Assembly: GCA_018896525.1 (NCBI GenBank)
Contig: JAHIMR010000048.1
Coordinates: forward strand, 124,001 to 188,000
Source of the DNA: Actinomycetota bacterium
GTDB lineage: Bacteria > Actinomycetota > Geothermincolia > Fen-727 > Anoxymicrobiaceae
Direction of reading: 5' to 3'
DNA length: 64,000 nucleotides
The position numbers were made by a program, and so were the translations under genes. Of this stretch, positions 1 to 64,000 are shown piece after piece (the first letter of the stretch is position 1; the number at the start of each line of letters is the position of its first letter). Under the pieces are notes generated by a model. It worked only from the letters and a program-made list of their open reading frames with translations, was not told the origin of the DNA and made no database searches.

Positions 1-440
1 ATGCCGTTCTTCTCGCAGTAATCGAGTATTGCGGCGATGGGGGTGTCGTGCTCTACGTGGCCCGCCTTTCTATCGGGAACCTCGCTCTTCTTCTCTTCTG
101 CCACCTCGAATCCGACGCCGTCGCTGGTCCCCGCGTCGGTGGTCACGGTCACCTTGTACTGGCCCGCCTTTATGTCGGTTGGGACCTTTATCTTGGCCTT
201 GACGTCGGACCACTCTTCCACGGTCGCTGTTACCGTCCCGAACTCAACGGTACTGTCGCCTTGAGTATCTCCGAAGGACGAGCCGCTCAGCGTCACCTCG
301 GTACCCGGCTCGCCGCTCGATGGGGTGATTGAGGATATCACCGCAATTTCACTCCCGCCACACCCACATCCGGCAAGGGCGGCTACCATGGCTATAGCGC
401 ATGCCGCAGCCATCAGAATGAATGCTTTCCCCTTTCTCAT
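1..440 (-). CDS. IPT/TIG-domain lipoprotein (3' part, runs off window start)
   Basis: Minus-strand reading from CAT at 438-440: MRKGKAFILMAAACAIAMVAALAGCGCGGSEIAVISSITPSSGEPGTEVTLSGSSFGDTQGDSTVEFG...; lipobox-like ALAGC and TIG motif; no stop before window edge, so absent from the ORF track. Confidence 0.7.
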   Translation of the reverse strand, partial: MRKGKAFILMAAACAIAMVAALAGCGCGGSEIAVISSITPSSGEPGTEVTLSGSSFGDTQGDSTVEFGTVTATVEEWSDVKAKIKVPTDIKAGQYKVTVTTDAGTSDGVGFEVAEEKKSEVPDRKAGHVEHDTPIAAILDYCEKNG

Positions 441-623
441 GAAGACCTCCCTCTTGAACCACAGACCGGCTTCCTGTTACTCCAAAAACAGAAGGCCCGG
501 ATCCTTCAACTTGGTAAAAAGATCCGGGCCCTGCTGCTCCGCAACAGCCCCCTTTCAACTACCAACCACACTGTAAATATTATTCGCAATTACACAGAGC
601 GATTCCTGCCTGGGGCTCCAACA

Positions 624-1781
624 TCAGGGCCTGACCGCGCCGCAGAAATCGCCGCGTTCCGACAATGGCGCCACCTCCACCAACTCGCCCGTCTGTGGCG
701 CGTGGATATACTGACCGTCACCGATGTATATCCCCACATGTCCCCACCCGTGGAACGCGACTATATCTCCCGGCTGAAGTTCCGGCTCCGGTACGGGGTC
801 GCCGCAACGGGCCTGGGAGTACGAGCTATGCGTAATATCCACACCCCCACCGACCTTGTAGCAGAACTGGGTGAGGCCGCTGCAATCGAATGCGTCCGGG
901 CCGGACGCCCCACTGCTGTACGGCTTGCCTAGCTGGCCGAAGGCGACGTGGACCACCCTGGTCTCCAGGTCCTTGGAACACGATTGACCGTACATCGTCC
1001 GGGCGGCCACTATCGGTCTGTCCGACTCGACTACCGTCGCCACGTTATAACCGATCACATGGTCTCCCACGTCAATGGATACCCTGGTCGCCGCTTCCAG
1101 CGACACGCTGGTGGAAACAACCTCCCGGTCCGTCTGGAAAACCACACTCGCCTCTGCGTCCTCCTTGCCGGGATTGTGGAGGAGTATCCAGGTGTCGTAT
1201 ATCGAGCCGACAGCCGCCCCTTCGGCGAAGTACCACGTCCTGCTGGTCTCGTTGGAACCGGAGGAACTGTGCGCCCACTCGCCGCCAGCCCCGTACATCG
1301 TCCTGGAGGCGACTACCGGCAGGTCCGAGGTAACAATCGTGGCAACGTTGTAGGTGCATACGTGTTCTCCCACGTTTACCGATGTCCGGGAAGCCGGCCC
1401 GACCTTGATGGCCACGGGCCCGACGACACCGCTATCGGTGTGGAACGTGAGCTCCACATCGGCCCCGTCCTCTCCGTGGTTATACAGCAGTATCCACGTC
1501 TGGTATCCGCCGGCGGTTGCGCCCTCCGCGAAGTACCAGGTCCTGGCCGGGCTGTTGACGCCGCTGTCGCTATGAGCCCACTGGCTCGATCCCTCAGGGG
1601 CTTCCTGCGCCGCGGCATCAGGCGCCAGCATGAGCAATCCCACCGATATCAGTAACGCCAGCAAGACAGAGATGAAGATAAGTATAAAGCCGATATTTCT
1701 CTTGCTTCCACGGGCCGGGCCCATCTCGTTACTCTTCCTTCGCCTCGATAATCGTGTCCCTGTGTGAAATTCGCTCTCCAC
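624..1781 (-). CDS. Secreted NlpC/P60 family peptidase with two N-terminal 'YFAEGA..WILLYN' beta modules
   Basis: C-terminal FDCSGLTQFCYK...GDIVAFHGWGHVGIYIGDGQYIHA (NlpC/P60 Cys/His motifs); N-terminal TM/signal; two internal repeats. Confidence 0.85.
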   Translation of the reverse strand: MESEFHTGTRLSRRRKSNEMGPARGSKRNIGFILIFISVLLALLISVGLLMLAPDAAAQEAPEGSSQWAHSDSGVNSPARTWYFAEGATAGGYQTWILLYNHGEDGADVELTFHTDSGVVGPVAIKVGPASRTSVNVGEHVCTYNVATIVTSDLPVVASRTMYGAGGEWAHSSSGSNETSRTWYFAEGAAVGSIYDTWILLHNPGKEDAEASVVFQTDREVVSTSVSLEAATRVSIDVGDHVIGYNVATVVESDRPIVAARTMYGQSCSKDLETRVVHVAFGQLGKPYSSGASGPDAFDCSGLTQFCYKVGGGVDITHSSYSQARCGDPVPEPELQPGDIVAFHGWGHVGIYIGDGQYIHAPQTGELVEVAPLSERGDFCGAVRP

Positions 1782-2070
1782 TTAAGACCACCGCCTTTCC
1801 GGTACGTGTCCCTCTCCGTCTCCCATGTTCCTTCACAGGCGCAAGCGTGCGTTGATAAGGTAATTGGGAATCGTCATGGATTCTTTGGGGTGTGACGCCT
1901 GCCCTGGGGTACTAAACGTAAGTGTATGGCCCTTACAACACTATGTGCTGTGCCTCACTCACCTCCGCTTAGTCCGTTCATTCGCTGTCTTCTCGTATTC
2001 AACTTTTTCTGCCAGCGTCCACAGTATTCGCCCCTGTTACGGTCTATCCCTTCATCGAAAACCTCCAATT

Positions 2071-2121
2071 ACCAATATCTGCCATCTTTCTTGCGTTTTG
2101 TACCAGGTACAATCTTGCGTT
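2071..2121 (+). repeat. 51-bp direct repeat, left flank of RAYT gene
   Basis: accaatatctgccatctttcttgcgttttgtaccaggtacaatcttgcgtt; 47/51 identical to 2895-2945. Confidence 0.85.
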
Positions 2122-2151
2122 CTTGCGTTATGCTTGCATTGCTTGTAGAGT

Positions 2152-2883
2152 ATGCTCATGGGACGAGAACCACGAGTCCAGCTCCCAGGCGCTTTCTATC
2201 ATGTGATGTCCCGGGGGACCTTGAAGCAGAAGATATTCATCAGAAACGAAGACCGCCTCGATTTTCTTGGGAAGCTTGCCGAGGTGATCAGCAAATACGA
2301 ATGGTGCTGCTACGCTTACTGCCTGATGGACAACCATTATCACCTGCTTATCGAGACGCCTCGGACAAATCTCTCCGAAGGGATGCACAAGCTCCTCAAC
2401 TACTACTGCAAACGCTTCAACTGGAGGCACGGTGGGGTGGGCCATGTCATACAGGGACGCTTCATATCACCAATTGTCGAGCGTGAAGAACACCTGATGG
2501 AGATTATCAGGTATACAGCCCTCAACCCCGTCAAGGGCGGCCTGGTCAGCGAGCCGGGCCAGTGGAGGTGGAGCAGTTACAGGGCTATATGCGGCCTCGC
2601 CCCCGCCCCATGGTTCCTCGATGTCAACTTCACCCTGGGCATCTTCGGCAACGACACCGAGATGGCCCGTAAGGAGTATATTCGTTTTGTCGCTGAAGGC
2701 CTGCTCATTGACCAGGCGAATCGAATACCGCTGCCTGACCTCTTTCTGGGAATAAGGGACAAGTACCAAAGAAACAATGCTATGCGTTTCGCTTACTTCG
2801 AGCAGGGCTATACGATGACGAAGATAGCTGCCTACCTGAAACTAAGCCTATCGGCAGTAAGCAGAGCTATCAATAAGGAATAG
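2152..2883 (+). mobile_element. REP-associated tyrosine transposase (RAYT, Y1_Tnp / IS200-like superfamily)
   Basis: PGAFYHVMSRG...YCLMDNHYHLLIETP (HUH-like HYH motif)...GRFISPIVEREEHLMEIIRYTALNPVKGGLV...WSSYRAI; typical RAYT. Confidence 0.9.
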
Positions 2884-2894
2884 CTTTGCTTCTT

Positions 2895-2945
2895 ACCAAT
2901 ATTTGGCATCTTTCTTGCGTTTTGTACCCGGTACTATCTTGCGTT
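2895..2945 (+). repeat. 51-bp direct repeat, right flank of RAYT gene
   Basis: accaatatttggcatctttcttgcgttttgtacccggtactatcttgcgtt; 47/51 identical to 2071-2121. Confidence 0.85.
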
Positions 2946-2948
2946 TTG

Positions 2949-4004
2949 TTAGGTTTGGTTGCTTATTTTGGCGGAAAGGCTGTTTATGGTGGCCTCTGCT
3001 TCTTTGACAGTCCTGTCGATGAGCTCTTCTACTGTTGGCACGTCCGTCAGGAGTCCTGTCACCTGGCCAACCGGCAGCACACCGTCTTTCACATTCCCGT
3101 CTTCGGTGGCCATACGGATGCGCTTGAAGGCGTTGGCCATAAAGGCAAGCTGCATCGCGTTGTTCCAGCCGGAGGCCAGAACGCCGATAAATAGCTTCCA
3201 GTAGGGGACCCCTATCTGCCTGGCGATGGCGTAGGAGTTGGGTATTGCCTTGAGCATCTGTATTGGTCCTAACCCCTGCTTGATCGCGTCGCGGGCCCCG
3301 TCGGTATCCAGGACCCTGCACCAGAGGCCGTCGAACCGCTTGGAGTAGAGCGTGTCGTGTACGTCTCTATCTATGGAGAGCTGCTTGAAGTTCTCATGCA
3401 GGGGGCTTTCCCTGGTCGTCATCATCCTGGTCCCCATGGCGACCCCTTCCGCGCCTAGCGCGAGGGCCGCGGCAAGCCCCCTCCCGTCACCAACACCGCC
3501 GGCGGCAATCACCGGGATGTCCAGCGCGGAAGCGATGCTTGGTACCAGGCAGAACGTAGTGGGCGCCTCGCCGTGGGCCGCCGCCTCGTTCCCGGTCACT
3601 ATGACCGCGTGGCAACCGTACTCCTGTGCCCTGACCGCATGGCGTTTCCTGGTTACCGTGGCCACCACCTTGCCGCCGTACTCGTTGGCCGCCTGTACTA
3701 TCCAGTCGCCCTTGCCCAGCGCGAAGTTTATCACCGGGACCTTCTCCTCAAGGAGCACCAGGGCGTTGTCGGCCGCGCCGGGAAAGAGAAGCGTAGCATT
3801 GGCCCCAAACGGCTTGTCAGTCTTCGCCTTGATCTCCCGGACGGCACTCCTGGTCTGCTCGACGTCCAGGGCACCGGTTGCCAGAATCCCCAGGCCGCCG
3901 GCGTTAGACACCGCGGCCACCATGTCCGGCACGCTGATCCAACTCATGCCCGACAGGATTATCGGGTGCTGGATGCCAAACAATTCGGTTATGCGCGTTT
4001 TCAT
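2949..4004 (-). CDS. Nitronate monooxygenase / 2-nitropropane dioxygenase family
   Basis: MKTRITELFGIQHPIILSGMSWISVPDMVAAVSNAGGLGILA...PVIAAGGVGDGRGLAAALALGAEGVAMGTRMM. Confidence 0.88.
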   Translation of the reverse strand: MKTRITELFGIQHPIILSGMSWISVPDMVAAVSNAGGLGILATGALDVEQTRSAVREIKAKTDKPFGANATLLFPGAADNALVLLEEKVPVINFALGKGDWIVQAANEYGGKVVATVTRKRHAVRAQEYGCHAVIVTGNEAAAHGEAPTTFCLVPSIASALDIPVIAAGGVGDGRGLAAALALGAEGVAMGTRMMTTRESPLHENFKQLSIDRDVHDTLYSKRFDGLWCRVLDTDGARDAIKQGLGPIQMLKAIPNSYAIARQIGVPYWKLFIGVLASGWNNAMQLAFMANAFKRIRMATEDGNVKDGVLPVGQVTGLLTDVPTVEELIDRTVKEAEATINSLSAKISNQT

Positions 4005-4106
4005 GCGACACTCCTTCCGTTAGTTACAGACCGTGCCAGATTATATCTCATTACGGGCAGGGGACCATGAGCACCGGCTGTTCGCCGGCAGCACCTGAAA
4101 CGAAGA

Positions 4107-4141
4107 AAACGCAAGATGGTACCTGGTACCATCTTGCGTTT
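4107..4141. repeat. REP-like perfect palindrome (17-bp arms, 1-nt centre)
   Basis: aaacgcaagatggtacc-t-ggtaccatcttgcgttt; shares tcttgcgtt and GGTACC-type core with RAYT flanks. Confidence 0.8.
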
Positions 4142-4153
4142 CTTGGACGCCGG

Positions 4154-5446
4154 CTAGCGGCAGCGGTCGACCATGTCGACCACCAGGGTGGACCAGCCGT
4201 AGGCCTTCCCACCGTATCCCCTGCCTGTCCTGGAGTTGAAGAACTCCCGGTAGCCCTCGCGCAGGACCATCTCCGCGGTGCGGCGGGTCAGCTCGGCGGC
4301 CTCCTCCCGGTAGCCGTACTCCAGCAGCCCCACTGCTACCATCCAGTTCATGTTCACCCAGGTCCCGCCACGCCAGAGCATCGGCAGCGACCACGGCTTC
4401 CACCCGGGTCGCTCCCTGGGGTCGTCCGCCGTGACAAAGCTCAACGGGCTGGTCGTCCAGAACCGGTCATCGTTCAGGACGTGCTCCTTCACCAGCCGGG
4501 CCGCCTTGTCCGACGAGATCAAGCCGGTGAATAGAGGCAGGACCGACGACAGGGTCCCGGTGTGGCTCTTCCGTACTTCGCCGTCCTTCAGATAGCGGCT
4601 CAGGAAGATGCCCGCGTCCTCGTCCCAGCATAGTTCCTCCATGCGCGATGCAACTGCCGCCGCCCTTTCCTTGAACTCCCCGGCCCGGCCCTCGTTGCCA
4701 AGCTCCCCGTATATCTCGCCTACCGCGCGCAACGACAGGCACAGAAGCGAGTTGTTACAGAGATCCTCGACCACGAACAGGCCCAGGTCCGTGATACGCT
4801 CCAGGTCGTTTCCCACACGGCGGTACTCCCGGATCTCGCGGGCGAGCTCTACGCCGTACAGGAGCAGCCCCAGGGGGCGCTCGCCCCTGACGTCCATCAC
4901 CTCGTCGTACACAGGGGACTCGTCGGTGCCCGACTCCATGCAGTTGATGATAGCGGTCAGGCCGTGGCCCAGAAGGTCCCGGCTGTACTGTGCGTACTCC
5001 ATCTCAGCGGTTAAAAACGGCAGCACCTTCTCGAGGAACGCCCGGTTCCCGGTCCGTCGGTACACCTCAAGTGCGCAGAAAGGCCCGGCGGAGGGTTGTG
5101 TGGACAGGATGGCCCGGCCGTCAGGGCCGACCCAGCCACCCCGGTAACAGATGAACCGCCAGGCCGGCCCCGGCTTCTCCCAGCAGACCAGGTGGGGGAC
5201 ACGCCCATCCTCGTACTGCTTGCTGTAGAGCGAGAAGAACTCCCGCTCGGCGCGCTCTGGCCAGAAACGTGCTGCCACTAGTGCCTGAAAGGCGGAGTCC
5301 CAGTAGCACTGGAATGGATACTTCCTCCCGTCTGGCAGGAAGACCCGGTGCTCCCCGTAGGCCCGGTCGGTAGCCAGGAGAACCTCCCGCGCCATACGCA
5401 CGAGCCTTTGTCGCTCTCCCGCGGCCACCGTCGACGCCATCCCCAT
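4154..5446 (-). CDS. Trehalase / MGH1-like (alpha,alpha)6-barrel glycoside hydrolase
   Basis: FPFQCYWDSAFQALVAARFWPERAEREFFSLY..., GTWVNMNWMVAVGLLEYGY, SRTGRGYGGKAYGWSTLVVDMV motifs. Confidence 0.7.
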   Translation of the reverse strand: MGMASTVAAGERQRLVRMAREVLLATDRAYGEHRVFLPDGRKYPFQCYWDSAFQALVAARFWPERAEREFFSLYSKQYEDGRVPHLVCWEKPGPAWRFICYRGGWVGPDGRAILSTQPSAGPFCALEVYRRTGNRAFLEKVLPFLTAEMEYAQYSRDLLGHGLTAIINCMESGTDESPVYDEVMDVRGERPLGLLLYGVELAREIREYRRVGNDLERITDLGLFVVEDLCNNSLLCLSLRAVGEIYGELGNEGRAGEFKERAAAVASRMEELCWDEDAGIFLSRYLKDGEVRKSHTGTLSSVLPLFTGLISSDKAARLVKEHVLNDDRFWTTSPLSFVTADDPRERPGWKPWSLPMLWRGGTWVNMNWMVAVGLLEYGYREEAAELTRRTAEMVLREGYREFFNSRTGRGYGGKAYGWSTLVVDMVDRCR

Positions 5447-5474
5447 TTTTACCTCCCGCTTCCGGCCGGGCGTG

Positions 5475-5864
5475 CTACTCCTCCTCCGTGCCCGCGTGCC
5501 AGGCGGAACGGAACGGCCTGGTCTTCTCCTCGAGCGAGAACGGCCATAGCAAGCCCCCCTGGTCCGGGGCCCTCCCGAAGAGGACGCGGGCGCGCTCGGC
5601 TCCCCACCCGAACCAGCGGGGGTAAGCCAGCACTATGAACAGCGCTATCCACCCGTTCACCTCCGTAGTCACCCAGCCCACTCCCCACGGCTCGATGACG
5701 TCGAATGCGCAGAGTACAGCGTTCAGCCAGAACACCGCTATCACCGCCGTGGAGAGCGCGACGTAGATGTCGGGGTAATCCCACCGCCACATCTTTGCGT
5801 AGAGGCACGCTATCACGAACCCGATGAGTACGAGCACCGGGATATCCAGAATACAGAGACTCAC
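5475..5864 (-). CDS. Small multi-pass membrane protein, unknown function
   Basis: 129 aa with several hydrophobic segments; sits 1 nt from the next minus-strand CDS. Confidence 0.55.
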   Translation of the reverse strand: MSLCILDIPVLVLIGFVIACLYAKMWRWDYPDIYVALSTAVIAVFWLNAVLCAFDVIEPWGVGWVTTEVNGWIALFIVLAYPRWFGWGAERARVLFGRAPDQGGLLWPFSLEEKTRPFRSAWHAGTEEE

Positions 5865-6977
5865 TTACAGCCACCCCCTGTCCTTGCACCAGGTGATGTA
5901 CTCCCAGAGGCCCTTGCGGGGATCCTGGTAGGTGAACTCGAACCCGGTGTCCTTCAGCTTCTGGTTGGAGAACTCGTAGTGGTGCGTAATATACTCGACC
6001 ATCGGAACATCTATCTTGGGTCTTACCCCTTTGGCACGCGCCCTGCGGTCCAACCGGCGCACGAGCTTGAGTCCGATGTTCGCGCCCGCCTTGTACAGCG
6101 GCCACCAGATGGGCACTCTCACCCAACGCTCCATCCCCAGGGCTCCGAAGAGAAACTCCATCAACTCGACCTGCGGGACGCAGTCACTCAAGACGTTGTA
6201 CGCCTCCCCCTCGGCCTCGTCACGCTCGGCAAGATAGAGGGCGGCCCTGGTGAGGTCCGTCACGTGGACCGAGGGGAACGTGAGGGCGTGTTTCTTCGGG
6301 AACAGGGATATCGCAACTCCCGTACCCATCTTCTCCAGCGCGTAGAGGATGTGATAGACCCCGTAGGTATGGCGCGGGCCGTAGATGGGGCCGGGGCGCA
6401 CCACGGTGAGCGGCAGACCACGCTCGGCGTGAAGCTCCCACATGACCTCCTCCTGAGCCGCCTTGGACTTGCAGTACAGGTTTGTGGGGTTGTGTGGGGC
6501 GTCCTCGTCTATCGCGAAATCGTCCTGTTCCCCGTAGACGCCCTCGGTGCTCCACAGTATGAACCTGCCGACCCCTTTCTCCGCCGCCGCCTCGCCCAGG
6601 TTCCTCGCCCCGGTCACGTTCACCTTGTGCAGCTCGTCCCACTGGGCAAAGTAATCGTATAGAGAGGCCACGTGAAACACGGCGTCGTACTGCCGGTCGA
6701 ACAACGGTAACAGGCTTTCCTTGTCGGTAAGGTCCGCCGTCACGAACCTGGAAGCGATCCGCTGTGAGTAACCCTCGAAGTAACTCGGGTGTAGTTTTCC
6801 TTCTTCGCAGTAGTAGGAGCCGCGCTCCTCCCGCCTGATATCGGTAGCCACCACCTCCCATCCCTGGCTGAAGAGGTACTCGACCATGTGCGTGCCGGTG
6901 AAACCGTTGGCTCCGGTTACCAGCGCTCTCTTCTCCATCAGACCACCCCCGTCTTGCTGAACGCTTTCCCCCGCCAT
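5865..6977 (-). CDS. NAD-dependent epimerase/dehydratase (extended SDR)
   Basis: ALVTGANGFTGTHMVEYL...; YCKSKAAQEEV (YxxxK), VVRPGPIYGP. Likely start at MEKRALVTGANG. Confidence 0.85.
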   Translation of the reverse strand: MAGESVQQDGGGLMEKRALVTGANGFTGTHMVEYLFSQGWEVVATDIRREERGSYYCEEGKLHPSYFEGYSQRIASRFVTADLTDKESLLPLFDRQYDAVFHVASLYDYFAQWDELHKVNVTGARNLGEAAAEKGVGRFILWSTEGVYGEQDDFAIDEDAPHNPTNLYCKSKAAQEEVMWELHAERGLPLTVVRPGPIYGPRHTYGVYHILYALEKMGTGVAISLFPKKHALTFPSVHVTDLTRAALYLAERDEAEGEAYNVLSDCVPQVELMEFLFGALGMERWVRVPIWWPLYKAGANIGLKLVRRLDRRARAKGVRPKIDVPMVEYITHHYEFSNQKLKDTGFEFTYQDPRKGLWEYITWCKDRGWL

Positions 6978-7067
6978 CTCTCGGTTACTGAATGGTTTGA
7001 CCGTCCCGGCGAGAATATAAAGTATCCAGGGTGATTGGTCAACTTGTGCACGCCCCGGGCTATTGCA

Positions 7068-7135
7068 TAATGCACGTCCGGGGCCAGGCCCCTAAGGTGC
7101 GTAATGCACGTCCGGGGCCAGGCCCCTAAGGTGCG
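7068..7135. repeat. Perfect tandem duplication of a 34-bp palindrome-containing unit
   Basis: taatgcacgtccggggccaggcccctaaggtgcg repeated twice back to back. Confidence 0.85.
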
Positions 7136-7160
7136 TTTTGGGGAGGTAGGGGTCACGCCC

Positions 7161-7224
7161 CGGGCTATTGCATAACAGACGTCGTCTTGGTTGGGGATTC
7201 CAACGGCAACAGCCCGGGGATGGC
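7161..7224 (+). repeat. Dispersed hairpin repeat family, copy 1
   Basis: cgggctattgcataacagacgtcgtcttggttggggattccaacggcaacagcccggggatggc; matches 32733-32807 and reverse-strand copies at 26087 and 47831. Confidence 0.8.
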
Positions 7225-7345
7225 CGGCGGTTGTCTTGCGTTATCGTGTGTTCACGTGGTGCCAGGCACCGGCGTTGCATTATAGCGAGCGGTTTGGGCG
7301 GAGAGTCCAACGGCAACACCTGAGCCAGGCACCTTCGGGTGGCGA

Positions 7346-9385
7346 TTAGTAGCCGACTACGGTGTGCCCTCCCTGCCAGGTGGGATGCCCGCCGAGGCCC
7401 GCGTAATCGAAGTAGATGGGTCGCTCCACTATCACCGGCCGGTCGCTGGTCACCCGCATGGATACGTCCTTCTCCGGCCCCACTTCCTCGTTCACGCTCA
7501 CCGTGTAGCGGGAGTTGGGGGCGACGGTATGCTCCTTGTCCTCGGTGGTGCCGTCTGCGAACATGTAGGTGATGGTCGCCGTCGCCTCGTCTTGGCCAGG
7601 GTTCTGTACGCACAGCCAGGTCTCGAACCCGGCGCGGGTGCACCCCTCGGCGAAGTTCCACTCGGTCCGGCCACCGTCAGGATCAGGGTCCGGGTCAGGG
7701 TCCGGCTGTTTGAACGTCAGCCGGACGCACTCGAGCGCGCCCACTTTTACCCCGTAGCCGGTGGAGTCCCGGTACTCCAGTTCTGCGTCGGCCTCCTTGA
7801 CCCAGGCATGGTCGGCGTCGAAGTAGCCGCACTCCGCGGTCAGGGGATAGTCGATGCTGTAGATGTCGAACACCACGTCCTTGGTGGAGAGAAGCGCGAT
7901 ATAATCCTGGTCCCAGATCGCCATGCCCAACCCGTAGTCGTTCGTCTCGTAGTGGATATCGGTGCCCATGAGGTCCCTCGTCTCGGAGCAGGAGCTTTCT
8001 TTCAGGTTCTCCCCGCAGTGAAAGTAGACCATCTGGCTCCCATCGCTCTTCTCGGCGATATCCTGGATATCGCGGGAGAGGAGTCCCAGGAAATCGTGGA
8101 CGTTGTAGGCCTCGTCCTTCCAGGTCATGTCCGGGTCGTACAGGAGCGAGTATTCGCCTAAATAGGTGTAGTCGGCCTTCGGGGGCGACATTATCTCGTA
8201 GATATTGTGGCGGTAGCAGTCTTTTGCGAACGACGCCAGCATGAACTGGCTGGTCCAGCGGGGGTACCTCTCCCCCACGTTGGGGGCGTTCCCGTAGGGG
8301 ATCGACTGCGTCCTCATCTCCTCAAGCTGTCCCAGGTAATTGGCGACGTCCTCTTGATAGATGTCGATGCCCACCGCGTCGAGGCAGGACGACTCCTCCA
8401 GGCAGGTCTCCATGTCCTGGTCGTTCGGCTGCCCGTCCATGAAGTTGAGGATGGTGATCACCCGGTAGGAGGACTCCTTTACCACCCGGGCCAGGTCGTC
8501 CATGTACCGGGTCAGGCACACCGAGGAGAAGTGCTCCTCGCTCTCGTAGGTGCCGGCCGTGCTGCCTGCGGCGTACTCGGCGTCGCAGCCGGCGCATTCG
8601 CACCTGTCCGGCGGGTCGGTGAAGTACAGCGGGTTGGGGCTCCTCACAACCGGCTCGTTCTCGATCTGCACCCCGATGACGTCGTGGTCCGCCGCGCATT
8701 TCACCGAGACGTGCTCCATGAGGGCCTCCACCGCCTCCTTCTCCTCGGCAAGCAGTTTGGTCCCCCGGGGGCAGAACGTGTAGAGCGTGCCCCAGTTAAG
8801 GTGCCAGCCCTTATAGGGGCTCCCGCCCTTCATAAGCCGCTGGTAGGTCGCCGTTTCGTTCACAATCCACTCGGGGAACTGGTCGTTGGTGTCGCATGTC
8901 ACCCCGCCGCATACGTTCATGCCGAACCAGAGGAGCTCCACCTTGAGCCCGGCGGCCCGGGCGTTGTCGATGACCCAGTCAACCGTTGAAAAGTCCCAGG
9001 TGTCGTCAGTAGGCTCCATGTCGGTAGGCTCTATCTTGCCCCAGAGCACCGGGCAGGAAACGGTGTTGAACCCGATGTCGGCGCAGTGCCCGAACAGCGG
9101 CTCCAGGGACTCCAAGCTCCAGCCGTTGAGCTCGTGAAACCAGTCCCACCTGAGCTGGATGGCCAACCCCAGGAACGGGTCTCCGTCCACGTAGAGCGCC
9201 TGCTTCCCGTCGCTGGCGCGGAACTCGCTCACCGTCACCGGACCGGCGGTGCGCCCCTCCTCGGTAACCGGCGACGGCGCCGCCAGCGCAATCAGTACCA
9301 GTACGAGCAGCACGGAAACGAGCGCCGGCGCCCGCTTTCCGGACCGCGTATTCTTCCCCTGAACCCGTTCTCCCGCGTCAACCAC
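7346..9385 (-). CDS. Secreted GH42-like (beta-galactosidase-type) TIM-barrel glycoside hydrolase with C-terminal 'FAEG' beta module
   Basis: N-terminal signal/TM; DGDPFLGLAIQLRWD, GVQIENEPVV (N-E catalytic-type motif), PDPDPDPDPDGG linker, then NFAEGCTRAGFETWLCVQNPG module. Confidence 0.65.
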   Translation of the reverse strand: MVDAGERVQGKNTRSGKRAPALVSVLLVLVLIALAAPSPVTEEGRTAGPVTVSEFRASDGKQALYVDGDPFLGLAIQLRWDWFHELNGWSLESLEPLFGHCADIGFNTVSCPVLWGKIEPTDMEPTDDTWDFSTVDWVIDNARAAGLKVELLWFGMNVCGGVTCDTNDQFPEWIVNETATYQRLMKGGSPYKGWHLNWGTLYTFCPRGTKLLAEEKEAVEALMEHVSVKCAADHDVIGVQIENEPVVRSPNPLYFTDPPDRCECAGCDAEYAAGSTAGTYESEEHFSSVCLTRYMDDLARVVKESSYRVITILNFMDGQPNDQDMETCLEESSCLDAVGIDIYQEDVANYLGQLEEMRTQSIPYGNAPNVGERYPRWTSQFMLASFAKDCYRHNIYEIMSPPKADYTYLGEYSLLYDPDMTWKDEAYNVHDFLGLLSRDIQDIAEKSDGSQMVYFHCGENLKESSCSETRDLMGTDIHYETNDYGLGMAIWDQDYIALLSTKDVVFDIYSIDYPLTAECGYFDADHAWVKEADAELEYRDSTGYGVKVGALECVRLTFKQPDPDPDPDPDGGRTEWNFAEGCTRAGFETWLCVQNPGQDEATATITYMFADGTTEDKEHTVAPNSRYTVSVNEEVGPEKDVSMRVTSDRPVIVERPIYFDYAGLGGHPTWQGGHTVVGY

Positions 9386-9560
9386 GCGTCCTCCGGCTTC
9401 TTTCCTGATATAACGGCCCGGGCGCTATTACGGTTACGGCCCAAGACTTTTTACCCGGTGCTATAGCATACATTTTACCACTAATATATTATCTTGAAGT
9501 CAGCTCAATATGAAGCCGGCCTGTCCGAAAGGCCTCCCGGTGAATTGAAAGGAGATCTCG

Positions 9561-10775
9561 TTGAAAGTTGATGTGGTAACCGGTGCTTGTGGCTTCTCCG
9601 GCAACTACGTGGTGAAGCAGCTCCTGGAGAAGGGAAGAAAGGTGAGGGCCACCGATCTCGAGAGTGCCTACGGCGACCCCAAGGCGGTGGAGTTGCGGGA
9701 GATTCTCGATGTCGACTACGAAAGGGACGGGGTGGAGTGGGTCCCCTCCGACCTGACCCGGAAGGAAACGCTTGAGCCCCTGTTCGAGGGAAACGTGGGT
9801 TGCCTGTTTCACACCGCCTCCCTCTACGACTACTCCGCACTGTGGGACGCCTTGGAGAAGGTCAACATCGACGGGGTCACCAACCTCCTCGACGCGGCGG
9901 TCGAGGGAGGAGTGGACAGGATGATCCACTGGTCCACCTGCGGGGTCTACGGCCACTCTTACTTCCCGGCGTCACACCTGGACGGCCGTCCCCATCGCTC
10001 GACGGTGGAGTTCCTCTGGAACGTGGTGGTAAGGCCCTGGTCGGAGAACGGCGAGTATCACCGGCCGGGGAGGCACCCCACCAACCAGCCGATGACCGAG
10101 GACCGCTCCAACCCCAAGAACACCGATGGTGACACGCCTACCGGAACCTACTTCTCGAACGAGTACTGCCGGTCGAAGTGGATACAGGAGCAGATAGTCT
10201 GGAGGTACCACCGGGAGAAGGGCCTGCCCATCACCGTTGTAAGGCCCGCCCCGATCTACGGACCCGGCTCGGAGTACGGGGTCACAGGCCTGCTCGTCGA
10301 GCTGTCCGAAGGGCTCCTCCCTCTGTACCCGGCGTCCAGCAAGTTCCCGATTTTCGGCGGCAACGTCCACGCGCAGGACGTGGCCCGCGCGGCGGTCTTC
10401 CTCTCGGAGAAGCCCGAGAGCATCGGTGAGGATTACAACCTGGCCGACGGCTACATCATCACCCACCGCGAGGCGATAGAGTACTCCACCCAGCTGCTGG
10501 GAAGGAGGGTCCGCTTTATACCGGGCATCCCCCTTCTCCTGTGGCAGAAGGTGATCATGGCGGTGGGCAAGATGGCCTTCTGGCTGGAGAGCAACTACCC
10601 CTCCTACACAAGGAGCCGGGTGCTGGACCTGGGGCAGCTCAACTACCTGACCATGGGCATCTGGGTCTACAACAAGAAGATAAGGGGCCTTGGCTTCGAG
10701 TTCGAGTACGCCGACTTCAAGAAGGGCCTGGAGGACACCGTGGCCTGGCTCATCCTGAACGGCAAGATACAGTAG
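9561..10775 (+). CDS. NAD-dependent epimerase/dehydratase (extended SDR)
   Basis: TTG start after gaaaggagatctcg; VVTGACGFSGNYVVKQLL, YCRSKWIQEQ, VVRPAPIYGPGSEYG. Confidence 0.85.
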   Translation: MKVDVVTGACGFSGNYVVKQLLEKGRKVRATDLESAYGDPKAVELREILDVDYERDGVEWVPSDLTRKETLEPLFEGNVGCLFHTASLYDYSALWDALEKVNIDGVTNLLDAAVEGGVDRMIHWSTCGVYGHSYFPASHLDGRPHRSTVEFLWNVVVRPWSENGEYHRPGRHPTNQPMTEDRSNPKNTDGDTPTGTYFSNEYCRSKWIQEQIVWRYHREKGLPITVVRPAPIYGPGSEYGVTGLLVELSEGLLPLYPASSKFPIFGGNVHAQDVARAAVFLSEKPESIGEDYNLADGYIITHREAIEYSTQLLGRRVRFIPGIPLLLWQKVIMAVGKMAFWLESNYPSYTRSRVLDLGQLNYLTMGIWVYNKKIRGLGFEFEYADFKKGLEDTVAWLILNGKIQ

Positions 10776-10836
10776 GGGGGATCGCACCCCTCACCCCGGC
10801 CCTCTCCCCCGTTGGAGAGAGGGAGTCTAGAGTTCC

Positions 10837-11238
10837 CTACCGGTCCACTTCAGTGAAAACCGGTACGGTAAAGGAGATTGTGGTCCCCTTTCCCCTCTCG
10901 CTCTCGGCCCGGATGCGACCGCCTTGCGCCTCCACCAGGCTCCTGGCTATGGAGAGGCCGAGGCCGGCCCCGCCGGTGGCGCGCGCCCTTGACCTGTCGG
11001 TGCGGTAGAAGCGCTCGAAGATCATGGGGAGTTCCTCTTCATTGATGCCCGATCCCGTATCGGCCACCGAGAACACCACCTCGCCCTCAGAAGAAGCCGC
11101 CCTCACCGTTATCTCGCCGCCGTCGGGGGTGTGCAGCAGCGAGTTCTTTACCAGGTTGCCAAGCACCTGGGCCAGTCGAAGCTGGTCCGCTTTTACCTGT
11201 GGGAGCCCCCCGGCGATGTCCAGCTCGAGAGAAATCCC
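10837..11238 (-). pseudogene. Remnant of sensor histidine kinase (HATPase_c domain only)
   Basis: NLVKNSLLHTPDGGEITV...FSVADTGSGINEEELPMIFERFYRTDRSRARATGGAGLGLSIARSLVEAQGG (N, G1, F, G2 boxes); upstream reading blocked by in-frame TAG (cta at 11239-11241); no H-box. Confidence 0.75.
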
Positions 11239-11286
11239 CTAAACGTATCGCGACTATCGTTTACAATAGCCACTGTCAATCGAATA

Positions 11287-12288
11287 ATGGAGCCTGACAT
11301 GCTGGACACCGTTACCGAGATCGCGCCATCGATACTCAAGCTGCAGTTCGAGATACCGTACGACGTGCAGCCGGTGAACATCTACGTGCTGGACGGCGAG
11401 CCGCTGACGCTTATCGACACCGGGCCGATCATGAGAGGGGTCGAGAAGAGGATCCCCGCGAAGCTGGAGGAATTGGGGTTCCCACCATCCCGGCTGGAAA
11501 GGATAATCCTCACTCACCACCATCCCGACCACATGGGCCTTGCCGCCCGTTTGAAGTCGGCAAGCGGAGCGGAGCTTACCTGCCACCGCCTCGGTGAGCG
11601 GATGGTGAGCGATTACTGGGCCGATTCCGACCGTCTAAACGAGTTCCTGGTTGACATATCCCCCCGAATGGGGCTCGACCGCGACCTGGTGGAGGTAACC
11701 ATCTCCAAGACCAGCCAATGGAAGGACGTGGCGGAGCCGGTCCCGGTGGACACCCTGGTAGACGACGGCGACGTTATCCGGGGAGACCCGTTCGACCTGA
11801 AGGTTATTCACACCCCCGGCCACTGCATCGACCACATTTGCCTTTATCTCGAGAGCCACCGGCTCCTTTTCACCGGCGACGTGCTCCTTGACTCGATAAC
11901 CCCCAACCCGGACGTATATCCGCCGTGGCACAGCAACCAGAGAAGCGGCCTTCCCGACTACGTGAGTTCGCTTCACAAGATACGCGAGTTGGACATGGTA
12001 GAGGCGTTGCCCGGTCACGGAAAGTGCGTGGAGGCGCCGGCGAAACGGATAGAGGAGGTGCTCCGTCACCACGACGACCGCCTGGAGTACATCGTGGAGA
12101 CGCTGGGGGACACCGAGATGACCGTCCTGGAACTGGGGCTGGAACTACTGCGGTTCATCGGTGCGAATGAGGACGCGGAAAGCATCTTCCTGGCGATGCG
12201 CGAGGTGTTCGGGCACCTGGTTATCCTGGAGGATCGAGGCGAGGTCACCGACGAGCTGCGCGACGGCGTCAGCTACTACCACACGTAA
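11287..12288 (+). CDS. MBL-fold metallo-hydrolase
   Basis: ILTHHHPDHMGLAARL (HxHxDH), HTPGHCIDHICLY, FTGDVLLD. ORF opens at 11131 but the N-terminus overlaps the histidine kinase remnant; ATG at 11287 preferred. Confidence 0.85.
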   Translation: MEPDMLDTVTEIAPSILKLQFEIPYDVQPVNIYVLDGEPLTLIDTGPIMRGVEKRIPAKLEELGFPPSRLERIILTHHHPDHMGLAARLKSASGAELTCHRLGERMVSDYWADSDRLNEFLVDISPRMGLDRDLVEVTISKTSQWKDVAEPVPVDTLVDDGDVIRGDPFDLKVIHTPGHCIDHICLYLESHRLLFTGDVLLDSITPNPDVYPPWHSNQRSGLPDYVSSLHKIRELDMVEALPGHGKCVEAPAKRIEEVLRHHDDRLEYIVETLGDTEMTVLELGLELLRFIGANEDAESIFLAMREVFGHLVILEDRGEVTDELRDGVSYYHT

Positions 12289-12368
12289 CCGCGAGGCCTT
12301 GAGTGGAATATGGCAATTCGGGTTATTATTGGTTGGGAAGCGACTATGCGAACTAAGGGGTGTTTGCG

Positions 12369-13421
12369 ATGCCGGTGAACATTGGAGAGCTGCTTGGTGA
12401 CGAGGCGGACGCTCTACTGGGATACGAGTGCAGGTTTCCCGGGGAGCAGTTGCACCTGCCGGGGCCGGACTTCATAGACCGGGTATTCATGCCGTCCGAC
12501 AGGGGTCCCAGGGTACTTCGCAACCTGCAGGCCCTGTTCGACCACGGCCGGCTCGCCGGGACGGGGTACCTTTCGCTCCTGCCGGTGGACCAGGGCATCG
12601 AGCACACCGCGGGGGCCTCGTTCGCCCCCAACCCCATCTACTTCGACCCGGAGAACATCTGCAGGCTCGCCATCGAGGGGGGCTGCAACGGGGTGGCGTC
12701 GACGCTCGGGGTGCTGGGGTCGGTGGCCAGGAGGTACGCCCACCGCATCCCGTTTATCGTGAAGCTGAACCACAACGAGTTGCTCACCTACCCCAACAAG
12801 TACGACCAGGTCCCGTTCGCGTCCGTCGAGCAGGCGTTCGAGTTGGGGGCGGTAGCGGTCGGAGCAACCATCTACTTCGGCTCCGCCGAGAGCACCCGGC
12901 AGATTGTGGAGATCTCGGAGGCGTTCCAGCACGCCCATGAACTGGGGATGGCAACCGTCCTGTGGGCGTACCTGCGCAACGAAGCGTTCAAGACCGCGGA
13001 GAACGACTATCACACCGCGGCGGACCTCACCGGACAGGCGAACCACCTGGGGGCAACCATCGAGGCCGACATCGTGAAGCAGAAGCAGCCCACCACCAAC
13101 GGCGGCTTCACCGCGCTGGGGTTCGGCAAGACCCACGAGAAGGTCTACAGCGAGCTATCCTCGGACAACCCCATCGACCTTACCCGTTACCAGGTGATCA
13201 ACTGCTACATGGGTCGGGTGGGTCTCATAAACTCCGGCGGCGCTTCCACCGGGACGGGCGACCTGGCGGAGGCCGTCCGCACCGCGGTCATCAACAAGCG
13301 GGCCGGTGGCATGGGCCTGATATCGGGTCGAAAGTCGTTCCAGAAGCCGATGGAAGATGGCGTCGCCCTTCTGAACGCTATACAGGACGTATACCTATCA
13401 GCCGAGGTCACGGTCGCCTGA
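12369..13421 (+). CDS. fbaB: Class I fructose-bisphosphate aldolase (DhnA/FbaB type)
   Basis: [51 protein letters not shown]..., [19 protein letters not shown]. Confidence 0.88.
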
Positions 13422-13461
13422 CCTGGTACCCGCACGGTTGAAGGCGGAAGTGGTTTTCGGG

Positions 13462-13791
13462 TTACTCTTGTTCCTTCTCGGTAACCCCGGACTGCGCGGC
13501 CTTCATCCTCTCCATCTCCTTCTGCACCCGCTTCTCACGATCCTTGCCGTAGCGGTCGCCATAGACGCTCCAGCCGTGGAACGCGACCCCTATCCCCCAA
13601 CCGACCAGCGGGAACAGGAACCAGGGAAACCAGGCTTCGCCGTTGCTGGCCAGGGCTATGACCAGCCAGATGATGAAGATAAGAATGTTCACTGCCACGT
13701 ATGCGGTAAGGTTCTGCTTGAACCCCTGGACGGCCTCGACCCTCTTCTCGGCTTTCTTCCGTAGTTCCTGCTCGCTGACTTCCCCGGCCAT
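13462..13791 (-). CDS. 2TM domain-containing protein
   Basis: EKRVEAVQGFKQNLTAYVAVNILIFIIWLVI...WFPWFLFPLVGWGIGVAFHGWSVYG. Confidence 0.75.
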   Translation of the reverse strand: MAGEVSEQELRKKAEKRVEAVQGFKQNLTAYVAVNILIFIIWLVIALASNGEAWFPWFLFPLVGWGIGVAFHGWSVYGDRYGKDREKRVQKEMERMKAAQSGVTEKEQE

Positions 13792-13896
13792 GGTTCCCCC
13801 TTTTCTTGTGTTAACCGCCGCTCTCCGGCCACTACCTTATCACAACGCAACAATGGGGCCTGGCCCCAAACGTGCATGGCCCCAAACGTGCATTTT

Positions 13897-15387
13897 CTAT
13901 AGCGAGTCGAGGACCTGTCGGCGGTGGTCGAGGGCGGCCATGGCGCTCACGGCACGCTCCGGTGTAGGGTACATCGGGATGCCGTTATCGGTGAGGTAGG
14001 TGATTGCCTCATCCTCCCTCCCCCAGAAAGACGAGGCGACAATCGGCCTGCCGTACTCCCGGGGGAGTTCCTTGAAATCCTTCAGGACTCTTATTATGAC
14101 CGGTTTCGCTTTCTCTATCGGGAACTCCAGCCGGTCTCCCAACTCCTCCTGGATGACCCCGAAGAGGTAGGAGCCGAACGTGTTGTACTCCACGATGCCG
14201 TCCACCTCGCCGCTCTGAAGTATCGCCCCGGGGACCTTCCGGTGGAGCATCTCAAAGTCCATGGAGAACGTCATATCCACCGGGTTGAGTGCCGACGCGG
14301 TGTGGGGGAGGTAGCCCCTCAACTCCGCCTGGAGCCGCTCCGAGAACCGCGGCACCTCGAGGCCCGCCCGCACGCAGCAGTCCGCCATGCTGGCCGCCGG
14401 CCCCCCCGAGTTGCTCAGAACGCATATCCGGTTGCCCGGCGGCACCGGCTGTTCGGCAAGCGCCCAGGACCAGTCGAGCAGCTCCTCAAAGCTGTAGGCG
14501 CGGAGTATCCCCGCCTGCCGCATCATCCCGTCATACAAGTGGTCTTCCCCCGCCAGGGCCCCGGTGTGGGACATCCCGGCCCGCGCCCCCGCGCCGGTCC
14601 CCCCCACGTAGACAGCGGTCACAGGCTTCCTGTTGACCGCGTACCGGGCCGCCTCCATGAACTTCTCGCCGTCGCTTATCCCCTCGATGTACAGCGCTAT
14701 CGACCGGGTGGTGTGCTCATCCGCGAAGTACCGCAGGCAGTCACTCAAGTCGGTCACAGCGGAGTTGCCCACGCTCACGGTATGGCTCAAGCCAACGCCC
14801 AGCCGCCCCGCGTAGTCGTATATCTGGCACGAGTAGGTCCCGCTCTGGCTCACCACCGTCACCCCGCCGGGGTCGTACCGGTACGGGAAGTAGGTGGTGT
14901 TCAGGCCTGTGTGGAAGTTGCTGACCCCGATGGCGTTCGGCCCAATGAGGGTCATGTCGTACCTGCGGGCTATCTCCACCAGCCGGCGCTCTTGCTCCAC
15001 GCCGGAGCCCCCGACCTCCCGGAAGCCCCCGGAGACCACCACCGCGGCCCTTACCCCCGCCCTTCCGCACTCCTCCAGTATGCCCGGCACAACGTCGGTG
15101 GGTAGCACCAGCACCGCGAGGTCCGGGGTCTCGGGCAGTTCATGGACACTCGGGTACGCCTTGAGCTCGAGGACCTCGGGCTCGGACCTGTGGATCGGAT
15201 AAATCGGCCCCTCGAACCCCTGGATCAGGATGGAGGCCAGTTGGCCTGTTCCCATCTTCAGCGGGTTGTTTGAAGCCCCATAGAAGGCGATCGAACGGGG
15301 GTTAAATACCCTGTCAAGCCGTTTCAGGCGAGTCCCCCTTCTCGGCCGGTGCGTCTTCCTCTCGCCTTTCCCCCAGCACCTGCTCAA
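13897..15387 (-). CDS. CoA-binding acyl-CoA synthetase (NDP-forming, alpha-subunit like)
   Basis: RVFNPRSIAFYGASNNPLKMGTGQLASILIQGFEGPIYPIHR..., SQSGTYSCQIYDYAGRLGVGLSHTVSVGNSAVTDLSDCLRYFADE; real start probably ~15330 near the Lon stop. Confidence 0.82.
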   Translation of the reverse strand: MSRCWGKGERKTHRPRRGTRLKRLDRVFNPRSIAFYGASNNPLKMGTGQLASILIQGFEGPIYPIHRSEPEVLELKAYPSVHELPETPDLAVLVLPTDVVPGILEECGRAGVRAAVVVSGGFREVGGSGVEQERRLVEIARRYDMTLIGPNAIGVSNFHTGLNTTYFPYRYDPGGVTVVSQSGTYSCQIYDYAGRLGVGLSHTVSVGNSAVTDLSDCLRYFADEHTTRSIALYIEGISDGEKFMEAARYAVNRKPVTAVYVGGTGAGARAGMSHTGALAGEDHLYDGMMRQAGILRAYSFEELLDWSWALAEQPVPPGNRICVLSNSGGPAASMADCCVRAGLEVPRFSERLQAELRGYLPHTASALNPVDMTFSMDFEMLHRKVPGAILQSGEVDGIVEYNTFGSYLFGVIQEELGDRLEFPIEKAKPVIIRVLKDFKELPREYGRPIVASSFWGREDEAITYLTDNGIPMYPTPERAVSAMAALDHRRQVLDSL

Positions 15388-17773
15388 TTACCTCGTTCAC
15401 GTCCTTCACGAAAAGGAACTCCAGCTCGTCTTTCACAAACTCGGGCACCTCCTCCAGGTCCTTCTCGTTCTCCTCGGGCATTATGACCCTCTTCACCCCC
15501 GCCCGGTGCGCGGCCAGGACCTTCTGCTTGATGCCGCCTACCGGCAGCACCTTGCCCCGGAGCGTTATCTCGCCGGTCATCGCGGTGTCCTTCACCACCG
15601 GCCTCCCCGTCATGTCGGAAACCAGGGCCGCCGCCATCGTTACCCCCGCCGATGGGCCGTCTTTGGGGATAGCGCCGGCGGGTATATGGATATGCAGGTC
15701 GTTTTTCTCGAAGAACTCATCGTCGATTCCCAATCGCCGGGCGTTGGCCCGGGCGTAGGTGACCGCGGCCTTCGCGGACTCCTGCATCACATCTCCCAGC
15801 TTGCCGGTGAGACTTAGCTTTCCTTTGCCGGGAAACGACTCCACCTCCACGAACAGCACGTCGCCCCCGAACTCGGTCCAGGCCAGCCCGGTGGAAACAC
15901 CCACCTCGTCCTCCTGCTCGATGACTTCCTGCCTGAACTTTATCGGGCCCAGCATGTCGTGCAGGTCGTCCCCGGTGACCTTGAACGGCCCCTTCTCTCC
16001 CTCCGCCACCTTGCGGGCCGTCTTGCGGCAGACGGCGGCTATCTCTCGCTCCAGGTTGCGGACGCCCGCCTCACGGGTGAAGTTCAGGATAATGCCGTGA
16101 AGCGCGCTCTCCTCGATCTTGAGGTTCGACTCTTCCAGGCCGTGCTCCTCCAGCTGCCGGGGAACCAGGAACTGCCGGGCGATCTTGACCTTCTCCGGCT
16201 CGGTGTATCCGGGCAGCTCCAGCACCTCCATGCGGTCAAGCAGCGCCGGAGGTACGGTGAACAGGACGTTCGCGGTTGTTATGAACATCACCTTCGAGAG
16301 GTCGAACGGGACGTCCAGGTAATGGTCGCTGAACGTGTTGTTCTGCTCCGGGTCCAGCACCTCGAGCAGGGCCGCGGCCGGGTCGCCCCTGAAGTCCACG
16401 CCCATCTTGTCCACCTCGTCCAGCATAAACACAGGGTTGTTGGTCCCCGCCTTCCGGAGTCCCTGTATGACGCGACCGGGAAGCGCTCCCACGTAAGTGC
16501 GCCGATGCCCCCTTATCTCCGCCTCGTCCCTGACCCCACCCAGCGACACCCGGTGGAACTTGCGCCCCAGCGCCCTGGCTATCGACTTGCCCAGCGACGT
16601 CTTGCCCACGCCGGGAGGGCCGACGAAGCAAAGGATGGGGCCCTTGGTGTCCTCCTTGATGTTCCGGACGGCCAGGTACTCCACTATCCGGTCCTTGACC
16701 TTCTCCAGGTCGTAATGGTCCTCGTCCAGTATGGTGGCCGCCCGCTTGACGTCCAGGTTGTCCTCGGTGCTCACGCTCCAGGGAAGGTTCACCATCCAGT
16801 CCAGGTAGGTACGGGCCACGATGTACTCCGCCGCCGCCGACGGCATGTTTGCCAGGCGGTCGAGCTCCCTCTCCGCCTCCTTCAGGGCCTCCTCGGACAT
16901 CCCCGACTCCTCGATCGCCTCACGGAGCTCGTTCATCTCCGTGGTCTTCTCATCGGCCTCGCCAAGCTCCTTCTGTATCGCCTTCAACTGTTCACGGAGG
17001 AAGAACTCGCGCTGCCCCTTGGAGAGTTCCGACTGGACCTGGTCCTGTATCCTGCTTCCTATCTCCAGCACCTCGACCTCGTGGTTGAGGAACACCGTGA
17101 GGTCCCTCAGGCGGTCCTTCACGTCCAGCTCCTCCAGGAGCTCCTGCTTCTGAGCGGTGTCCAGGTTGATGTTGGCCGCGAGGAAGTCGGAGAGGTCGTT
17201 GGGTTCGCCGACGTTCATCGCGGCGGCGAATAACTCGTCGGGGAGGTAGGGCGCCAGTTTGACGATCTTGCGGAAGAGGTTCAAAGCGTTTCTTGCCAGC
17301 CCCTCCAGCTCCACGGTGTCATCCATCCTGTCGCTCAAGCGCTCGACCTTCGCCTTCAGGTACGGCTCGTTCTGTGTGAACTCCTTCACTCGTATTCGGG
17401 AGATTCCCTGCACCAGGAGCTGCACGTTTCCGTCGGGAAGCTTGAACATGCGCGCCACCGCCACCGCGGACCCGATATCGTAAAGGTTCTCCAGGTCGCT
17501 GGTCTCCTCTTCCTTGCTGGCAACGATACCCACGATCCGGTCCCCGGCAAGGGCGTCATCAATCAGCTTGACAAGGTGCTCCTCGGTAACCAGGAGCGGC
17601 GCCACGATGTGAGGATATATCACCGTGTCCTCAAGCGGCATTATGGGCAGTTCTTCAGCGATCTCTATCTTCTCGATCGAGGTAGGAAGCCCCTTCTCCC
17701 GCTGCGGAGCGTCGATGCCGAGCTTGATTATAGTCGCCTCGACATCCTCTTCCGACTCGTCCGAAAAGTCCAT
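15314..17773 (-). CDS. lon: ATP-dependent Lon protease
   Basis: GPPGVGKTSLGKSIARALGRKFHRVSLGGVRDEAEIRGHRRTYVGALPGR; IPAGAIPKDGPSAGVTMAAALVS (catalytic Ser). ORF opens at 17884; start set to MDFSDESEED at 17773. Confidence 0.95.
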   Translation of the reverse strand: MDFSDESEEDVEATIIKLGIDAPQREKGLPTSIEKIEIAEELPIMPLEDTVIYPHIVAPLLVTEEHLVKLIDDALAGDRIVGIVASKEEETSDLENLYDIGSAVAVARMFKLPDGNVQLLVQGISRIRVKEFTQNEPYLKAKVERLSDRMDDTVELEGLARNALNLFRKIVKLAPYLPDELFAAAMNVGEPNDLSDFLAANINLDTAQKQELLEELDVKDRLRDLTVFLNHEVEVLEIGSRIQDQVQSELSKGQREFFLREQLKAIQKELGEADEKTTEMNELREAIEESGMSEEALKEAERELDRLANMPSAAAEYIVARTYLDWMVNLPWSVSTEDNLDVKRAATILDEDHYDLEKVKDRIVEYLAVRNIKEDTKGPILCFVGPPGVGKTSLGKSIARALGRKFHRVSLGGVRDEAEIRGHRRTYVGALPGRVIQGLRKAGTNNPVFMLDEVDKMGVDFRGDPAAALLEVLDPEQNNTFSDHYLDVPFDLSKVMFITTANVLFTVPPALLDRMEVLELPGYTEPEKVKIARQFLVPRQLEEHGLEESNLKIEESALHGIILNFTREAGVRNLEREIAAVCRKTARKVAEGEKGPFKVTGDDLHDMLGPIKFRQEVIEQEDEVGVSTGLAWTEFGGDVLFVEVESFPGKGKLSLTGKLGDVMQESAKAAVTYARANARRLGIDDEFFEKNDLHIHIPAGAIPKDGPSAGVTMAAALVSDMTGRPVVKDTAMTGEITLRGKVLPVGGIKQKVLAAHRAGVKRVIMPEENEKDLEEVPEFVKDELEFLFVKDVNEVIEQVLGERREEDAPAEKGDSPETA

Positions 17774-17801
17774 AGAACCCCATCCCTCTCCGGAAGAGCC
17801 G

Positions 17802-18251
17802 CTACTCTTTGGGGACATCAACTTCCACCTCCCTGGGAGACTCCGGGGATACCTTGGGAAGCCTGATCTCCAGAAAGCCGTCATCGTAATCCGCCTTCGC
17901 CCTCTCGGCGTCGACCCTGGCCGGCAGCACCAGCCCCCTCTCGAAAGTCCCGTAGCTTATCTCCATCTGGCGATAGTTCCGGCGCATAGCGCTCTCCGGT
18001 TCCCGCCTTATTCCACTTATCACCAGGTGACTCCCCTCCAGCGCGATATCTATGTTCTCAGGGAACACGCCGGCGATATCGGCAACCACGATTACCTCGT
18101 CCTCGGTTTCCGAAACGTCGCAGCGAGGTTTCCATGCCTTCTCGAAGAAAAAGACAGGTCTCTTCCAGCGTTCCAGGTGCTCGAAGAACCTCTCCATCTC
18201 CTTCTTGATTTCATCCGGTCCCGCGAGCCCTATTCTTTCTTCCCCATCCAT
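17802..18251 (-). CDS. Hsp20/alpha-crystallin family small heat shock protein
   Basis: KPRCDVSETEDEVIVVADIAGVFPENIDIALEGSHLVISGIRRE...YGTFERGLVLPARVD...DYDDGFLEIRLPK. Confidence 0.9.
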   Translation of the reverse strand: MDGEERIGLAGPDEIKKEMERFFEHLERWKRPVFFFEKAWKPRCDVSETEDEVIVVADIAGVFPENIDIALEGSHLVISGIRREPESAMRRNYRQMEISYGTFERGLVLPARVDAERAKADYDDGFLEIRLPKVSPESPREVEVDVPKE

Positions 18252-18288
18252 TCTGCCTTCGCCTTTCGTTCCCGGCGGCGACGCGTTA

Positions 18289-19599
18289 CTACTCCTTATA
18301 GTCGGAACCAAGCACCACAACCACGTCCGCGTTGAACTCCGAGGTTATCTCGCCACTTTCCTCGAGGAGCGGCTCCTTTGCCCCGTCAAGGTCCGCCGCC
18401 ACAACCCCGGCTTTAGAGCTGTCATCGCCAGCATAGTATACCGTAGTCTTTGTGTACCTGCTCTCGGAGTTTCCGGTCTCAACTTCCGTGAAACCGACCT
18501 TCTCCAGTTCCCCCGCCACCGAGGAGGCGAGCCCTGTCTTGCCCGCCCCGTTCAGCACCATCACCTTGATTCCCGCCTTGGCCGATTCACCGGTGGTGGT
18601 CTCACCCTCGTCGGTAGTGACCTCCGACTCCGCCTCGAAGGTTTTGAGTAGCTCGCGGAACCCGTCCATATCCACGATATAGTACCAGGCACCTCCTATC
18701 ACCCTGGGCTCACCGGGCGCGGTGACCATCTTGACCCCATCGTCACCGCTCTGAAGCTCTCGCCCCAGCGACAGCATCTCCGTGAACGTGAGATCGGTCT
18801 TGATGTTCTCCGCCGCGACATCGATCAGTCGCTTGACCTTGAAGGGGTTCCGCTGGCGCGAGATGGTGGACAGCATCGCCTGAAGGAACTCCCGCTGGTT
18901 ACTGACGCGGTCCAGGTCTCCCGCCGGAACCGCATTGATGTCGTGCCTGGCCCTTACCAACGCCAGTGCCTGTTCCCCACTCAGCACCACGTCTCCAGCC
19001 GGCACTTCGCCTGCGTACTTGTCGTGGATAGCCACATCCACGTGCATCGGAACCCCACCGATCGCGTCCACTATGTGCTTGAACCCCTCGAAGTCGATAA
19101 CCACGAAGTGATTTATGTCCAACCCGGTGAACTCCCTGACCGTCTCTGTCATGAGCTCGGGGCCCCCCAGCGCGTAAGCCGCGTTTATCCTGCTGAAGTC
19201 GCTCTGTCCGGGGATCATGCAGCGGGTGTCCCTGGGAATCGAGATCACCGCCGACCTGTCGCTGTCGGGGTCAACACTCACCAGCATGATTATGTCCGCA
19301 CGGACGCTGTCCTCCTCGCCGGGTACGCTGCCCTTGTCGACACCCATCACCAGCGTGGTTATCGGCTCGCCCGCACCAGTGGAGTCCAGCGACTCTTCCA
19401 CCCCCGGCACGCGCATCTCGGACTCCTTGGTCTTCAACCACAGGTAACCCAGGATGAACGTGGAGATCAGTATAACGGCGAGCGCGAGCGCGCCCCACTT
19501 GAGTACGGAGGTCCAGCGGATTTTCCGCTTGCGATAGATCGTCGGCTGGTCGCCGTCCAGGTAGAGTTCCGGCTCTTCGTTTCTCTCGTGCTTTCTCAT
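18289..19599 (-). CDS. LytR-CpsA-Psr (LCP) family protein with LytR_C domain
   Basis: TTLVMGVDKGSVPGEEDSVRADIIMLVSVDPDSDRSAVISIPRDTRCMIPG...INAAYALGGPELM...VNGAGKTGLASSVAGELEKVGF. Confidence 0.92.
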   Translation of the reverse strand: MRKHERNEEPELYLDGDQPTIYRKRKIRWTSVLKWGALALAVILISTFILGYLWLKTKESEMRVPGVEESLDSTGAGEPITTLVMGVDKGSVPGEEDSVRADIIMLVSVDPDSDRSAVISIPRDTRCMIPGQSDFSRINAAYALGGPELMTETVREFTGLDINHFVVIDFEGFKHIVDAIGGVPMHVDVAIHDKYAGEVPAGDVVLSGEQALALVRARHDINAVPAGDLDRVSNQREFLQAMLSTISRQRNPFKVKRLIDVAAENIKTDLTFTEMLSLGRELQSGDDGVKMVTAPGEPRVIGGAWYYIVDMDGFRELLKTFEAESEVTTDEGETTTGESAKAGIKVMVLNGAGKTGLASSVAGELEKVGFTEVETGNSESRYTKTTVYYAGDDSSKAGVVAADLDGAKEPLLEESGEITSEFNADVVVVLGSDYKE

Positions 19600-19670
19600 C
19601 GTTAATCCCTCATACCTAAGTGCCCCAGTCTATAATAACTCAATCGCCAATTGAACAGGCTGCCGTTTTG

Positions 19671-19833
19671 GTGCCCCATCTCATAGATACAATGGCATTC
19701 GAACGCCGCGGCATCCGCTCCTGCTGCGTTCCGCTCCCTGCGACGTACTCAGTGAGTACGCCTTAGTCGCGCGCCTTGCCGGCGCGGCGCACCGACGCTC
19801 TCGGTGCGTCACCGTATTTATGAGATGGGACAC
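19671..19833. repeat. MITE-like ~164-bp element with terminal inverted repeats, copy 1
   Basis: gtgccccatctcatagatac ... gtatttatgagatgggacac; interior contains gcaccga..tcggtgc, gcgcgcc..ggcgcg and gtactc..gagtac palindromes; matches 38683-38847 (opposite orientation) and 40917-41080. Confidence 0.85.
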
Positions 19834-19877
19834 TAGCTCCCGGTTCTGGTACTATGTTTGAAATCGGGAGGCCTTAT

Positions 19878-20591
19878 ATGAAGTACCCGGAATCTCTGCT
19901 TTCCAGTGACGAGACAGTACTATTTGACGTTCATCACCACCCGGTGGTTCTATGGTGGCCGGTACTACTGGCCTGCCTGTATCTTGCCCTTTGGATCGCC
20001 CTCATGGCTTCTGTCCGTTTCTTCCGCGAGGGTCCGGCGCTCCTGGCCGGCGCCGCGGTCCTAATTGTTCTCGCGGCGTTCCTGGCGTCCAGGGCCCTGT
20101 TGTGGTCACACGCCAGCCTCGTCCTAACCGACCACCGGCTCATATACCGTTCCGGCGTCTTCACCCGGAACTCACGAGAGATCCACGTCTCGACTATAAC
20201 CGACGTATCGTCATCCCAGCTGATCATTGGGCGCATCTTCGGGTACGGTGACCTGCTGGTCCAGTCGGCAAGGGAGTACCGGAAGCTCCCGTACTTCGAT
20301 TTTCCACACCCCGAGGAGCTCAAGCTCCGCATCGTGGAGCAGGTAAGAGCGTGCGATGTCGCGGGCGGCAGTGATGCCTCTTCGGTCGCCGAGGAGGTGG
20401 CCATGGCGGTGGCAAGGGCCCAGCCGACCCAGACAATCGCCGCCGTGCCGCCTGAACGCCCACCGCTCTACTCCGAGATAGTCGACCAGATCGAGAGGCT
20501 CGATGAGCTTAGGGAAAAAGGTGCGTTGAGCGAAGACGAGTTCCGGAAAGCGAAGAAGTCTCTCCTGGACCGCATGAGCAAGGAGCAGTGA
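19878..20591 (+). CDS. PH domain (bPH_2/DUF304) membrane protein with C-terminal SHOCT-like segment
   Basis: LTDHRLIYRSGVFTRNSREIHVSTITDVSSSQLIIGRIFGYGDLLVQS; IERLDELREKGALSEDEFRKAKKSLLDRM. Confidence 0.85.
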   Translation: MKYPESLLSSDETVLFDVHHHPVVLWWPVLLACLYLALWIALMASVRFFREGPALLAGAAVLIVLAAFLASRALLWSHASLVLTDHRLIYRSGVFTRNSREIHVSTITDVSSSQLIIGRIFGYGDLLVQSAREYRKLPYFDFPHPEELKLRIVEQVRACDVAGGSDASSVAEEVAMAVARAQPTQTIAAVPPERPPLYSEIVDQIERLDELREKGALSEDEFRKAKKSLLDRMSKEQ

Positions 20592-21388
20592 TGATACCCG
20601 ACTACCACATACACACCACGATGTGCGGCCACGCCCGGGGGAGCATGGAGGAGTTGGTGCTGGAGGCGATAGAAAAGGGTTTCACCGAGATAGGTCTCTC
20701 CGACCACCTGCCGCTCCTCTACACCGACGACCCTTACCTCTCCATGGCACCACGCGAGCTTCCCCGGTACGTCGAGAGAGTGCTGGGATTGAAGGAGAAG
20801 TACTCCGGGAGCATCGACATCCGCCTGGGGATCGAGGCCGACTACCACCTCCCCACCATGGAAGAGCGAATCGAGATGCTCGACGCCTACCCGTTCGACT
20901 ACATCATCGGCTCGGTCCACATCATCGGTGACTGGATATTCGACGACCCACGATACGTGGAGCGCTACCGGGAGATAGACCTGGACGGCTTCTACCACGA
21001 GTACCTGCGGGCCGAGGAGGACATGGTAACCACCGGGCTTTTCGACATCGTGGGCCACCCCGACCTGGTCAAGAAGTTCGGCGACCGCGCGAGTGTGGAC
21101 CTTGCCCCCGCCTACCGCGACCTCCTGCGAAAGATAAAGGAAGCCGGGGCCTGCTACGAGGTGAACACCGCGGGCCTTCGCTGGCCGGTGGGCGAGATGT
21201 ACCCGGAACCGTCATTCGTCCACCTGGGAGCCGAGATGGGGGTTCCAGTCATCGTAGGGTCCGACTCCCACTGCCCCGAGGACATCGGGCGCGACTTCGA
21301 CACCGCGATAGCGCTGCTGCGCCAGGCCGGTTACCGGGAGACCGCCTGGTTCAAGGAGCGCGAGATGAGCCTGCGGCCACTGGCGTAG
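20588..21388 (+). CDS. PHP-domain histidinol-phosphatase (HisJ family)
   Basis: PDYHIHTTMCGHARGSMEELVLEAIEKGFTEIGLSDHLPL..., IGSVHII, DIVGHPDLVKKFG, VGSDSHCPEDIG. Confidence 0.88.
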   Translation: MMIPDYHIHTTMCGHARGSMEELVLEAIEKGFTEIGLSDHLPLLYTDDPYLSMAPRELPRYVERVLGLKEKYSGSIDIRLGIEADYHLPTMEERIEMLDAYPFDYIIGSVHIIGDWIFDDPRYVERYREIDLDGFYHEYLRAEEDMVTTGLFDIVGHPDLVKKFGDRASVDLAPAYRDLLRKIKEAGACYEVNTAGLRWPVGEMYPEPSFVHLGAEMGVPVIVGSDSHCPEDIGRDFDTAIALLRQAGYRETAWFKEREMSLRPLA

Positions 21389-21498
21389 TCGCGAACTATC
21401 ATCCCGTTTGCCCGGCTCGACACCGTTCCCCGTGTCCCCTCCCGCCGCATATTGTTCCCTTTTCGTTGCCTCGGAACTATTGACTCGGGAAGGCCCCG

Positions 21499-21532
21499 TA
21501 TTGTTACCTTTAGAACCAAAAAGGTAACAATA
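21499..21532. repeat. Perfect 13-bp inverted repeat, 8-nt spacer
   Basis: tattgttaccttt-agaaccaa-aaaggtaacaata. Confidence 0.75.
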
Positions 21533-21712
21533 ACCGCGCTCCATAGATGGCCTTACGATATTCCGACGAGGAGTACCGTGGTTGGCAGAGCCGGAGGAAT
21601 GATCTTCCTACCGCCTCGCCCCGGGCCACCGAGCATGCTTCGGCCAGCCCGCCGCGCGCGGTGGGACCGGCGACCACTCAGGTGGCCGCCGGACCTTCTC
21701 GCTTCGAGGTGC

Positions 21713-21985
21713 TTAGTACCTGCTGGAGCGGTCTGAGCGCTCCTCCCTGGGCCTCGCCTGATTAACGTTCAGGCTGCGACCGTCGAGGTCCTTGTCGTTC
21801 AAGCCGGTTATCGCCGCGTTCGCCTCATCGTCATTGCTCATCTCGACAAAGCCGAATCCCTTCGACCTGCCGCTGTTGCGATCGATGATCACGTCCGCCG
21901 AGTCAACGGTCCCGAACTGACTGAAAGCCGCCCTTACGTCTTCCTCGCTTGTGGAATAACTGAGATTCCCAACGTATATTTTCAT
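21713..21985 (-). CDS. RRM-type RNA-binding protein
   Basis: MKIYVGNLSYSTSEEDVRAAFSQFGTVDSADVIIDRNSGRSKGFGFVEM (RNP1/RNP2). Confidence 0.95.
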   Translation of the reverse strand: MKIYVGNLSYSTSEEDVRAAFSQFGTVDSADVIIDRNSGRSKGFGFVEMSNDDEANAAITGLNDKDLDGRSLNVNQARPREERSDRSSRY

Positions 21986-22007
21986 TCTCTTACACCTCCT
22001 TCACACA

Positions 22008-22036
22008 TAAAAAAAGCCCCGAGAATCGCTCCTCGG
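22008..22036 (-). terminator. Intrinsic terminator hairpin inside the RRM gene leader (attenuator candidate)
   Basis: Minus strand: CCCGAG-gagcgatt-CTCGGG-GCTTTTTTT ending ~23 nt before the RRM ATG. Confidence 0.75.
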
Positions 22037-22075
22037 GACAAATGCTACTAACCAAAAGAACTCCGACTCGAAAGC

Positions 22076-22103
22076 ATTATAGCAGATTTGTCCTTTATTA
22101 CAA
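22076..22103 (-). promoter_or_regulatory. Sigma70-type promoter for the RRM gene
   Basis: Minus strand TTGTAA-N16-TATAAT (-35 at 22098-22103, -10 at 22076-22081). Confidence 0.7.
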
Positions 22104-22122
22104 AACGGGGGGGTTGGTCTTT

Positions 22123-23076
22123 CTACCGCAGGGCCAGCCACCATACCAGGAACGTCACCGCGGCGAGGGCCACGATGGCCGCCCACCGGTACTGCAACTC
22201 CCCGACCGCGGCCGCCAATCCTGCGCGCCGCCGCTTACTCCCCCGGCCTGCGTCCCGCTCCAGCTCACTCTTCAACCGGCAGAGGGGGCAGTCCCGGTAC
22301 TCCTCGTAGAGCCACTGTTCCGGGTCAAAGCCCATCGCACCCGCCAGCTCTCCCGCTGAGTGGTAGCGGGCCAGCGGTTGTTCGTCGAGGCAGCGGGCAA
22401 GCACCGGGCGAAGTTCCCCCAGGCCCTCCGTGACCGCACCGCCCTGGGCCGCCTCGCGCGCTTCGGCCAGCCCGCCGGACAGCGCCATGAAAAGCAGGCC
22501 CAGCGTGTAGACATCGGTCGCGGCGCTCACCCTCTGGCCCCGGGACTGCTCGGGGGCAAGGAACAGGTCGTCGGCGCCGCCGTGGGCGGGGAACTCCTTC
22601 GATACGTAGGCGAGCCCGAACTCGCCGACCTCAACGGCGCCGTCCCCGGCAACCCACACGCTGGTGAGGTCCAGGCCCAGGTGCAGGACCCCCCACTGCC
22701 TGGCCGCCTCCACCGTCATCAGGAGGTTTCGGAACACGTCGCCCGGCATTTCCATCCCCTCATCCTCGGTAAGGATATCTGCCAGCAACGTTCCGCGCGG
22801 CATCTCGGTCACAAGGTACGGCCCCGTGGGCGCTTTTCCCCAGTCGAGAACCTGGAGAATCCCGGGGTGGTCGAGCCGTGCCCAGGCCTGGATCTCGGCA
22901 CAGGTAAGCTCCCAGGCCCCATCGTCGGCCCCGAGCCCATCCGGGAACCTGCGAAAGAGGACCTCCCGGTCGTGCGCCACGTAACGGGCACGGTACAGCT
23001 CGCCCCATGTATCCGTCGCCAGGGACTTCTCTAACAGGTAACCTTCGTCTTCGAACAAGTTGCTTATTTCTTCCAT
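22123..23076 (-). CDS. Protein kinase-fold protein with C-terminal TM; predicted pseudokinase
   Basis: Kinase-like layout (LDHPGILQVLDWG..., LAPEQSRGQRVSAATDVYTLGLLFMALSGG) but degenerate motifs: HLGLDLTSV for HRDLKPxN, EFG for DFG; C-terminal TM. Confidence 0.75.
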   Translation of the reverse strand: MEEISNLFEDEGYLLEKSLATDTWGELYRARYVAHDREVLFRRFPDGLGADDGAWELTCAEIQAWARLDHPGILQVLDWGKAPTGPYLVTEMPRGTLLADILTEDEGMEMPGDVFRNLLMTVEAARQWGVLHLGLDLTSVWVAGDGAVEVGEFGLAYVSKEFPAHGGADDLFLAPEQSRGQRVSAATDVYTLGLLFMALSGGLAEAREAAQGGAVTEGLGELRPVLARCLDEQPLARYHSAGELAGAMGFDPEQWLYEEYRDCPLCRLKSELERDAGRGSKRRRAGLAAAVGELQYRWAAIVALAAVTFLVWWLALR

Positions 23077-23108
23077 GCTTGCATTGCTTACTATAAAGCA
23101 ATGCAAGC
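23077..23108. repeat. 13-bp perfect inverted repeat at the pseudokinase start
   Basis: gcttgcattgctt-actata-aagcaatgcaagc; half-site atgcttgcattgctt also just upstream of the RAYT at about 2130. Confidence 0.7.
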
Positions 23109-23200
23109 AATGCGTCAATGTTTACGTATGAGGATGCGTGGGGACCAGATGCCGGCAGGTTGCCGGCGCTACAATGCAGAAGCAGGAGGGCGGAGCCGCG

Positions 23201-24127
23201 CTATATGTCTTCGGTCGGGACGTCCTGTCGCTGGTGGCTGTAGCACTCGGTGGAGAGGTACCGGTCTCCCCTGTCGGGGAACACGACCAGGATGGTTCCG
23301 CTCTTCATCTTGGATGCCTGGTGGCACGCCTCGCACATTGCGGCGCCGCTTGAGATGCCCACGAAGATCCCCTCGTTGTGGACCAGTTCCCGCGCCATCC
23401 TGAACGCGGACCGGTCATCCACGTTCGCCTTCTCATCGAGCACCGAGATGTCGAAGATCGGCGGCACGTACTCCTCGAGGTTGCGGAGGCCCTGTATATG
23501 GGAGCCGACGAACGGCTCCACGCCGACCACCTTCACCCGCGGGTCTCTCTCCCGAAGCCTGCGGGAGGTCCCCATGATCGTCCCACCGGTCCCTAACCCC
23601 GCCACCAGCACGTCCACCTCATCGGTCTGCTCGAGTATCTCCCGCCCTGTACCCTCGTAGTGAGCCCTCACGTTATCGGAGTTGGCGAACTGGTTCGGGG
23701 AGTAGTAGGACGGGTCCTCAACCATGAGCCGCACCAGCTCCATGGCCCCGTTCATCCCCTCGTCCCCCGGCGTCAGCACCAGCTCGGCGCCAAACGCCTT
23801 GAGGACCTGCTGCCTCTCCACGCTCATCGTCTCAGGCATCACTATCTTCAGCTTGTAACCCTTCACCGCGGCTACCATGGCGAGCCCTATCCCGGTGTTC
23901 CCGCTGGTCGCCTCCAGGATGGTCATATCGCTGGTGAGCTCTCCCCTTTCCTCCGCGCCCTCCACCATGTAAAGGGCGATCCGGTCCTTGACCGAGCTGC
24001 AGGGGTTGGAGCCCTCAAGCTTGGCGAGGATCCTTACGTTGGGGTTGGTGTTGGTCCCCATTGTCTCAACCACCGGCGTATTTCCGATAAGCCCCAGGAC
24101 CACCGCCCGTGTGTTAGCGTTCGTCAC
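23201..24127 (-). CDS. cysM: Cysteine synthase (CysK/CysM, PLP-dependent)
   Basis: IGNTPVVE..., KLEGSNPCSSVKDRIA, EATSGNTGIGLAMVAA, GLGTGGTIMG. Confidence 0.9.
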   Translation of the reverse strand: MTNANTRAVVLGLIGNTPVVETMGTNTNPNVRILAKLEGSNPCSSVKDRIALYMVEGAEERGELTSDMTILEATSGNTGIGLAMVAAVKGYKLKIVMPETMSVERQQVLKAFGAELVLTPGDEGMNGAMELVRLMVEDPSYYSPNQFANSDNVRAHYEGTGREILEQTDEVDVLVAGLGTGGTIMGTSRRLRERDPRVKVVGVEPFVGSHIQGLRNLEEYVPPIFDISVLDEKANVDDRSAFRMARELVHNEGIFVGISSGAAMCEACHQASKMKSGTILVVFPDRGDRYLSTECYSHQRQDVPTEDI

Positions 24128-24247
24128 CGATTACCTCCTCCCAGAGATCAGCCCGGCAATTATACCAGACTGTGGGAAACGGTCCCGGCTCCGCCGCCAT
24201 GTGATATATTCAACCGCAAAGCCGAAACGCTTGGAAGAGAGGGAACG

Positions 24248-24706
24248 ATGAGCCCAAAGAAAGGTGGACTGTCGGAGTCACTGGTCATCAACGCGGACTC
24301 GGACACCATCATGGAGGCGCTGCTCGACTTCGAGAGCTACCCCGACTGGATGTCCGGAGTCGACGAGATCGAGATCGTTGAGCGCGACAAGAAAGGGCGT
24401 GGCACCGAGGTACGGTACGTGGTGGACGCGGTGATGATCAAGATCCGTTACGTGCTCAAGTACTCCTACAAGGAGAACATGATAGAGATCGGTTACATCG
24501 AGGGAGACCTCGAGGACTGCACTGCCTCCTACGAGTTCGAGCCAGTTGATGACGACCGCACCGAGGTCACCTACTACTTCGACGTGTCTTACTCTCTGCC
24601 CAAGGCGTTCCGGGGACCGGTGGTAAAAATGCTCCTCAGGCAGGTCGACAAGCGGGTGATGAAGTCCGCCCTCAAGGACGTCAAGAAACGGGTGGAGTCG
24701 GGTTAG
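24248..24706 (+). CDS. SRPBCC (START/polyketide cyclase-like) protein
   Basis: SLVINADSDTIMEALLDFESYPDWMSGVDEIEIVERDKKGRGTEVRYVVDA...; ORF start trimmed to ATG at 24248. Confidence 0.85.
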   Translation: MSPKKGGLSESLVINADSDTIMEALLDFESYPDWMSGVDEIEIVERDKKGRGTEVRYVVDAVMIKIRYVLKYSYKENMIEIGYIEGDLEDCTASYEFEPVDDDRTEVTYYFDVSYSLPKAFRGPVVKMLLRQVDKRVMKSALKDVKKRVESG

Positions 24707-24723
24707 GAGGAACCAACCGCTTC

Positions 24724-25872
24724 ATGTCACCAGGAAAACCGGACGTCGCCCTTGTTCGATGCGATAGCTACGACAGGGGCCTGGTAGAGGAGAGCGTCGG
24801 ACGGACGTTCGAGCTGCTGGGAGGGGTCGGGGCCGTCGTCGGCGAGGGCGAATCCGTCTTCGTCAAGGTCAACGCCCTGCTTCCGGTAGGGCCCGAGAGG
24901 GCCGCCACCACTCACCCCGAGGTCGTACGGGCGGTCATAAGGCAGATACAGACGGTCACCGGCGACATCACCATCGGCGACAGCCCTGGAGGCCCGTTCA
25001 ACCGCGCTTTCCTCAAGCGCGTATATGAGAAGGCCGGTTTCGCCGACGTCGCCGCTGAGACCGGGGCGTCCCTCGGATTCGATACTTCGGTGGTGGAGGT
25101 GGCGCTCCCCGGGGGGGCCGCCAGGAAGAGCATCGCCCTCTGCAGGGCGATGGTCGATGCCGACCGGCTCATCTCCGTCTCCAAGTTCAAGACCCACGTC
25201 TTCATGAGGCTCACCGGGGCCATTAAGAACGTCTTCGGCGTTGTGCCGGGGATGACCAAGTTCACCTACCACTCAACGTTCCACCAGGACACCGATTTCG
25301 CGGACCTCCTTGTCGACGTGCTCCTCGCGGTGAGCCCCGACCTGCACCTGGTGGACGCGGTATGGGGGATGGAGGGGGACGGCGCGGTGTGGGGGGACCC
25401 CAGGAAAATCGGCGTAGTAGCCGCGGGGAGAGATGCCTTCGCGTTAGACACCCTTCTGGCGGACCTGGTGGACCTGGACCCCCGTGTCAACCTGCCGCTT
25501 GACGCCGCGGTGCGCCGGGGGCTCTGCTCCGGGGACCCCGGCGGCATCAACGTGACAGGTGACGACCCCGGGGCGCTCAAGGTCTACGGTTTCCGGCTGC
25601 CGACCAAGAAGAGCGCAATTGTTTTGCTGCCTGCTTTCTTCATGCGCAGGTACAGCACTCTCATGTCGCTTCGGCCATACCCGGTCCGCGGACGCTGTAC
25701 CGCCTGCGGGAAATGCGCCGAGATATGCCCCGGCGGCGCCATCCGGATGAAAGAGGGGATCGCAGTCGTCGATCACAGGCACTGCATCAACTGCTTCTGC
25801 TGCCACGAACTCTGCGAGCACGACGGCATCGAGTTGAAGCTCCCTCCGCTGGCACGACTGCTAACCCGTTGA
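24724..25872 (+). CDS. DUF362 domain protein with C-terminal 2x[4Fe-4S] ferredoxin
   Basis: VFVKVNALLPVGPERAATTHPEVVRAVIRQ...; CTACGKCAEICPGGAIRM...CINCFCCHELCEHDGI. Confidence 0.9.
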   Translation: MSPGKPDVALVRCDSYDRGLVEESVGRTFELLGGVGAVVGEGESVFVKVNALLPVGPERAATTHPEVVRAVIRQIQTVTGDITIGDSPGGPFNRAFLKRVYEKAGFADVAAETGASLGFDTSVVEVALPGGAARKSIALCRAMVDADRLISVSKFKTHVFMRLTGAIKNVFGVVPGMTKFTYHSTFHQDTDFADLLVDVLLAVSPDLHLVDAVWGMEGDGAVWGDPRKIGVVAAGRDAFALDTLLADLVDLDPRVNLPLDAAVRRGLCSGDPGGINVTGDDPGALKVYGFRLPTKKSAIVLLPAFFMRRYSTLMSLRPYPVRGRCTACGKCAEICPGGAIRMKEGIAVVDHRHCINCFCCHELCEHDGIELKLPPLARLLTR

Positions 25873-26180
25873 TGGGGTCTGGCCCATGCTGTTGTGTGGC
25901 CACCGGGTGGGGTCAGTGCCTTATAGCGGTGGCGATAAGGCCGCCAGGTGGGGTCGGGTGTTAGAGCGGTGTCAGGGATATAAGCGTTATGGCAAGAACA
26001 CCTGACCCCTTCCTCGCAACCAAACGGTGGTAAGACAAAGTTACGGAGACAAGGCCTGACCCCTCCCTCATAGACAATCGTCGGTCAGACAAAGCCGCTA
26101 TACCCGGGCTGTTGCTGTTGCAACACTCACCCAAACGGCGTCGGTTATGCAACTGCCCGCGGGCACAGCGGGCCTGACCC
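25873..26180. repeat. Composite intergenic repeat block (includes dispersed hairpin family copy, minus, 26087-26160)
   Basis: ggggtctggcccatgctgttgtgtggccaccgggtggggtcag and ctgttgctgttgcaac...ggcgtcggttatgcaactgcccgc; resembles 47690-47912. Confidence 0.7.
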
Positions 26181-26288
26181 CTGCATTACTAAGACGTGAG
26201 ACAAAACCGCCAATCCCTGCATCGTGCGTTAACCTATTCATCCAAGTTAAAGCATAAAATGCATGATGCAGGGTCAACAGAGTCGCGA

Positions 26289-27038
26289 CTACTTCCTTGC
26301 CACCAGTATCAGCCTCTGGGCCTTGTGGTCGTAGGGCGCGCCTTCAAAGCTCCCGTACGCTCCGGAAAGCTCGAGACCTGACTCTTCCAACAGGGCGCTT
26401 AGCTCCACTGCCGAGTAGAGGCGGTGAGAAACCTCGACCGTTTCTTTCCGGTCATCCTTAAATATCGTCCAGCGCGAGTTGATCCAACCCCAGTTCTGGT
26501 CCAGCTTGCCTTCCTGGAGTATCACTACACCGTCCCGCTCCTCCCGGTGCTTCTCCTCGAAGATGCGGGCGAGTACCTCTTTGCCCATCAGGTCAATGAA
26601 AAACACGCCACCTGGCTTAAGTGATTCCCGGACGTTTTGCAGTACCTTCCGGTCATCATCAGGGTCCCGGAAGTAGCCGAACGACGTGTATATATTCAAC
26701 ACCGCGTCAAACGCACCGGGGCGGCAGAACTCTCTCATGTCATCCTGAACGAACTCGATCTCGAGCCCTTCCCTGTCGGCCCGACTTCGCGCTTCTTCTA
26801 GGTACGCTGCGGTCCTGTCAACCGCGGTGACAATAAAGCCTTGCCGGGCCAGCAGGGCGGAGTGCCTGCCCACCCCGCAGCAGAGGTCGAGGATGCGCAT
26901 GCCCGGGGTTATCCCGGTCAGGGAAACAATGCCCTTTACTTCCATAGACGCGTTCTCGACTGCTGTCTCGCCGAATATGGCCGGGCTTATCGTCTCCCAT
27001 AGCCTGTCGTCTTCATGCCAGTTGTCCACCGACATTTG
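26289..27038 (-). CDS. Class I SAM-dependent methyltransferase
   Basis: GMRILDLCCGVGRHSALLARQGFIVTAVDRT...FDAVLNIYTSFGYF. Confidence 0.9.
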   Translation of the reverse strand, partial: QMSVDNWHEDDRLWETISPAIFGETAVENASMEVKGIVSLTGITPGMRILDLCCGVGRHSALLARQGFIVTAVDRTAAYLEEARSRADREGLEIEFVQDDMREFCRPGAFDAVLNIYTSFGYFRDPDDDRKVLQNVRESLKPGGVFFIDLMGKEVLARIFEEKHREERDGVVILQEGKLDQNWGWINSRWTIFKDDRKETVEVSHRLYSAVELSALLEESGLELSGAYGSFEGAPYDHKAQRLILVARK

Positions 27039-27150
27039 GACCTCCTTGAGCAACTGGTCGAGCCCGTTGGCGCTTTGTTATGCCCTTCCCGCGATCAACA
27101 GTAGTAGCACACTCTAAACGAGGCGGGTACAGCCGGGTCAATAAAGGTCC

Positions 27151-28329
27151 CTAGCCCGGAATCCTCTCGAATATCGAAGCGATCCCCATGCCCATGCCCA
27201 TGCACATGGTCTGGAGCCCGTAGCGGGCATCGTAGTAATCAAGCTCCGAGAGAAGGGTGCCGAGGAGCTTGCCGCCACTCGCCCCCAGCGGGTGCCCGTT
27301 CGCAATCGCGCCGCCCCAGGGGTTAACCCTGTCCCAGTCGGGCGGGTTAAGCTCTTTCTTCCAGGCCAGAACCACTGACGCGAAGGCCTCGTTTATCTCG
27401 ATGACGTCGATATCTTTCATCTCGAGGCCGGCCTTCTTTAGCACTTTTGGTGTCGCGGTGATGGGACCGGTCAGCATCAATACAGGGTCTTCCCCGGTAA
27501 TAGCTGTCGCAACGTATCTCGCCCTCGGCCTCAGGCCCAACTCCCCGGCCCTGTCGCTGCTCATGACCAGCGCGGCCGAGGAACCATCGGATATCTGCGA
27601 GGAGTTGCCGGCTGTTATGACGCCGCCCTCCTTGAAGGGTGTCTTGAGCGTTGCCATCTTCTCCAGAGAGGCCCCCCGCCGCGGGCCCTCGTCGTCCTCG
27701 ACCAGGATGACCGATCCATCATCCTGGGGCGCCTCGATAGGTGTTATCTCCTTAAAACGGCCCCTGTCCATCGCTTCAACGGCCAGATCGTTGCTGCGCT
27801 TACCGAACTCGTCCAGCTCAGCCCTTTCGATTCCCCACTTCTCGGCAATCAACTCGGCGGAGATCCCCTGGGGGACGATCATCCCGAAACGCTCGATGAT
27901 CTTGGGGCTGATGCCGATCCCCAGGTGTGCGATGTGATCTCCGAAACCGTCCGAGGTCATCGGTATACGGCTCATGAACTCGGTTCCTCCCGCCACGATT
28001 ACGTCCATATCTCCGGCGATTACCGTGTTGCAGGCAAACGCCACCGCCTGCAGGCTGGAGCCGCAGTGGCGGTTGACCGATACGCCAGGGATACTTACCG
28101 GCAGTCCGGCGGCAAGCACCGACATCCTGGCGATATCCAGGCCTTGCTCGCCTACCTGGGTCACACAGCCGCAGATGATGTCTTCGACGATCTCCGGCTC
28201 CACCCCGTGCTCCTCGAGCAGCCTGCAGACCAACCACCCGAACGTATCGTCAGGCCTCAGGTTCTTCAAGACTCCATGGTTCTTTCCCACCGGCGTCCGT
28301 ACCGCGTCGATTATCCATGCTTCCCTCAT
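27151..28329 (-). CDS. Acetyl-CoA acetyltransferase (thiolase)
   Basis: DAVRTPVGKNHG..., VNRHCGSSLQAV (Cys), NGHPLGASGGKLLGTLL, MCMGMGMGIASIFE. Confidence 0.92.
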   Translation of the reverse strand: MREAWIIDAVRTPVGKNHGVLKNLRPDDTFGWLVCRLLEEHGVEPEIVEDIICGCVTQVGEQGLDIARMSVLAAGLPVSIPGVSVNRHCGSSLQAVAFACNTVIAGDMDVIVAGGTEFMSRIPMTSDGFGDHIAHLGIGISPKIIERFGMIVPQGISAELIAEKWGIERAELDEFGKRSNDLAVEAMDRGRFKEITPIEAPQDDGSVILVEDDEGPRRGASLEKMATLKTPFKEGGVITAGNSSQISDGSSAALVMSSDRAGELGLRPRARYVATAITGEDPVLMLTGPITATPKVLKKAGLEMKDIDVIEINEAFASVVLAWKKELNPPDWDRVNPWGGAIANGHPLGASGGKLLGTLLSELDYYDARYGLQTMCMGMGMGIASIFERIPG

Positions 28330-28453
28330 GGTTACCTCCTGGCCCTCGCTACCATCTGGCTGTCGATCCGACTATACACCCCGGTTCGATAACAAGCATC
28401 CTGTTCATCCAGCATTATATGACGAGATTACCGCTGTTGACCGGAATGCGCCT

Positions 28454-29479
28454 CTAGTACCCCGGTGGGGGCGTACCGGTCAGGGCCTCGAGCGGCCTCA
28501 ATGTGACGTAGGTCTTGAACCCGTGGTCCTCGCCCAGCCGGTAGGCGCGCTTGGTGTTCACGGGTTCCTCGGCGTACTCCACGTCGAAGACCTGCTTCCC
28601 GGCCTGCCGCCACAGGGCAAGGGCACCCAGGTACTCGTCAGTCAGTTCCGGGTCCACCGGCACGTCACCCTCGGTCTCGCCGGAGTCGGGGTCGCCACCC
28701 CCGTCGTACCAGATCGCCTCCTGGGCAATAGCGTCGAACAGGCCGACGTACTCGGGAATCGACCCCAGTTCCGCGGCGTTCTGTGCGATGAATAGAAAGC
28801 CGGGTTTCCGCGAGTGTGCGTGGTCGGCAAGCTCGCGTACGAACTCCACCAGTTCGTCGCGGGCGTCGAGCCCCTCTGCGGCGGCCGCGTCGGCCACCGG
28901 CTCGAACGAGTAGACCTCCAGCCAGTCCAGGTAGATACCGTCGTAGCCATCCTCGATGATGCCGTCGATTGCCTCCCTCATTATCCCCTTCCACTCCTCG
29001 TCCCAGAACGCGACGGGATAGTTCTCGTCCCACCCGTCCGGGTCTGGGGCCACTATCCACTCCGGGTCTCCCACCTTCCACCCGTCCCGCCAGTACCAGC
29101 GGTAGCTCTCGGCCTCCCCCACGTCAATGTAGCAGACCACTATCTTGTTCCCACCGGTCGAGTTCTCGCTGCCCTTGAGGCGCGCGACCTCTCCCTTGCT
29201 GTCGTACCCCTCCTCTCCCTTGACGCTTCTGGTCTGGTCGATGATGAGAAGGTCATAGTGGGAGTCGATGAGCTTCTGGAGGTTCCCGTCCCAGCTCTGG
29301 TCCTGTATCTGGTAGGCGAAGAAACGTACGTCCTCTATTGCTCCGGCGGAGAAGTCGCTTTCGCTTTCGCGGGGGGAACAGGAGATCTGCCAGAGTACCG
29401 GTACGCACAGAAGCGCCGCCGCAATAATCAGGAAAAACGGGACCCCGATACGTGCGTGCCTCATCATCAGAACCTCCAC
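28454..29479 (-). CDS. TM1410/MJ1477-type putative glycoside hydrolase (GH114-like), lipoprotein/secreted
   Basis: FAYQIQDQSWDGNLQKLIDSHYDLLIIDQTR..., VVCYIDVGEAESYRWYW, GWDENYPVAFWDEEWKGIM, GYDGIYLDWLEVY. Confidence 0.8.
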   Translation of the reverse strand: MEVLMMRHARIGVPFFLIIAAALLCVPVLWQISCSPRESESDFSAGAIEDVRFFAYQIQDQSWDGNLQKLIDSHYDLLIIDQTRSVKGEEGYDSKGEVARLKGSENSTGGNKIVVCYIDVGEAESYRWYWRDGWKVGDPEWIVAPDPDGWDENYPVAFWDEEWKGIMREAIDGIIEDGYDGIYLDWLEVYSFEPVADAAAAEGLDARDELVEFVRELADHAHSRKPGFLFIAQNAAELGSIPEYVGLFDAIAQEAIWYDGGGDPDSGETEGDVPVDPELTDEYLGALALWRQAGKQVFDVEYAEEPVNTKRAYRLGEDHGFKTYVTLRPLEALTGTPPPGY

Positions 29480-29503
29480 CCTTGGGCCGTAGCGTACGCT
29501 CTT

Positions 29504-30295
29504 CTATTTCGAGGGGTACACGCGGTCCAGGTAACCCTCCATCGCCTCGTTTACGACCTCCGGCTTCTCGAATAGCGCCATATGGCCGGCGCCGTGCACT
29601 ACCCTCATCGTCGAGTTGGGCAGCCCCCTGGCCAACGTCCTGGCGTGGCGCACGTCGGCAAGCAGGTCCGCGGTGCCCACCACTATCAGGGCGGGTACCT
29701 TTATCTCGCCCAGGCGCTCGGTCACGTTGAAGTTCCTGAAGCTGTTGAGGCTCTTGCCGGTCACCCTGTTGGGGACCTTGCAGCACTCCCTTCCGGTGAT
29801 AATCCTCGCCTTGAGGCCGGCAAACGGATAGGTCGCGGCGATACCGGCCACGACCGCCCTGGCGGGCTTTATCCCCAGGGGACTGACCAGAACGGCAACG
29901 GAGGCGACGGCGCGCTGGAACAGGTACCCCGACAGGTGCGAGGTCGTATCGAGAAGTATTATCCCTTTCACCAGCCCGGGGTGATCGAGCGCGAGCTGCA
30001 TGCACACCATTCCGCCCATGCTGTGGCCGACGAAGACCGCTTTTTTCACCTTGAGCTTCTTCATCAGGCCGACGATGATCTCCGTGAAGTGCTCCACGGT
30101 GTACTCGTCGCACTCGTTAGACCCCCCGTGCCCGGGGAAGTCCACGGCGATGCAACGGTATCCTCTGGAGAACCGCTTCACCTGCTCGAAGAAGAATGCC
30201 TTGTTCCCGGTCCAGCAGTGAAGGAAGACAAGGGGGGGATCCCCTCCCTCATCCTCATAGCATATGTTTATCCCGTTCACTTCTGTTACCGGCAT
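29504..30295 (-). CDS. Alpha/beta hydrolase
   Basis: PPLVFLHCWTGNKAFF..., CIAVDFPGHGGS, AVFVGHSMGGMVCMQLAL, GAGHMALFEKPEVVNEAM. Confidence 0.9.
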   Translation of the reverse strand: MPVTEVNGINICYEDEGGDPPLVFLHCWTGNKAFFFEQVKRFSRGYRCIAVDFPGHGGSNECDEYTVEHFTEIIVGLMKKLKVKKAVFVGHSMGGMVCMQLALDHPGLVKGIILLDTTSHLSGYLFQRAVASVAVLVSPLGIKPARAVVAGIAATYPFAGLKARIITGRECCKVPNRVTGKSLNSFRNFNVTERLGEIKVPALIVVGTADLLADVRHARTLARGLPNSTMRVVHGAGHMALFEKPEVVNEAMEGYLDRVYPSK

Positions 30296-30299
30296 CCGC

Positions 30300-32666
30300 T
30301 CACTCTCCCCTTTCCAATAAGTACCCGTCCACCCTGGAGATCTCTATCTCGCCTGATCGGTCAAGCTTGAACTCGAGCCGGAAGACCTGTTCGCTGGCCC
30401 GCCTGGCTGACACGCCCGTATCTCCGTTGAGCCGGGCGGCGACCTCACCCTCTCCGGGCAACGCCACGTGTATTACAGCATCGGATTCTATCGGAGTCTC
30501 GAGCTTCACGCTAACGCCGCCGGCATCGCGCCTCATTCCCACCAGTTCGGCCGCACCTTGAGAGATGTGAATGTTCGAGCCGACTAGCCGCGGCTCATCG
30601 CCCTCGGGGGTCAGCCGTACCACCGCGGACCCATGGCCGGGAACGCCTTCCAGGAGGAAGGAATCCTCCACCAATCCCAGGTAACGCGCGTTCCAGAACT
30701 CGCAGGCGTGATAGCGGCCGGGGCCGATCCCCAGTTCCGGGATGCGCACCCGTATGTCCCTGCGCCTGCCCGACCAGTTGAGTATCCATGCGAGGTGGTA
30801 CTCTCCCCCCGGGTCCTCGAGCCGGCTGACCAGGAACATCGGCGCCTCCCTTTGCCACAGGTCGGGACACCTGGGCCTCGCCTTCACCGGCGGTAGAACG
30901 CGGGCGGCCATCTCCACGTCCTCCGGGCCCCAGAGCCCGGCGTCGTCCGAGAACATGACAGAGCCCCCGAAAACCGCCGCCGCCGAGGCCAGCGTCTGCC
31001 GCTCCGCCTTACCGAGCCGCGTCCCGCTACCGCGGAGGAGGAGGCAGTCCGGGTCGCCCTCGAAGAGACGGCCGCTCAGGAAACTTCGGGTGAAAACGTT
31101 TTGCAGGCAGTTCCTGAGCCCCGGGGAACTACGGTCCCTCAACAACGGCTGCCAGAACGTGGACCACCGGGGAGCCACGTCGGGCCCTACGCGCTGTGCG
31201 TCCAGTATCCCGGCCCCCAGAAGGATAGGGCCGCCCGCCGCTATCAGGTACGTCTCGTTCCCGACCGCTTCCCGGATAACCCGAAGGGCCCGCCTGGCCG
31301 CCTCGGCGCGGGTCAGAGAGGGGTCGTGACGTTCCCCTGCCAGCAACCCGGTCGCCATGAAGTCGAGCTTGATGAAGCGGTAGCCGTAGCCGGCCAGGGT
31401 GGTGAAGACGTCGTGCAGCCACTGGAGCACGTCGGGGTGGGAAAGGTCCAGCCCGTAGAACCTGCCCCTCCAGGAGGGGTTCACGCCGGCCAGGACGGGA
31501 CGCCCCCGCCTGTTCTTGAGCAGCCACTCCTTCTTCTCCCTGAACACGCGTGAGCGCCTGGTCACCGTGAAAGGGGCTACCCATATGCCGGGGGTCTTCC
31601 CGCCCTCGGATATCTCCCGGGCCGTCTCCTCCAAGCCACCGGGGAACTTTTCGTTCGCTTCGAGCCAATCCCCGACCTGCTCCTGGTAGCCGTCGTCCAC
31701 CTGGACGACCTCGATGCCCAGTTCCCTGTACCGGCCGCTCATGAGCCGGAGGTTCCCCTTCACGTCTTCTGCGGTGACCCCGGTGAAGTACTGGTACCAC
31801 GAGCACCACCCCGGTGGTGTCCCGCGGACCTCGCCCACCCCCTGCTCGCGGGCAACCATCCCGGCATAGGCCTCCAGGTTCTCGCCGGAGAGGTCGCCGG
31901 GGATTACCGCAAGTGGTTCACTCATGAACTCCACGCCGCGTTCCGGCCGCTTGCCTTCGAACCGGGCGGCGGCTTCTATCTCGGCCTCCTCGTGCCCGCG
32001 CCCCAGGCGCACTTTCACCTGGGAAAGCGCCCGGGTGACGCTCACGAACCCGACCGCCACCGAGTCCCCTTTATCCAGGTCCCCCAGCGCGCCGAACCAC
32101 TCGGATGCGAACCTCCCTTTCTCGGAGAATACCGGCGTTGTAGGGTTGGCGATCATCGCCTTGAGCCGCCGGGGCAGGAACAAGGGGAACATGTAGCCGC
32201 CGGGGCGGTTTCGCCCCAGCGTCCCGCTTGGTACCCAGCACTGCCAACCGTTTCTATAGAACCGCCACGGCCGGTTGCTCGCGCGACCGGGCCAGACGCC
32301 GCCGGGCGGGACCGCCAGCGGCGCCATTGAGTCTATGCAAGGTGGTTCCGCTTCGGCCTCCCACACGAGACCCACCTGGAGGACCAGCGCACCTCCCTCT
32401 CGCCTCGCCCGAAAAAGGAGACGCCCCCACTCCTCACGCTTGAAGAACGCCAGCCCTTCGCCGCCTCCATCTTCCTCCCACTCACCGGGGGTCCCCAGTT
32501 GCTCGAGCCCCTTCTTTTTCCTGACAAGCACGCGCCCTGTCGCTCCGCCGAAGATCTTCTCAGGGCCTGATGAGATGGAGAACGTGCCCGTTCGGGTATC
32601 GAACTCAAGACCGCAGCGTTCGTCTCCGTAGACCGGCACTCGCTTTCGCGTCATCCGTATCACCAC
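30300..32666 (-). CDS. GH36-type alpha-galactosidase family protein
   Basis: GWCSWYQYFTGVTAEDVKGNLRLM...VVQVDDGYQEQVGDW..., GIWVAPFTV, YRFIKLDFMATGLL (catalytic KxD). Confidence 0.85.
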   Translation of the reverse strand: MVIRMTRKRVPVYGDERCGLEFDTRTGTFSISSGPEKIFGGATGRVLVRKKKGLEQLGTPGEWEEDGGGEGLAFFKREEWGRLLFRARREGGALVLQVGLVWEAEAEPPCIDSMAPLAVPPGGVWPGRASNRPWRFYRNGWQCWVPSGTLGRNRPGGYMFPLFLPRRLKAMIANPTTPVFSEKGRFASEWFGALGDLDKGDSVAVGFVSVTRALSQVKVRLGRGHEEAEIEAAARFEGKRPERGVEFMSEPLAVIPGDLSGENLEAYAGMVAREQGVGEVRGTPPGWCSWYQYFTGVTAEDVKGNLRLMSGRYRELGIEVVQVDDGYQEQVGDWLEANEKFPGGLEETAREISEGGKTPGIWVAPFTVTRRSRVFREKKEWLLKNRRGRPVLAGVNPSWRGRFYGLDLSHPDVLQWLHDVFTTLAGYGYRFIKLDFMATGLLAGERHDPSLTRAEAARRALRVIREAVGNETYLIAAGGPILLGAGILDAQRVGPDVAPRWSTFWQPLLRDRSSPGLRNCLQNVFTRSFLSGRLFEGDPDCLLLRGSGTRLGKAERQTLASAAAVFGGSVMFSDDAGLWGPEDVEMAARVLPPVKARPRCPDLWQREAPMFLVSRLEDPGGEYHLAWILNWSGRRRDIRVRIPELGIGPGRYHACEFWNARYLGLVEDSFLLEGVPGHGSAVVRLTPEGDEPRLVGSNIHISQGAAELVGMRRDAGGVSVKLETPIESDAVIHVALPGEGEVAARLNGDTGVSARRASEQVFRLEFKLDRSGEIEISRVDGYLLERGE

Positions 32667-32732
32667 TCGTCTCGTTCGTTCACGTCAGCGTCCATACCCG
32701 TTGCTTGTTTGAACGGGGAGGGGTCCCGCCCT

Positions 32733-32807
32733 TGGGCTGTTGCATAACAGACGTCGACTTGAGTGGGGGTTCCAACGGCAACAGCCTGGGGATGGCGTAC
32801 CTTGTCT
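32733..32807 (+). repeat. Dispersed hairpin repeat family, copy
   Basis: tgggctgttgcataacagacgtcgacttgagtgggggttccaacggcaacagcctggggatggcgtaccttgtct. Confidence 0.8.
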
Positions 32808-32922
32808 GGCCGCCGCTTGTGTGACGCGTGGGGTCAGGCCTTCTAGCCGTAACGCATGATCTTGACCATCGCTTGAAGGCGCAGACCCCACCGGGTGGCG
32901 GTCTTGTCTCACGTTGACCCCT

Positions 32923-33972
32923 TTAGCCGAGGAGTTCGCGCAGCCAGGCGGCGCACATCTCTACCGTCCGGTCGATGGAGTTCGGGATGTCGGCGAGGTG
33001 CACGTCCACCTCGACAACGTCCAGCCCGGCTATGGGAGAGCCGGTCGAACCGAGCCACTCCCGAAGGACCCGCGCCAACCCAAGGACCTCGTCGACGCTC
33101 AGCCCTATCGTATCCAGGAACCGTACCGCCCTGACCTCCTCACCCGAGCCCAGGTCCGCGTCCAGCGAAATGTAGATGCGCTTTCCCTCGAGCCCCCCGA
33201 GCGCCTCCCGGACCGCCTCCCGGGGGCCCATGCGGCGGATGTCTCGCTTGGAAACGACCCTGACGCCCCGCTCCAGGAGAGCCAGGTACGCTTCCCGGTA
33301 TGCCGCCACGCCTTCCCGTTCCTCGGGCCGCGCCCGGGTGCAGGGGTGGTCCGAAACCCCCAGAACCGCCACGTTTCCGGGGTCAACGATCTCCCTGTCC
33401 AGGATGCGGGCAATCCATGTGCCACAGTTGTAGCTCTCCGGCAACGTTCCTATCCGCCAGCTATCGGCGGCCAGCGACCCGACTGTAAACGCGTTTTTCC
33501 GTATACTCGTCGGAACCGCGTCGAAGTGGCTGTCGAAAACCACCAGGGCGAGCTCTCCCTCTCCAGCTTCACCCGACAGCGCCTCCAGCACCCCGCCGGT
33601 CAGGGAGTGGTCCACCCCAAGCAACAGGGGCCTGTCCGGCAGCACGCGCTCTCGCACGAAATCCCGCAACTCAACGGCCACCCTGTCGCATCCACCGGAG
33701 TCCAGGAACTCGCCGAACTCGCGGGCGTTCAACCGGTCACGGTCCTTCAGCGCCGGCCTCGGGGTGAGATGGGACTCCAGCCCGAGCCTCCCCCCCTCGG
33801 AGAGCCCTTCGAGTCCCGCAAGACGCCCCAGCAGCAGGTCGTAAAGGTCCAGCGCCAGGTCTTTGTCCACCAACCCCCGCTCAAGGCCGTCAAGGAAAGC
33901 GACCTTCATCGCCACCTTCTCGGGAGCGTCCAGTACGTCAAGGGAACAGCCAAACACCAGGAACTCCACCAC
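32923..33972 (-). CDS. Arginase/agmatinase family ureohydrolase
   Basis: LLLGVDHSLTGGVLEAL, LVVFDSHFDAVPTS, YISLDADLGSGEEVRAVRFLDTIGLSVDEVL; ORF opens at 34152 but upstream part is the tandem repeat; GTG start near 33972. Confidence 0.75.
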   Translation of the reverse strand: MVEFLVFGCSLDVLDAPEKVAMKVAFLDGLERGLVDKDLALDLYDLLLGRLAGLEGLSEGGRLGLESHLTPRPALKDRDRLNAREFGEFLDSGGCDRVAVELRDFVRERVLPDRPLLLGVDHSLTGGVLEALSGEAGEGELALVVFDSHFDAVPTSIRKNAFTVGSLAADSWRIGTLPESYNCGTWIARILDREIVDPGNVAVLGVSDHPCTRARPEEREGVAAYREAYLALLERGVRVVSKRDIRRMGPREAVREALGGLEGKRIYISLDADLGSGEEVRAVRFLDTIGLSVDEVLGLARVLREWLGSTGSPIAGLDVVEVDVHLADIPNSIDRTVEMCAAWLRELLG

Positions 33973-34000
33973 GGTCCTTTCTCTTGCGGTACCCCACCAG

Positions 34001-34262
34001 CTTAGATGTGTAGCGTCCGCTTGTTTGTGTGCGTTTGCTCGCGGAGCGCTTGTACATCGTTTCGCCCGGCTGTATTTGAACCTGGGTTTTCGTAGGTTTG
34101 GAATCACTGGTTCAAATCCAGCCCGGTCCAACTTAGATATGTATCCTTTCATTTGCTTCTGTGCGTTTACTCGTGGACCGTTTGTGTATCATTACATTCG
34201 AGTGTATTTGAACCTGGATTTCCGCGTGCATGGAGTCAGTGGTTCAAATCCACTATTGTCCA
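34001..34262 (+). repeat. Tandem repeat, 2 x 131 bp, with tRNA T-arm-like 3' ends
   Basis: Unit A 34001-34131, unit B 34132-34262; both carry cttagat.tgta, tgtgcgttt.ctcg, tgtatttgaacctgg and tggttcaaatcca. Confidence 0.8.
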
Positions 34263-34281
34263 CCCCATATCGTATATCATC

Positions 34282-35202
34282 ATGGTGACAAAGGCATACA
34301 GGGAGGGTTCTTTGGGCGCGGAGAAAATAGTCGTCGACACAGACCCCGCCACTGGGTACTCGCTGAGAGACGTGGACGACGGCCTGGCGCTCGCCTACCT
34401 CCTCGCCCTCCCCGACGAGTTCGAGGTCCTGGGTATATCCACCGTCTATGGCAACGTCTCCCTTGCCAGGGCTACCACCAAAGCGTGGGAGGCCGTCCGT
34501 GTTACCGGCCGCACCGATGTCAGGATCTTCCCCGGAGCATGGAGCAGGCACGCGCTGGGGGACGTCTCATCCGCCTCGATGTTCCTGCCCGATGTGGTGG
34601 CGGCCAACCCGGGGGAGGTCACCGTCCTGGCGCTGGGCCCGCTCACCAACATCGCCACCGCCGGCCTCGGGGGCAGGGCCTTCTACCGTGACGTGAAGCG
34701 CGTCGTGGTGATGGGGGGCGCCGTCGAGGAGGGGTTCGGCATCCCGCTCCTCTCGCCGCTGGAGTTCAACTTCTTCTCCGACGCGGCCGCCGCCGACCTG
34801 GTCCTTGATGCCCCATGCGAGAAGGTTGTGATTACCAGCGACCTCTGCCGGCAGGCGTTGTTCACCCGGAGGGAGCTCGACTCGCTCTGGCTGATGCGAA
34901 GCCGGGTCGCGACCTACCTCGCCTACCGCATCCGCCCCTGGCTCAAGCTCAACCAGTTCTTCCCGTTGCTCCCCTGGAAAGGCGGCTTCGTGCCCTGGGA
35001 TGTCGTGGCCGCGGCCTACCTGAGGCGCCCGGACCTCTTCAGCGGCACCGAGGAGAAGGGCATCAGGCTCAAGCAAGGGGTGCTACGTACCGGCGCGCTC
35101 GAACCGGACGCCTCCCGCGACAGTCGGCCCACATCTATCCCCACGCGTCTCGAGGGACAGCAACTCCTGGCCGATTTCCTATCGGCGATTAGCCGGTATT
35201 AG
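34282..35202 (+). CDS. Inosine/uridine-preferring nucleoside hydrolase
   Basis: KIVVDTDPATGYSLRDVDDGLALAYLLALPDEFEVLGISTVYGN...VLALGPLTNIA. Confidence 0.88.
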   Translation: MVTKAYREGSLGAEKIVVDTDPATGYSLRDVDDGLALAYLLALPDEFEVLGISTVYGNVSLARATTKAWEAVRVTGRTDVRIFPGAWSRHALGDVSSASMFLPDVVAANPGEVTVLALGPLTNIATAGLGGRAFYRDVKRVVVMGGAVEEGFGIPLLSPLEFNFFSDAAAADLVLDAPCEKVVITSDLCRQALFTRRELDSLWLMRSRVATYLAYRIRPWLKLNQFFPLLPWKGGFVPWDVVAAAYLRRPDLFSGTEEKGIRLKQGVLRTGALEPDASRDSRPTSIPTRLEGQQLLADFLSAISRY

Positions 35203-35237
35203 TAAGGGCGCGCCGGAGGGCGCGCCCTTACTTTTTT
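35201..35237. terminator. Intrinsic terminator
   Basis: agtaagggcgcgcc-ggag-ggcgcgcccttact-tttttc, between convergent genes. Confidence 0.92.
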
Positions 35238-35249
35238 CTTTCGCTTCCC

Positions 35250-37322
35250 CTACCTTCTGAAGTATGCGAGTAGCTCGTCGTCAGTCAGGAACCTGGCGCC
35301 GAACACCTCCTCGCTTACACCACTCTGATCCAGGTATCGGGTTACTCCGCCCATGAAGAACGGGTAGCCCGCGCCCATTATCATGCCGGTGTCGATGTCC
35401 TGCGGCTCGGCGACCACGCCGTCCTCCAGAATCCGGTGGGCCTCATCGGCAAGAGATTTCAGCATCCTGGCCCTTATCTCGTCGGCGGAGAGCTTCGGCT
35501 TGCTGTCATCCTTCTCCCAGAAGGCCAGCACCTCGGGGTCTACCTCCTTGCCCTTTTCGGTCATGATGTAGACTCCCGGCTTCTTCTCCTCCACCAGCCT
35601 GGCGAAGTTCTCGCTTACGTGGTACCTCTCGGGGAAGGCGTCGGCCAGCGTCTCGGTGGCGTGAAGGGCCACCGCGGGGCCGACCAGCGCCAGCAGGTCG
35701 AACGGGGACATCGGCAGCCCGAGGTCCGATACGGCCTCGTCGACCTCCTCGAACGTATTCGGGCCATCCACGATGTCCATCACCTCTACCATGTTCCTGA
35801 TAAGCATCCTGTTTACCAGGAACCCCGGGGCGTCCTTCATGACCACGATGGTCTTCTTTATCTTCTTTGCCACCGCCCCCGCGGTCGCGCATGTGACGTC
35901 GTTGGTCTTCTCGCCGCGGATTATCTCCAGGAGCGGCAGGACCGCCACCGGGTTGAAGAAGTGGAAGCCGATGACCCGCTCGGGGTGCTTGAGGTCGCCA
36001 GCCATCTCGGTGATGGAGAGCGAGGACGTGTTGGTAGCCATGACCGCGGTGTCGCTCAAGTACTCCTCCGCCGCCGCGAATATCTTCTTCTTGAGGCCCA
36101 GGTTCTCGAACACGGCCTCGATTATGAAGTCGCAGCCCTCGAAGTCCTTGTCCTCCAGGGTATAGGTGACTATCGACTTGAGGTAGTTCGCCTTGGGCTC
36201 CGGCAACCTGCCCTTCCCGACCAGGCGGTCGAGCTCGCCGTCGATATACGCCTTGCATTTGTCCAGGACATCCTGGCTGATGTCCTTCATGACCAGCGGG
36301 ACCTCCAGGCGGCGCAGGAACAGGAACCCCAGCTGCGAGGCCATCAGGCCCGCCCCGATAACGCCGACTTTGTTGATCGGCAGGGGGCCCTCGGCGGGGA
36401 TTCCCACCTGCTTCTTCGCCCTTCTCTGGGCCAGGTCGAACGAGTAGACCGAGGCCCTCATCTGGTTACTCATGATGAGCTCACCCAGCGCCTGGTCTTC
36501 CTGCGCGAAACCTTCATCCAGGCTCCACTCGGCGGAACCCTTTATCAGGTCCAGCGCCCTGTAAGGGGCGATCGCGCCGCTGTGGACTCTCGCGGTCACC
36601 AGCCCTCGGGCCGTGTCTATAAGCTGGTCGATGTTGGAGTAATCGGGCTTCTCGCGCTTGATCGTCACCTCACCGGTAATGATGTCGGCAAGGAACTCTA
36701 TCGACTCGTCCATGAACTCCACCGGCTCGAACAACCGCTCGCCCAGGCCCAGCTCGAAGCCTTTCTTCCCGTTCATCATCCTGTTATTGCTCAAGGGGTT
36801 CTGGACGATGAGCAGCAGCGCCTTCTCCGGGCCGACAAGCCGCGGGACCAGTTGCGTGCCACCCCACCCGGGAATCAGGCCCAGGAAGCACTCGGGGAGC
36901 GCCAGGACGGTAACTCCGGTGGAGACCGTCCTGTAGTCGCAGTAGAGCGAGATCTCCAGGCCCCCACCCATGACCGCGCCGTTAATGGCGGCCAGGGTCG
37001 GCACCTCGATGTCCATTATCCGCTTGAATGCCGCGTGCCCCCGGCGGCCGGTTTCTATCGCTTCCTCACTGGAGGTTATCTCCGGCACCTCCATCAGGTT
37101 CGCGCCGACACAGAATATGAAGGTCTTGCCGGTCAGCACCAGCCCCTTGATGTCCCCGTCCAGGTTATCCATCGCCTGGTTGAGGGATTCCAGGGCCCCG
37201 GCACCCAGCGTGTTCGGCTTCCTGTAATCAGCGCCGTTGTCCATTGTCATAATGGCGAGCTTTCCCGCCCTCGGGTTGTTGTGGTACGTTACCTTGAACT
37301 GTGTAACCAGATCCTCCGCCAT
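35250..37322 (-). CDS. fadB: Trifunctional-type 3-hydroxyacyl-CoA dehydrogenase / enoyl-CoA hydratase
   Basis: Enoyl-CoA hydratase part (AAINGAVMGGGLEISLYCDYR) plus HAD part (NKVGVIGAGLMASQLGFLF, GFHFFNPVAVLPLLEIIRG); start MAEDLVTQ at 37322. Confidence 0.9.
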   Translation of the reverse strand: MAEDLVTQFKVTYHNNPRAGKLAIMTMDNGADYRKPNTLGAGALESLNQAMDNLDGDIKGLVLTGKTFIFCVGANLMEVPEITSSEEAIETGRRGHAAFKRIMDIEVPTLAAINGAVMGGGLEISLYCDYRTVSTGVTVLALPECFLGLIPGWGGTQLVPRLVGPEKALLLIVQNPLSNNRMMNGKKGFELGLGERLFEPVEFMDESIEFLADIITGEVTIKREKPDYSNIDQLIDTARGLVTARVHSGAIAPYRALDLIKGSAEWSLDEGFAQEDQALGELIMSNQMRASVYSFDLAQRRAKKQVGIPAEGPLPINKVGVIGAGLMASQLGFLFLRRLEVPLVMKDISQDVLDKCKAYIDGELDRLVGKGRLPEPKANYLKSIVTYTLEDKDFEGCDFIIEAVFENLGLKKKIFAAAEEYLSDTAVMATNTSSLSITEMAGDLKHPERVIGFHFFNPVAVLPLLEIIRGEKTNDVTCATAGAVAKKIKKTIVVMKDAPGFLVNRMLIRNMVEVMDIVDGPNTFEEVDEAVSDLGLPMSPFDLLALVGPAVALHATETLADAFPERYHVSENFARLVEEKKPGVYIMTEKGKEVDPEVLAFWEKDDSKPKLSADEIRARMLKSLADEAHRILEDGVVAEPQDIDTGMIMGAGYPFFMGGVTRYLDQSGVSEEVFGARFLTDDELLAYFRR

Positions 37323-37357
37323 TCTTCCTCCTTTCAAGAACCCGTCTGCGGTGCGGG

Positions 37358-38554
37358 TTACTTTCCGTTGCTTGCGTTCTCCCAGATGGTCGCCACTCCC
37401 ATGCCCAGCCCCACGCAGAGGGTTGTGACCCCGTACTTCGCGCTCGGGTTGAGCTCGAACAGTTTCGCCAGGTGGGCACAGAGCCGCCCGCCTGAGGAGG
37501 CGAGCGGGTGCCCGAAGGCGATCGCGCCTCCAAGCTGGTTCAGCCGCTTGTCCTCGATCCCGTCGAGGCCGAACTCGTCGATGAAGGCAAGGCACTGCAC
37601 CGCGAACGCCTCGTTCACTTCGATGAAGTCCATGTCGTCAATACTCATTCCAGTCCTCTCCAGGACCTTCCTGGTGGCGGGGATCGGGCCCAGCCCCATG
37701 ACCTCCGGCCTCACGCCGGCGTAGGCGAAACCGACCGCCTTCATCTTCGGCTCGAGCCCCAGTTCCTTCGACTTCTCGGCCGAAACCATAAGGCATCCCG
37801 TAGCGCCGTCGTTCAGACCGGAGGAGTTCCCGGGGGTCACCTTCCCGGCCTTTCGGAACGGCAGGCGGAGGCCCTTCATTCCTTCCACCGTGGCCTCCGG
37901 GCGCGGCTGCTCGTCGATGTCGGCGACCTTCCACCCCTCCCCGGTCCAGACCGTCATGGGGATGATGACGTCGTCGAAATGACCCGCGTCCAGCGCCGCC
38001 TTGGCCTTCTGCTGGCTGTGGACCGCATACTCGTCGGACATAAGCCGGGTCAGGTTCGGGTACATGTCGTGTATGTTCTCGGCGGTGATGCCCATGTTGA
38101 GGGCGGACGGGTCCACTATCTTCTCGGAGATGAACCGCGGGTTGGGGTCCGCGCCCTGGCCCATCGGGTGGTGCCCCATGTGTTCGACCCCACCGGCAAT
38201 GATCACGTCGGCCGCGTTGAAGGCTATGTCGCTTACCGCGTTGTTGATAGCGGTCATCGCCCCGGCGCACATCCGGTCGACCGAGCAGCCCGGTGTAGAC
38301 GGGGGGAGTCCCGCCAGCAGAGCGGTTGTCCGGCCCATGGTCAGCCCCTGGTCCCCGGACTGGGTCGTCGCGCCCCAGATGTTATCGTCGACCATATCCG
38401 GCTCCACCTTCGGGTTCCGGTGCATCAACGACCTTATAATCTTTACCACCATGTCGTCGGCGCGGGTTTCGGCGAAGAAGCCGTTCGGCCGCGCCTTGCC
38501 GAAAGCGGTCCTACAGGTGTCGATGAGATATACGTCACGTAGCTCTTTTCCCAT
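37358..38554 (-). CDS. fadA: Acetyl-CoA acyltransferase (thiolase)
   Basis: IDTCRTAFGKARPNGF, GCSVDRMCAGAMTAI, GGAIAFGHPLASSGGRL, TTLCVGLGMGVATIWE; directly upstream of fadB. Confidence 0.9.
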   Translation of the reverse strand: MGKELRDVYLIDTCRTAFGKARPNGFFAETRADDMVVKIIRSLMHRNPKVEPDMVDDNIWGATTQSGDQGLTMGRTTALLAGLPPSTPGCSVDRMCAGAMTAINNAVSDIAFNAADVIIAGGVEHMGHHPMGQGADPNPRFISEKIVDPSALNMGITAENIHDMYPNLTRLMSDEYAVHSQQKAKAALDAGHFDDVIIPMTVWTGEGWKVADIDEQPRPEATVEGMKGLRLPFRKAGKVTPGNSSGLNDGATGCLMVSAEKSKELGLEPKMKAVGFAYAGVRPEVMGLGPIPATRKVLERTGMSIDDMDFIEVNEAFAVQCLAFIDEFGLDGIEDKRLNQLGGAIAFGHPLASSGGRLCAHLAKLFELNPSAKYGVTTLCVGLGMGVATIWENASNGK

Positions 38555-38682
38555 ATCCACTCCTCCTTCTCGCCAGCACTTACTATCAGTTTGATGCAAG
38601 CATCCTTAGTACCCGACTCCGTGAGAGGATAGCACGGTGGCTGATAGCTTCCCAAATCATTGACCTGACGTTCAAAGTAGTG

Positions 38683-38847
38683 AGTGTCCCGTCTCATAAG
38701 TACGGTGACGCACCGAGAGCGTCGGTGCGCCGCGCCGGCAAGGCGCGCGACCTAGTCGTACTCTCTGAGTACGTCGCAGGGAGCGGAACGCAGCAGGAGC
38801 GGATGCAGCGGCGTTCGAATGCCATTGTCCTTGTGAGACGGGGCACT
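38683..38847. repeat. MITE-like ~164-bp element, copy 2
   Basis: agtgtcccgtctcataagtacggtgacgcaccgagagcgtcggtgcgccgcgccggcaaggcgcgcgac...cgaatgccattgtccttgtgagacggggcact. Confidence 0.88.
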
Positions 38848-38888
38848 AGCAAGCCGGTGCCGCGGTTGCACTCTACAGGCGGCGCCGT

Positions 38889-40349
38889 TCATTCGCCGAA
38901 GACGACCTTGTTCCGGCCGGCCTCCTTCGCCTCGTAGAGCGCCTTGTCCGCCTTGGCTATGATGTCCGACCGCTCGTGCACCCCGGGGCTGGGATAAGTT
39001 GCCACGCCCTGGCTCACTGTGATCCTAATCCCCTGCTCGGCACCCACGAACACGTGATCCTCCACGGCCCTCCGTATCCTTTCCGCGGTCTGTATCGCCT
39101 CCGGCCCGTTGGTCTCGGGAAGCAGCATCGCGAACTCCTCCCCCCCGTAGCGCGCCGCGATGTCCATCGACCTCAGGCAGCCCTTCATAAGGCTGGCCAG
39201 CCCCTTGAGGATCTCGTCGCCGCAGAGGTGACCGTAGGTATCGTTCACATTCTTGAACAGGTCTATGTCCAGCATTATCATGCTGAACACCGTGTTGTAG
39301 CGATCGGACCGCTTGTACTCTTTCTCGAAGAGTTCCTGAAAGAACCGGTGGTTATATATCTTGGTCAGGCCGTCGGTGATGGCCAGTTGCCTTGCGGCCT
39401 CGTATAGCCTGGCGTTATCTACGACTATGGTCACCTGGTTTTGAACCAGCTTCAGGATCATCTGGGCGGTCCTGGCAAACGCCGGGCTCGTATGCTGGCT
39501 TAAAACGAGCACTCCTATGACCGTCTTCTGCGCGATCAGAGGGATTTCCACGTGTGTGAAAGACCTCGCCGGTCCATTGTCGTCGGTCAGGTTCTCCTCC
39601 CCGAACAGTACGACCTTGATCCGCTCGGGGTTCCCCACCTCCCAGCCGTACCCGGCCGCGACCTCGAAGGCCTTGTCCTTGATCATCTCCAGGGCGGCGC
39701 CCGTGGTCGGCTTGTTCAGGTGCACGGCCATGTCCTCCTCCTCGAACATGAGTATGACGCCCACCGCGTCGCCCGCCACCTTGGCCAGTATCTCCAGGAC
39801 TTCTCTCAGGGTTTGCCTGTAATCCTGGCTTACACTCGCCAGCGCGCCGAGCTCGTTTAAGACCGTAGATTCAAACAGCTTGGAGTCGAGCAGGTCGATG
39901 ACCCGGCTGAAGACGCCCTCTTCCTCGAGCACGCCGGAACGGTCGTTTCTCCGTTCCTGCCCGGCCAGGCTGGCCAGTCTGCGATCGACCTCCCGCTTTA
40001 CAACCTTCAGTAACTGCTCCGGTTTGAACCCCTTGGTGATATAAGCGTCGGCTCCAGTCTTCATCCCCCAGAACTTATCGCTCTGCTGGTCGCGCCCGGT
40101 AAGCATGATGACCGGGATGTCACGGGTAAACTCGTCATCCTTGAGCAGTCGGCAGACCTGGTACCCGTTCATCTTGGGCATCTCGATGTCGAGGATGATG
40201 AGGTCGGGATCCTCTGTGTACGCCTTGTTTATCGCTTCCAGGCCGTCCCAGGCCACACTGACCGAGAAGCCGGCGTCCTCGAGTATAGCGCTGGTTATCT
40301 TAACTACGAGCCTGTTGTCATCGGCCAGCAGGATATTACCATCAGACAC
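38889..40349 (-). CDS. Response regulator receiver - GAF - GGDEF diguanylate cyclase
   Basis: ILLADDNRLVVKITSAILEDAGF...LIILDIEMPKMNGYQVC; GAF-like middle; ARYGGEEFAMLLPET. Confidence 0.9.
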   Translation of the reverse strand: MSDGNILLADDNRLVVKITSAILEDAGFSVSVAWDGLEAINKAYTEDPDLIILDIEMPKMNGYQVCRLLKDDEFTRDIPVIMLTGRDQQSDKFWGMKTGADAYITKGFKPEQLLKVVKREVDRRLASLAGQERRNDRSGVLEEEGVFSRVIDLLDSKLFESTVLNELGALASVSQDYRQTLREVLEILAKVAGDAVGVILMFEEEDMAVHLNKPTTGAALEMIKDKAFEVAAGYGWEVGNPERIKVVLFGEENLTDDNGPARSFTHVEIPLIAQKTVIGVLVLSQHTSPAFARTAQMILKLVQNQVTIVVDNARLYEAARQLAITDGLTKIYNHRFFQELFEKEYKRSDRYNTVFSMIMLDIDLFKNVNDTYGHLCGDEILKGLASLMKGCLRSMDIAARYGGEEFAMLLPETNGPEAIQTAERIRRAVEDHVFVGAEQGIRITVSQGVATYPSPGVHERSDIIAKADKALYEAKEAGRNKVVFGE

Positions 40350-40564
40350 GGCAACCTCCGTACGGCCCCGGGCCAGCGGGCCTTGCTTCACCGTCTTCCC
40401 TGCCCATTGTATCGAACTATTGAAGCCATTGCTTTACCAGAGCGACGGAGGGCTCGTTTGAACCGGAAGCCCCTATCTAGTATCATTGGCGTGAGGCCGA
40501 CTCGGCATTTCACGTAGAGCCGGTCGTTTATATCGGTTTTCAGGCGCAAAGAGGATGTGTAAGC

Positions 40565-40873
40565 TTGCCCAGGTACGAGTACAAATGCAAGGATTGCGGC
40601 AAGACGTTCGAGGTCGTCCACGGCATCAATGACAACGTGGAAAGCTGCCAGTTCTGCGGCAGTGAGGTCCGCCGGCTGTTTCACCCCGTGGGTATAGTGT
40701 TCAAAGGGTCCGGGTTCTACTCAACCGACTCCAAGAGCGCCAGCAAAGAACACCACGTACCGTCCACCGAGGACACGAAGGAGTCTGCCGGTAAGTCGGG
40801 AGAGAACGGCGGGAAGGACAAGAAGAAAGAGAAGGATAAGAAGGCCGGCGACTCGGTAAAAGCTACTTCCTGA
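40565..40873 (+). CDS. FmdB-family zinc ribbon protein
   Basis: MPRYEYKCKDCGKTFEVVHGINDNVESCQFCGSEVRRLFHPVGIVFKGSGFYSTD. Confidence 0.92.
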   Translation: MPRYEYKCKDCGKTFEVVHGINDNVESCQFCGSEVRRLFHPVGIVFKGSGFYSTDSKSASKEHHVPSTEDTKESAGKSGENGGKDKKKEKDKKAGDSVKATS

Positions 40874-40916
40874 CCGCCCGACGGTATTCGCCCGCTCACC
40901 GCGCGCCGGCATTGAT

Positions 40917-41080
40917 AGTGCCTCGTTCCATAGATACGGTTAAGCACCGAGAGCGTCGAAGCGCCGCTCCGGCAAGGCGCGCGAATGAGGCGTACTCTTG
41001 GAGTACGTCGAGGGAGCGGAACGCGGCCGGTGTGGATGCAGCGGCGTTCGAATGCCAGCGTATTTATGGAGCGGGGCACT
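40917..41080. repeat. MITE-like ~164-bp element, copy 3 (more divergent)
   Basis: agtgcctcgttccatagatacggttaagcaccgagagcg...gaatgccagcgtatttatggagcggggcact. Confidence 0.85.
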
Positions 41081-41117
41081 TAGGATGAAACCCCCAGGAA
41101 ACCCATAGAGGTTTGAC

Positions 41118-41996
41118 ATGGACAACCAGAGCCCTATCGGCATCACCGGCGGAACCGGCGTTTACGAGATACCTGAGCTCGAGATCCTCGAGTCGGTCGC
41201 GGTAGACACCCCGTTCGGCGAGCCCTCGGACGAGTACATCCGTGGCAACCTCAAGGGCGTCGACATCGTATTCCTCCCCCGCCACGGCCGGGGCCACCTC
41301 TACTCCGCCCCCGGCGTCAACTACCGCGCCAACATCTACGGGTTCAAGAAGCTGGGTGTGGACTCCCTGCTCGCCACCGGCGCGGTCGGGAGCATGAGAG
41401 AGGAGCACCACCCCACCGACATCGTCATCCCCGACCAGTTCTTCGATAACACCGGGCGGAGGGTAAGCACGTTCTTCACCGGGAGCCCGGCAATCCACGT
41501 TGACCTGGCCGACCCCACCTGCCCCGCTCTCCGCGAGATCATCTACCGGTCCGGCCTCAGGGCCGGGGCAAGTATTAAGAACGGCGGGACCTACATCTGC
41601 ATCGACGGGCCGGCCTTCTCCACCCGCGCCGAGTCCGAGATCTACCGGAGCTGGGGCATGGACATAATCGGTATGTCAGGCGCCACCGAGGCGAAGCTGT
41701 GCCGGGAAGCGGAGATGTGCTACGTGTCGCTGGCCCTGGTCACCGATTACGACGTCTGGAAGGAGGGCGCCGAGGACGTTACCGTTGATGTCATAGTAGC
41801 GAACCTGCTCAAGAACGCCCAGACGGCCAGGGCGATCCTGAAAGAAGCGATACTGAACGTCCCCGGCAACCGTGGGTGCTCCTGCCGCAACGCCCTGGAC
41901 AACGCCATAGTCGGCGACATCAACATGGTGTCTGATGAGTCCCGCGCCCGGTTGGGGATTCTTGTTGACAGGCACATGCCGCCGAAAGTCCTGTAA
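41118..41996 (+). CDS. mtnP: S-methyl-5'-thioadenosine phosphorylase (MTAP/PNP family)
   Basis: IGITGGTGVYEIPELEIL, FLPRHGRGHLYSAPGVNYRANIYGFKKLGVD, CIDGPAFSTRAESEIYRSWGMDIIGMSGATEAKLCREAEMCY. Confidence 0.92.
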   Translation: MDNQSPIGITGGTGVYEIPELEILESVAVDTPFGEPSDEYIRGNLKGVDIVFLPRHGRGHLYSAPGVNYRANIYGFKKLGVDSLLATGAVGSMREEHHPTDIVIPDQFFDNTGRRVSTFFTGSPAIHVDLADPTCPALREIIYRSGLRAGASIKNGGTYICIDGPAFSTRAESEIYRSWGMDIIGMSGATEAKLCREAEMCYVSLALVTDYDVWKEGAEDVTVDVIVANLLKNAQTARAILKEAILNVPGNRGCSCRNALDNAIVGDINMVSDESRARLGILVDRHMPPKVL

Positions 41997-41997
41997 C

Positions 41998-42912
41998 GTG
42001 GGCTTGGTCGTTGTCGGCTCTGTTGCCCTGGACAGCGTGAAGACACCGTTCGGCGAGGTTCACGACGCCCTGGGTGGGTCCGCGGTATTCTTCTCCATCG
42101 CCGCCTCCTACTTCACCGACGTTGCAGTGGTCGCTGTCGTGGGGACCGACTTCCCCGAGCGGCACATCGACTTCCTGAACGCCAAAGGCATCGACACGTC
42201 GGGTCTCTCCGTCGAAAGCGGGGAAACGTTTCGCTGGGCCGGTGTCTACGGTTACGACCTCAACGACCGGGACACCATCGAGACCCGTCTCAACGTCTTC
42301 GAGGGATTCCACCCGCGGATCCCCGCGGGCCTCCGGTCGAGCGATTTCGTTTTCCTGGCCAACATCGACCCTGAGCTCCAGCTCGCGGTCCTGGACCAGG
42401 TCAAGCGTCCGCGGCTTGTCGCCTGCGACACCATGAACTTCTATATAGAAGGTAGAAGGGAGGCGCTTCTTGAGACCATGCGGCGGGTCGACGTCATGAT
42501 AATGAACGACTCGGAGTGCCGCGAGCTCACTGGTGAGCCGAACCTCATAAAGTCGTCGAGGGCGATCCTGGAGATGGGGCCCCATACGGTCGTGGTCAAG
42601 AAGGGCGAGCACGGCGCCCTCATGGTCACCGGCGACGGCTTCTTCAGCGCTCCGGCGTTCCCCTGCGAATCGGTGTTCGACCCCACCGGGGCGGGAGACG
42701 CGTTCGCCGGCGGTTTCATGGGGTACCTGGCACGCTCTGGCGACGTCGGCACCCCAAACATGCGGCGCGCGGTTATCTCCGGAACCGTTATGGCCTCCTA
42801 CTGCGTGGAGCGGTTCAGCGTGGACGGCATGTCCTCACTGGAGCCGGATGATATCGAGGGACGGTTCGAGGCGCTGAAAGGGTTCTCCGATTTTGAGACG
42901 GAGCCGGCATGA
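41998..42912 (+). CDS. PfkB-family carbohydrate kinase
   Basis: GTG start; VVGSVALDSVKTPFGEVHDALGGSAVFFSIAAS...DPTGAGDAFAGGFMGYLA. Confidence 0.9.
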   Translation: MGLVVVGSVALDSVKTPFGEVHDALGGSAVFFSIAASYFTDVAVVAVVGTDFPERHIDFLNAKGIDTSGLSVESGETFRWAGVYGYDLNDRDTIETRLNVFEGFHPRIPAGLRSSDFVFLANIDPELQLAVLDQVKRPRLVACDTMNFYIEGRREALLETMRRVDVMIMNDSECRELTGEPNLIKSSRAILEMGPHTVVVKKGEHGALMVTGDGFFSAPAFPCESVFDPTGAGDAFAGGFMGYLARSGDVGTPNMRRAVISGTVMASYCVERFSVDGMSSLEPDDIEGRFEALKGFSDFETEPA

Positions 42913-44075
42913 TTCCCTCCTCGGGGTTCAAAATCTGCCGTGTTATGGGAATCGATATCGTCATCAACTCCACCTGGCTGATAATCTTCGCCGTGATAGC
43001 GATATCGTTCGGCGACCTGTTCCGGATAACCTACGAGGAGACCTGGGTAGCCGGGCAGTCGGTCATTACATACTTCCCTTCAGGTGCATGGCCGTGGGTC
43101 GCCGGGGTTTCAACCGCCATCGCCTTCTTTGCCTGCCTGCTGCTGCACGAGCTTTCCCACAGCCTGGTGGCCAGGCGCAACGGCATCGGCATCAGGCGGA
43201 TCACCCTATTCATCTTCGGGGGCGTGGCCGAGATGCGCGAAGACGTTAGCGGCGCGGGCGTCGAGTTCCGTATGGCCGCCGCCGGCCCACTGGCGTCGTT
43301 CCTGCTGGCAGGCGCCTTCTACGGGCTGTACCGGCTCTCGACCTCGTGGGGGGCCAGCCTCGTTATCGTCGCGCCGCTCTATTACCTCGCTATAATGAAC
43401 GTGCTCGTCGGCGCCTTCAACCTCCTCCCCGGTTTCCCGCTGGACGGCGGCCGCATGCTCCGCGCTATCCTGTGGAAGGTGACCGGGGACATGAGGAAAT
43501 CGACAAAGGCGGCAAGCGTCTCGGGCAGGGTCATTGCCGTTCTCATCGCCGCGGGCGGGGCCTATCTGCTGTTTTCCGGTCAATACTTCGGGGGCTTCTG
43601 GTTCATTCTTATCGGCGGTTTTATCTATGTCCTGTCCCGGACGAGTTACCGGCAGACTCTTTTCCGGCTGGCCGCCTCGGACACCACTGTTTCGGCCATA
43701 ATGTACACTGAAGTCCCTGCTGTTGACCCCCTGACCACCCTCTCTTCACTGCGCGACGACTACTTCGCGGTGTACCGCCTGCCCGCTTTTCCGGTTGATG
43801 ACGGGGGGATTATCTCGAGTATTGTCACCACGGAAGACATGGCCTCGGTGTCACCCGCCGAGTGGGACCTCCTTAACGTCGGCCGCATCGCGAGGCCGCT
43901 GGAGCCGGACCAGTCTATCCCTCCCGATACCCCGTTGGATAAGATAGTGAAACCACTGCTGGGCAACAGGCCGTTCCTGATGGTCATGGAGGAAGGCCGG
44001 GTTCGCGGTGTCATCACCAGGGAGGAACTTTTGAGGTACATTGAGATGAGGTCGAAGTGCCTGGAGGGACAGTGA
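42909..44075 (+). CDS. Site-2 protease family (M50) metalloprotease with CBS-like C-terminus
   Basis: LLLHELSHSLVARRNGIGIRRITLFIFGGVAEM (HExxH), NLLPGFPLDGGRMLRA. Confidence 0.92.
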   Translation: MIPSSGFKICRVMGIDIVINSTWLIIFAVIAISFGDLFRITYEETWVAGQSVITYFPSGAWPWVAGVSTAIAFFACLLLHELSHSLVARRNGIGIRRITLFIFGGVAEMREDVSGAGVEFRMAAAGPLASFLLAGAFYGLYRLSTSWGASLVIVAPLYYLAIMNVLVGAFNLLPGFPLDGGRMLRAILWKVTGDMRKSTKAASVSGRVIAVLIAAGGAYLLFSGQYFGGFWFILIGGFIYVLSRTSYRQTLFRLAASDTTVSAIMYTEVPAVDPLTTLSSLRDDYFAVYRLPAFPVDDGGIISSIVTTEDMASVSPAEWDLLNVGRIARPLEPDQSIPPDTPLDKIVKPLLGNRPFLMVMEEGRVRGVITREELLRYIEMRSKCLEGQ

Positions 44076-44080
44076 GGGGC

Positions 44081-44320
44081 ATGGAAATCGATGTGAAGGT
44101 GGCGACTATACTGCTGAAGAAGGCCGAGCCCCCTCTTCGCTCTACCCGGTTCAGCCTGTCGGTCGAGGACGGCACCGACGTCGAAGGGCTGATAGGCACG
44201 CTGGGGGTGCCGCCCCGGCTTGTCGGCTCGGTCACCGTGAACAAACGGCGCAGCCCCCGTGACCGCGTGCTGGCTCACGGTGACCTGGTGGCCATAATCC
44301 CCGCTATCTCCGGTGGTTGA
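44081..44320 (+). CDS. MoaD/ThiS-family ubiquitin-like sulfur carrier
   Basis: ...LVGSVTVNKRRSPRDRVLAHGDLVAIIPAISGG with C-terminal GG. Confidence 0.82.
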   Translation: MEIDVKVATILLKKAEPPLRSTRFSLSVEDGTDVEGLIGTLGVPPRLVGSVTVNKRRSPRDRVLAHGDLVAIIPAISGG

Positions 44321-44321
44321 C

Positions 44322-45185
44322 ATGAAACGCGACCTCGCCCGTGCGATAAGGGATGCGGCGCGCAACCGCCGGGAGGGAGATACCGACTACCTTTGCCTGT
44401 CTCTGAACGCGGTGCGAGAACTGGCCTCCGAGTTCAACTCTTCGACCGCCGCGGTTTCCGTTCACGCACTCGAGAACGGGTTCGTTCCCGAGCGGTACCT
44501 GAAGAACGCCGGAACCATCGGGCTCGAGGGCCAGGCGGCCCTGCTCGGATCAACCGTCCTGGTCGTCGGCGCCGGGGGCATCGGTGGTCACGTGGTGGAG
44601 TTGCTTGCCCGCCTGGGGGTCGGACGGATAGACGTTGCCGACCCGGATGTCTTCGACGAGACCAACCTGAACCGCCAGGTGTTCGCGGGCGAGGACGTCC
44701 TCGGCTTGCCCAAGGTTGACGTGGCCAGGGACCGAGTCCGGGCCATCAACAGCGACGTCAGCATTTCCCCCATCCGCCTGGAGGTAGGCCGGGACAACAT
44801 CGCCGAACTGCTCGAGGGCAAAGACGTGGTTATCGACGCGCTTGATAACCTCGACGACCGTCTCATGCTCCAGGAGGCTTGCCGACTTCACGGTGTGGTC
44901 ATGGTCCATGGGGCCATCGCCGGCAGTTGCCTCCAGGCGACTACCGTGTTCCCGGGTGACCCCGGGCTTACCGTGTTCACCCCCGCCTCGGGTGGGGAGG
45001 GGAAGGCCCGGGGCATCGAGGTCGAAATGGGTGCCCCCGCCGCCACCCCTGCCATCTCGGCCGCGGTCCAGGTCCAGGAGGTATTGAACGTGCTCCTGGG
45101 TCGCACGCCCGCGTTGCGCGGCAGAATGCTCTACATCGACCTCGAGGACTGGACCGTCGAGTTCTTCGACCTGGACGAGCACTGA
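44322..45185 (+). CDS. ThiF/MoeB/HesA-family E1-like adenylyltransferase
   Basis: VLVVGAGGIGGHVVELLARLGVGRIDVADPDVFDETNLNRQVFAGEDVLGLPKVDVARDR. Confidence 0.9.
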   Translation: MKRDLARAIRDAARNRREGDTDYLCLSLNAVRELASEFNSSTAAVSVHALENGFVPERYLKNAGTIGLEGQAALLGSTVLVVGAGGIGGHVVELLARLGVGRIDVADPDVFDETNLNRQVFAGEDVLGLPKVDVARDRVRAINSDVSISPIRLEVGRDNIAELLEGKDVVIDALDNLDDRLMLQEACRLHGVVMVHGAIAGSCLQATTVFPGDPGLTVFTPASGGEGKARGIEVEMGAPAATPAISAAVQVQEVLNVLLGRTPALRGRMLYIDLEDWTVEFFDLDEH

Positions 45186-45334
45186 ACGTACCCGAGCCTC
45201 CTGGAAGCCACGTACAGCGCCGCCAGCGAGCAACTCGCCACCGCGACCGCTACCAGCCACCAGGCCCCGCCCGACTCCAGCGCGCTCATCGATATAAACA
45301 GGAACGCCGTACTGATTCCACACATAACTCTCAT
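45131..45334 (-). CDS. Possible small membrane protein
   Basis: MRVMCGISTAFLFISMSALESGGAWWLVAVAVASCSLAALYVASRRLGY; two hydrophobic stretches, tail overlaps ThiF 3' end. Confidence 0.3.
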   Translation of the reverse strand: MRVMCGISTAFLFISMSALESGGAWWLVAVAVASCSLAALYVASRRLGYVQCSSRSKNSTVQSSRSM

Positions 45335-45381
45335 ACGACAGAGGTTAACAGGGAGCACCGACACGTTTTTTATGCCGGCGA

Positions 45382-45410
45382 TTGACTTATTGCTTGTACT
45401 GCTATACTAT
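45382..45410 (+). promoter_or_regulatory. Candidate promoter for the IscB-associated RNA
   Basis: TTGACT (45382-45387) - N17 - TACTAT (45405-45410). Confidence 0.45.
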
Positions 45411-45424
45411 TGGCTTGTACTGCT

Positions 45425-45720
45425 GTTCTTCTCGAAGGAGGGTGGCCGTCAACCACCCCTCTCTGAAGGGAAGGGGCTTGGAGAAAACTCCGGGCCCCGG
45501 TTGACTAGGAGGCTTGGAACCTCGAAGGAGGTGACATGCAGAAGTTATCGGAGAGAAACACATACACACCCCGGGATGCATCCCAAGTTCCGGGCTCTGT
45601 GGCGCCTGGTCTAAACAGCCCTTCAGGGGTACGGGGCAGTGACACGCGCTTCAAAACCTCCGATAACAACTCCGAAGGGACCCTGACCGGGAGAGGACGC
45701 CCGGGGCGGAACTCGAGAGT
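45425..45720 (+). ncRNA. HEARO / omega RNA-like structured RNA upstream of iscB
   Basis: Hairpins gagggtgg-ccgtcaa-ccaccc..ctc, ggag-aaaa-ctcc, gagg-cttggaa-cctc, ggga-tgca-tccc, and a perfect 10-bp long-range helix GTTATCGGAG (45544-45553) / CTCCGATAAC (45658-45667), immediately 5' of the IscB PLMP domain. Confidence 0.75.
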
Positions 45721-47002
45721 ATCCGCCGTTTACGTCCTCAACATGAGAGGGGAGCCTCTGATGCCGACGGCTCCGAGGAAGGCGAGAGTCCTTCTCGTGA
45801 GCGGGCGGGCCAAGGTTGCGAAGAGAACCCCCTTCACCGTTCAACTCCTTTATCCGACCGGAGAAACGAAGCAACCCGTCTCTCTGGGCGTTGACGCGGG
45901 ATACTCGAAAGTTGGGCTGTCCGCGGTTGTTCCGGGAGGCCAGGAGCTCTTCTCTGCCGAGGTCGAGCTCCGAAGCGACATCGTTAAGCTCATCTCCTGC
46001 CGGCGGACTTACAGACGGGCCCGCAGGGGCCGGAAAACCTGGCACCGGAAGCCCCGGTTCCTCAACCGGAAAAAACCGGAGGGCTGGCTCGCCCCCTCGA
46101 TTCAGCACAAGCAGGGCAGCCACCTGAAGCTCGTAAGGGAAGTCAAGAAGATTCTTCCGGTGTCAAAGATAACGGTCGAGGTCGCCTCCTTCGACATCCA
46201 GAAGCTTCAGAACCCGGATGTTTCCGGGAAGGGGTATCAGGAAGGCCCGCGGAAAGACTTCGAAAACGTCCGGGAGTACGTCCTTTTCCGGGACAATCAC
46301 ACCTGCCGAAACTGCAAAGGGAAGTCCGGCGACCCGGTGCTTCAGGTTCATCATGTCGTTTCGAGGCAAACCGGCGGGAACAGGCCGGAAAACCTTATGA
46401 CCGTCTGCAAAACGTGCCACGACTCGCACAACCGGAGGGAGACCCCGATAACCGCGAAACCCGTGAAGGGGTTCCGTCCGGAAGCTTTCATGAACACCGT
46501 CCGTCGGAGGTTGGTCTCTCTTCTCGGGGAAGAGAACGTCTGTCCGGTCTCGGCGACCTTCGGATATATCACCAAGTCAAACAGAATCGCGCTCTCCCTC
46601 CCGAAGTCCCACGCGAACGACGCATTCGTAATCGCCGGGGGAAACGGGGAAGAACGGGCTTCGGACACCTTCTTTTCAAAGCAGGTCAGGAGCAACAATC
46701 GGAAGCTTTTCAAGGGCGTTCGAAGCCACCTGAAGAACACCGCTCCGAGGTTTGTCCAGGGGTTTCAGAGGTACGACAAGGTTCTTTACGCCCCGGACGG
46801 AAACGGTCCGGAAGAGTGCTTCATCTTCGGCAGGAGGTCTTCCGGGTACTTCGACGTTCGGAAAGTGGACGGAACGAAGGTCCACTCTTCGGCTGCCGCC
46901 GATGGCTTGGTTCTGCTTGAATCGGCGAAAACACTCTTGACGGAAAGGAGGACGGCGGCTTTCCTCCCCCACCTGACGGAAGGGGTCTCCAGCCGCCTTT
47001 AG
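45536..47002 (+). CDS. iscB: IscB RNA-guided HNH/RuvC endonuclease (OMEGA nuclease); conserved protein begins at about 45728
   Basis: PLMP domain VYVLNMRGEPLMPTAPRKARVLLVSGRAKV; RuvC-I LGVDAGYSKVGLSAV; Arg-rich bridge RRTYRRARRGRKTWHRKPRFLNRKKPEGWLAPS; RuvC-II KITVEVASFDIQKL; HNH CRNCKGKSGDPVLQVHHVVSRQTGGNRPENLMTVCKTCHDSHN; RuvC-III KSHANDAFVIAGG. Confidence 0.93.
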   Translation: MQKLSERNTYTPRDASQVPGSVAPGLNSPSGVRGSDTRFKTSDNNSEGTLTGRGRPGRNSRVSAVYVLNMRGEPLMPTAPRKARVLLVSGRAKVAKRTPFTVQLLYPTGETKQPVSLGVDAGYSKVGLSAVVPGGQELFSAEVELRSDIVKLISCRRTYRRARRGRKTWHRKPRFLNRKKPEGWLAPSIQHKQGSHLKLVREVKKILPVSKITVEVASFDIQKLQNPDVSGKGYQEGPRKDFENVREYVLFRDNHTCRNCKGKSGDPVLQVHHVVSRQTGGNRPENLMTVCKTCHDSHNRRETPITAKPVKGFRPEAFMNTVRRRLVSLLGEENVCPVSATFGYITKSNRIALSLPKSHANDAFVIAGGNGEERASDTFFSKQVRSNNRKLFKGVRSHLKNTAPRFVQGFQRYDKVLYAPDGNGPEECFIFGRRSSGYFDVRKVDGTKVHSSAAADGLVLLESAKTLLTERRTAAFLPHLTEGVSSRL

Positions 47003-47003
47003 G

Positions 47004-47678
47004 ATGAAGCTCAGCAACGTCCTGAAATCCCGGCCCGGGCTCAACACCGCAATCGGAGTCGCCTTCGCGGTCGTCGCGGGACTGCTGCTGCTGGGCTACG
47101 TTTCGCAGTTGTTCGGCGGCGAGCGTGGCGGCCCGTTGCTGGACATCCCGGTGGCCACACATGACATAGGTATCGGCAACATCATCGATGGTTCGATGAT
47201 GACCACCAGGAAGATCGCCAGCGAGTACCTGGTCCCGGGAACGGTCCGGGAACGCGATGGTATAGAAGGGTCCAGGGCGCTCAGGTTCATCGGCAAAGGT
47301 GAGCCTTTCACCTCCTCGTCTGTTTCCGGCGGCGATGGTCCGGGCACACTTGCCTCACGGATACCCCCTTCCATGAGGGCGTACTCACTGAGGCTGAGCC
47401 CGCTCGCCGGCTCCAGTGGTGACATCCGCCCGGGGGACCACGTGGACGTCCTTGCCACCGTCGGCGGCGACCCGCCCAGTACGGCGACAATACTCACCAA
47501 CAGGCTTATCCTGAGCGTGAGTTCCATGGCACCCGACGGGGAAGTGGATGCGTCACGGGGCAATGCGTCGGCCATAACACTGCTGGTGTCCCCTGATGAG
47601 GCGGAGCGGCTTGCCCGGGCGGAGTTCGAAGGCGAGATATCCATCTCCCTGTGCCCGCTGGCCGGTGTTGACCAATAA
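47004..47678 (+). CDS. CpaB/SAF-domain pilus assembly-type protein
   Basis: N-terminal TM, IPVATHDIGIGNIIDGSMMTTRKIASEYLVPGTV (SAF), IRPGDHVDVLATV, ITLLVSPDEAERLARAEFEG. Confidence 0.75.
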   Translation: MKLSNVLKSRPGLNTAIGVAFAVVAGLLLLGYVSQLFGGERGGPLLDIPVATHDIGIGNIIDGSMMTTRKIASEYLVPGTVRERDGIEGSRALRFIGKGEPFTSSSVSGGDGPGTLASRIPPSMRAYSLRLSPLAGSSGDIRPGDHVDVLATVGGDPPSTATILTNRLILSVSSMAPDGEVDASRGNASAITLLVSPDEAERLARAEFEGEISISLCPLAGVDQ

Positions 47679-47689
47679 CGCCACACAAA

Positions 47690-47912
47690 CGGGGTCTGGC
47701 CCAGGCTTTTGTATGGCCACCAGGTGGGGTCAGCATGGCCACCAGGTGGTGCCAGCGCCTTTAAGCGGTGGCCCGACAGTATACGTAACGGCTAGAAGGC
47801 CTGGCACCTCATGTTACACAAACGGTGGTTAGACAAGGTACGCCATCCCCGGGCAGGTGCCGTTGGACTCTCAGCTCAAGTGACGTCTGTTATGCAACTG
47901 CCCGCGGCGAGA
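47690..47912. repeat. Composite intergenic repeat block (hairpin family copy, minus, 47831-47904)
   Basis: ggggtctggcccaggcttttgtatggccaccaggtggggtcag...agacaaggtacgccatccccgggcaggtgccgttgg...acgtctgttatgcaactgcccg. Confidence 0.75.
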
Positions 47913-47971
47913 ATGACGCACTGGTGACAGGTACCAGTGCGTCATTATTCAACAGCCCGGGGCAGTGGCCG

Positions 47972-49462
47972 TCAGTTGAACGAGCCGACCTTCTCGCCGA
48001 GGCTATCGACCTGGAACGCCGGCTTCATTACCCTTCCGTATATTGAGTAGAGCGGTGGAGTAGCAAACTGCGACCCGAGGACCAGCACCACCGGCGAGTT
48101 GTACTCGATGGCCACCGAATCGTCCATCACCATCTGGGCGTCGGCGAGTTCGGGGATGGACTGCTTTATCCCCTCGCACGCCTCTTTCGCCTCATTGCGG
48201 TAGTAGAGCGTCGTGTTCTGGTGGGTTCGCTTCGATTGCCCCTCGAACACCTTCTGGTGACCGAACAACCTCAGCTCCTCCGCTACTACGGGGACCGCCG
48301 CGACCGACGACCTGCCACCGCTCAGCACGGTTATCACGTCCGCGTTCGGCCCGACTGTTTCCTCTATTCTCCCCCGGTCCCCAACGTCGTTCGACTCCAT
48401 CTCGGCCATCAGTTCCCCCGAGACCTCTGTGTTGGCATTGACCTCCACCGCCAGCTTGGCTATCCCGGCCTCGTCGGCGACGTAGTAACTGGCCCCGCCG
48501 ATGTTCTTGGGCACCCCGGGAACGGTCACGAACTGTATGCTGTCTATCGGGAAACCCTTTAGCTCCTCCGCCAGGGTCTCCAGTTCGCCCGCGGTGTAAT
48601 CCATCTGGCAGGTGGCGGCCACGATGTCCACCAACTGCTTGGCTTTCCACACGTCGCGCATCGTCTCGGCCTTGTTGAACATGGCTTTTAAAAAAGCCTG
48701 CTGGCTCTTGATTCGGTCTATGTCACCACCGGGAAGCTTTCTGCTCCTCACTATGATAAGCGCCTGCTCACCATCGAGGTTGAGGTCGCCCGCCGGAAGG
48801 TAGCCGGCGTGAGGGTCGTTGATCGCCTTGTTCAGGTGGATAGGAACGCCTCCTATCGCGTTTATGATCTGCTCGAACCCCTCGAAGTTCATGCTAACGT
48901 AATGGTGTATGTCAATGCCCAGTAGTTCTTTTACCGCGTCGATCGCCGCCGATGGGCCGCCGTAGGAGTGCGCGGCGTTTATCTTCTCCGTCCCCTGTCC
49001 TGGAAGCTTGACCTTGGTGTCCCGGGGGATTGATATGACCACCGCCTTCTTGTCCCTCTCGTGAACGCAGGCGAGCATCATCACGTCGCTCCGGCACCAT
49101 CCCCCCTCCCCCTTGTTGCTGCCCGCATCGCTACCTATTATCAGCGTGTTGACGCTCTTGTTGGGATCGGCTGAGATCTGAGCAAGGGCCTCCTCCACCT
49201 CCACCTTCTCCTCGCCCTTCGGCTGCCACTGCCGCTGCTTGAATGACAGGTAGATCCTGGCTCCGGCCTTGAGTATCGGCTTGTAGTAGACCCCCACCGC
49301 CCCCCCGACAAGGAGCCCGATGATGAAGAACAGCACGAACCATCGCTTCTTGCTGCCCCCGGTCCGGCGTGGTTTCTTTACCTTGCCCCGGTTCCTGAGG
49401 TCCCTACGGCGACTCCTGGCCTCCCAGTATGAGATCTTATTCTTCTGTGAGTGCTTGCCCAT
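47972..49462 (-). CDS. LytR-CpsA-Psr (LCP) family protein
   Basis: NTLIIGSDAGSNKGEGGWCRSDVMMLACVHERDKKAVVISIPRDTKVKLPGQGTEKINAAHSYGGPSAAIDAVKELLGIDIHHYVSMNFEGFEQIINAIGGV. Confidence 0.92.
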   Translation of the reverse strand: MGKHSQKNKISYWEARSRRRDLRNRGKVKKPRRTGGSKKRWFVLFFIIGLLVGGAVGVYYKPILKAGARIYLSFKQRQWQPKGEEKVEVEEALAQISADPNKSVNTLIIGSDAGSNKGEGGWCRSDVMMLACVHERDKKAVVISIPRDTKVKLPGQGTEKINAAHSYGGPSAAIDAVKELLGIDIHHYVSMNFEGFEQIINAIGGVPIHLNKAINDPHAGYLPAGDLNLDGEQALIIVRSRKLPGGDIDRIKSQQAFLKAMFNKAETMRDVWKAKQLVDIVAATCQMDYTAGELETLAEELKGFPIDSIQFVTVPGVPKNIGGASYYVADEAGIAKLAVEVNANTEVSGELMAEMESNDVGDRGRIEETVGPNADVITVLSGGRSSVAAVPVVAEELRLFGHQKVFEGQSKRTHQNTTLYYRNEAKEACEGIKQSIPELADAQMVMDDSVAIEYNSPVVLVLGSQFATPPLYSIYGRVMKPAFQVDSLGEKVGSFN

Positions 49463-49926
49463 CCCTGGCCTTCTTGACAGAAGCCGATATGCTGACAGTC
49501 ATTATCTTAATGATTGGCCCGCCGCGGGGCAACTTCCTTCGCTTGCGACCCTGTCGGTGTATACGACTCAACGGGCGCAAATCCGCCTTTCCCTTACAAC
49601 AAGACGAACCCGCCAGGTGTTTTGTTCCCACCCGTGACTGTCGGCGGCATCGATTCTCCGCCTAGTTAACAATATCCCCTATAAACATCAACTGTCTAAT
49701 AAAATCAACTAAATATAATTGAGAATATTTAGCCTTGTTATTCAACACCAATAACTCTAATTTATCCTATCAACACGCGGTTTTTCGGACCTTGCGGCGC
49801 TCGCTCACCGTTTTCCATCATAAAATTCTTCTCTTTTACCTATTGCCTGTCTGTATCTTGTGTGCTAATATTCGCTCAACATCAACATGTAGTGGTACCC
49901 GGAAGCATGGCAGTGAAGGGAGTCTG

Positions 49927-50412
49927 TTGGAGATAATACTACTGTTGCTGCTGGTCGTAGGCGCGGGGGGGGTCTTTCTACCGGGAATTCTCAAAGAGCG
50001 AGCGCTGGATTCACCTCTCGACACGGTTTCCGATTTTCGCTACGGCATGGCCGTCCTTGGTATAAGCACCAACGGGTCCGACCGGGTTCTGGAGCAGACA
50101 TACTCAAGTCATAGCACCCGGGGGCAGAACGATCCAGAGCCATACTTCCGGCGCAACAGTTTCGTCGAGCATGAAGATGAGCCTCTCGATGAAGAGTTCA
50201 TGCCGTACCCAAGCAACAAGGCGCACGCGTCCATGGTGACCAAACAGCACCGGATAATCGCCCTTCTGTTGATTGTCGCCCTGGGTACCGGGATTGCCGC
50301 TCTCTTCCCCGGTCTGAAGTGGATTATACCTTTCCACATCGCGATACTCGTAATCCTGGCCGCCTATACTTTCATGGTGGTATTGCTGCCGTCCTATGAC
50401 CGGCAGCGCTAG
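49927..50412 (+). CDS. Small membrane protein, unknown
   Basis: LLEIILLLLLVVGAGGVFLPGILKERALDSPLD...HRIIALLLIVALGTGIAALFPGLKWIIPFHIAILVILAAYTFMVVLLPS; non-ATG start likely, ORF opens at 49735. Confidence 0.65.
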   Translation: MEIILLLLLVVGAGGVFLPGILKERALDSPLDTVSDFRYGMAVLGISTNGSDRVLEQTYSSHSTRGQNDPEPYFRRNSFVEHEDEPLDEEFMPYPSNKAHASMVTKQHRIIALLLIVALGTGIAALFPGLKWIIPFHIAILVILAAYTFMVVLLPSYDRQR

Positions 50413-50417
50413 AGAGG

Positions 50418-53009
50418 TTACGACCCTGTCTGGACCGTGAAATCTGTCTCGCCGTCGAGTGCGTCTACCTTTACTACGTCGCCCTCCCTGACCTCACCGT
50501 CCAGCAACTTCATCGCCAGGGGGTCCTGTATATCACGCTGGATGGTCCTCTTGAGCGGCCTGGCGCCGTAGGTGGGGTCGAACCCATCCGCGGCAAGGAG
50601 GTCTTTGGCCTCGTCGGTCAGAGTTATCTCTATGCTCCGCTGAGCCAGCCGGTCGGACAGGTGCTCAACCTGTATATCTACTATCCTGCGGATGTCTTCC
50701 TTTGTGAGCGCGTTGAAGATGAGTATCTCGTCGACCCGGTTCAGGAACTCGGGGCGGAACCTCTCCCGCAATGCCTCGTGCACCCGCTTCTCAACCTGCT
50801 CCCGGTCCCGTATGTCCACCATCTCCAGTGACTGGCTGCCGATGTTCGAGGTCATTGTGATGACCGCGTTCTTGAAATCGACGGTACGCCCCTGGCCGTC
50901 GGTCAACCGCCCGTCATCCATAATCTGGAGGAGTATATTGAACACGTCATCGTGGGCTTTCTCGATCTCGTCCAGCAGCACCACGGTGTAGGGGCGGCGG
51001 CGTACCGCCTCGGTCAACTGGCCTCCCTCCTCGTAACCGACGTACCCCGGGGGCGCCCCGATCAGGCGCGCCACGGTATGCTTCTCCATGTACTCGCTCA
51101 TGTCCAGGCGCACCATCGCCCTCTCGTCGTCGAAGAGGAACTCGGCCAGCGCTCGCGCCAGTTCGGTCTTTCCCACTCCCGTGGGCCCCAGGAAGATGAA
51201 TGACCCTATCGGCCTGTTGGGGTCCTGCAGGCCGGCGCTCGCCCGCCGGATGGCTTTGGAGACCGCACCTATCGCCTCGTCCTGCCCGACCACCCTGAGG
51301 CGTAGCCGGTCCTCCATGTTAACCAGCTTCTCGATCTCCCCTTCCACCAGCCGGGTGACCGGGATGCCGGTCCACTTGGCGACAACCTCCGCTATGTCTT
51401 CCTCGTCGACCTCCTCCTTCAGCATCTTGCTGTCCTTCTGAAGCTCGACCAGGCGCCGATTCTCCTCCTCGAGCTGCTTCTCCGCGTCTACTATGGTCCC
51501 GTACTGTATCTCCGCCGCCTTCTCCAGGTTTCCCTCCCGCTCGGCTTTCTGCTCCTCGTACTTGAGCTCCTCCATCCTCTCCTTGAGCTCCCGTATCCGG
51601 GATATCGCTTCCTTCTCGTTGTTCCAGTGGGCCAACAGTTCCCGGCTGTCCTCCTTGAGGTCGGCAAGCTCCTTTTCCAGCCTCTCCAGCCTCTCCTTGC
51701 TGGCCTGGTCCTTCTCCTTCTTCAGCGCCTCCCGCTCTATCTCCAGCCGCTTCATCCGGCGCTCCACCTCGTCGACCTCGGTGGGCATGCTGTCTATCTC
51801 GATGCGCAGCCGGCTGGCCGCCTCGTCAACCAGGTCTATCGCCTTGTCGGGAAGGAACCGGTCGGATATATATCGATCGGACATCACCGCCGCCGCAACC
51901 AGGGCCGCGTCCTGTATCCTGACCCCGTGGTGTATCTCGTACCTCTCCTTGAGTCCTCTCAATATGGAAATAGTATTCTCCACCGACGGCTCACGGACCG
52001 TTATCGGCTGGAACCTCCTCTCCAGGGCGGCGTCCTTCTCGATGTACTTCCTGTACTCGTCCAGAGTGGTTGCGCCGATACAGTGGAGTTCCCCGCGCGC
52101 CAGTGCGGGCTTCAGCATGTTGGAAGCGTCAACCGCCCCTTCCGCCGCCCCCGCCCCGACCAGTGTGTGCAGCTCGTCGATGAACAGGATTATCTCCCCC
52201 TCGGCGCTGTCTATCTCCTTCAGCACCGCCTTGAGCCTGTCCTCGAACTCCCCCCTGTACTTGGACCCCGCCACCAGCGACCCTATGTCCAGGGCCAGGA
52301 GACGCTTGTCCTTCAAACCCTCGGGAACATCCCCTTCCATTATCCGCAAGGCGAGCCCCTCCGCTATCGCGGTCTTTCCCACCCCCGGTTCACCGATAAG
52401 GACCGGGTTGTTCTTGGTCCTCCTGGAGAGCACCTGGATGACCCTCCTTATCTCGTCATCACGCCCGATGACCGGGTCCAGCTTGCCCCTTCGGGCGTCC
52501 TCGGTGAGGTCGCGGGCGAACTTCTCCAGTGCCTGGTACTTCTCCTCGGGGTTCTGGTCGGTGACCCTCTGGGAACCCCTGATATCGGACAGGGCCTGGA
52601 GCAGGTCGTCGCTGCTTACGCCGGCTTCCTCCAGCAGTCCGGCGGCGGAGCCACCCGCCTGGAGTATCGCCATCAGGAGATGCTCGGTGCTCACGTACTC
52701 GTCCTTAAGGTTGCCGGCGATCTCCAACGCGGAATCCATCACCTTTTCAAGGCGCCGGGAGGCGTACTGGCGAGCGTCGCCCTGGACCCTGGGCCTCTTC
52801 CCCAGTTCCTCCCTTATCTTCACCTCCAGCTCCTCGGGGCGGACCCCCATCTTCTGCAGCAGCGGGGACACCACTCCCTCGCGCTGGCCTATGAGCGCCA
52901 GCAGGATATGCTCGACGTCTATCTCCTGGTTATCCAGGTTCCGGGCAAGGGACTGGGCCTGTCCAACCGCCTGCTGCGCCTTGACTGTAAGCTTGTCCGG
53001 GTCTATCAT
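50418..53009 (-). CDS. clpB: ATP-dependent chaperone ClpB
   Basis: Clp N repeats, [18 protein letters not shown], coiled coil, [60 protein letters not shown]. Confidence 0.96.
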
Positions 53010-53194
53010 CCCGCCTCCCTGCCGTCTGTCCGCCCGACTCACCTGTCTCCCCGCATTGTAACGATAATATCAGTAAACGCGGCTTCATTGAACGCCGTGA
53101 GAACCCGCTTCCTGGTCACCTCCCCTTTGGCACCCCGTTGGTCTAGAATGTAGCATTATGTATTCACTGATGACACCCTGTCCGGAGGGCGATC

Positions 53195-54562
53195 ATGCCG
53201 GAAACTGAAAGCGGGTTCCTCGGGCAGGCCGGAGACGTCAAGGCCGAGTTCGGCGTCCTGGTGCGCAACAGGAACTTCATGAAGCTGTTCTGGGGCCAGA
53301 CGGTCTCCGGCCTCGGGGACTGGCTGGCCACGTTCGCCCTCATGTCGCTTGTGTACCAACTCACCAACTCAGCGCTGGCGGTCGGCTCCATGCTGGCTTT
53401 CCGCATCGTCCCCGCTCTGTTCAGCGGCCCGCTGGCCGCGATTATCAGTGACCGGTTTGACCGCCGGAAGTTGATGATAGGGTGTGACATCTCTCGCGGC
53501 ATCATCATCCTGGCCGCCCCGTTCATGACCCGGCTGTGGAGCCTGTACATCCTGATTTTCTTCCTGGAGGGCATCACCATCATGTGGCTCGCCGCGCGCG
53601 ACGCAAGCATTCCCAACCTTGTTAACAACGATCAGTTGACCATGGCGAACTCGCTCTCCATGGCCACCACCTACGGGGTCCTCCCGTTCGCGGCCGTCCT
53701 GTTCTCGCTGATGATGCTGCCGGCGCGCCACTTCATCCAGGGTAGCTTCATGGCCGAGAACCCAACCACACTGGCGTTCATCGCCGACTCGGTGACGTTC
53801 TTGATTTCCGCTTTCTTCTTCTTTCTCATGCACCTGGAGTCCCCGCGCCACCATGAGCAGTTGGAGGAGGAGTCGCGTTTTTTTGAGTCCATAACGTTTG
53901 CCGTCCGGCACCCGTTCGCCCGCTCCCTCCTGCTGGGTGTAGCCATGGGGTGCATTGGCGGTGGGAGTCTCTACGCGGTGGGAATAGGTTACGTCAGGGA
54001 TGTCCTGGGGGCGACCAGCGACGCGGCGTTCGGCTTCCTGATGGCTCTCTTCGGGATAGGCATGATAGCGGGGGTGGCCGCCCTGCAGGTGCTGGTCAAG
54101 CACGAGGAGAAACCGTATATGCTGCGGATCGCCCTGCTGGTAACCGGCGGTATCCTCATCGGCATGTCGTTTATACAGGTTCTCCTGCTGGCCTACATAC
54201 TTGCCATCTTTTTCGGCGCCGCGTTCGGGGTGTTGTTCCTGGTCGCGGTCACTATGATCCAGGAGCGGATAGAGGACCGGAACCGCGGCAAGGCGTTCGC
54301 CGCGTTCCACGCGGTGTCCCGCGTCTTCCTTGTGCTCGGGGCCATTCTGTCCGGCGTCATCGCCTGGATCGTCGGGGTCCGCACCGTTCACGTTCTGGGC
54401 GTGACCTACAAGGTCTACGGTGTGTCTGTAGCCCTGTTCATATCCGGAATACTTATCGCAGCCGTCTCCGTTGTGCCGCTGGGGGATAAGAAGGAGCGGT
54501 ACCGGGACTATTTCATCAAGAACAAGGAGGCGCCCGCGACGGACTCGCCGCCCTCCGATTGA
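53195..54562 (+). CDS. MFS transporter
   Basis: FMKLFWGQTVSGLGDWLATFALMSLVYQLTNSALAVGSMLAFRIVPALFSGPLAAIISDRFDRRKLMIGCDISRG. Confidence 0.9.
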   Translation: MPETESGFLGQAGDVKAEFGVLVRNRNFMKLFWGQTVSGLGDWLATFALMSLVYQLTNSALAVGSMLAFRIVPALFSGPLAAIISDRFDRRKLMIGCDISRGIIILAAPFMTRLWSLYILIFFLEGITIMWLAARDASIPNLVNNDQLTMANSLSMATTYGVLPFAAVLFSLMMLPARHFIQGSFMAENPTTLAFIADSVTFLISAFFFFLMHLESPRHHEQLEEESRFFESITFAVRHPFARSLLLGVAMGCIGGGSLYAVGIGYVRDVLGATSDAAFGFLMALFGIGMIAGVAALQVLVKHEEKPYMLRIALLVTGGILIGMSFIQVLLLAYILAIFFGAAFGVLFLVAVTMIQERIEDRNRGKAFAAFHAVSRVFLVLGAILSGVIAWIVGVRTVHVLGVTYKVYGVSVALFISGILIAAVSVVPLGDKKERYRDYFIKNKEAPATDSPPSD

Positions 54563-54749
54563 GGCGCTAAGTACGCCTTGACCCCTCAGGTACTACAACC
54601 TGCCCAATTAATCCAGCCTGCCACCCGACGAAATACATACGACATGTACTTCGAGGTGGCGAACCTGCGGTTGGAGCGGAGCGGCGATTAAGGGCTTGAA
54701 TAAGGGAACTGTCAGCGTGTCCGGCCTATGGATTGAACCTGGTTCGTTG

Positions 54750-54959
54750 TTACCATTTCTCCTTGTCGAGTAGCTTCATGAGGTTCCTCTTCCTGCCATG
54801 CTTGGTCCGCACGGTCGTGATGTAGCGGGGAAACTCCCCTCCGCGGCCGATCTTCTCCATCAGGGAATTGATCTTCCGCATGAGTTTTACGGCTTCACGG
54901 TAGGACTCTTTGTTTTTCTGGTCGATGAGTGGCAGTACAGGTAGGTGCCAGAATACCAC
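54750..54959 (-). pseudogene. C-terminal remnant resembling SWIM zinc-finger-type protein tail
   Basis: ESYREAVKLMRKINSLMEKIGRGGEFPRYITTVRTKHGRKRNLMKLLDKEKW; no N-terminal domain upstream. Confidence 0.4.
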
Positions 54960-55520
54960 TGTTGGGCCCAGGCAGGATGTCGAGCGGGGGGCGGGGTCAG
55001 ATGGCGAAAAATGAGGTCACTATAGTCGGTCCTGGGTGGTACCGTCGGTCTTCATGAACGTTACGGTGACGGAGGCGGCGGCATTACCGGGGTTCTGCGC
55101 GCTGATTACTCGGAGGGAACTTCCGCCTGCGACTTCCTGTAGCTGCGGCACATCCGCCAGGCGCGCTCCGGTCCGATATCGTGGTCGCAAAGGTGTTCCT
55201 GTTCAGCCCTGGACAGGTACCCCCGCACCTGCGCCCACTTGGCCGAACCGACGGCAGGAGCAGTTGTTCTTGTCTCTTCCACGTTTATGGCTACCGCCAT
55301 GCTGCTTGCCATCCCGGCACTCCCCTGTTCCTCCGATCCTTCCGCGCCTTCTCAACTGTTCATACGTTTCAGGGCGTTGAATCATTACAGTTGTAGAGCG
55401 GTTTCTCCGCCGGCCGGGACCGACCCGGCGGCCTGGATCCCATAACGTCCCCCGGTATCCCCTTAACCGTTCTTTTGTTAGAATGTTACTGTCGCGGTAC
55501 GGAAACGAAGGGAGATTGTC

Positions 55521-56477
55521 ATGCCTGCCGACGCCAGTTTCAAGCCCCAAAAGGAGATTAACAGGGTCAAGGCACAGCTCAGGCACCTGGAGAAAGAGAA
55601 GTCGAAGTCGTTCCCCGACCTGGGCACAGCTACTTACCAGGCGTTTATCGAAGGCCGGGTAAATGACCCGGCACTGGCCGAGGCCTGCGGACGCCTGAAG
55701 TCGATGGATGAGCAGATCGAGGAGGGGAACGTCGAGCTCGAGAGACTCAAGGCGCAGGTGCAGCAGATGAAATCGGGCGGCGGCCCGCAGCAACCGGGAG
55801 CGTCGTGTCCCTACTGCAAGGCCCCCCTGGCGCCGGGTACCAGGTTCTGCGGCAACTGCGGCAAGGACCTGGCCGCGGTCGCTCCGACCGCTGCCCCCGG
55901 AGCCGCCTGGTGCCCGTCCTGCGGCAGCCCGGTTATGCCCGGTACCGGTTTCTGTGGTGAGTGTGGTAAGCCACTCGGCGCTGCCGCTCCGGGTCCGTCA
56001 CCCGGAACTGGGCCGGGGCCTCAACCAGGGCCGCCTCCGCCGTCCGCGCCACCGGCGCCCCCCAAACCGACGGCACCACCGTCTCCGCCTCCCGGGCCTC
56101 CGGCACAGAAGCCCGCTCCTCCACCCGGGCCGGTACAACCGCCTTCACCCGCTCCCGGGGCTCCCTGGGCTGCGACACCAACGCCACCGGCGCCCCCGAA
56201 ACCTTCGGCACCACCATCTCCGCCTCCCGGGCCTCCGGCACAGAAGCCCGCTCCTCCCCCGGGCGCGGTAAAGCCGCCATTAACGGCTCCCACAGCTCCC
56301 ACGCCTCCCGGTGCGGCGGCACCCGCGGCGCCGGGAGCCGCGGACAGTGGGGCAAGACCTTCCGGGGAAAGGAAGCCCGGGGCAACCGGCGACAAGCCGG
56401 GCGTCTGCCCCTCCTGCTCCGCGCCGATAGAGGAACCGGACGCTGCCTTCTGCGGTGAATGTGGCAAGAAGCTGTAA
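55521..56477 (+). CDS. Zinc-ribbon protein with coiled-coil N-terminus and long Pro/Ala linker
   Basis: Ribbons CPYCKAPLAPGTRFCGNCGK, CPSCGSPVMPGTGFCGECGK, CPSCSAPIEEPDAAFCGECGKK; Pro-rich repeats between. Confidence 0.8.
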   Translation: MPADASFKPQKEINRVKAQLRHLEKEKSKSFPDLGTATYQAFIEGRVNDPALAEACGRLKSMDEQIEEGNVELERLKAQVQQMKSGGGPQQPGASCPYCKAPLAPGTRFCGNCGKDLAAVAPTAAPGAAWCPSCGSPVMPGTGFCGECGKPLGAAAPGPSPGTGPGPQPGPPPPSAPPAPPKPTAPPSPPPGPPAQKPAPPPGPVQPPSPAPGAPWAATPTPPAPPKPSAPPSPPPGPPAQKPAPPPGAVKPPLTAPTAPTPPGAAAPAAPGAADSGARPSGERKPGATGDKPGVCPSCSAPIEEPDAAFCGECGKKL

Positions 56478-56535
56478 TGGCAACGGGCAGTAGCACAACC
56501 CGGGCAGTAGCCGCCGGGCAAGGGGCTGTTGCGGT

Positions 56536-57516
56536 TTGAAGGTCCTCATCACCGGTGCAAGCGGCCTTGTTGGGAGCAATCTCATAAGGCACCTCCTGGA
56601 CAGCGGAATCACCGTACGGGCGCTCCTTGACCCCGGGCTTGATACCCCCACTCTGGATGGTCTCCCCTTCGAGCGCGTCCCGGGTGACGTGCTCGACCCC
56701 GAATCGATCCTCGGCGGTCTGGCGGGAGCGCACGCCGTGTTCCACTGCGCGCTGGTCACCGAGCTCCGGCCCCCCCGCTCCAGGGCGGCGCGGGCGAGAA
56801 ATGTGGACGGCACCCGGAACCTCCTTGTCGGGATGTCACGGTCCGGCGTGGAAAACCTGGTCCACGTGGGCTCGGCTTCCTCGTTCGGCCCCGGCACGAT
56901 GGACGAGCCGGGAACAGAGGAAACCCCGTTCGACCCGCGGGCGTTTCGCTTCACCTGCTTCGACTCCATCCGCCAGGCACAGGAACTGGTGCTCAGGTAT
57001 AACCAGTCCGGCAAGGTCAGGTGCGTTATCGTCAACCCCACGCTTGTGATGGGGGAGTACGGCCTTCCCTGCGGCCCTGGAACCGACATCATGGAGTACT
57101 CCTCTATCGGCCGCTACACGTCGGGTGGTGCGAACGTCGTGGGTGCCGCGGACGTCGCCCGGGGAATCTTGAAGGCGCTGGGACGCGGAAAGGCCGGGCG
57201 CTGCTACATATTGGGAGGTTCCAACGTAGAGTACCGCGACCTGTACGGCATGATAGCCACCTCGATGGGGTTCCCACCGCCCATGCGCTTATCGGGGGAC
57301 AGGGCGGTCATCGCACGGGGCCTTCTGGGGTCGCTCTACGGCAGGATCACCGGCAGGGTGCCGGCCCGGAACGCACCGGCGGCGAGGCTCGCTGTTGCGC
57401 CCATCTACTACACCCAGCGGAGAGCCGCCCTGGAGCTCGAGTTGCCCATGAGCCCCCTTGACGCGGTTGTCGAGGGCGCCTGCCGCTGGATGACGGACAA
57501 CAGGGATTCCCGCTGA
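56536..57516 (+). CDS. NAD-dependent epimerase/dehydratase (SDR)
   Basis: KVLITGASGLVGSNLIRHLLDSGITVRALLDPG...; ends with TDNRDSR. Confidence 0.82.
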   Translation: MKVLITGASGLVGSNLIRHLLDSGITVRALLDPGLDTPTLDGLPFERVPGDVLDPESILGGLAGAHAVFHCALVTELRPPRSRAARARNVDGTRNLLVGMSRSGVENLVHVGSASSFGPGTMDEPGTEETPFDPRAFRFTCFDSIRQAQELVLRYNQSGKVRCVIVNPTLVMGEYGLPCGPGTDIMEYSSIGRYTSGGANVVGAADVARGILKALGRGKAGRCYILGGSNVEYRDLYGMIATSMGFPPPMRLSGDRAVIARGLLGSLYGRITGRVPARNAPAARLAVAPIYYTQRRAALELELPMSPLDAVVEGACRWMTDNRDSR

Positions 57517-57590
57517 TACAATCGGCGTCTATGCTAATATATGATGGTTCTGGTCGTTGGCTGTAACTGTGCCGGTAAGGAACATCGGCA

Positions 57591-58676
57591 GTGAGAGGAG
57601 TATTTGTGAACAAGGCCCTCAAGTCCGTTCTTGTCGTACTCCTACTTGTCCTCATGGTCGCCTCCGGAGGGCTTTTCGCGTTCACCTTCACCCGACAGAG
57701 TGCGGCGTACAGCCCGGACAAGGTAGAACTTGACGTCGAGGTACACGCCAGGGACCAGATACTGACGTGCGCTTACAAAGCCTACGGTAACCCAGACCTG
57801 CCCTACTGGATCGCAAAGACCCTGGTCAAGAATACCGGCAAGATACCGGTTTATGACTTCAGGATCTCCTACAAGGTGGGCGATTACACTGACTGGACAT
57901 CCGGTGAGATTTATCCGGTAATAGTACCCGGTGAAACAGTAAGGGATTACTGCTGGCCCTCGCTCGACCCCGAGAAGATCGAACGACTCACAACCAAGAC
58001 CCCCGTCGATCTCGTCGTGAAATATGAGTATAAGGAGCTCGCCAAACCGATCGAGGATTACGAGAAGATCTATCTTCTCGGTAAGAACGACTTCGCCAAT
58101 ACAAGCCTCCCGGAAGACCAGCTATACACGTTTGCGGATTCCCGTGACAACTATCCTTTCCTCGCCGCGTTCATAACCCCGACCGAGGGTTTCACCAAGG
58201 ACCTCGCACATAGTATCGCGGGGGGCTTGTCCACGCAGACAGACGATAATGACGCCTACGAGATGCTCATCAGGATATACAACAGGATGCAGGAACTCGG
58301 CGTGAAGTACACCCAGCCACCTGATGCTCCCGGCGAGCCACAAGGCATAACGCAGGTCACACAGTTCCCGAGGGAAACGATAGAAAGAGCCTCGGGTACA
58401 TGCGTGGAACTCTCTATCGCGTTCTGTGGTCTGCTGGAAGCGGTGGGTGTAAGGTCATACCTCGCCCTTATCCCCGGTCATTGCATACCGGTTGCAGAGC
58501 TGCCGAACAGCGGAGAGTGGTACGCGATCGAATCGACCATGGTGGATAGCCCACTCCCGGCCGTGGATGCTGTTAACGCGGCCGCTCAAACACTGTCGGA
58601 AGCATCGTCAACCGGCGATATCATCTACGTGGACATACAGCACTGGTGGGAAAAGGGGTTTGTACCGTCATGGTAG
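57591..58676 (+). CDS. Secreted transglutaminase-like protein
   Basis: N-terminal TM; RASGTCVELSIAFCGLLEAVGVRSYLALIPGHCIPVAEL...WYAIESTMV (Cys-His-Glu/Asp arrangement). Confidence 0.65.
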   Translation: MRGVFVNKALKSVLVVLLLVLMVASGGLFAFTFTRQSAAYSPDKVELDVEVHARDQILTCAYKAYGNPDLPYWIAKTLVKNTGKIPVYDFRISYKVGDYTDWTSGEIYPVIVPGETVRDYCWPSLDPEKIERLTTKTPVDLVVKYEYKELAKPIEDYEKIYLLGKNDFANTSLPEDQLYTFADSRDNYPFLAAFITPTEGFTKDLAHSIAGGLSTQTDDNDAYEMLIRIYNRMQELGVKYTQPPDAPGEPQGITQVTQFPRETIERASGTCVELSIAFCGLLEAVGVRSYLALIPGHCIPVAELPNSGEWYAIESTMVDSPLPAVDAVNAAAQTLSEASSTGDIIYVDIQHWWEKGFVPSW

Positions 58677-58687
58677 GGAGCTCAAAG

Positions 58688-59599
58688 ATGAGTACAAGGG
58701 TTTTATTAGCGCTTACTGTCATACTGCTGCTGGTACTTGCGTCCCCACTGCCGGCAACGGCCCAGGAGGAGGCGTCCCAGGAGGAAGCTACGATAAACGA
58801 AGAGTACACCGTAACCATTAACGACGTGGGGGACGCCCATATAGAGAGCGTTATCGAATACCTGCCCGATGATTTCGAGGTAATCGTGGGCGTTATGGAC
58901 GAGAACCCCGATTTCTTCAGCAGGGGTTACACCGCCGATACCAACATCGGCGAGGTTGAGAACTTCAAGACGGAACTCGACAACTCCTCCAACAGCTTGA
59001 GCATTTCATTCGATACCCCTGGATACTCCTACAACATGGAGGACCACTGGGCCGCGTTCGGTTTCCCGACTGAGCCGAAAAAGGTGTCCGACAACAATTT
59101 CGAGTACGAGGAAACATCTAAATCCAACGGTTACTTCACCCTTTATACCGACCAGATATGGCACACCAAGAACACACTGGTGCTGCCCGAGGACGCCTCC
59201 GGCGCCAAATACAACGAGAAAGACAAATCGATGGAGTACAAGCTTCCGGCGGCTACGATGGGTTTCTGGAGCGAGAACCGGTCGTCTCTCCTCATCATCT
59301 TCGGCGCCTGCACTCTCCTGTTCCTGGCCCTCTTCATCCTTGTGCTCACCAGGAAGGCCGCTCCCAGGCCCGCCGCCGCGGTTCCGGTGGCGACGGTGAC
59401 GCCCGGGACTCGTACTTTCCCCACCGCTCCACCGGCCGGAGTACCCCCGCCCACGCGTCCCGCGCCTCCACAACCCACCCCGGCGGCCCCCGCGCAACAA
59501 CAGCCACCTGCCCAGGCCGCCAAGGTGTACTGCAAGAACTGCGGAGCGGAGATGGGCCCGGGAAAGCAGTTCTGTACTCGCTGCGGGGAACAGGGTTAA
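58688..59599 (+). CDS. Secreted/membrane protein with C-terminal zinc ribbon
   Basis: Signal peptide LLALTVILLLVLASPLPATAQEE, TM SLLIIFGACTLLFLALFILVL, ribbon YCKNCGAEMGPGKQFCTRCGEQG. Confidence 0.75.
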   Translation: MSTRVLLALTVILLLVLASPLPATAQEEASQEEATINEEYTVTINDVGDAHIESVIEYLPDDFEVIVGVMDENPDFFSRGYTADTNIGEVENFKTELDNSSNSLSISFDTPGYSYNMEDHWAAFGFPTEPKKVSDNNFEYEETSKSNGYFTLYTDQIWHTKNTLVLPEDASGAKYNEKDKSMEYKLPAATMGFWSENRSSLLIIFGACTLLFLALFILVLTRKAAPRPAAAVPVATVTPGTRTFPTAPPAGVPPPTRPAPPQPTPAAPAQQQPPAQAAKVYCKNCGAEMGPGKQFCTRCGEQG

Positions 59600-59699
59600 C
59601 GTACCGTTGATCTCATCTGCCTATTGACAACTCTCTTTAATTAGTATAAAATTAATTGTTTATTCTTTGTCCAAATAGCAGGTATGGAGAGGTGATCGC

Positions 59700-59990
59700 T
59701 TGAGAAACACCGAGCCCCTTGGAAACAACGTGATGGAAAGAATCCGGGACGACCTCAAGGAGTGCCTTGGCACCAAGCTCAAAGTGAAGGCAAACAAGGG
59801 ACGAAAGATAGTCATAGAGAACATGGCGATACTGGAGGAAACGTATCCGCACGTGTTCGTTGTCAGGGTCGAAACGAAATCCGCCCCGAGCCAGAGGGTT
59901 TCTTACAGTTACACGGACATAATAACCAAGACTGTGGAGCTCTCGTACCCCGAGACCGACGAGGCCCTGTTCCCCTGGCTCAACAGTTAG
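59700..59990 (+). CDS. veg: Veg-family protein
   Basis: IRDDLKECLGTKLKVKANKGRKIVIENMAILEETYPHVFVVRVE...RVSYSYTDIITKTVELSY. Confidence 0.85.
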   Translation: MRNTEPLGNNVMERIRDDLKECLGTKLKVKANKGRKIVIENMAILEETYPHVFVVRVETKSAPSQRVSYSYTDIITKTVELSYPETDEALFPWLNS

Positions 59991-59998
59991 CCCTAAGT

Positions 59999-60039
59999 AA
60001 AAAAAGCGCGGCGCTCGATTACGCGCCGCGCTTTTTTTT
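59999..60039. terminator. Bidirectional intrinsic terminator
   Basis: aaaaaaa-gcgcggcgc-tcgattac-gcgccgcgc-tttttttt. Confidence 0.92.
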
Positions 60040-60162
60040 ATTGCGCAAGGCACGTCGTTTGCCCATCGTTCCCCTGTAAGGATAGAATATCCCGAGCGTA
60101 AATCTCGCGCCCTGGAGGCGCGCCCGGCGCTGGAAGCCGGATATCATCACCGGGAGGTAGCA

Positions 60163-61341
60163 TTGGAAAACGTGGTCATAGCATCAGCTGTAAGAACTCC
60201 TTTTGGAACATTCGGGGGGTCTCTCAAGTCGGTCAGCCCCACCGAGATGTCCGTCGTCGTTATCAACGAAGCGCTCGAGCGGGCGGGCCTTCCGAAAGAT
60301 AGCGTCGACGAGGTCATCTTCGGCCAGGTCATACCACGCACCGATGAGAACAACCTTGTGCCCAGGGGGGCCGCCCTCGCGGCCGGGATTCCCGACACCG
60401 TCCCCGCCCACACCACAATCCGGGGCTGCGGCTCGGGCATGGAGTCGATCATCGCGGGGACCCGCCAGATACTGCTGGATGAGGACGAGATCATATTGGC
60501 CGGCGGTGTTGACAACATGAGCATGGCGCCGTACCTGGCCAAGGACGCGCGGTTCGGCCTGCGCATGCGCGACTCGGTCCTCACCGACAGCCTGTGGGAG
60601 GTCCTTCACGACCCGCATACAGGGCTCATAATGGGCATTACCGCTGAGAACATCGCGGCGCGCCACGACATCAGCCGCGCCGACCAGGACCGGCACGCGT
60701 TCACCTCGAACCACAGGGCGCTTGCCGCGATCGCGGATGGAAAGCTCAAATCCCAGATAATACCGGTCGAGGTGAAAACACGGAAGGGCTCGTTCACCTT
60801 CGACACCGACGAGCACCCCAAGGACTCCTCCCTGGAGAAGCTCTCAAAGCTGCCGACCGCCTTCAAGGAAGGAGGGTCGGTTACCGCCGGTAACTCCTCG
60901 GGCATAAACGACGGCGCCGGCGCGGTCGTGATAATGCCGGAATCGCGCGCCAAGGCGGAAGGTATCACCCCGCTGGCCCGGATTATCTCCTGGGCTACCG
61001 CGGCGGTGGACCCCGCGTACATGGGCTACGGCCCGGTCCCATCATCTCGAAAGGCTCTGAAGAGAGCCGGCATGAGCGTCGGCGACATCGAGTACTGGGA
61101 GGTAAACGAGGCGTTCTCGGCCCAGTACCTCTACTGCGAAAGGGAACTCGGGCTTGACCCGGAGAAGACCAACATCTGGGGCGGAGCCGTCGCTTACGGG
61201 CATCCCGTCGGGGCGACCGGGAACCGCCTGGTGACCACGATCATCGAGATCCTGCGGGACCGGGACGCGAACATAGGGCTCGCGACTATGTGCATCGGAG
61301 GCGGCCAGGGATCCGCGATGATACTGGAGCGGCTGTCTTAG
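60163..61341 (+). CDS. Acetyl-CoA acetyltransferase (thiolase)
   Basis: ASAVRTPFGTFGGSLKSVSPTEMSVVVINEALERAG; HTTIRGCGSGMESI; GGAVAYGHPVGATGNRLVTTIIEIL. Confidence 0.92.
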   Translation: MENVVIASAVRTPFGTFGGSLKSVSPTEMSVVVINEALERAGLPKDSVDEVIFGQVIPRTDENNLVPRGAALAAGIPDTVPAHTTIRGCGSGMESIIAGTRQILLDEDEIILAGGVDNMSMAPYLAKDARFGLRMRDSVLTDSLWEVLHDPHTGLIMGITAENIAARHDISRADQDRHAFTSNHRALAAIADGKLKSQIIPVEVKTRKGSFTFDTDEHPKDSSLEKLSKLPTAFKEGGSVTAGNSSGINDGAGAVVIMPESRAKAEGITPLARIISWATAAVDPAYMGYGPVPSSRKALKRAGMSVGDIEYWEVNEAFSAQYLYCERELGLDPEKTNIWGGAVAYGHPVGATGNRLVTTIIEILRDRDANIGLATMCIGGGQGSAMILERLS

Positions 61342-61374
61342 TACCGTTGAGCGATCGGGCCTCGCGGAAGATCA

Positions 61375-63588
61375 TCACGCCGGTTCTCGCGTTCGTACGT
61401 CCGTCTGTAGCGTCGATAGAAGTGCTTCGACCTCCACCGCCACGCGCCTTAGTTCCTCGAGTTCCTCGTGGCCCGGCTCTTCGGGGCCGTAGCGCGCACG
61501 GTTGAACAGGGCCATGAATCCCCCGACGAGGGTCGTCCCCAGGCGGGAGTCGGCCTGCGCACCGTACTCCTTCGGTGTTTCCGAGAGGCGTCGCGTTATG
61601 CCCGCACCCGCGAGGGCCTCCGCCACGCGGTCAAATACGAGTGCAACCTTTTGTCGCGGCCCCGGTTCCAGGCAGGCATCCGGGCGAGGACTCCGCAGCC
61701 GCCTGTGTTTCAGGAATACCCCCAGCAGCAGTAGCAGAAGCCCTGTGAACCCCATCGCCAGTGGCCAGTGGCCCGCCACCGCGCTCGCCGCCCGCGACAT
61801 CGCTCCGGAAACGCTTTCCGCCGCGCGAGAGAGTCCCCTCCACATGGCCGGAGGGAACACCTTTGACAGCGCCCTGCCTATATCCGGCACAATAGAGAAC
61901 CCTTCCCAGTTGCCGCCTGTGCCGGCTTCGGGGGAAAGGTCGGACCATCCCGGCGTCGCCTCGAAAGGTATCCACCCGAACACCTGGAAGTAGACCTCCA
62001 CCCACGCGTGGGCGTCTCTGCTGCTGACCTCGTAGTAACCGGTCAGCGCGTTGAAGTCGCCGGTGTCGTACCCGACCGCCACGCGGGCGGGTATGCCCAG
62101 CGTGCGACACATGACCGCGAGAGTGGTCGCGAAATGCTCACAGTAACCCCTCTTCTCACGAAAAAGGAAGAACTCAACCGTGTTCTCGTCATCGGCCTGG
62201 CGAGGGCAGTTCAGGTCATACGGGTACTTCGCCTTCAGGTGAGCGGACAGCGCCTGGACTTTGTCGTAGCTATTGCTCTCGAGGCCGGCAACGCCCTCCG
62301 CCAGGCGGGCCACCTCCGGTGACATCTCCGGCAGTTGAAGGAACCTCTCCATCAGGCCGGGAGGGTATATGCCCTTTGCCCCCCTTAACATCTCCGGGGT
62401 AACGTCGCTAACCTCGGAGATAACGGTATATATCATTCCGGGATCAAGGATGATCGGCGTCAGCACCGACATCATGGAGTCCACCTTGAGCACCTGCGTC
62501 GGGAAGAACACGTCCCTCGGCAGGTAGGCGGCGAAGATCGTGTTCGGCAGTTCCTGCTCGATGAAGAACGTCTGTACCACTGCTTTGGTGGAGTATCGCG
62601 ACGGTTCACCCGGGTAGCTCACGCTGAGCGGCAAACCACTCGAGAACACCTCCTCGTACTCCTCCTCGGTGTTCTCCCATCCGTTACCGATGAACCGGTC
62701 GAAGGCGGTTGACCTCCAGTACGCCCGGTAATCGCTCCGGACTTTCATTACCGTGACATCCGCGGGTACTCCCCGTACACGCAGGTCGAGGAAATCGTTG
62801 AACCCGTGGTAAGCGTTCGGGTTGAACGGAAGCGGGCTCGACGGAAATCGATCGGGGAGTTCCTCGTAGCCCGGATTCCTTATCAAGCCCTCGAACCCCC
62901 CCGTCGTATCCCGCATTTCCGAAACCGGCAGATAGTGACTTCTGAAGCCTGGCAGGCGGGGCAACAACATGAACAGGGCAAGGGTCAGCGGGACAAGGGC
63001 TATGCTTGCCAGCACAAACGACCACCGGGGAGACCTGCCCTTCCCTTTCACCAAGACGTCCGACGTCCTCGCCAGCGTTGAGCGGTGCCCCAGGTACAGG
63101 GATGCCAGGCCCGCTATGAAAAACGGGATGATTATGTACAGGAAGTCACTGGAAATGCTTAGCGACCCCGCGAACGCGATCAGTATCGTGGCGCTTACCA
63201 GCGAGAAATCGAGATCCCGGTGTGTGGGCAGGTCGAACGAGTGCAGCACCTGCAGCCATAGAAACAACCTCACCATTGGGTACCGGAGGTCGTACACATG
63301 CCCTCCGACTTCCGTCCAGAAGACAGCGAAGGCGACCAGCATAAGGACCATCAGGACACCCTTGACCCAGACGCGGGAGTTCTTTCTCGCGCGGTAGGAG
63401 TACCAGGAGCCGACGGTCACGCCAACCATGACCACCACGCCCATTGGAGCGCCGGTGGAGCCACTCCTCAACGCCGCGAACACGCTTATGAGTACGGTGA
63501 CCACCACCGCGACCCTGAATCTTACCGAGTCCTCGGATGGACCGGTCCTGTTGATTACCCGGTAATACTCAACGGCTCGTTTAAACAC
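61375..63588 (-). CDS. TgpA-like multi-TM transglutaminase-domain protein
   Basis: Multiple N-terminal TMs; FFLFREKRGYCEHFATTLAVMCRTLGIPARVAVGYDTGDFN...SRDAHAWVEVYFQVFGWIPFEATPGW. Confidence 0.9.
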   Translation of the reverse strand: MFKRAVEYYRVINRTGPSEDSVRFRVAVVVTVLISVFAALRSGSTGAPMGVVVMVGVTVGSWYSYRARKNSRVWVKGVLMVLMLVAFAVFWTEVGGHVYDLRYPMVRLFLWLQVLHSFDLPTHRDLDFSLVSATILIAFAGSLSISSDFLYIIIPFFIAGLASLYLGHRSTLARTSDVLVKGKGRSPRWSFVLASIALVPLTLALFMLLPRLPGFRSHYLPVSEMRDTTGGFEGLIRNPGYEELPDRFPSSPLPFNPNAYHGFNDFLDLRVRGVPADVTVMKVRSDYRAYWRSTAFDRFIGNGWENTEEEYEEVFSSGLPLSVSYPGEPSRYSTKAVVQTFFIEQELPNTIFAAYLPRDVFFPTQVLKVDSMMSVLTPIILDPGMIYTVISEVSDVTPEMLRGAKGIYPPGLMERFLQLPEMSPEVARLAEGVAGLESNSYDKVQALSAHLKAKYPYDLNCPRQADDENTVEFFLFREKRGYCEHFATTLAVMCRTLGIPARVAVGYDTGDFNALTGYYEVSSRDAHAWVEVYFQVFGWIPFEATPGWSDLSPEAGTGGNWEGFSIVPDIGRALSKVFPPAMWRGLSRAAESVSGAMSRAASAVAGHWPLAMGFTGLLLLLLGVFLKHRRLRSPRPDACLEPGPRQKVALVFDRVAEALAGAGITRRLSETPKEYGAQADSRLGTTLVGGFMALFNRARYGPEEPGHEELEELRRVAVEVEALLSTLQTDVRTREPA

Positions 63589-64000
63589 CCGCTCACCCCT
63601 CGCCCGCGAGTCAACAAAAAAAGAGTTGCACCTCGTCCGCGAACCGGTCCATCCTGCATACCCGGTGGGCGCCAGTCCTCGCCGCCTTTCGCGTAGGACT
63701 CGTCTGCGACCAGCACCAGTGAGCCACCCCCCAGGCCGCTCAGCGCGGCAAGGGCTTGCACCATGGTGACCGCTGCCGTGTTGGCAACGACACAGATCGC
63801 GGAGCCCGGCATCAGCGACCGCCCGGCGAAAGACAGTATGCCCTCCAGGCCGCCGGCTTCCAACACGCCGCCCGCCCGCGGCGGGCGGTAATCCGCGAGC
63901 ACCGCGAGCAATCCGGGCACCCCACCGCCCTCATGAAACTCGAACAACTCCTTCCCGGGCACGATCAACCCGGGCACGCTCCCCGTGACCGAGAAGTAGT
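63555..64000 (-). CDS. DUF58-type protein, C-terminal part (runs off window end)
   Basis: YFSVTGSVPGLIVPGKELFEFHEGGGVPGLLAVLADYRPP...; overlaps the TgpA-like start by 34 bp, as expected for a DUF58-TgpA pair. Confidence 0.6.
   Translation of the reverse strand, partial: YFSVTGSVPGLIVPGKELFEFHEGGGVPGLLAVLADYRPPRAGGVLEAGGLEGILSFAGRSLMPGSAICVVANTAAVTMVQALAALSGLGGGSLVLVADESYAKGGEDWRPPGMQDGPVRGRGATLFLLTRGRGVSGCLNEPLSITG

What the first reader, a model, noticed from the sequence alone, without database searches (positions are those of the whole stretch)
45425..47002. Complete IscB (OMEGA) nuclease locus with upstream HEARO-like guide RNA
Seen: PLMP, split RuvC I/II/III with D, E and HxxD residues, Arg-rich bridge helix, and HNH with CxxC...CxxC, all uninterrupted. 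Directly 5' is a ~280-nt hairpin-rich segment with a perfect 10-bp long-range helix (45544-45553 / 45658-45667). Established: IscB proteins are RNA-guided DNA nucleases using an upstream omega RNA that corresponds to the HEARO RNA class. Inference: this copy is intact and probably functional. No ISC/IS605-type TnpA is adjacent, so it is a stand-alone or trans-mobilised copy.
Basis: partly seen in the sequence, partly recalled or inferred. Interest (0 to 1): 0.92.

Follow-up and report, generated by a model that had tools for sequence, protein, structure and literature searches.

The report
IscB gene starting inside its guide
This is an apparently intact IscB RNA-guided nuclease element, and comparison with dozens of relatives indicates that its protein-coding frame begins inside its own guide RNA and ends at a neighbouring gene's start codon, so one stretch of RNA seems to serve as guide, message leader and link to the host gene.

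Summary
A full-length HEARO/omega RNA lies at 45448-45687 (Rfam 124 bits, cut-off 83) and an IscB with intact RuvC and HNH residues ends at 47002. That alone is a new member of a known family.

(1) The IscB frame has no ATG/GTG/TTG at the usual start. It opens at ATG 45536, inside the omega RNA, behind a strong Shine-Dalgarno (SD). In a clade of 29 IscB loci from bacteria and archaea, stops in the three frames of the omega RNA 3' half number 2/85/87, with IscB's frame almost free. (2) In this clade one strand of the omega pseudoknot is SD-like and covaries with its partner, so folded guide and translated leader look mutually exclusive. (3) The element sits between the SD and start codon of the pilus gene cpaB. 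Relatives insert directly before ATGA start codons, and many borrow that TGA as iscB's stop.

Iscb-deleted "solo" elements in three lineages still keep the frame open to the host ATG. The extension shows no amino-acid selection. I read it as a translated guide-RNA leader that drives IscB and hands ribosomes to the host gene. The sequence pattern is shown; translation is inferred.

The parts
44313..45185 (+). ThiF/MoeB-like gene upstream of the insertion (host)
   Evidence: Pfam ThiF 168.6 bits; a ThiF-like ORF lies upstream of cpaB, with no IscB between, in most same-family genomes whose flank reaches far enough
45382..45410 (+). sigma-70-like promoter TTGACT-17-TACTAT, probably the cpaB promoter, now upstream of the omega RNA
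   Evidence: pattern scan, 1 found vs 0.2 expected; a TGCTTGNANTGCT-like repeat lies upstream of cpaB in family relatives. Function inferred
45428..45447 (+). left flank, predicted guide (about 20 nt); holds the cpaB Shine-Dalgarno AAGGAGG 45435-45441
   Evidence: flanks of the two genomic copies diverge exactly at 45448; SD 6 nt from the joined ATG. Guide function by analogy with known IscB
45448..45687 (+). HEARO/omega RNA; 45448 is the left end of the element
   Evidence: Rfam RF02033 124.4 bits; left end from comparison of copies
45508..45512 (+). SD-like pseudoknot strand GGAGG pairing with CTCC 45670-45673
   Evidence: 47 of 48 SD-type loci form 4/4 pairs, shuffled mean 34; also paired in the minimum-energy fold
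45670..45673 (+). anti-SD partner strand CTCC
45525..45534 (+). second SD AAGGAGGTGA, inside the predicted hairpin ACCTC-GAAG-GAGGT
   Evidence: sequence, fold; identical in the C101 copy
45536..45538 (+). predicted start codon ATG inside the omega RNA
   Evidence: conserved SD + ATG-CAG-(A/C)AG-TTA in the clade
45536..45724 (+). 63-codon in-frame extension encoded by the omega RNA 3' half and linker
   Evidence: stop counts 2/85/87 by frame across the clade; no codon periodicity; AlphaFold pLDDT about 30 for residues 1-62
45544..45553 (+). 5' arm of the 10-bp long-range helix (partner 45658-45667)
   Evidence: sequence; HEARO alignment
45536..47002 (+). iscB ORF as predicted to be translated, 488 aa; core from about 45725
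45893..45895 (+). RuvC-I catalytic Asp (D120)
   Evidence: invariant in 20 relatives; aligned to the IscB GIDPG motif
46178..46180 (+). RuvC-II catalytic Glu (E215)
46304..46450 (+). HNH domain with CxxC...CxxC; H273 at 46352
   Evidence: Pfam HNH
46610..46621 (+). RuvC-III HxxD (H359, D362)
46954..46997 (+). right-end hairpin (stem 46954-46960 / 46991-46997), overlapping the iscB 3' end
   Evidence: fold of the right end in this and the C101 copy; last ~180 nt about 90-97% identical between copies while the middle is 52-73%
47003..47003 (+). last base of the element
   Evidence: comparison with the C101, L016 and L005 right ends
47004..47678 (+). cpaB-like pilus gene; its start ATGA is the target/TAM-like site directly right of the element
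   Evidence: NCBIfam TIGR03177 115 bits; orthologues start ATGAAGCT without the element

Best explanation
It is an IscB (ISC-type) element of a clade in which the omega RNA is also the translated 5' leader of iscB. Transcription, probably from the cpaB promoter just outside the left end, gives one RNA: guide (host 5' UTR), omega scaffold, iscB, then cpaB. When the omega RNA folds, its SD is locked in the pseudoknot (GGAG/CUCC) and the RNA acts as guide scaffold. When it is not folded or bound, ribosomes start at AUG 45536, translate through the omega 3' half and make IscB with a disordered, non-selected N-terminal tail of about 63 residues. They stop 1 nt before, or in many relatives inside, the ATGA start codon of the host gene and can re-initiate there. 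Insertion directly 5' of a start codon thus captures promoter and guide and keeps the host gene translated. IscB binding to the omega RNA would hide the SD and limit its own synthesis. Shown by sequence: frame conservation, the SD-pseudoknot covariation, loss of the canonical start, the ATGA target, and open frames in solo elements. Inferred: actual translation from 45536, the fold/translate switch, and re-initiation at cpaB.
For: Frame: in the 150 nt before the canonical start, stops in frames 0/1/2 are 2/85/87 over 29 loci of the clade (28 have none in IscB's frame), against 20/32/23 and 37/40/40 in two control groups with the same kind of RNA. The open label needs 5 changes on the tree against 20.2 when shuffled (0 of 500). 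Start: 30 of 32 SD-type omega RNAs have an ATG 1-23 nt after the SD strand whose ORF reaches IscB (26 fused, 4 ending at or just before the iscB start), against 0 of 25 GCC-type, p 3.5e-14. The canonical start is absent here (TCG) and in about six other lineages (TCG, ACG, CCG, CTG). Switch: the pseudoknot strand is GGAG/GGGG/GGGA/GAGG with matching CTCC/CCCC/TCCC/CCTC, 47 of 48 fully paired vs 34 expected. Target: ATGA directly right of the element opens an ORF of at least 80 aa in 17 of 24 loci vs 17.6% of ATGA sites, p 1.5e-8; here it lies between the SD and start of cpaB, and family relatives show the unoccupied arrangement. Hold-out copies agree: L182-L185, L188, L190, L194, L195 fused; L200-L201 coupled; six ATGA overlaps with host ORFs of 168 aa or more. 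Solo elements without iscB keep the omega-to-ATGA frame open in the sister species G001 (L005, 114 codons), in G069 (L187, L189) and in 10 of 20 scored copies in G075 against 1.6 expected. [quoted passage not shown]
Against: No RNA-seq, ribosome profiling or protein data could be examined. About half of the clade still has TTG or ATG at the canonical position, so dual starts are possible there. The window copy has its own TAG one base before ATG, not an ATGA overlap. No empty site was found at species level (the sister genome lacks cpaB); the comparison is with same-family genomes. The extension is not conserved as protein, so it could be tolerated rather than needed. The G075 copies share ancestry, so the expected value of 1.6 is approximate, and intact leader did not associate significantly with an intact host ORF (p 0.17).
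Confidence: 0.7

Rival explanations
1. Conventional IscB: translation starts downstream of the omega RNA (a non-standard codon near 45725, or ATG 45743 in NMRGEPLMP), and the open frame is a by-product of RNA sequence constraint.
For: Published practice trims N-terminal extensions to a downstream start and places the omega 3' end about 2 bp before the protein (PMC13180657). TTG/ATG remains at the canonical position in about half the clade.
Against: Control clades with HEARO RNA are not open in that frame. Insertions of 36 and 78 nt in L019 and L022 keep the frame. Coupled leaders stop at or just before the iscB start. ATG 45743 would remove the first beta strand of the core (strand 65-68).
Confidence: 0.17
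2. The extension is a functional N-terminal domain of IscB (for example RNA binding), and selection acts on its amino acids.
For: A recurrent MQKLxxRNTYTPTDAxQV start.
Against: Mismatches fall evenly on codon positions, 1059/978/1064, against 5605/3872/11749 in the core; pLDDT about 30. The nucleotides are constrained as omega RNA, which explains the similar peptide.
Confidence: 0.06
3. The window copy is decaying: it lost its start codon and is not expressed.
For: The canonical start is TCG; the sister species holds only iscB-less copies.
Against: All catalytic residues and the frame are intact; dN/dS about 0.13 against the second copy; the same loss occurs in other lineages with intact IscB.
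Confidence: 0.07

Closest known systems
IscB / HEARO-ORF nucleases with 5' omega RNA (OgeuIscB, MG35-1, OrufIscB)
   Same: PLMP, split RuvC, HNH, HEARO RNA at the 5' side, guide from the left flank; relatives of solved structure; activity of the family published (PMC9755519, PMC13180657)
   Different: Predicted start codon and SD lie inside the omega RNA; SD-type instead of GCC-type pseudoknot; no canonical start codon; ATGA target at a gene start
HEARO RNA RF02033
   Same: Full model match, 124 bits
   Different: Pseudoknot strand GGAGG/CUCC instead of the consensus GCC-type; an open reading frame runs through the 3' half
TnpB with omega RNA inside its own mRNA (IS200/IS605)
   Same: One transcript serves as message and guide
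   Different: There the omega RNA overlaps the 3' end of the ORF (from memory); here the 5' end, with the start signals inside the guide fold
SD-sequestering leaders and short upstream ORFs with translational coupling
   Same: Hidden SD, leader ORF coupled to the next gene, ATGA overlap (PMC6728339)
   Different: Here the leader is a nuclease guide RNA on a mobile element

Membership tests
IscB (guided_IscB) | NCBIfam equivalog model above cut-off | tested here: met
   338 bits vs 175
IscB (guided_IscB) | PLMP motif, RuvC D/E/HxxD, HNH His | tested here: met
IscB (guided_IscB) | HEARO/omega RNA at the 5' side of the ORF | tested here: met
   but overlapping the ORF rather than only upstream
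IscB (guided_IscB) | ORF start downstream of the omega RNA | tested here: not met
   no ATG/GTG/TTG between the omega RNA and the core except the internal Met of NMRGEPLMP. A usual feature, not one that defines the family
IscB (guided_IscB) | RNA-guided DNA cleavage with a TAM | not testable with these tools
   needs an assay; ATGA(A/G) predicted
HEARO RF02033 | gathering score | tested here: met
   124.4 vs 83 bits
ISC / IS200-IS605 type transposon | adjacent Y1 TnpA | tested here: not met
   none adjacent; four RAYT-like Y1 genes in the genome
ISC / IS200-IS605 type transposon | defined ends, site-specific insertion, several copies | tested here: met
ISC / IS200-IS605 type transposon | species-level empty site | tested here: inconclusive
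   only same-family genomes show the unoccupied ThiF-cpaB arrangement

The most novel reading that the evidence does not exclude
In a large IscB clade spanning bacteria and archaea the omega guide RNA is a dual-function molecule: folded, it is a nuclease guide with its SD locked in the pseudoknot; unfolded, it is a translated leader. The element inserts between promoter/SD and start codon so that ribosomes run from the guide RNA through iscB (or through a solo iscB-less remnant) into the host gene. Solo copies, dozens in one archaeon, have become translated 5' leaders of host genes.
Probability: 0.5. Interest if true: 0.85.

Novelty: new variant of a known kind. Interest (0 to 1): 0.7.

Why it matters
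Omega RNAs are treated as non-coding, and published annotation rules cut back N-terminal IscB extensions. If a whole clade starts IscB inside the guide RNA, expression constructs that separate the two lose a built-in control, annotated starts are wrong, and the cell must choose between guide and message on one RNA. The ATGA insertion rule would also explain how an element without its own promoter or transposase can sit in front of essential genes (tsf, guaB, cpaB) with little harm. The solo copies in G075 offer a natural test set.

Tried and rejected
A motif scan of viral contigs for SD + ATGCAGNAGTTA gave 33 loci, but only L137 was an omega RNA/IscB locus; the rest were chance. The extension was tested as a conserved peptide and rejected. 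The idea that HEARO sequence by itself forbids stops was rejected by the control groups. Decay of the copy was rejected on dN/dS and residues. A species-level empty site was sought but the sister genome lacks cpaB. Key papers (HEARO discovery 2009, ISC 2016, OMEGA 2021) are not held. I recall, without being able to check, that the 2009 work described integration next to ATGA/GTGA, so the target motif may already be known. Right ends could not be located for about half of the G075 copies.

Full report
What is there. The window holds one Rfam match, HEARO RF02033, at 45448-45687, and an IscB that passes the NCBIfam equivalog and Pfam RRXRR/HNH models. Catalytic residues are intact and align with IscB chains of solved structure. 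The genome (G000) has a second full copy on contig C101, 70% identical in protein. Of 60 genomes searched, only the sister species G001 also has HEARO; its better-preserved copy has a complete omega RNA and right end but no iscB (L005).

Element borders. The two G000 copies share sequence from 45448 to 47003 and differ outside. Left of both copies lies a good Shine-Dalgarno (AAGGAGG here, GGAGG in C101). Directly right lies ATGAAGC, the start of the next gene: cpaB here, a Rossmann-type FAD/NAD-binding protein in C101. Joining the flanks puts SD and ATG 5-6 nt apart. Same-family genomes have cpaB without IscB, mostly with the ThiF-like gene upstream, and similar starts (ATGAAGCTCAACAAC in L008) behind a TGCTTGNANTGCT-like repeat that also occurs just left of the element. 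So the element sits between SD and start codon. Across relatives, ATGA directly right of the element opens an ORF of at least 80 aa in 17 of 24 loci against 17.6% of ATGA sites in the same loci. The proteins include EF-Ts, DNA ligase, GuaB and nucleotidyltransferase N-termini (names read from the N-terminal sequences, not searched). In many loci the TGA of that ATGA is the stop codon of iscB itself.

Where IscB starts. No ATG, GTG or TTG lies at the usual start (codons tcg aga gta). The frame is open from 45509, with ATG 45536 behind AAGGAGGTGAC, inside the omega RNA. To see whether this is chance I collected 80 loci from species genomes and nine from viral contigs, located their HEARO, and built a tree of 60 IscB. 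Openness needs 5 changes on the tree against 20.2 when shuffled. Within a clade from Actinomycetota, Bacillota, Bacteroidota, Ignavibacteriota, Caldisericota, Methanobacteriota, Thermoplasmatota, Diapherotrites and WOR-3, stops in the last 150 nt before the usual start number 2/85/87 in frames 0/1/2. Two control groups show 20/32/23 and 37/40/40. The canonical start is lost in about seven lineages.

The SD is part of the omega pseudoknot. In the clade the 5' pseudoknot strand is GGAGG-like and its 3' partner CUCC-like; elsewhere it is GCC-type with UUGGC. Covariation is strong: 47 of 48 SD-type loci pair fully, shuffled mean 34, maximum 40. 30 of 32 SD-type RNAs have an ATG within 23 nt whose ORF reaches IscB, against 0 of 25 GCC-type (p 3.5e-14). 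In L030, L034, L036 and L096 the leader is not fused but stops at or just before the iscB start (ATGTTAG, GTGTTAG, TAGGAGGATTCATG, TAA + 11 nt), which points to translation of the leader rather than to a protein domain.

The extension is not selected as protein. Mismatches at codon positions 1/2/3 are 1059/978/1064 in the extension against 5605/3872/11749 in the core. AlphaFold2 gives residues 1-62 a pLDDT of about 30, and structure begins at residue 65 (the whole model is of moderate confidence, mean 62.8). What is kept is the frame, not the peptide.

Hold-out and solo copies. Other HEARO copies in 24 genomes were fetched and not used to form the idea. L182-L185, L188, L190, L194 and L195 are fused; L200 and L201 are coupled; six have an ATGA overlap with a host ORF of 168 aa or more. 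Iscb-less derivatives keep the omega-to-ATGA frame in G001 (114 codons), G069 (L187, L189) and G075. G075, an archaeal MAG, has 59 HEARO copies, many of them solo. In 10 of 20 scored solo copies the frame is open exactly to the TGA of the target ATGA, where random placement of the same mutations would leave 1.6 (the copies are related, so this is approximate).

Mechanism and limits. The best reading is a guide RNA that is also a translated leader, with SD exposure and omega folding mutually exclusive, and with ribosomes passed on to the host gene. ATGA overlaps couple translation in bacteria and archaea (PMC6728339). A promoter-like TTGACT-17-TACTAT lies just upstream of the element. Translation from 45536, the switch and re-initiation are inferred; no expression data were available. 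In half of the clade the usual TTG or ATG remains, so two starts may coexist there.

Novelty. Papers that could be read place the omega RNA in the 5' UTR (PMC9755519) and trim longer N-termini to a downstream start (PMC13180657). I found no report of a start inside the omega RNA, but the founding papers are not in the library, and the ATGA target may be in one of them. I file the locus as IscB/HEARO and the arrangement as a new variant.

Noticed in passing
G075 (genome of L061), loci L202-L241: An archaeal MAG of about 1.7 Mb carries 59 HEARO copies, many without iscB, often directly before start codons; a large natural set of solo omega elements.
   Followed up: partly
window 45448-47003 vs G000:C101: The two copies are about 97-100% identical over part of the omega RNA and about 90-97% in the last 180 nt but 52-73% in the middle, which suggests recombination or conversion of the ends.
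   Followed up: partly
window 2152-2883: A RAYT-like Y1 transposase gene, one of four in the genome; no classical IS200-type TnpA was found by the same search.
   Followed up: partly
G000 contigs C102, C90, C18 and at least four other places (L109, L111, L113): A repeat of about 130 bp ending in GCAGATGATA whose hairpin resembles the right end of the IscB element; possibly a MITE/REP family moved by the same kind of transposase.
   Followed up: no
window 45380-45430 and L008-L014: A TGCTTGTACTGCT-like repeat upstream of cpaB, seen in most same-family genomes, probably a promoter or operator.
   Followed up: no
L006 (G001:C85): A relic omega RNA lacking its first stem strand and iscB, lying between two ORF fragments; possibly inserted in a gene.
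   Followed up: no
L084 1475-1684 and 2747-2966: Two HEARO RNAs about 1 kb apart on the same strand in Desulfallas; the upstream one scores 157 bits.
   Followed up: no
L137 (viral contig): SD-type omega RNA fused in frame to IscB with no canonical start, on a contig classed as viral.
   Followed up: partly

What the first reader, a model, noticed from the sequence alone, without database searches (positions are those of the whole stretch)
45536..45730. The omega RNA region is open in frame with IscB and has its own strong Shine-Dalgarno and ATG
The IscB core begins around VYVLNMRGEPLMP (about 45728), but the frame stays open upstream to ATG 45536, preceded by 'cgaaggaggtgac' (near-consensus SD at good spacing). 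No ATG/GTG/TTG lies in frame just upstream of VYVLN; the next ATG (45743) would remove the first PLMP strand. Either IscB carries a ~64-aa extension encoded by the guide-RNA scaffold, so one transcript must be mRNA or guide, or the true start is non-canonical. This could be a translation-versus-guide switch in cis.
Basis: partly seen in the sequence, partly recalled or inferred. Interest (0 to 1): 0.75.

Follow-up and report, generated by a model that had tools for sequence, protein, structure and literature searches.

The report
IscB gene starts inside its guide RNA
In this lineage of IscB elements (transposon-borne relatives of Cas9), the scaffold of the guide RNA also contains the ribosome-binding site, the start codon and the first ~60 codons of the nuclease gene, so one stretch of RNA appears to serve both as guide and as message; this is conserved across many distant bacteria and archaea and can be tested at the bench.

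Summary
Confirmed and extended. The window holds an IscB element at 45448-47003. Its omegaRNA (Rfam HEARO, 124 bits) spans 45448-45727 including two terminal hairpins, so the 64 codons between ATG 45536 and the IscB core are entirely guide scaffold. 34 analysed fused loci (cores 42-69% identical to the window's) share this, with no in-frame stop where ~17 are expected (P about 1e-8). In held-out genomes, RNAs with the recoded nexus carried the embedded ORF in 14 of 16 loci; RNAs with the ordinary nexus in 0 of 16. The nexus 5' strand is rewritten from CCUA-type to GGAGG, a Shine-Dalgarno whose 3' partner co-varies (GGAG/CUCC, GGGG/CCCC); the AUG usually lies in stem-loop 2. The guide fold thus buries the ribosome site, which implies, but does not prove, a translation-or-guide switch. 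The peptide is not conserved (substitutions flat by codon position; predicted disordered): pass-through coding. In some relatives the embedded ORF is a separate leader ending at the IscB start. IscB's stop abuts or overlaps the start codon of the interrupted host gene in 15 of 29 family loci but 1 of 19 canonical ones, suggesting a ribosome relay. Translation itself was not measured.

The parts
45448..47003 (+). complete IscB element (omegaRNA + IscB ORF), inserted directly before the ATG of a CpaB-like host gene
   Evidence: joined flanks ...cgaaggagggtggcc|ATGAAGCTC resemble the uninterrupted upstream regions of orthologues L184, L186, L191
45428..45447 (+). left flank: presumptive guide segment; contains the host gene's original RBS (AAGGAGGG 45435-45442)
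   Evidence: sequence; guide role from known IscB biology
45448..45727 (+). omegaRNA (HEARO) scaffold including terminal hairpins
   Evidence: RF02033 124.4 bits 45448-45687; terminal hairpins to 45727; fold z = -4.5
45508..45512 (+). nexus-stem 5' strand GGAGG = family-conserved Shine-Dalgarno
45670..45673 (+). nexus-stem 3' strand CUCC, the SD's pairing partner in the guide fold
   Evidence: pairs 70-73/283-286 of A1, 100% paired, co-varying
45527..45531 (+). second SD (GGAGG) in a stem-loop-2 insert, paired with CCUC in the fold
   Evidence: also in L002 and L004
45536..45538 (+). start codon ATG at the base of stem-loop 2
   Evidence: homologous ATG in the fused loci
45536..45727 (+). codons 1-64 of IscB = omegaRNA scaffold (disordered, pass-through N-terminal extension)
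45687..45704 (+). terminal hairpin 1 of the omegaRNA (coding)
45705..45727 (+). terminal hairpin 2 (coding); canonical start-codon position in its loop is TCG here
45536..47002 (+). IscB ORF, 488 aa; core 45728-47002; residues aligning to RuvC/HNH positions retained
47000..47006 (+). IscB stop TAG, one base, then host start ATG: stop-start junction at the right end of the element

Best explanation
This is an IscB OMEGA element of a lineage in which translation of IscB begins inside the omegaRNA. Shown from sequence: (1) the nexus 5' strand is an SD, followed by an ATG at stem-loop 2, and the ORF runs through the rest of the scaffold, both terminal hairpins and into IscB; (2) frame and RNA helices are both maintained while the peptide is not. 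Inferred: (3) ribosomes that load at the nexus SD unwind the scaffold and make IscB with a disordered ~60-aa tail; (4) when the RNA folds as guide, nexus pairing hides the SD and stem-loop 2 hides the AUG, so each transcript is either message or guide, and IscB binding to the folded scaffold would shut off its own translation; (5) because the ORF ends at the host gene's start codon, ribosomes crossing the element can re-initiate on the host gene whose own RBS was displaced by the insertion. The confidence given is for translation starting inside the scaffold (1-3); about 0.5 for 4 and 0.35 for 5.
For: Two copies in this genome with the same SD/ATG/frame. Bimodal split of HEARO+IscB loci: the frame is open back to an ATG 61-89 nt from the RNA 5' end in one group, with 2-11 stops in each other frame; most of the rest have several in-frame stops and a start just before the core. 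Zero stops against 17.4 expected over 16 disjoint pairs; pair-unique stops 2/32/37 in frames 0/1/2. SD relocated: 32/34 fused loci have it before the embedded ATG and 5/34 before the core, canonical 19/25 before the core, p = 3e-6; 12/34 have no ATG/GTG/TTG near the core. Held-out genomes: 14/16 versus 0/16 by locus, 8/8 versus 0/16 by genome; 7/7 fused held-out loci in frame, one of them via GTG. RNA: 95.1% of pairs kept, 24/37 with compensatory changes, covariation 0.524 versus 0.193 shuffled; nexus GGAG/CUCC, GGGG/CCCC, GGCG/CGCC, GGGA/UCCC. Solo copies in one archaeon: distinct indels in multiples of three 15/25 after the ATG, 4/18 before it, p = 0.015.
Against: No proteomic, ribosome-profiling or RNA data. 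Loci are related and partly from the same genomes, so p-values assume more independence than exists. Some fused loci keep TTG or ATG at the canonical position near the core, so a second start is possible there (not in the window, where it is TCG). Indels in distant fused pairs are not enriched for multiples of three, although net frame is kept. L013 has a stop before the core with an ATG just after it. Steps 3-5 are inference, and the relay fits only about half of the loci.
Confidence: 0.85

Rival explanations
1. The frame is open only because the RNA sequence is conserved; IscB is translated from a non-canonical start near the core.
For: Codon-position substitution rates in the extension are flat (0.178/0.175/0.188), as expected of RNA constraint; the extension is predicted disordered.
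Against: Stops absent where ~17 expected; the two other frames collect stops freely. SD moved from the core to the embedded ATG. Most canonical HEARO RNAs have several in-frame stops. The possible start codon in the terminal hairpin has become TCG/ACG/CCG in many loci. The held-out test.
Confidence: 0.08
2. The extension is a functional protein domain selected for its amino-acid sequence.
For: Recurring motifs such as MQKL..TYTP and GQDLRV in many loci.
Against: Those motifs coincide with conserved RNA helices and hairpins; flat codon-position rates against 0.187/0.135/0.416 in the core; residues 1-62 have pLDDT below 50; no PDB match.
Confidence: 0.05
3. The embedded ORF exists mainly to carry ribosomes across the element to the downstream host gene (element-long translational relay); IscB fusion is one way of doing this, a separate leader ORF another. 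This is compatible with translation starting inside the scaffold and differs in what it is for.
For: Solo elements without IscB keep the ORF, and in 7 G079 copies it stops exactly at an ATGA at the right end, in most of them the start of a long host ORF; both sister-genome solos also end at an ATGA. IscB stop within 4 nt of the host start in 15/29 family versus 1/19 canonical loci, using three different registers. Leader ORFs end next to the IscB start in L013, L017, L020, L021 and copy65.
Against: About half of family loci and many solo copies end 30-200 nt short of the junction; solo ORFs may simply be inherited.
Confidence: 0.35

Closest known systems
Canonical IscB-omegaRNA (OgeuIscB, PMC9640706) and HEARO nucleases (PMC9755519)
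   Same: Same nuclease domains and same HEARO scaffold upstream with a 5' guide
   Different: There the RNA is described as non-coding or 5' UTR and IscB starts after it; here start codon and SD are inside the scaffold and ~60 codons of the ORF are scaffold
DtIsrB omegaRNA with SD in its terminal hairpin (PMC9581776)
   Same: omegaRNA fold and protein binding can cover the nuclease's SD; the authors suggest regulation of expression
   Different: There the SD lies at the RNA 3' end with the CDS immediately downstream; here the SD is the nexus strand in mid-scaffold and the CDS crosses the RNA
TnpB omegaRNA made from its own mRNA (PMC10278001)
   Same: Guide RNA overlaps the nuclease mRNA, so one transcript must serve both
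   Different: TnpB overlap is at the 3' end of the gene; here it is at the 5' end and includes the initiation site
NTGA translational coupling of neighbouring genes (PMC12548453)
   Same: Overlapping stop/start (ATGA, TGATG) as at the element-host junction
   Different: Here one partner is a transposable element inserted at the host start codon
IStrons (PMC4227781)
   Same: A transposon that carries an RNA-level device making insertion tolerable
   Different: IStrons splice out with a group I intron; here the proposed device is translation through the element

Membership tests
IscB (OMEGA nuclease) | PLMP, RuvC with bridge helix, HNH domain organisation | tested here: met
   NF040563 338 bits (cut-off 175), RRXRR and HNH Pfam hits; IscB structures are the top PDB matches
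IscB (OMEGA nuclease) | Catalytic residues present | tested here: met
   D120, E215, H273, D362 are invariant in the alignment of 18 and lie in the expected RuvC/HNH motifs; activity not testable
IscB (OMEGA nuclease) | RNA-guided DNA cleavage | not testable with these tools
   needs biochemistry
HEARO/omegaRNA (RF02033) | Score above gathering cut-off and conserved fold | tested here: met
   124.4 bits against 83; covariation
HEARO/omegaRNA (RF02033) | Non-coding RNA lying 5' of the nuclease ORF (usual description, not part of the Rfam model) | tested here: not met
   scaffold 45536-45727 is in frame with IscB and under stop-free constraint; translation itself not measured
TnpB/omegaRNA | TnpB nuclease with 3'-overlapping RNA | tested here: not met
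   protein is IscB, RNA at the 5' end
Translational coupling (termination-reinitiation) | Stop and next start overlap or lie within a few nt | tested here: met
   TAGGATG in the window; 15/29 family loci
Translational coupling (termination-reinitiation) | Downstream translation depends on upstream translation | not testable with these tools
   needs reporters

The most novel reading that the evidence does not exclude
A bifunctional guide/messenger RNA: nexus and stem-loop 2 double as an SD/AUG-hiding switch that IscB itself closes, while an ORF running from inside the guide RNA to the last bases of the element hands ribosomes to the host gene, so the host gene depends on continued translation of the transposon.
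Probability: 0.3. Interest if true: 0.88.

Novelty: new variant of a known kind. Interest (0 to 1): 0.74.

Why it matters
A Cas9-ancestor nuclease whose guide scaffold is also its own 5' coding sequence would be a natural RNA under simultaneous structural and coding constraint, with an obvious hypothesis for how guide supply and nuclease supply are balanced on one transcript. It bears on annotation: one ortholog-selection pipeline trims N-terminal insertions whenever a downstream start exists (PMC13180657), and here often none exists. It offers a directly testable case for the open question of how OMEGA elements divide one transcript between guide and message, and a possible route by which start-codon insertions stay tolerable.

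Tried and rejected
Indel multiple-of-three test on distant fused pairs: uninformative (15/63 against 10/44; alignment gaps too noisy); it gave a signal only for the solo copies of one genome. Codon-position test: a third-position excess was looked for, none was found, so the idea of a conserved peptide was dropped. SD enrichment in left flanks as proof of RBS displacement: weak in fused loci (8/24 against 4.7 by shuffling, P = 0.09), clear only in the mixed copy set. Searching relatives of the window genome: only the sister genome of its genus carries HEARO copies, both solo. Literature: the full-text searches found no description of a start codon inside an IscB omegaRNA; the 2009 HEARO paper and the 2021 OMEGA paper were not held, so prior mention there cannot be excluded.

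Full report
What is there. The window carries an IscB element at 45448-47003. The omegaRNA matches Rfam HEARO at 45448-45687 with 124.4 bits, and the IscB core (NF040563, RRXRR, HNH) begins at residue 65 of the ORF 45536-47002. The best structural matches are IscB structures, and the residues aligning with RuvC and HNH catalytic positions are invariant across 18 relatives. Two terminal hairpins (45687-45704 and 45705-45727) fill the space up to the core, so the whole extension is scaffold.

Element boundaries. Joining the flanks gives ...ctgctgttcttctcgaaggagggtggcc|ATGAAGCTCAGC, which resembles the upstream regions of orthologous CpaB-like genes in related genomes (L184, L186, L191). The element therefore sits between the host gene's RBS and its ATG. 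The second copy in this genome (L002) sits the same way before another gene starting ATGAAG.

Conservation of the arrangement. Relatives were collected from genome and viral contigs, HEARO was located in each, and more copies were taken from the same genomes. Loci split in two. In one group the IscB frame is open through the scaffold to an ATG 61-89 nt from the RNA 5' end, with none of the stops that fill the other two frames. Most of the other group have several in-frame stops and a start codon just before the core. In 34 fused loci the typical sequence is TGAyyAGGAGGC..ATGcag(a/c)agtta, with SD-like sequence before the embedded ATG in 32 and near the core in only 5; canonical loci have it near the core in 19 of 25.

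Is it more than RNA conservation? Over 16 disjoint pairs, the observed number of substitutions placed at random would create 17.4 in-frame stops; none is seen (log10 P = -7.9; -7.6 if substituted positions are kept fixed), whereas the other frames show 32 and 37 pair-unique stops. The rule that a purine-rich GG-type nexus followed by a start codon goes with a long embedded ORF, and the ordinary nexus with none, came from the first data set and was then tried on loci from genomes not used before: 14/16 against 0/16 (8/8 against 0/16 by genome), and all seven held-out fused loci were in frame, one through GTG. Against a functional peptide: substitution rates in the extension are equal at the three codon positions, unlike the core; AlphaFold gives residues 1-62 pLDDT below 50; there is no PDB match. 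The frame is kept; the peptide is not.

The RNA is still an omegaRNA. RNAalifold on 23 fused-locus RNAs gives 37 pairs, 24 with compensatory changes. With that structure 95.1% of cells pair against 77.8% in shuffles and 28-40% in slid controls (the structure was derived from the same alignment, which favours it over the slid controls). Canonical nexus strands are CC(U/A)A-type and UUGG; in this family they are GGAG/CUCC, GGGG/CCCC, GGCG/CGCC or GGGA/UCCC. The 5' strand has thus become an SD with its pairing retained. Stem-loop 2 is a short helix (GCAU/AUGC and co-varying forms) whose 3' strand usually contains the AUG; where the strand is AAGC or ACGC the ATG lies in the loop instead. In the window an insert adds a second SD, also paired (CCUC/GAGG).

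Variants. In L013, L017, L020, L021 and copy65 the embedded ORF is a separate 55-67 codon leader ending within about ten nt of the IscB start. L053 and L084 are fused; L085 appears to start at TTG. On the IscB tree the fused label needs 6 changes against 18.4 shuffled, and most unlabelled rows inside those groups turned out to be leader-type or fused. One archaeal genome (G079) has 52 HEARO matches, most of the copies examined lacking IscB; 26 of 36 aligned solo copies keep the frame open for 58 codons (0 and 3 in the other frames), and distinct indels are multiples of three in 15/25 cases after the ATG against 4/18 before it.

The other end. In 15/29 family loci, against 1/19 canonical loci, the IscB stop overlaps or abuts the start codon of a long downstream ORF, in several registers (ATGA, TGATG, TAGATG, TAGGATG). 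Seven G079 solo ORFs stop exactly at the right-end ATGA, as do both solo copies of the window's sister genome at an ATGA opening the next gene. NTGA overlaps are the commonest spacing of coupled genes (PMC12548453). This suggests, but does not prove, that ribosomes crossing the element re-initiate on the host gene.

How it most likely works. One transcript from the host promoter carries guide, scaffold, IscB and host gene (inference). A ribosome loading at the nexus SD destroys the guide fold; a folded scaffold, especially when held by IscB, hides SD and AUG. That is a translation-or-guide choice in cis. Known parallels are the SD in the terminal hairpin of DtIsrB's omegaRNA (PMC9581776) and TnpB's guide cut from its own mRNA (PMC10278001). 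No held paper describes a start codon inside an IscB scaffold; one orthologue-curation protocol trims N-terminal insertions when a downstream start exists (PMC13180657).

Limits. No expression data; loci are related; many are MAG contigs; a second start near the core remains possible in those relatives that keep TTG or ATG there, though not in the window. The 2009 HEARO and 2021 OMEGA papers could not be read here.

Noticed in passing
L044 and L123-L164 (genome G079): One archaeal genome of about 1.7 Mb has 52 HEARO matches; most copies examined are short elements without IscB, many inserted exactly before host start codons (ATGA).
   Followed up: partly
45383-45425: Two copies of a GCTTGTACTGCT-like motif upstream of the CpaB-like gene recur upstream of its orthologues in the family; a candidate regulatory or promoter motif.
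   Followed up: no
L003 and L004 (sister genome G001): Two solo HEARO elements without IscB keep the embedded ORF; in L004 it continues through non-element sequence to an ATGA overlap with the next gene.
   Followed up: partly
45432-45441 and 45522-45531: The host RBS in the left flank and the embedded second RBS share TCGAAGGAGG; probably coincidence, since copy L002 lacks it in its flank.
   Followed up: no
L010 and L053: omegaRNAs enlarged to about 300 nt by inserts that keep the IscB frame.
   Followed up: no
L086: Viral contig with an IscB element and two group I introns within 2.5 kb.
   Followed up: no
L036: A HEARO copy ~315 nt upstream of an IscB whose adjacent RNA is not detected as a separate HEARO match.
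   Followed up: no
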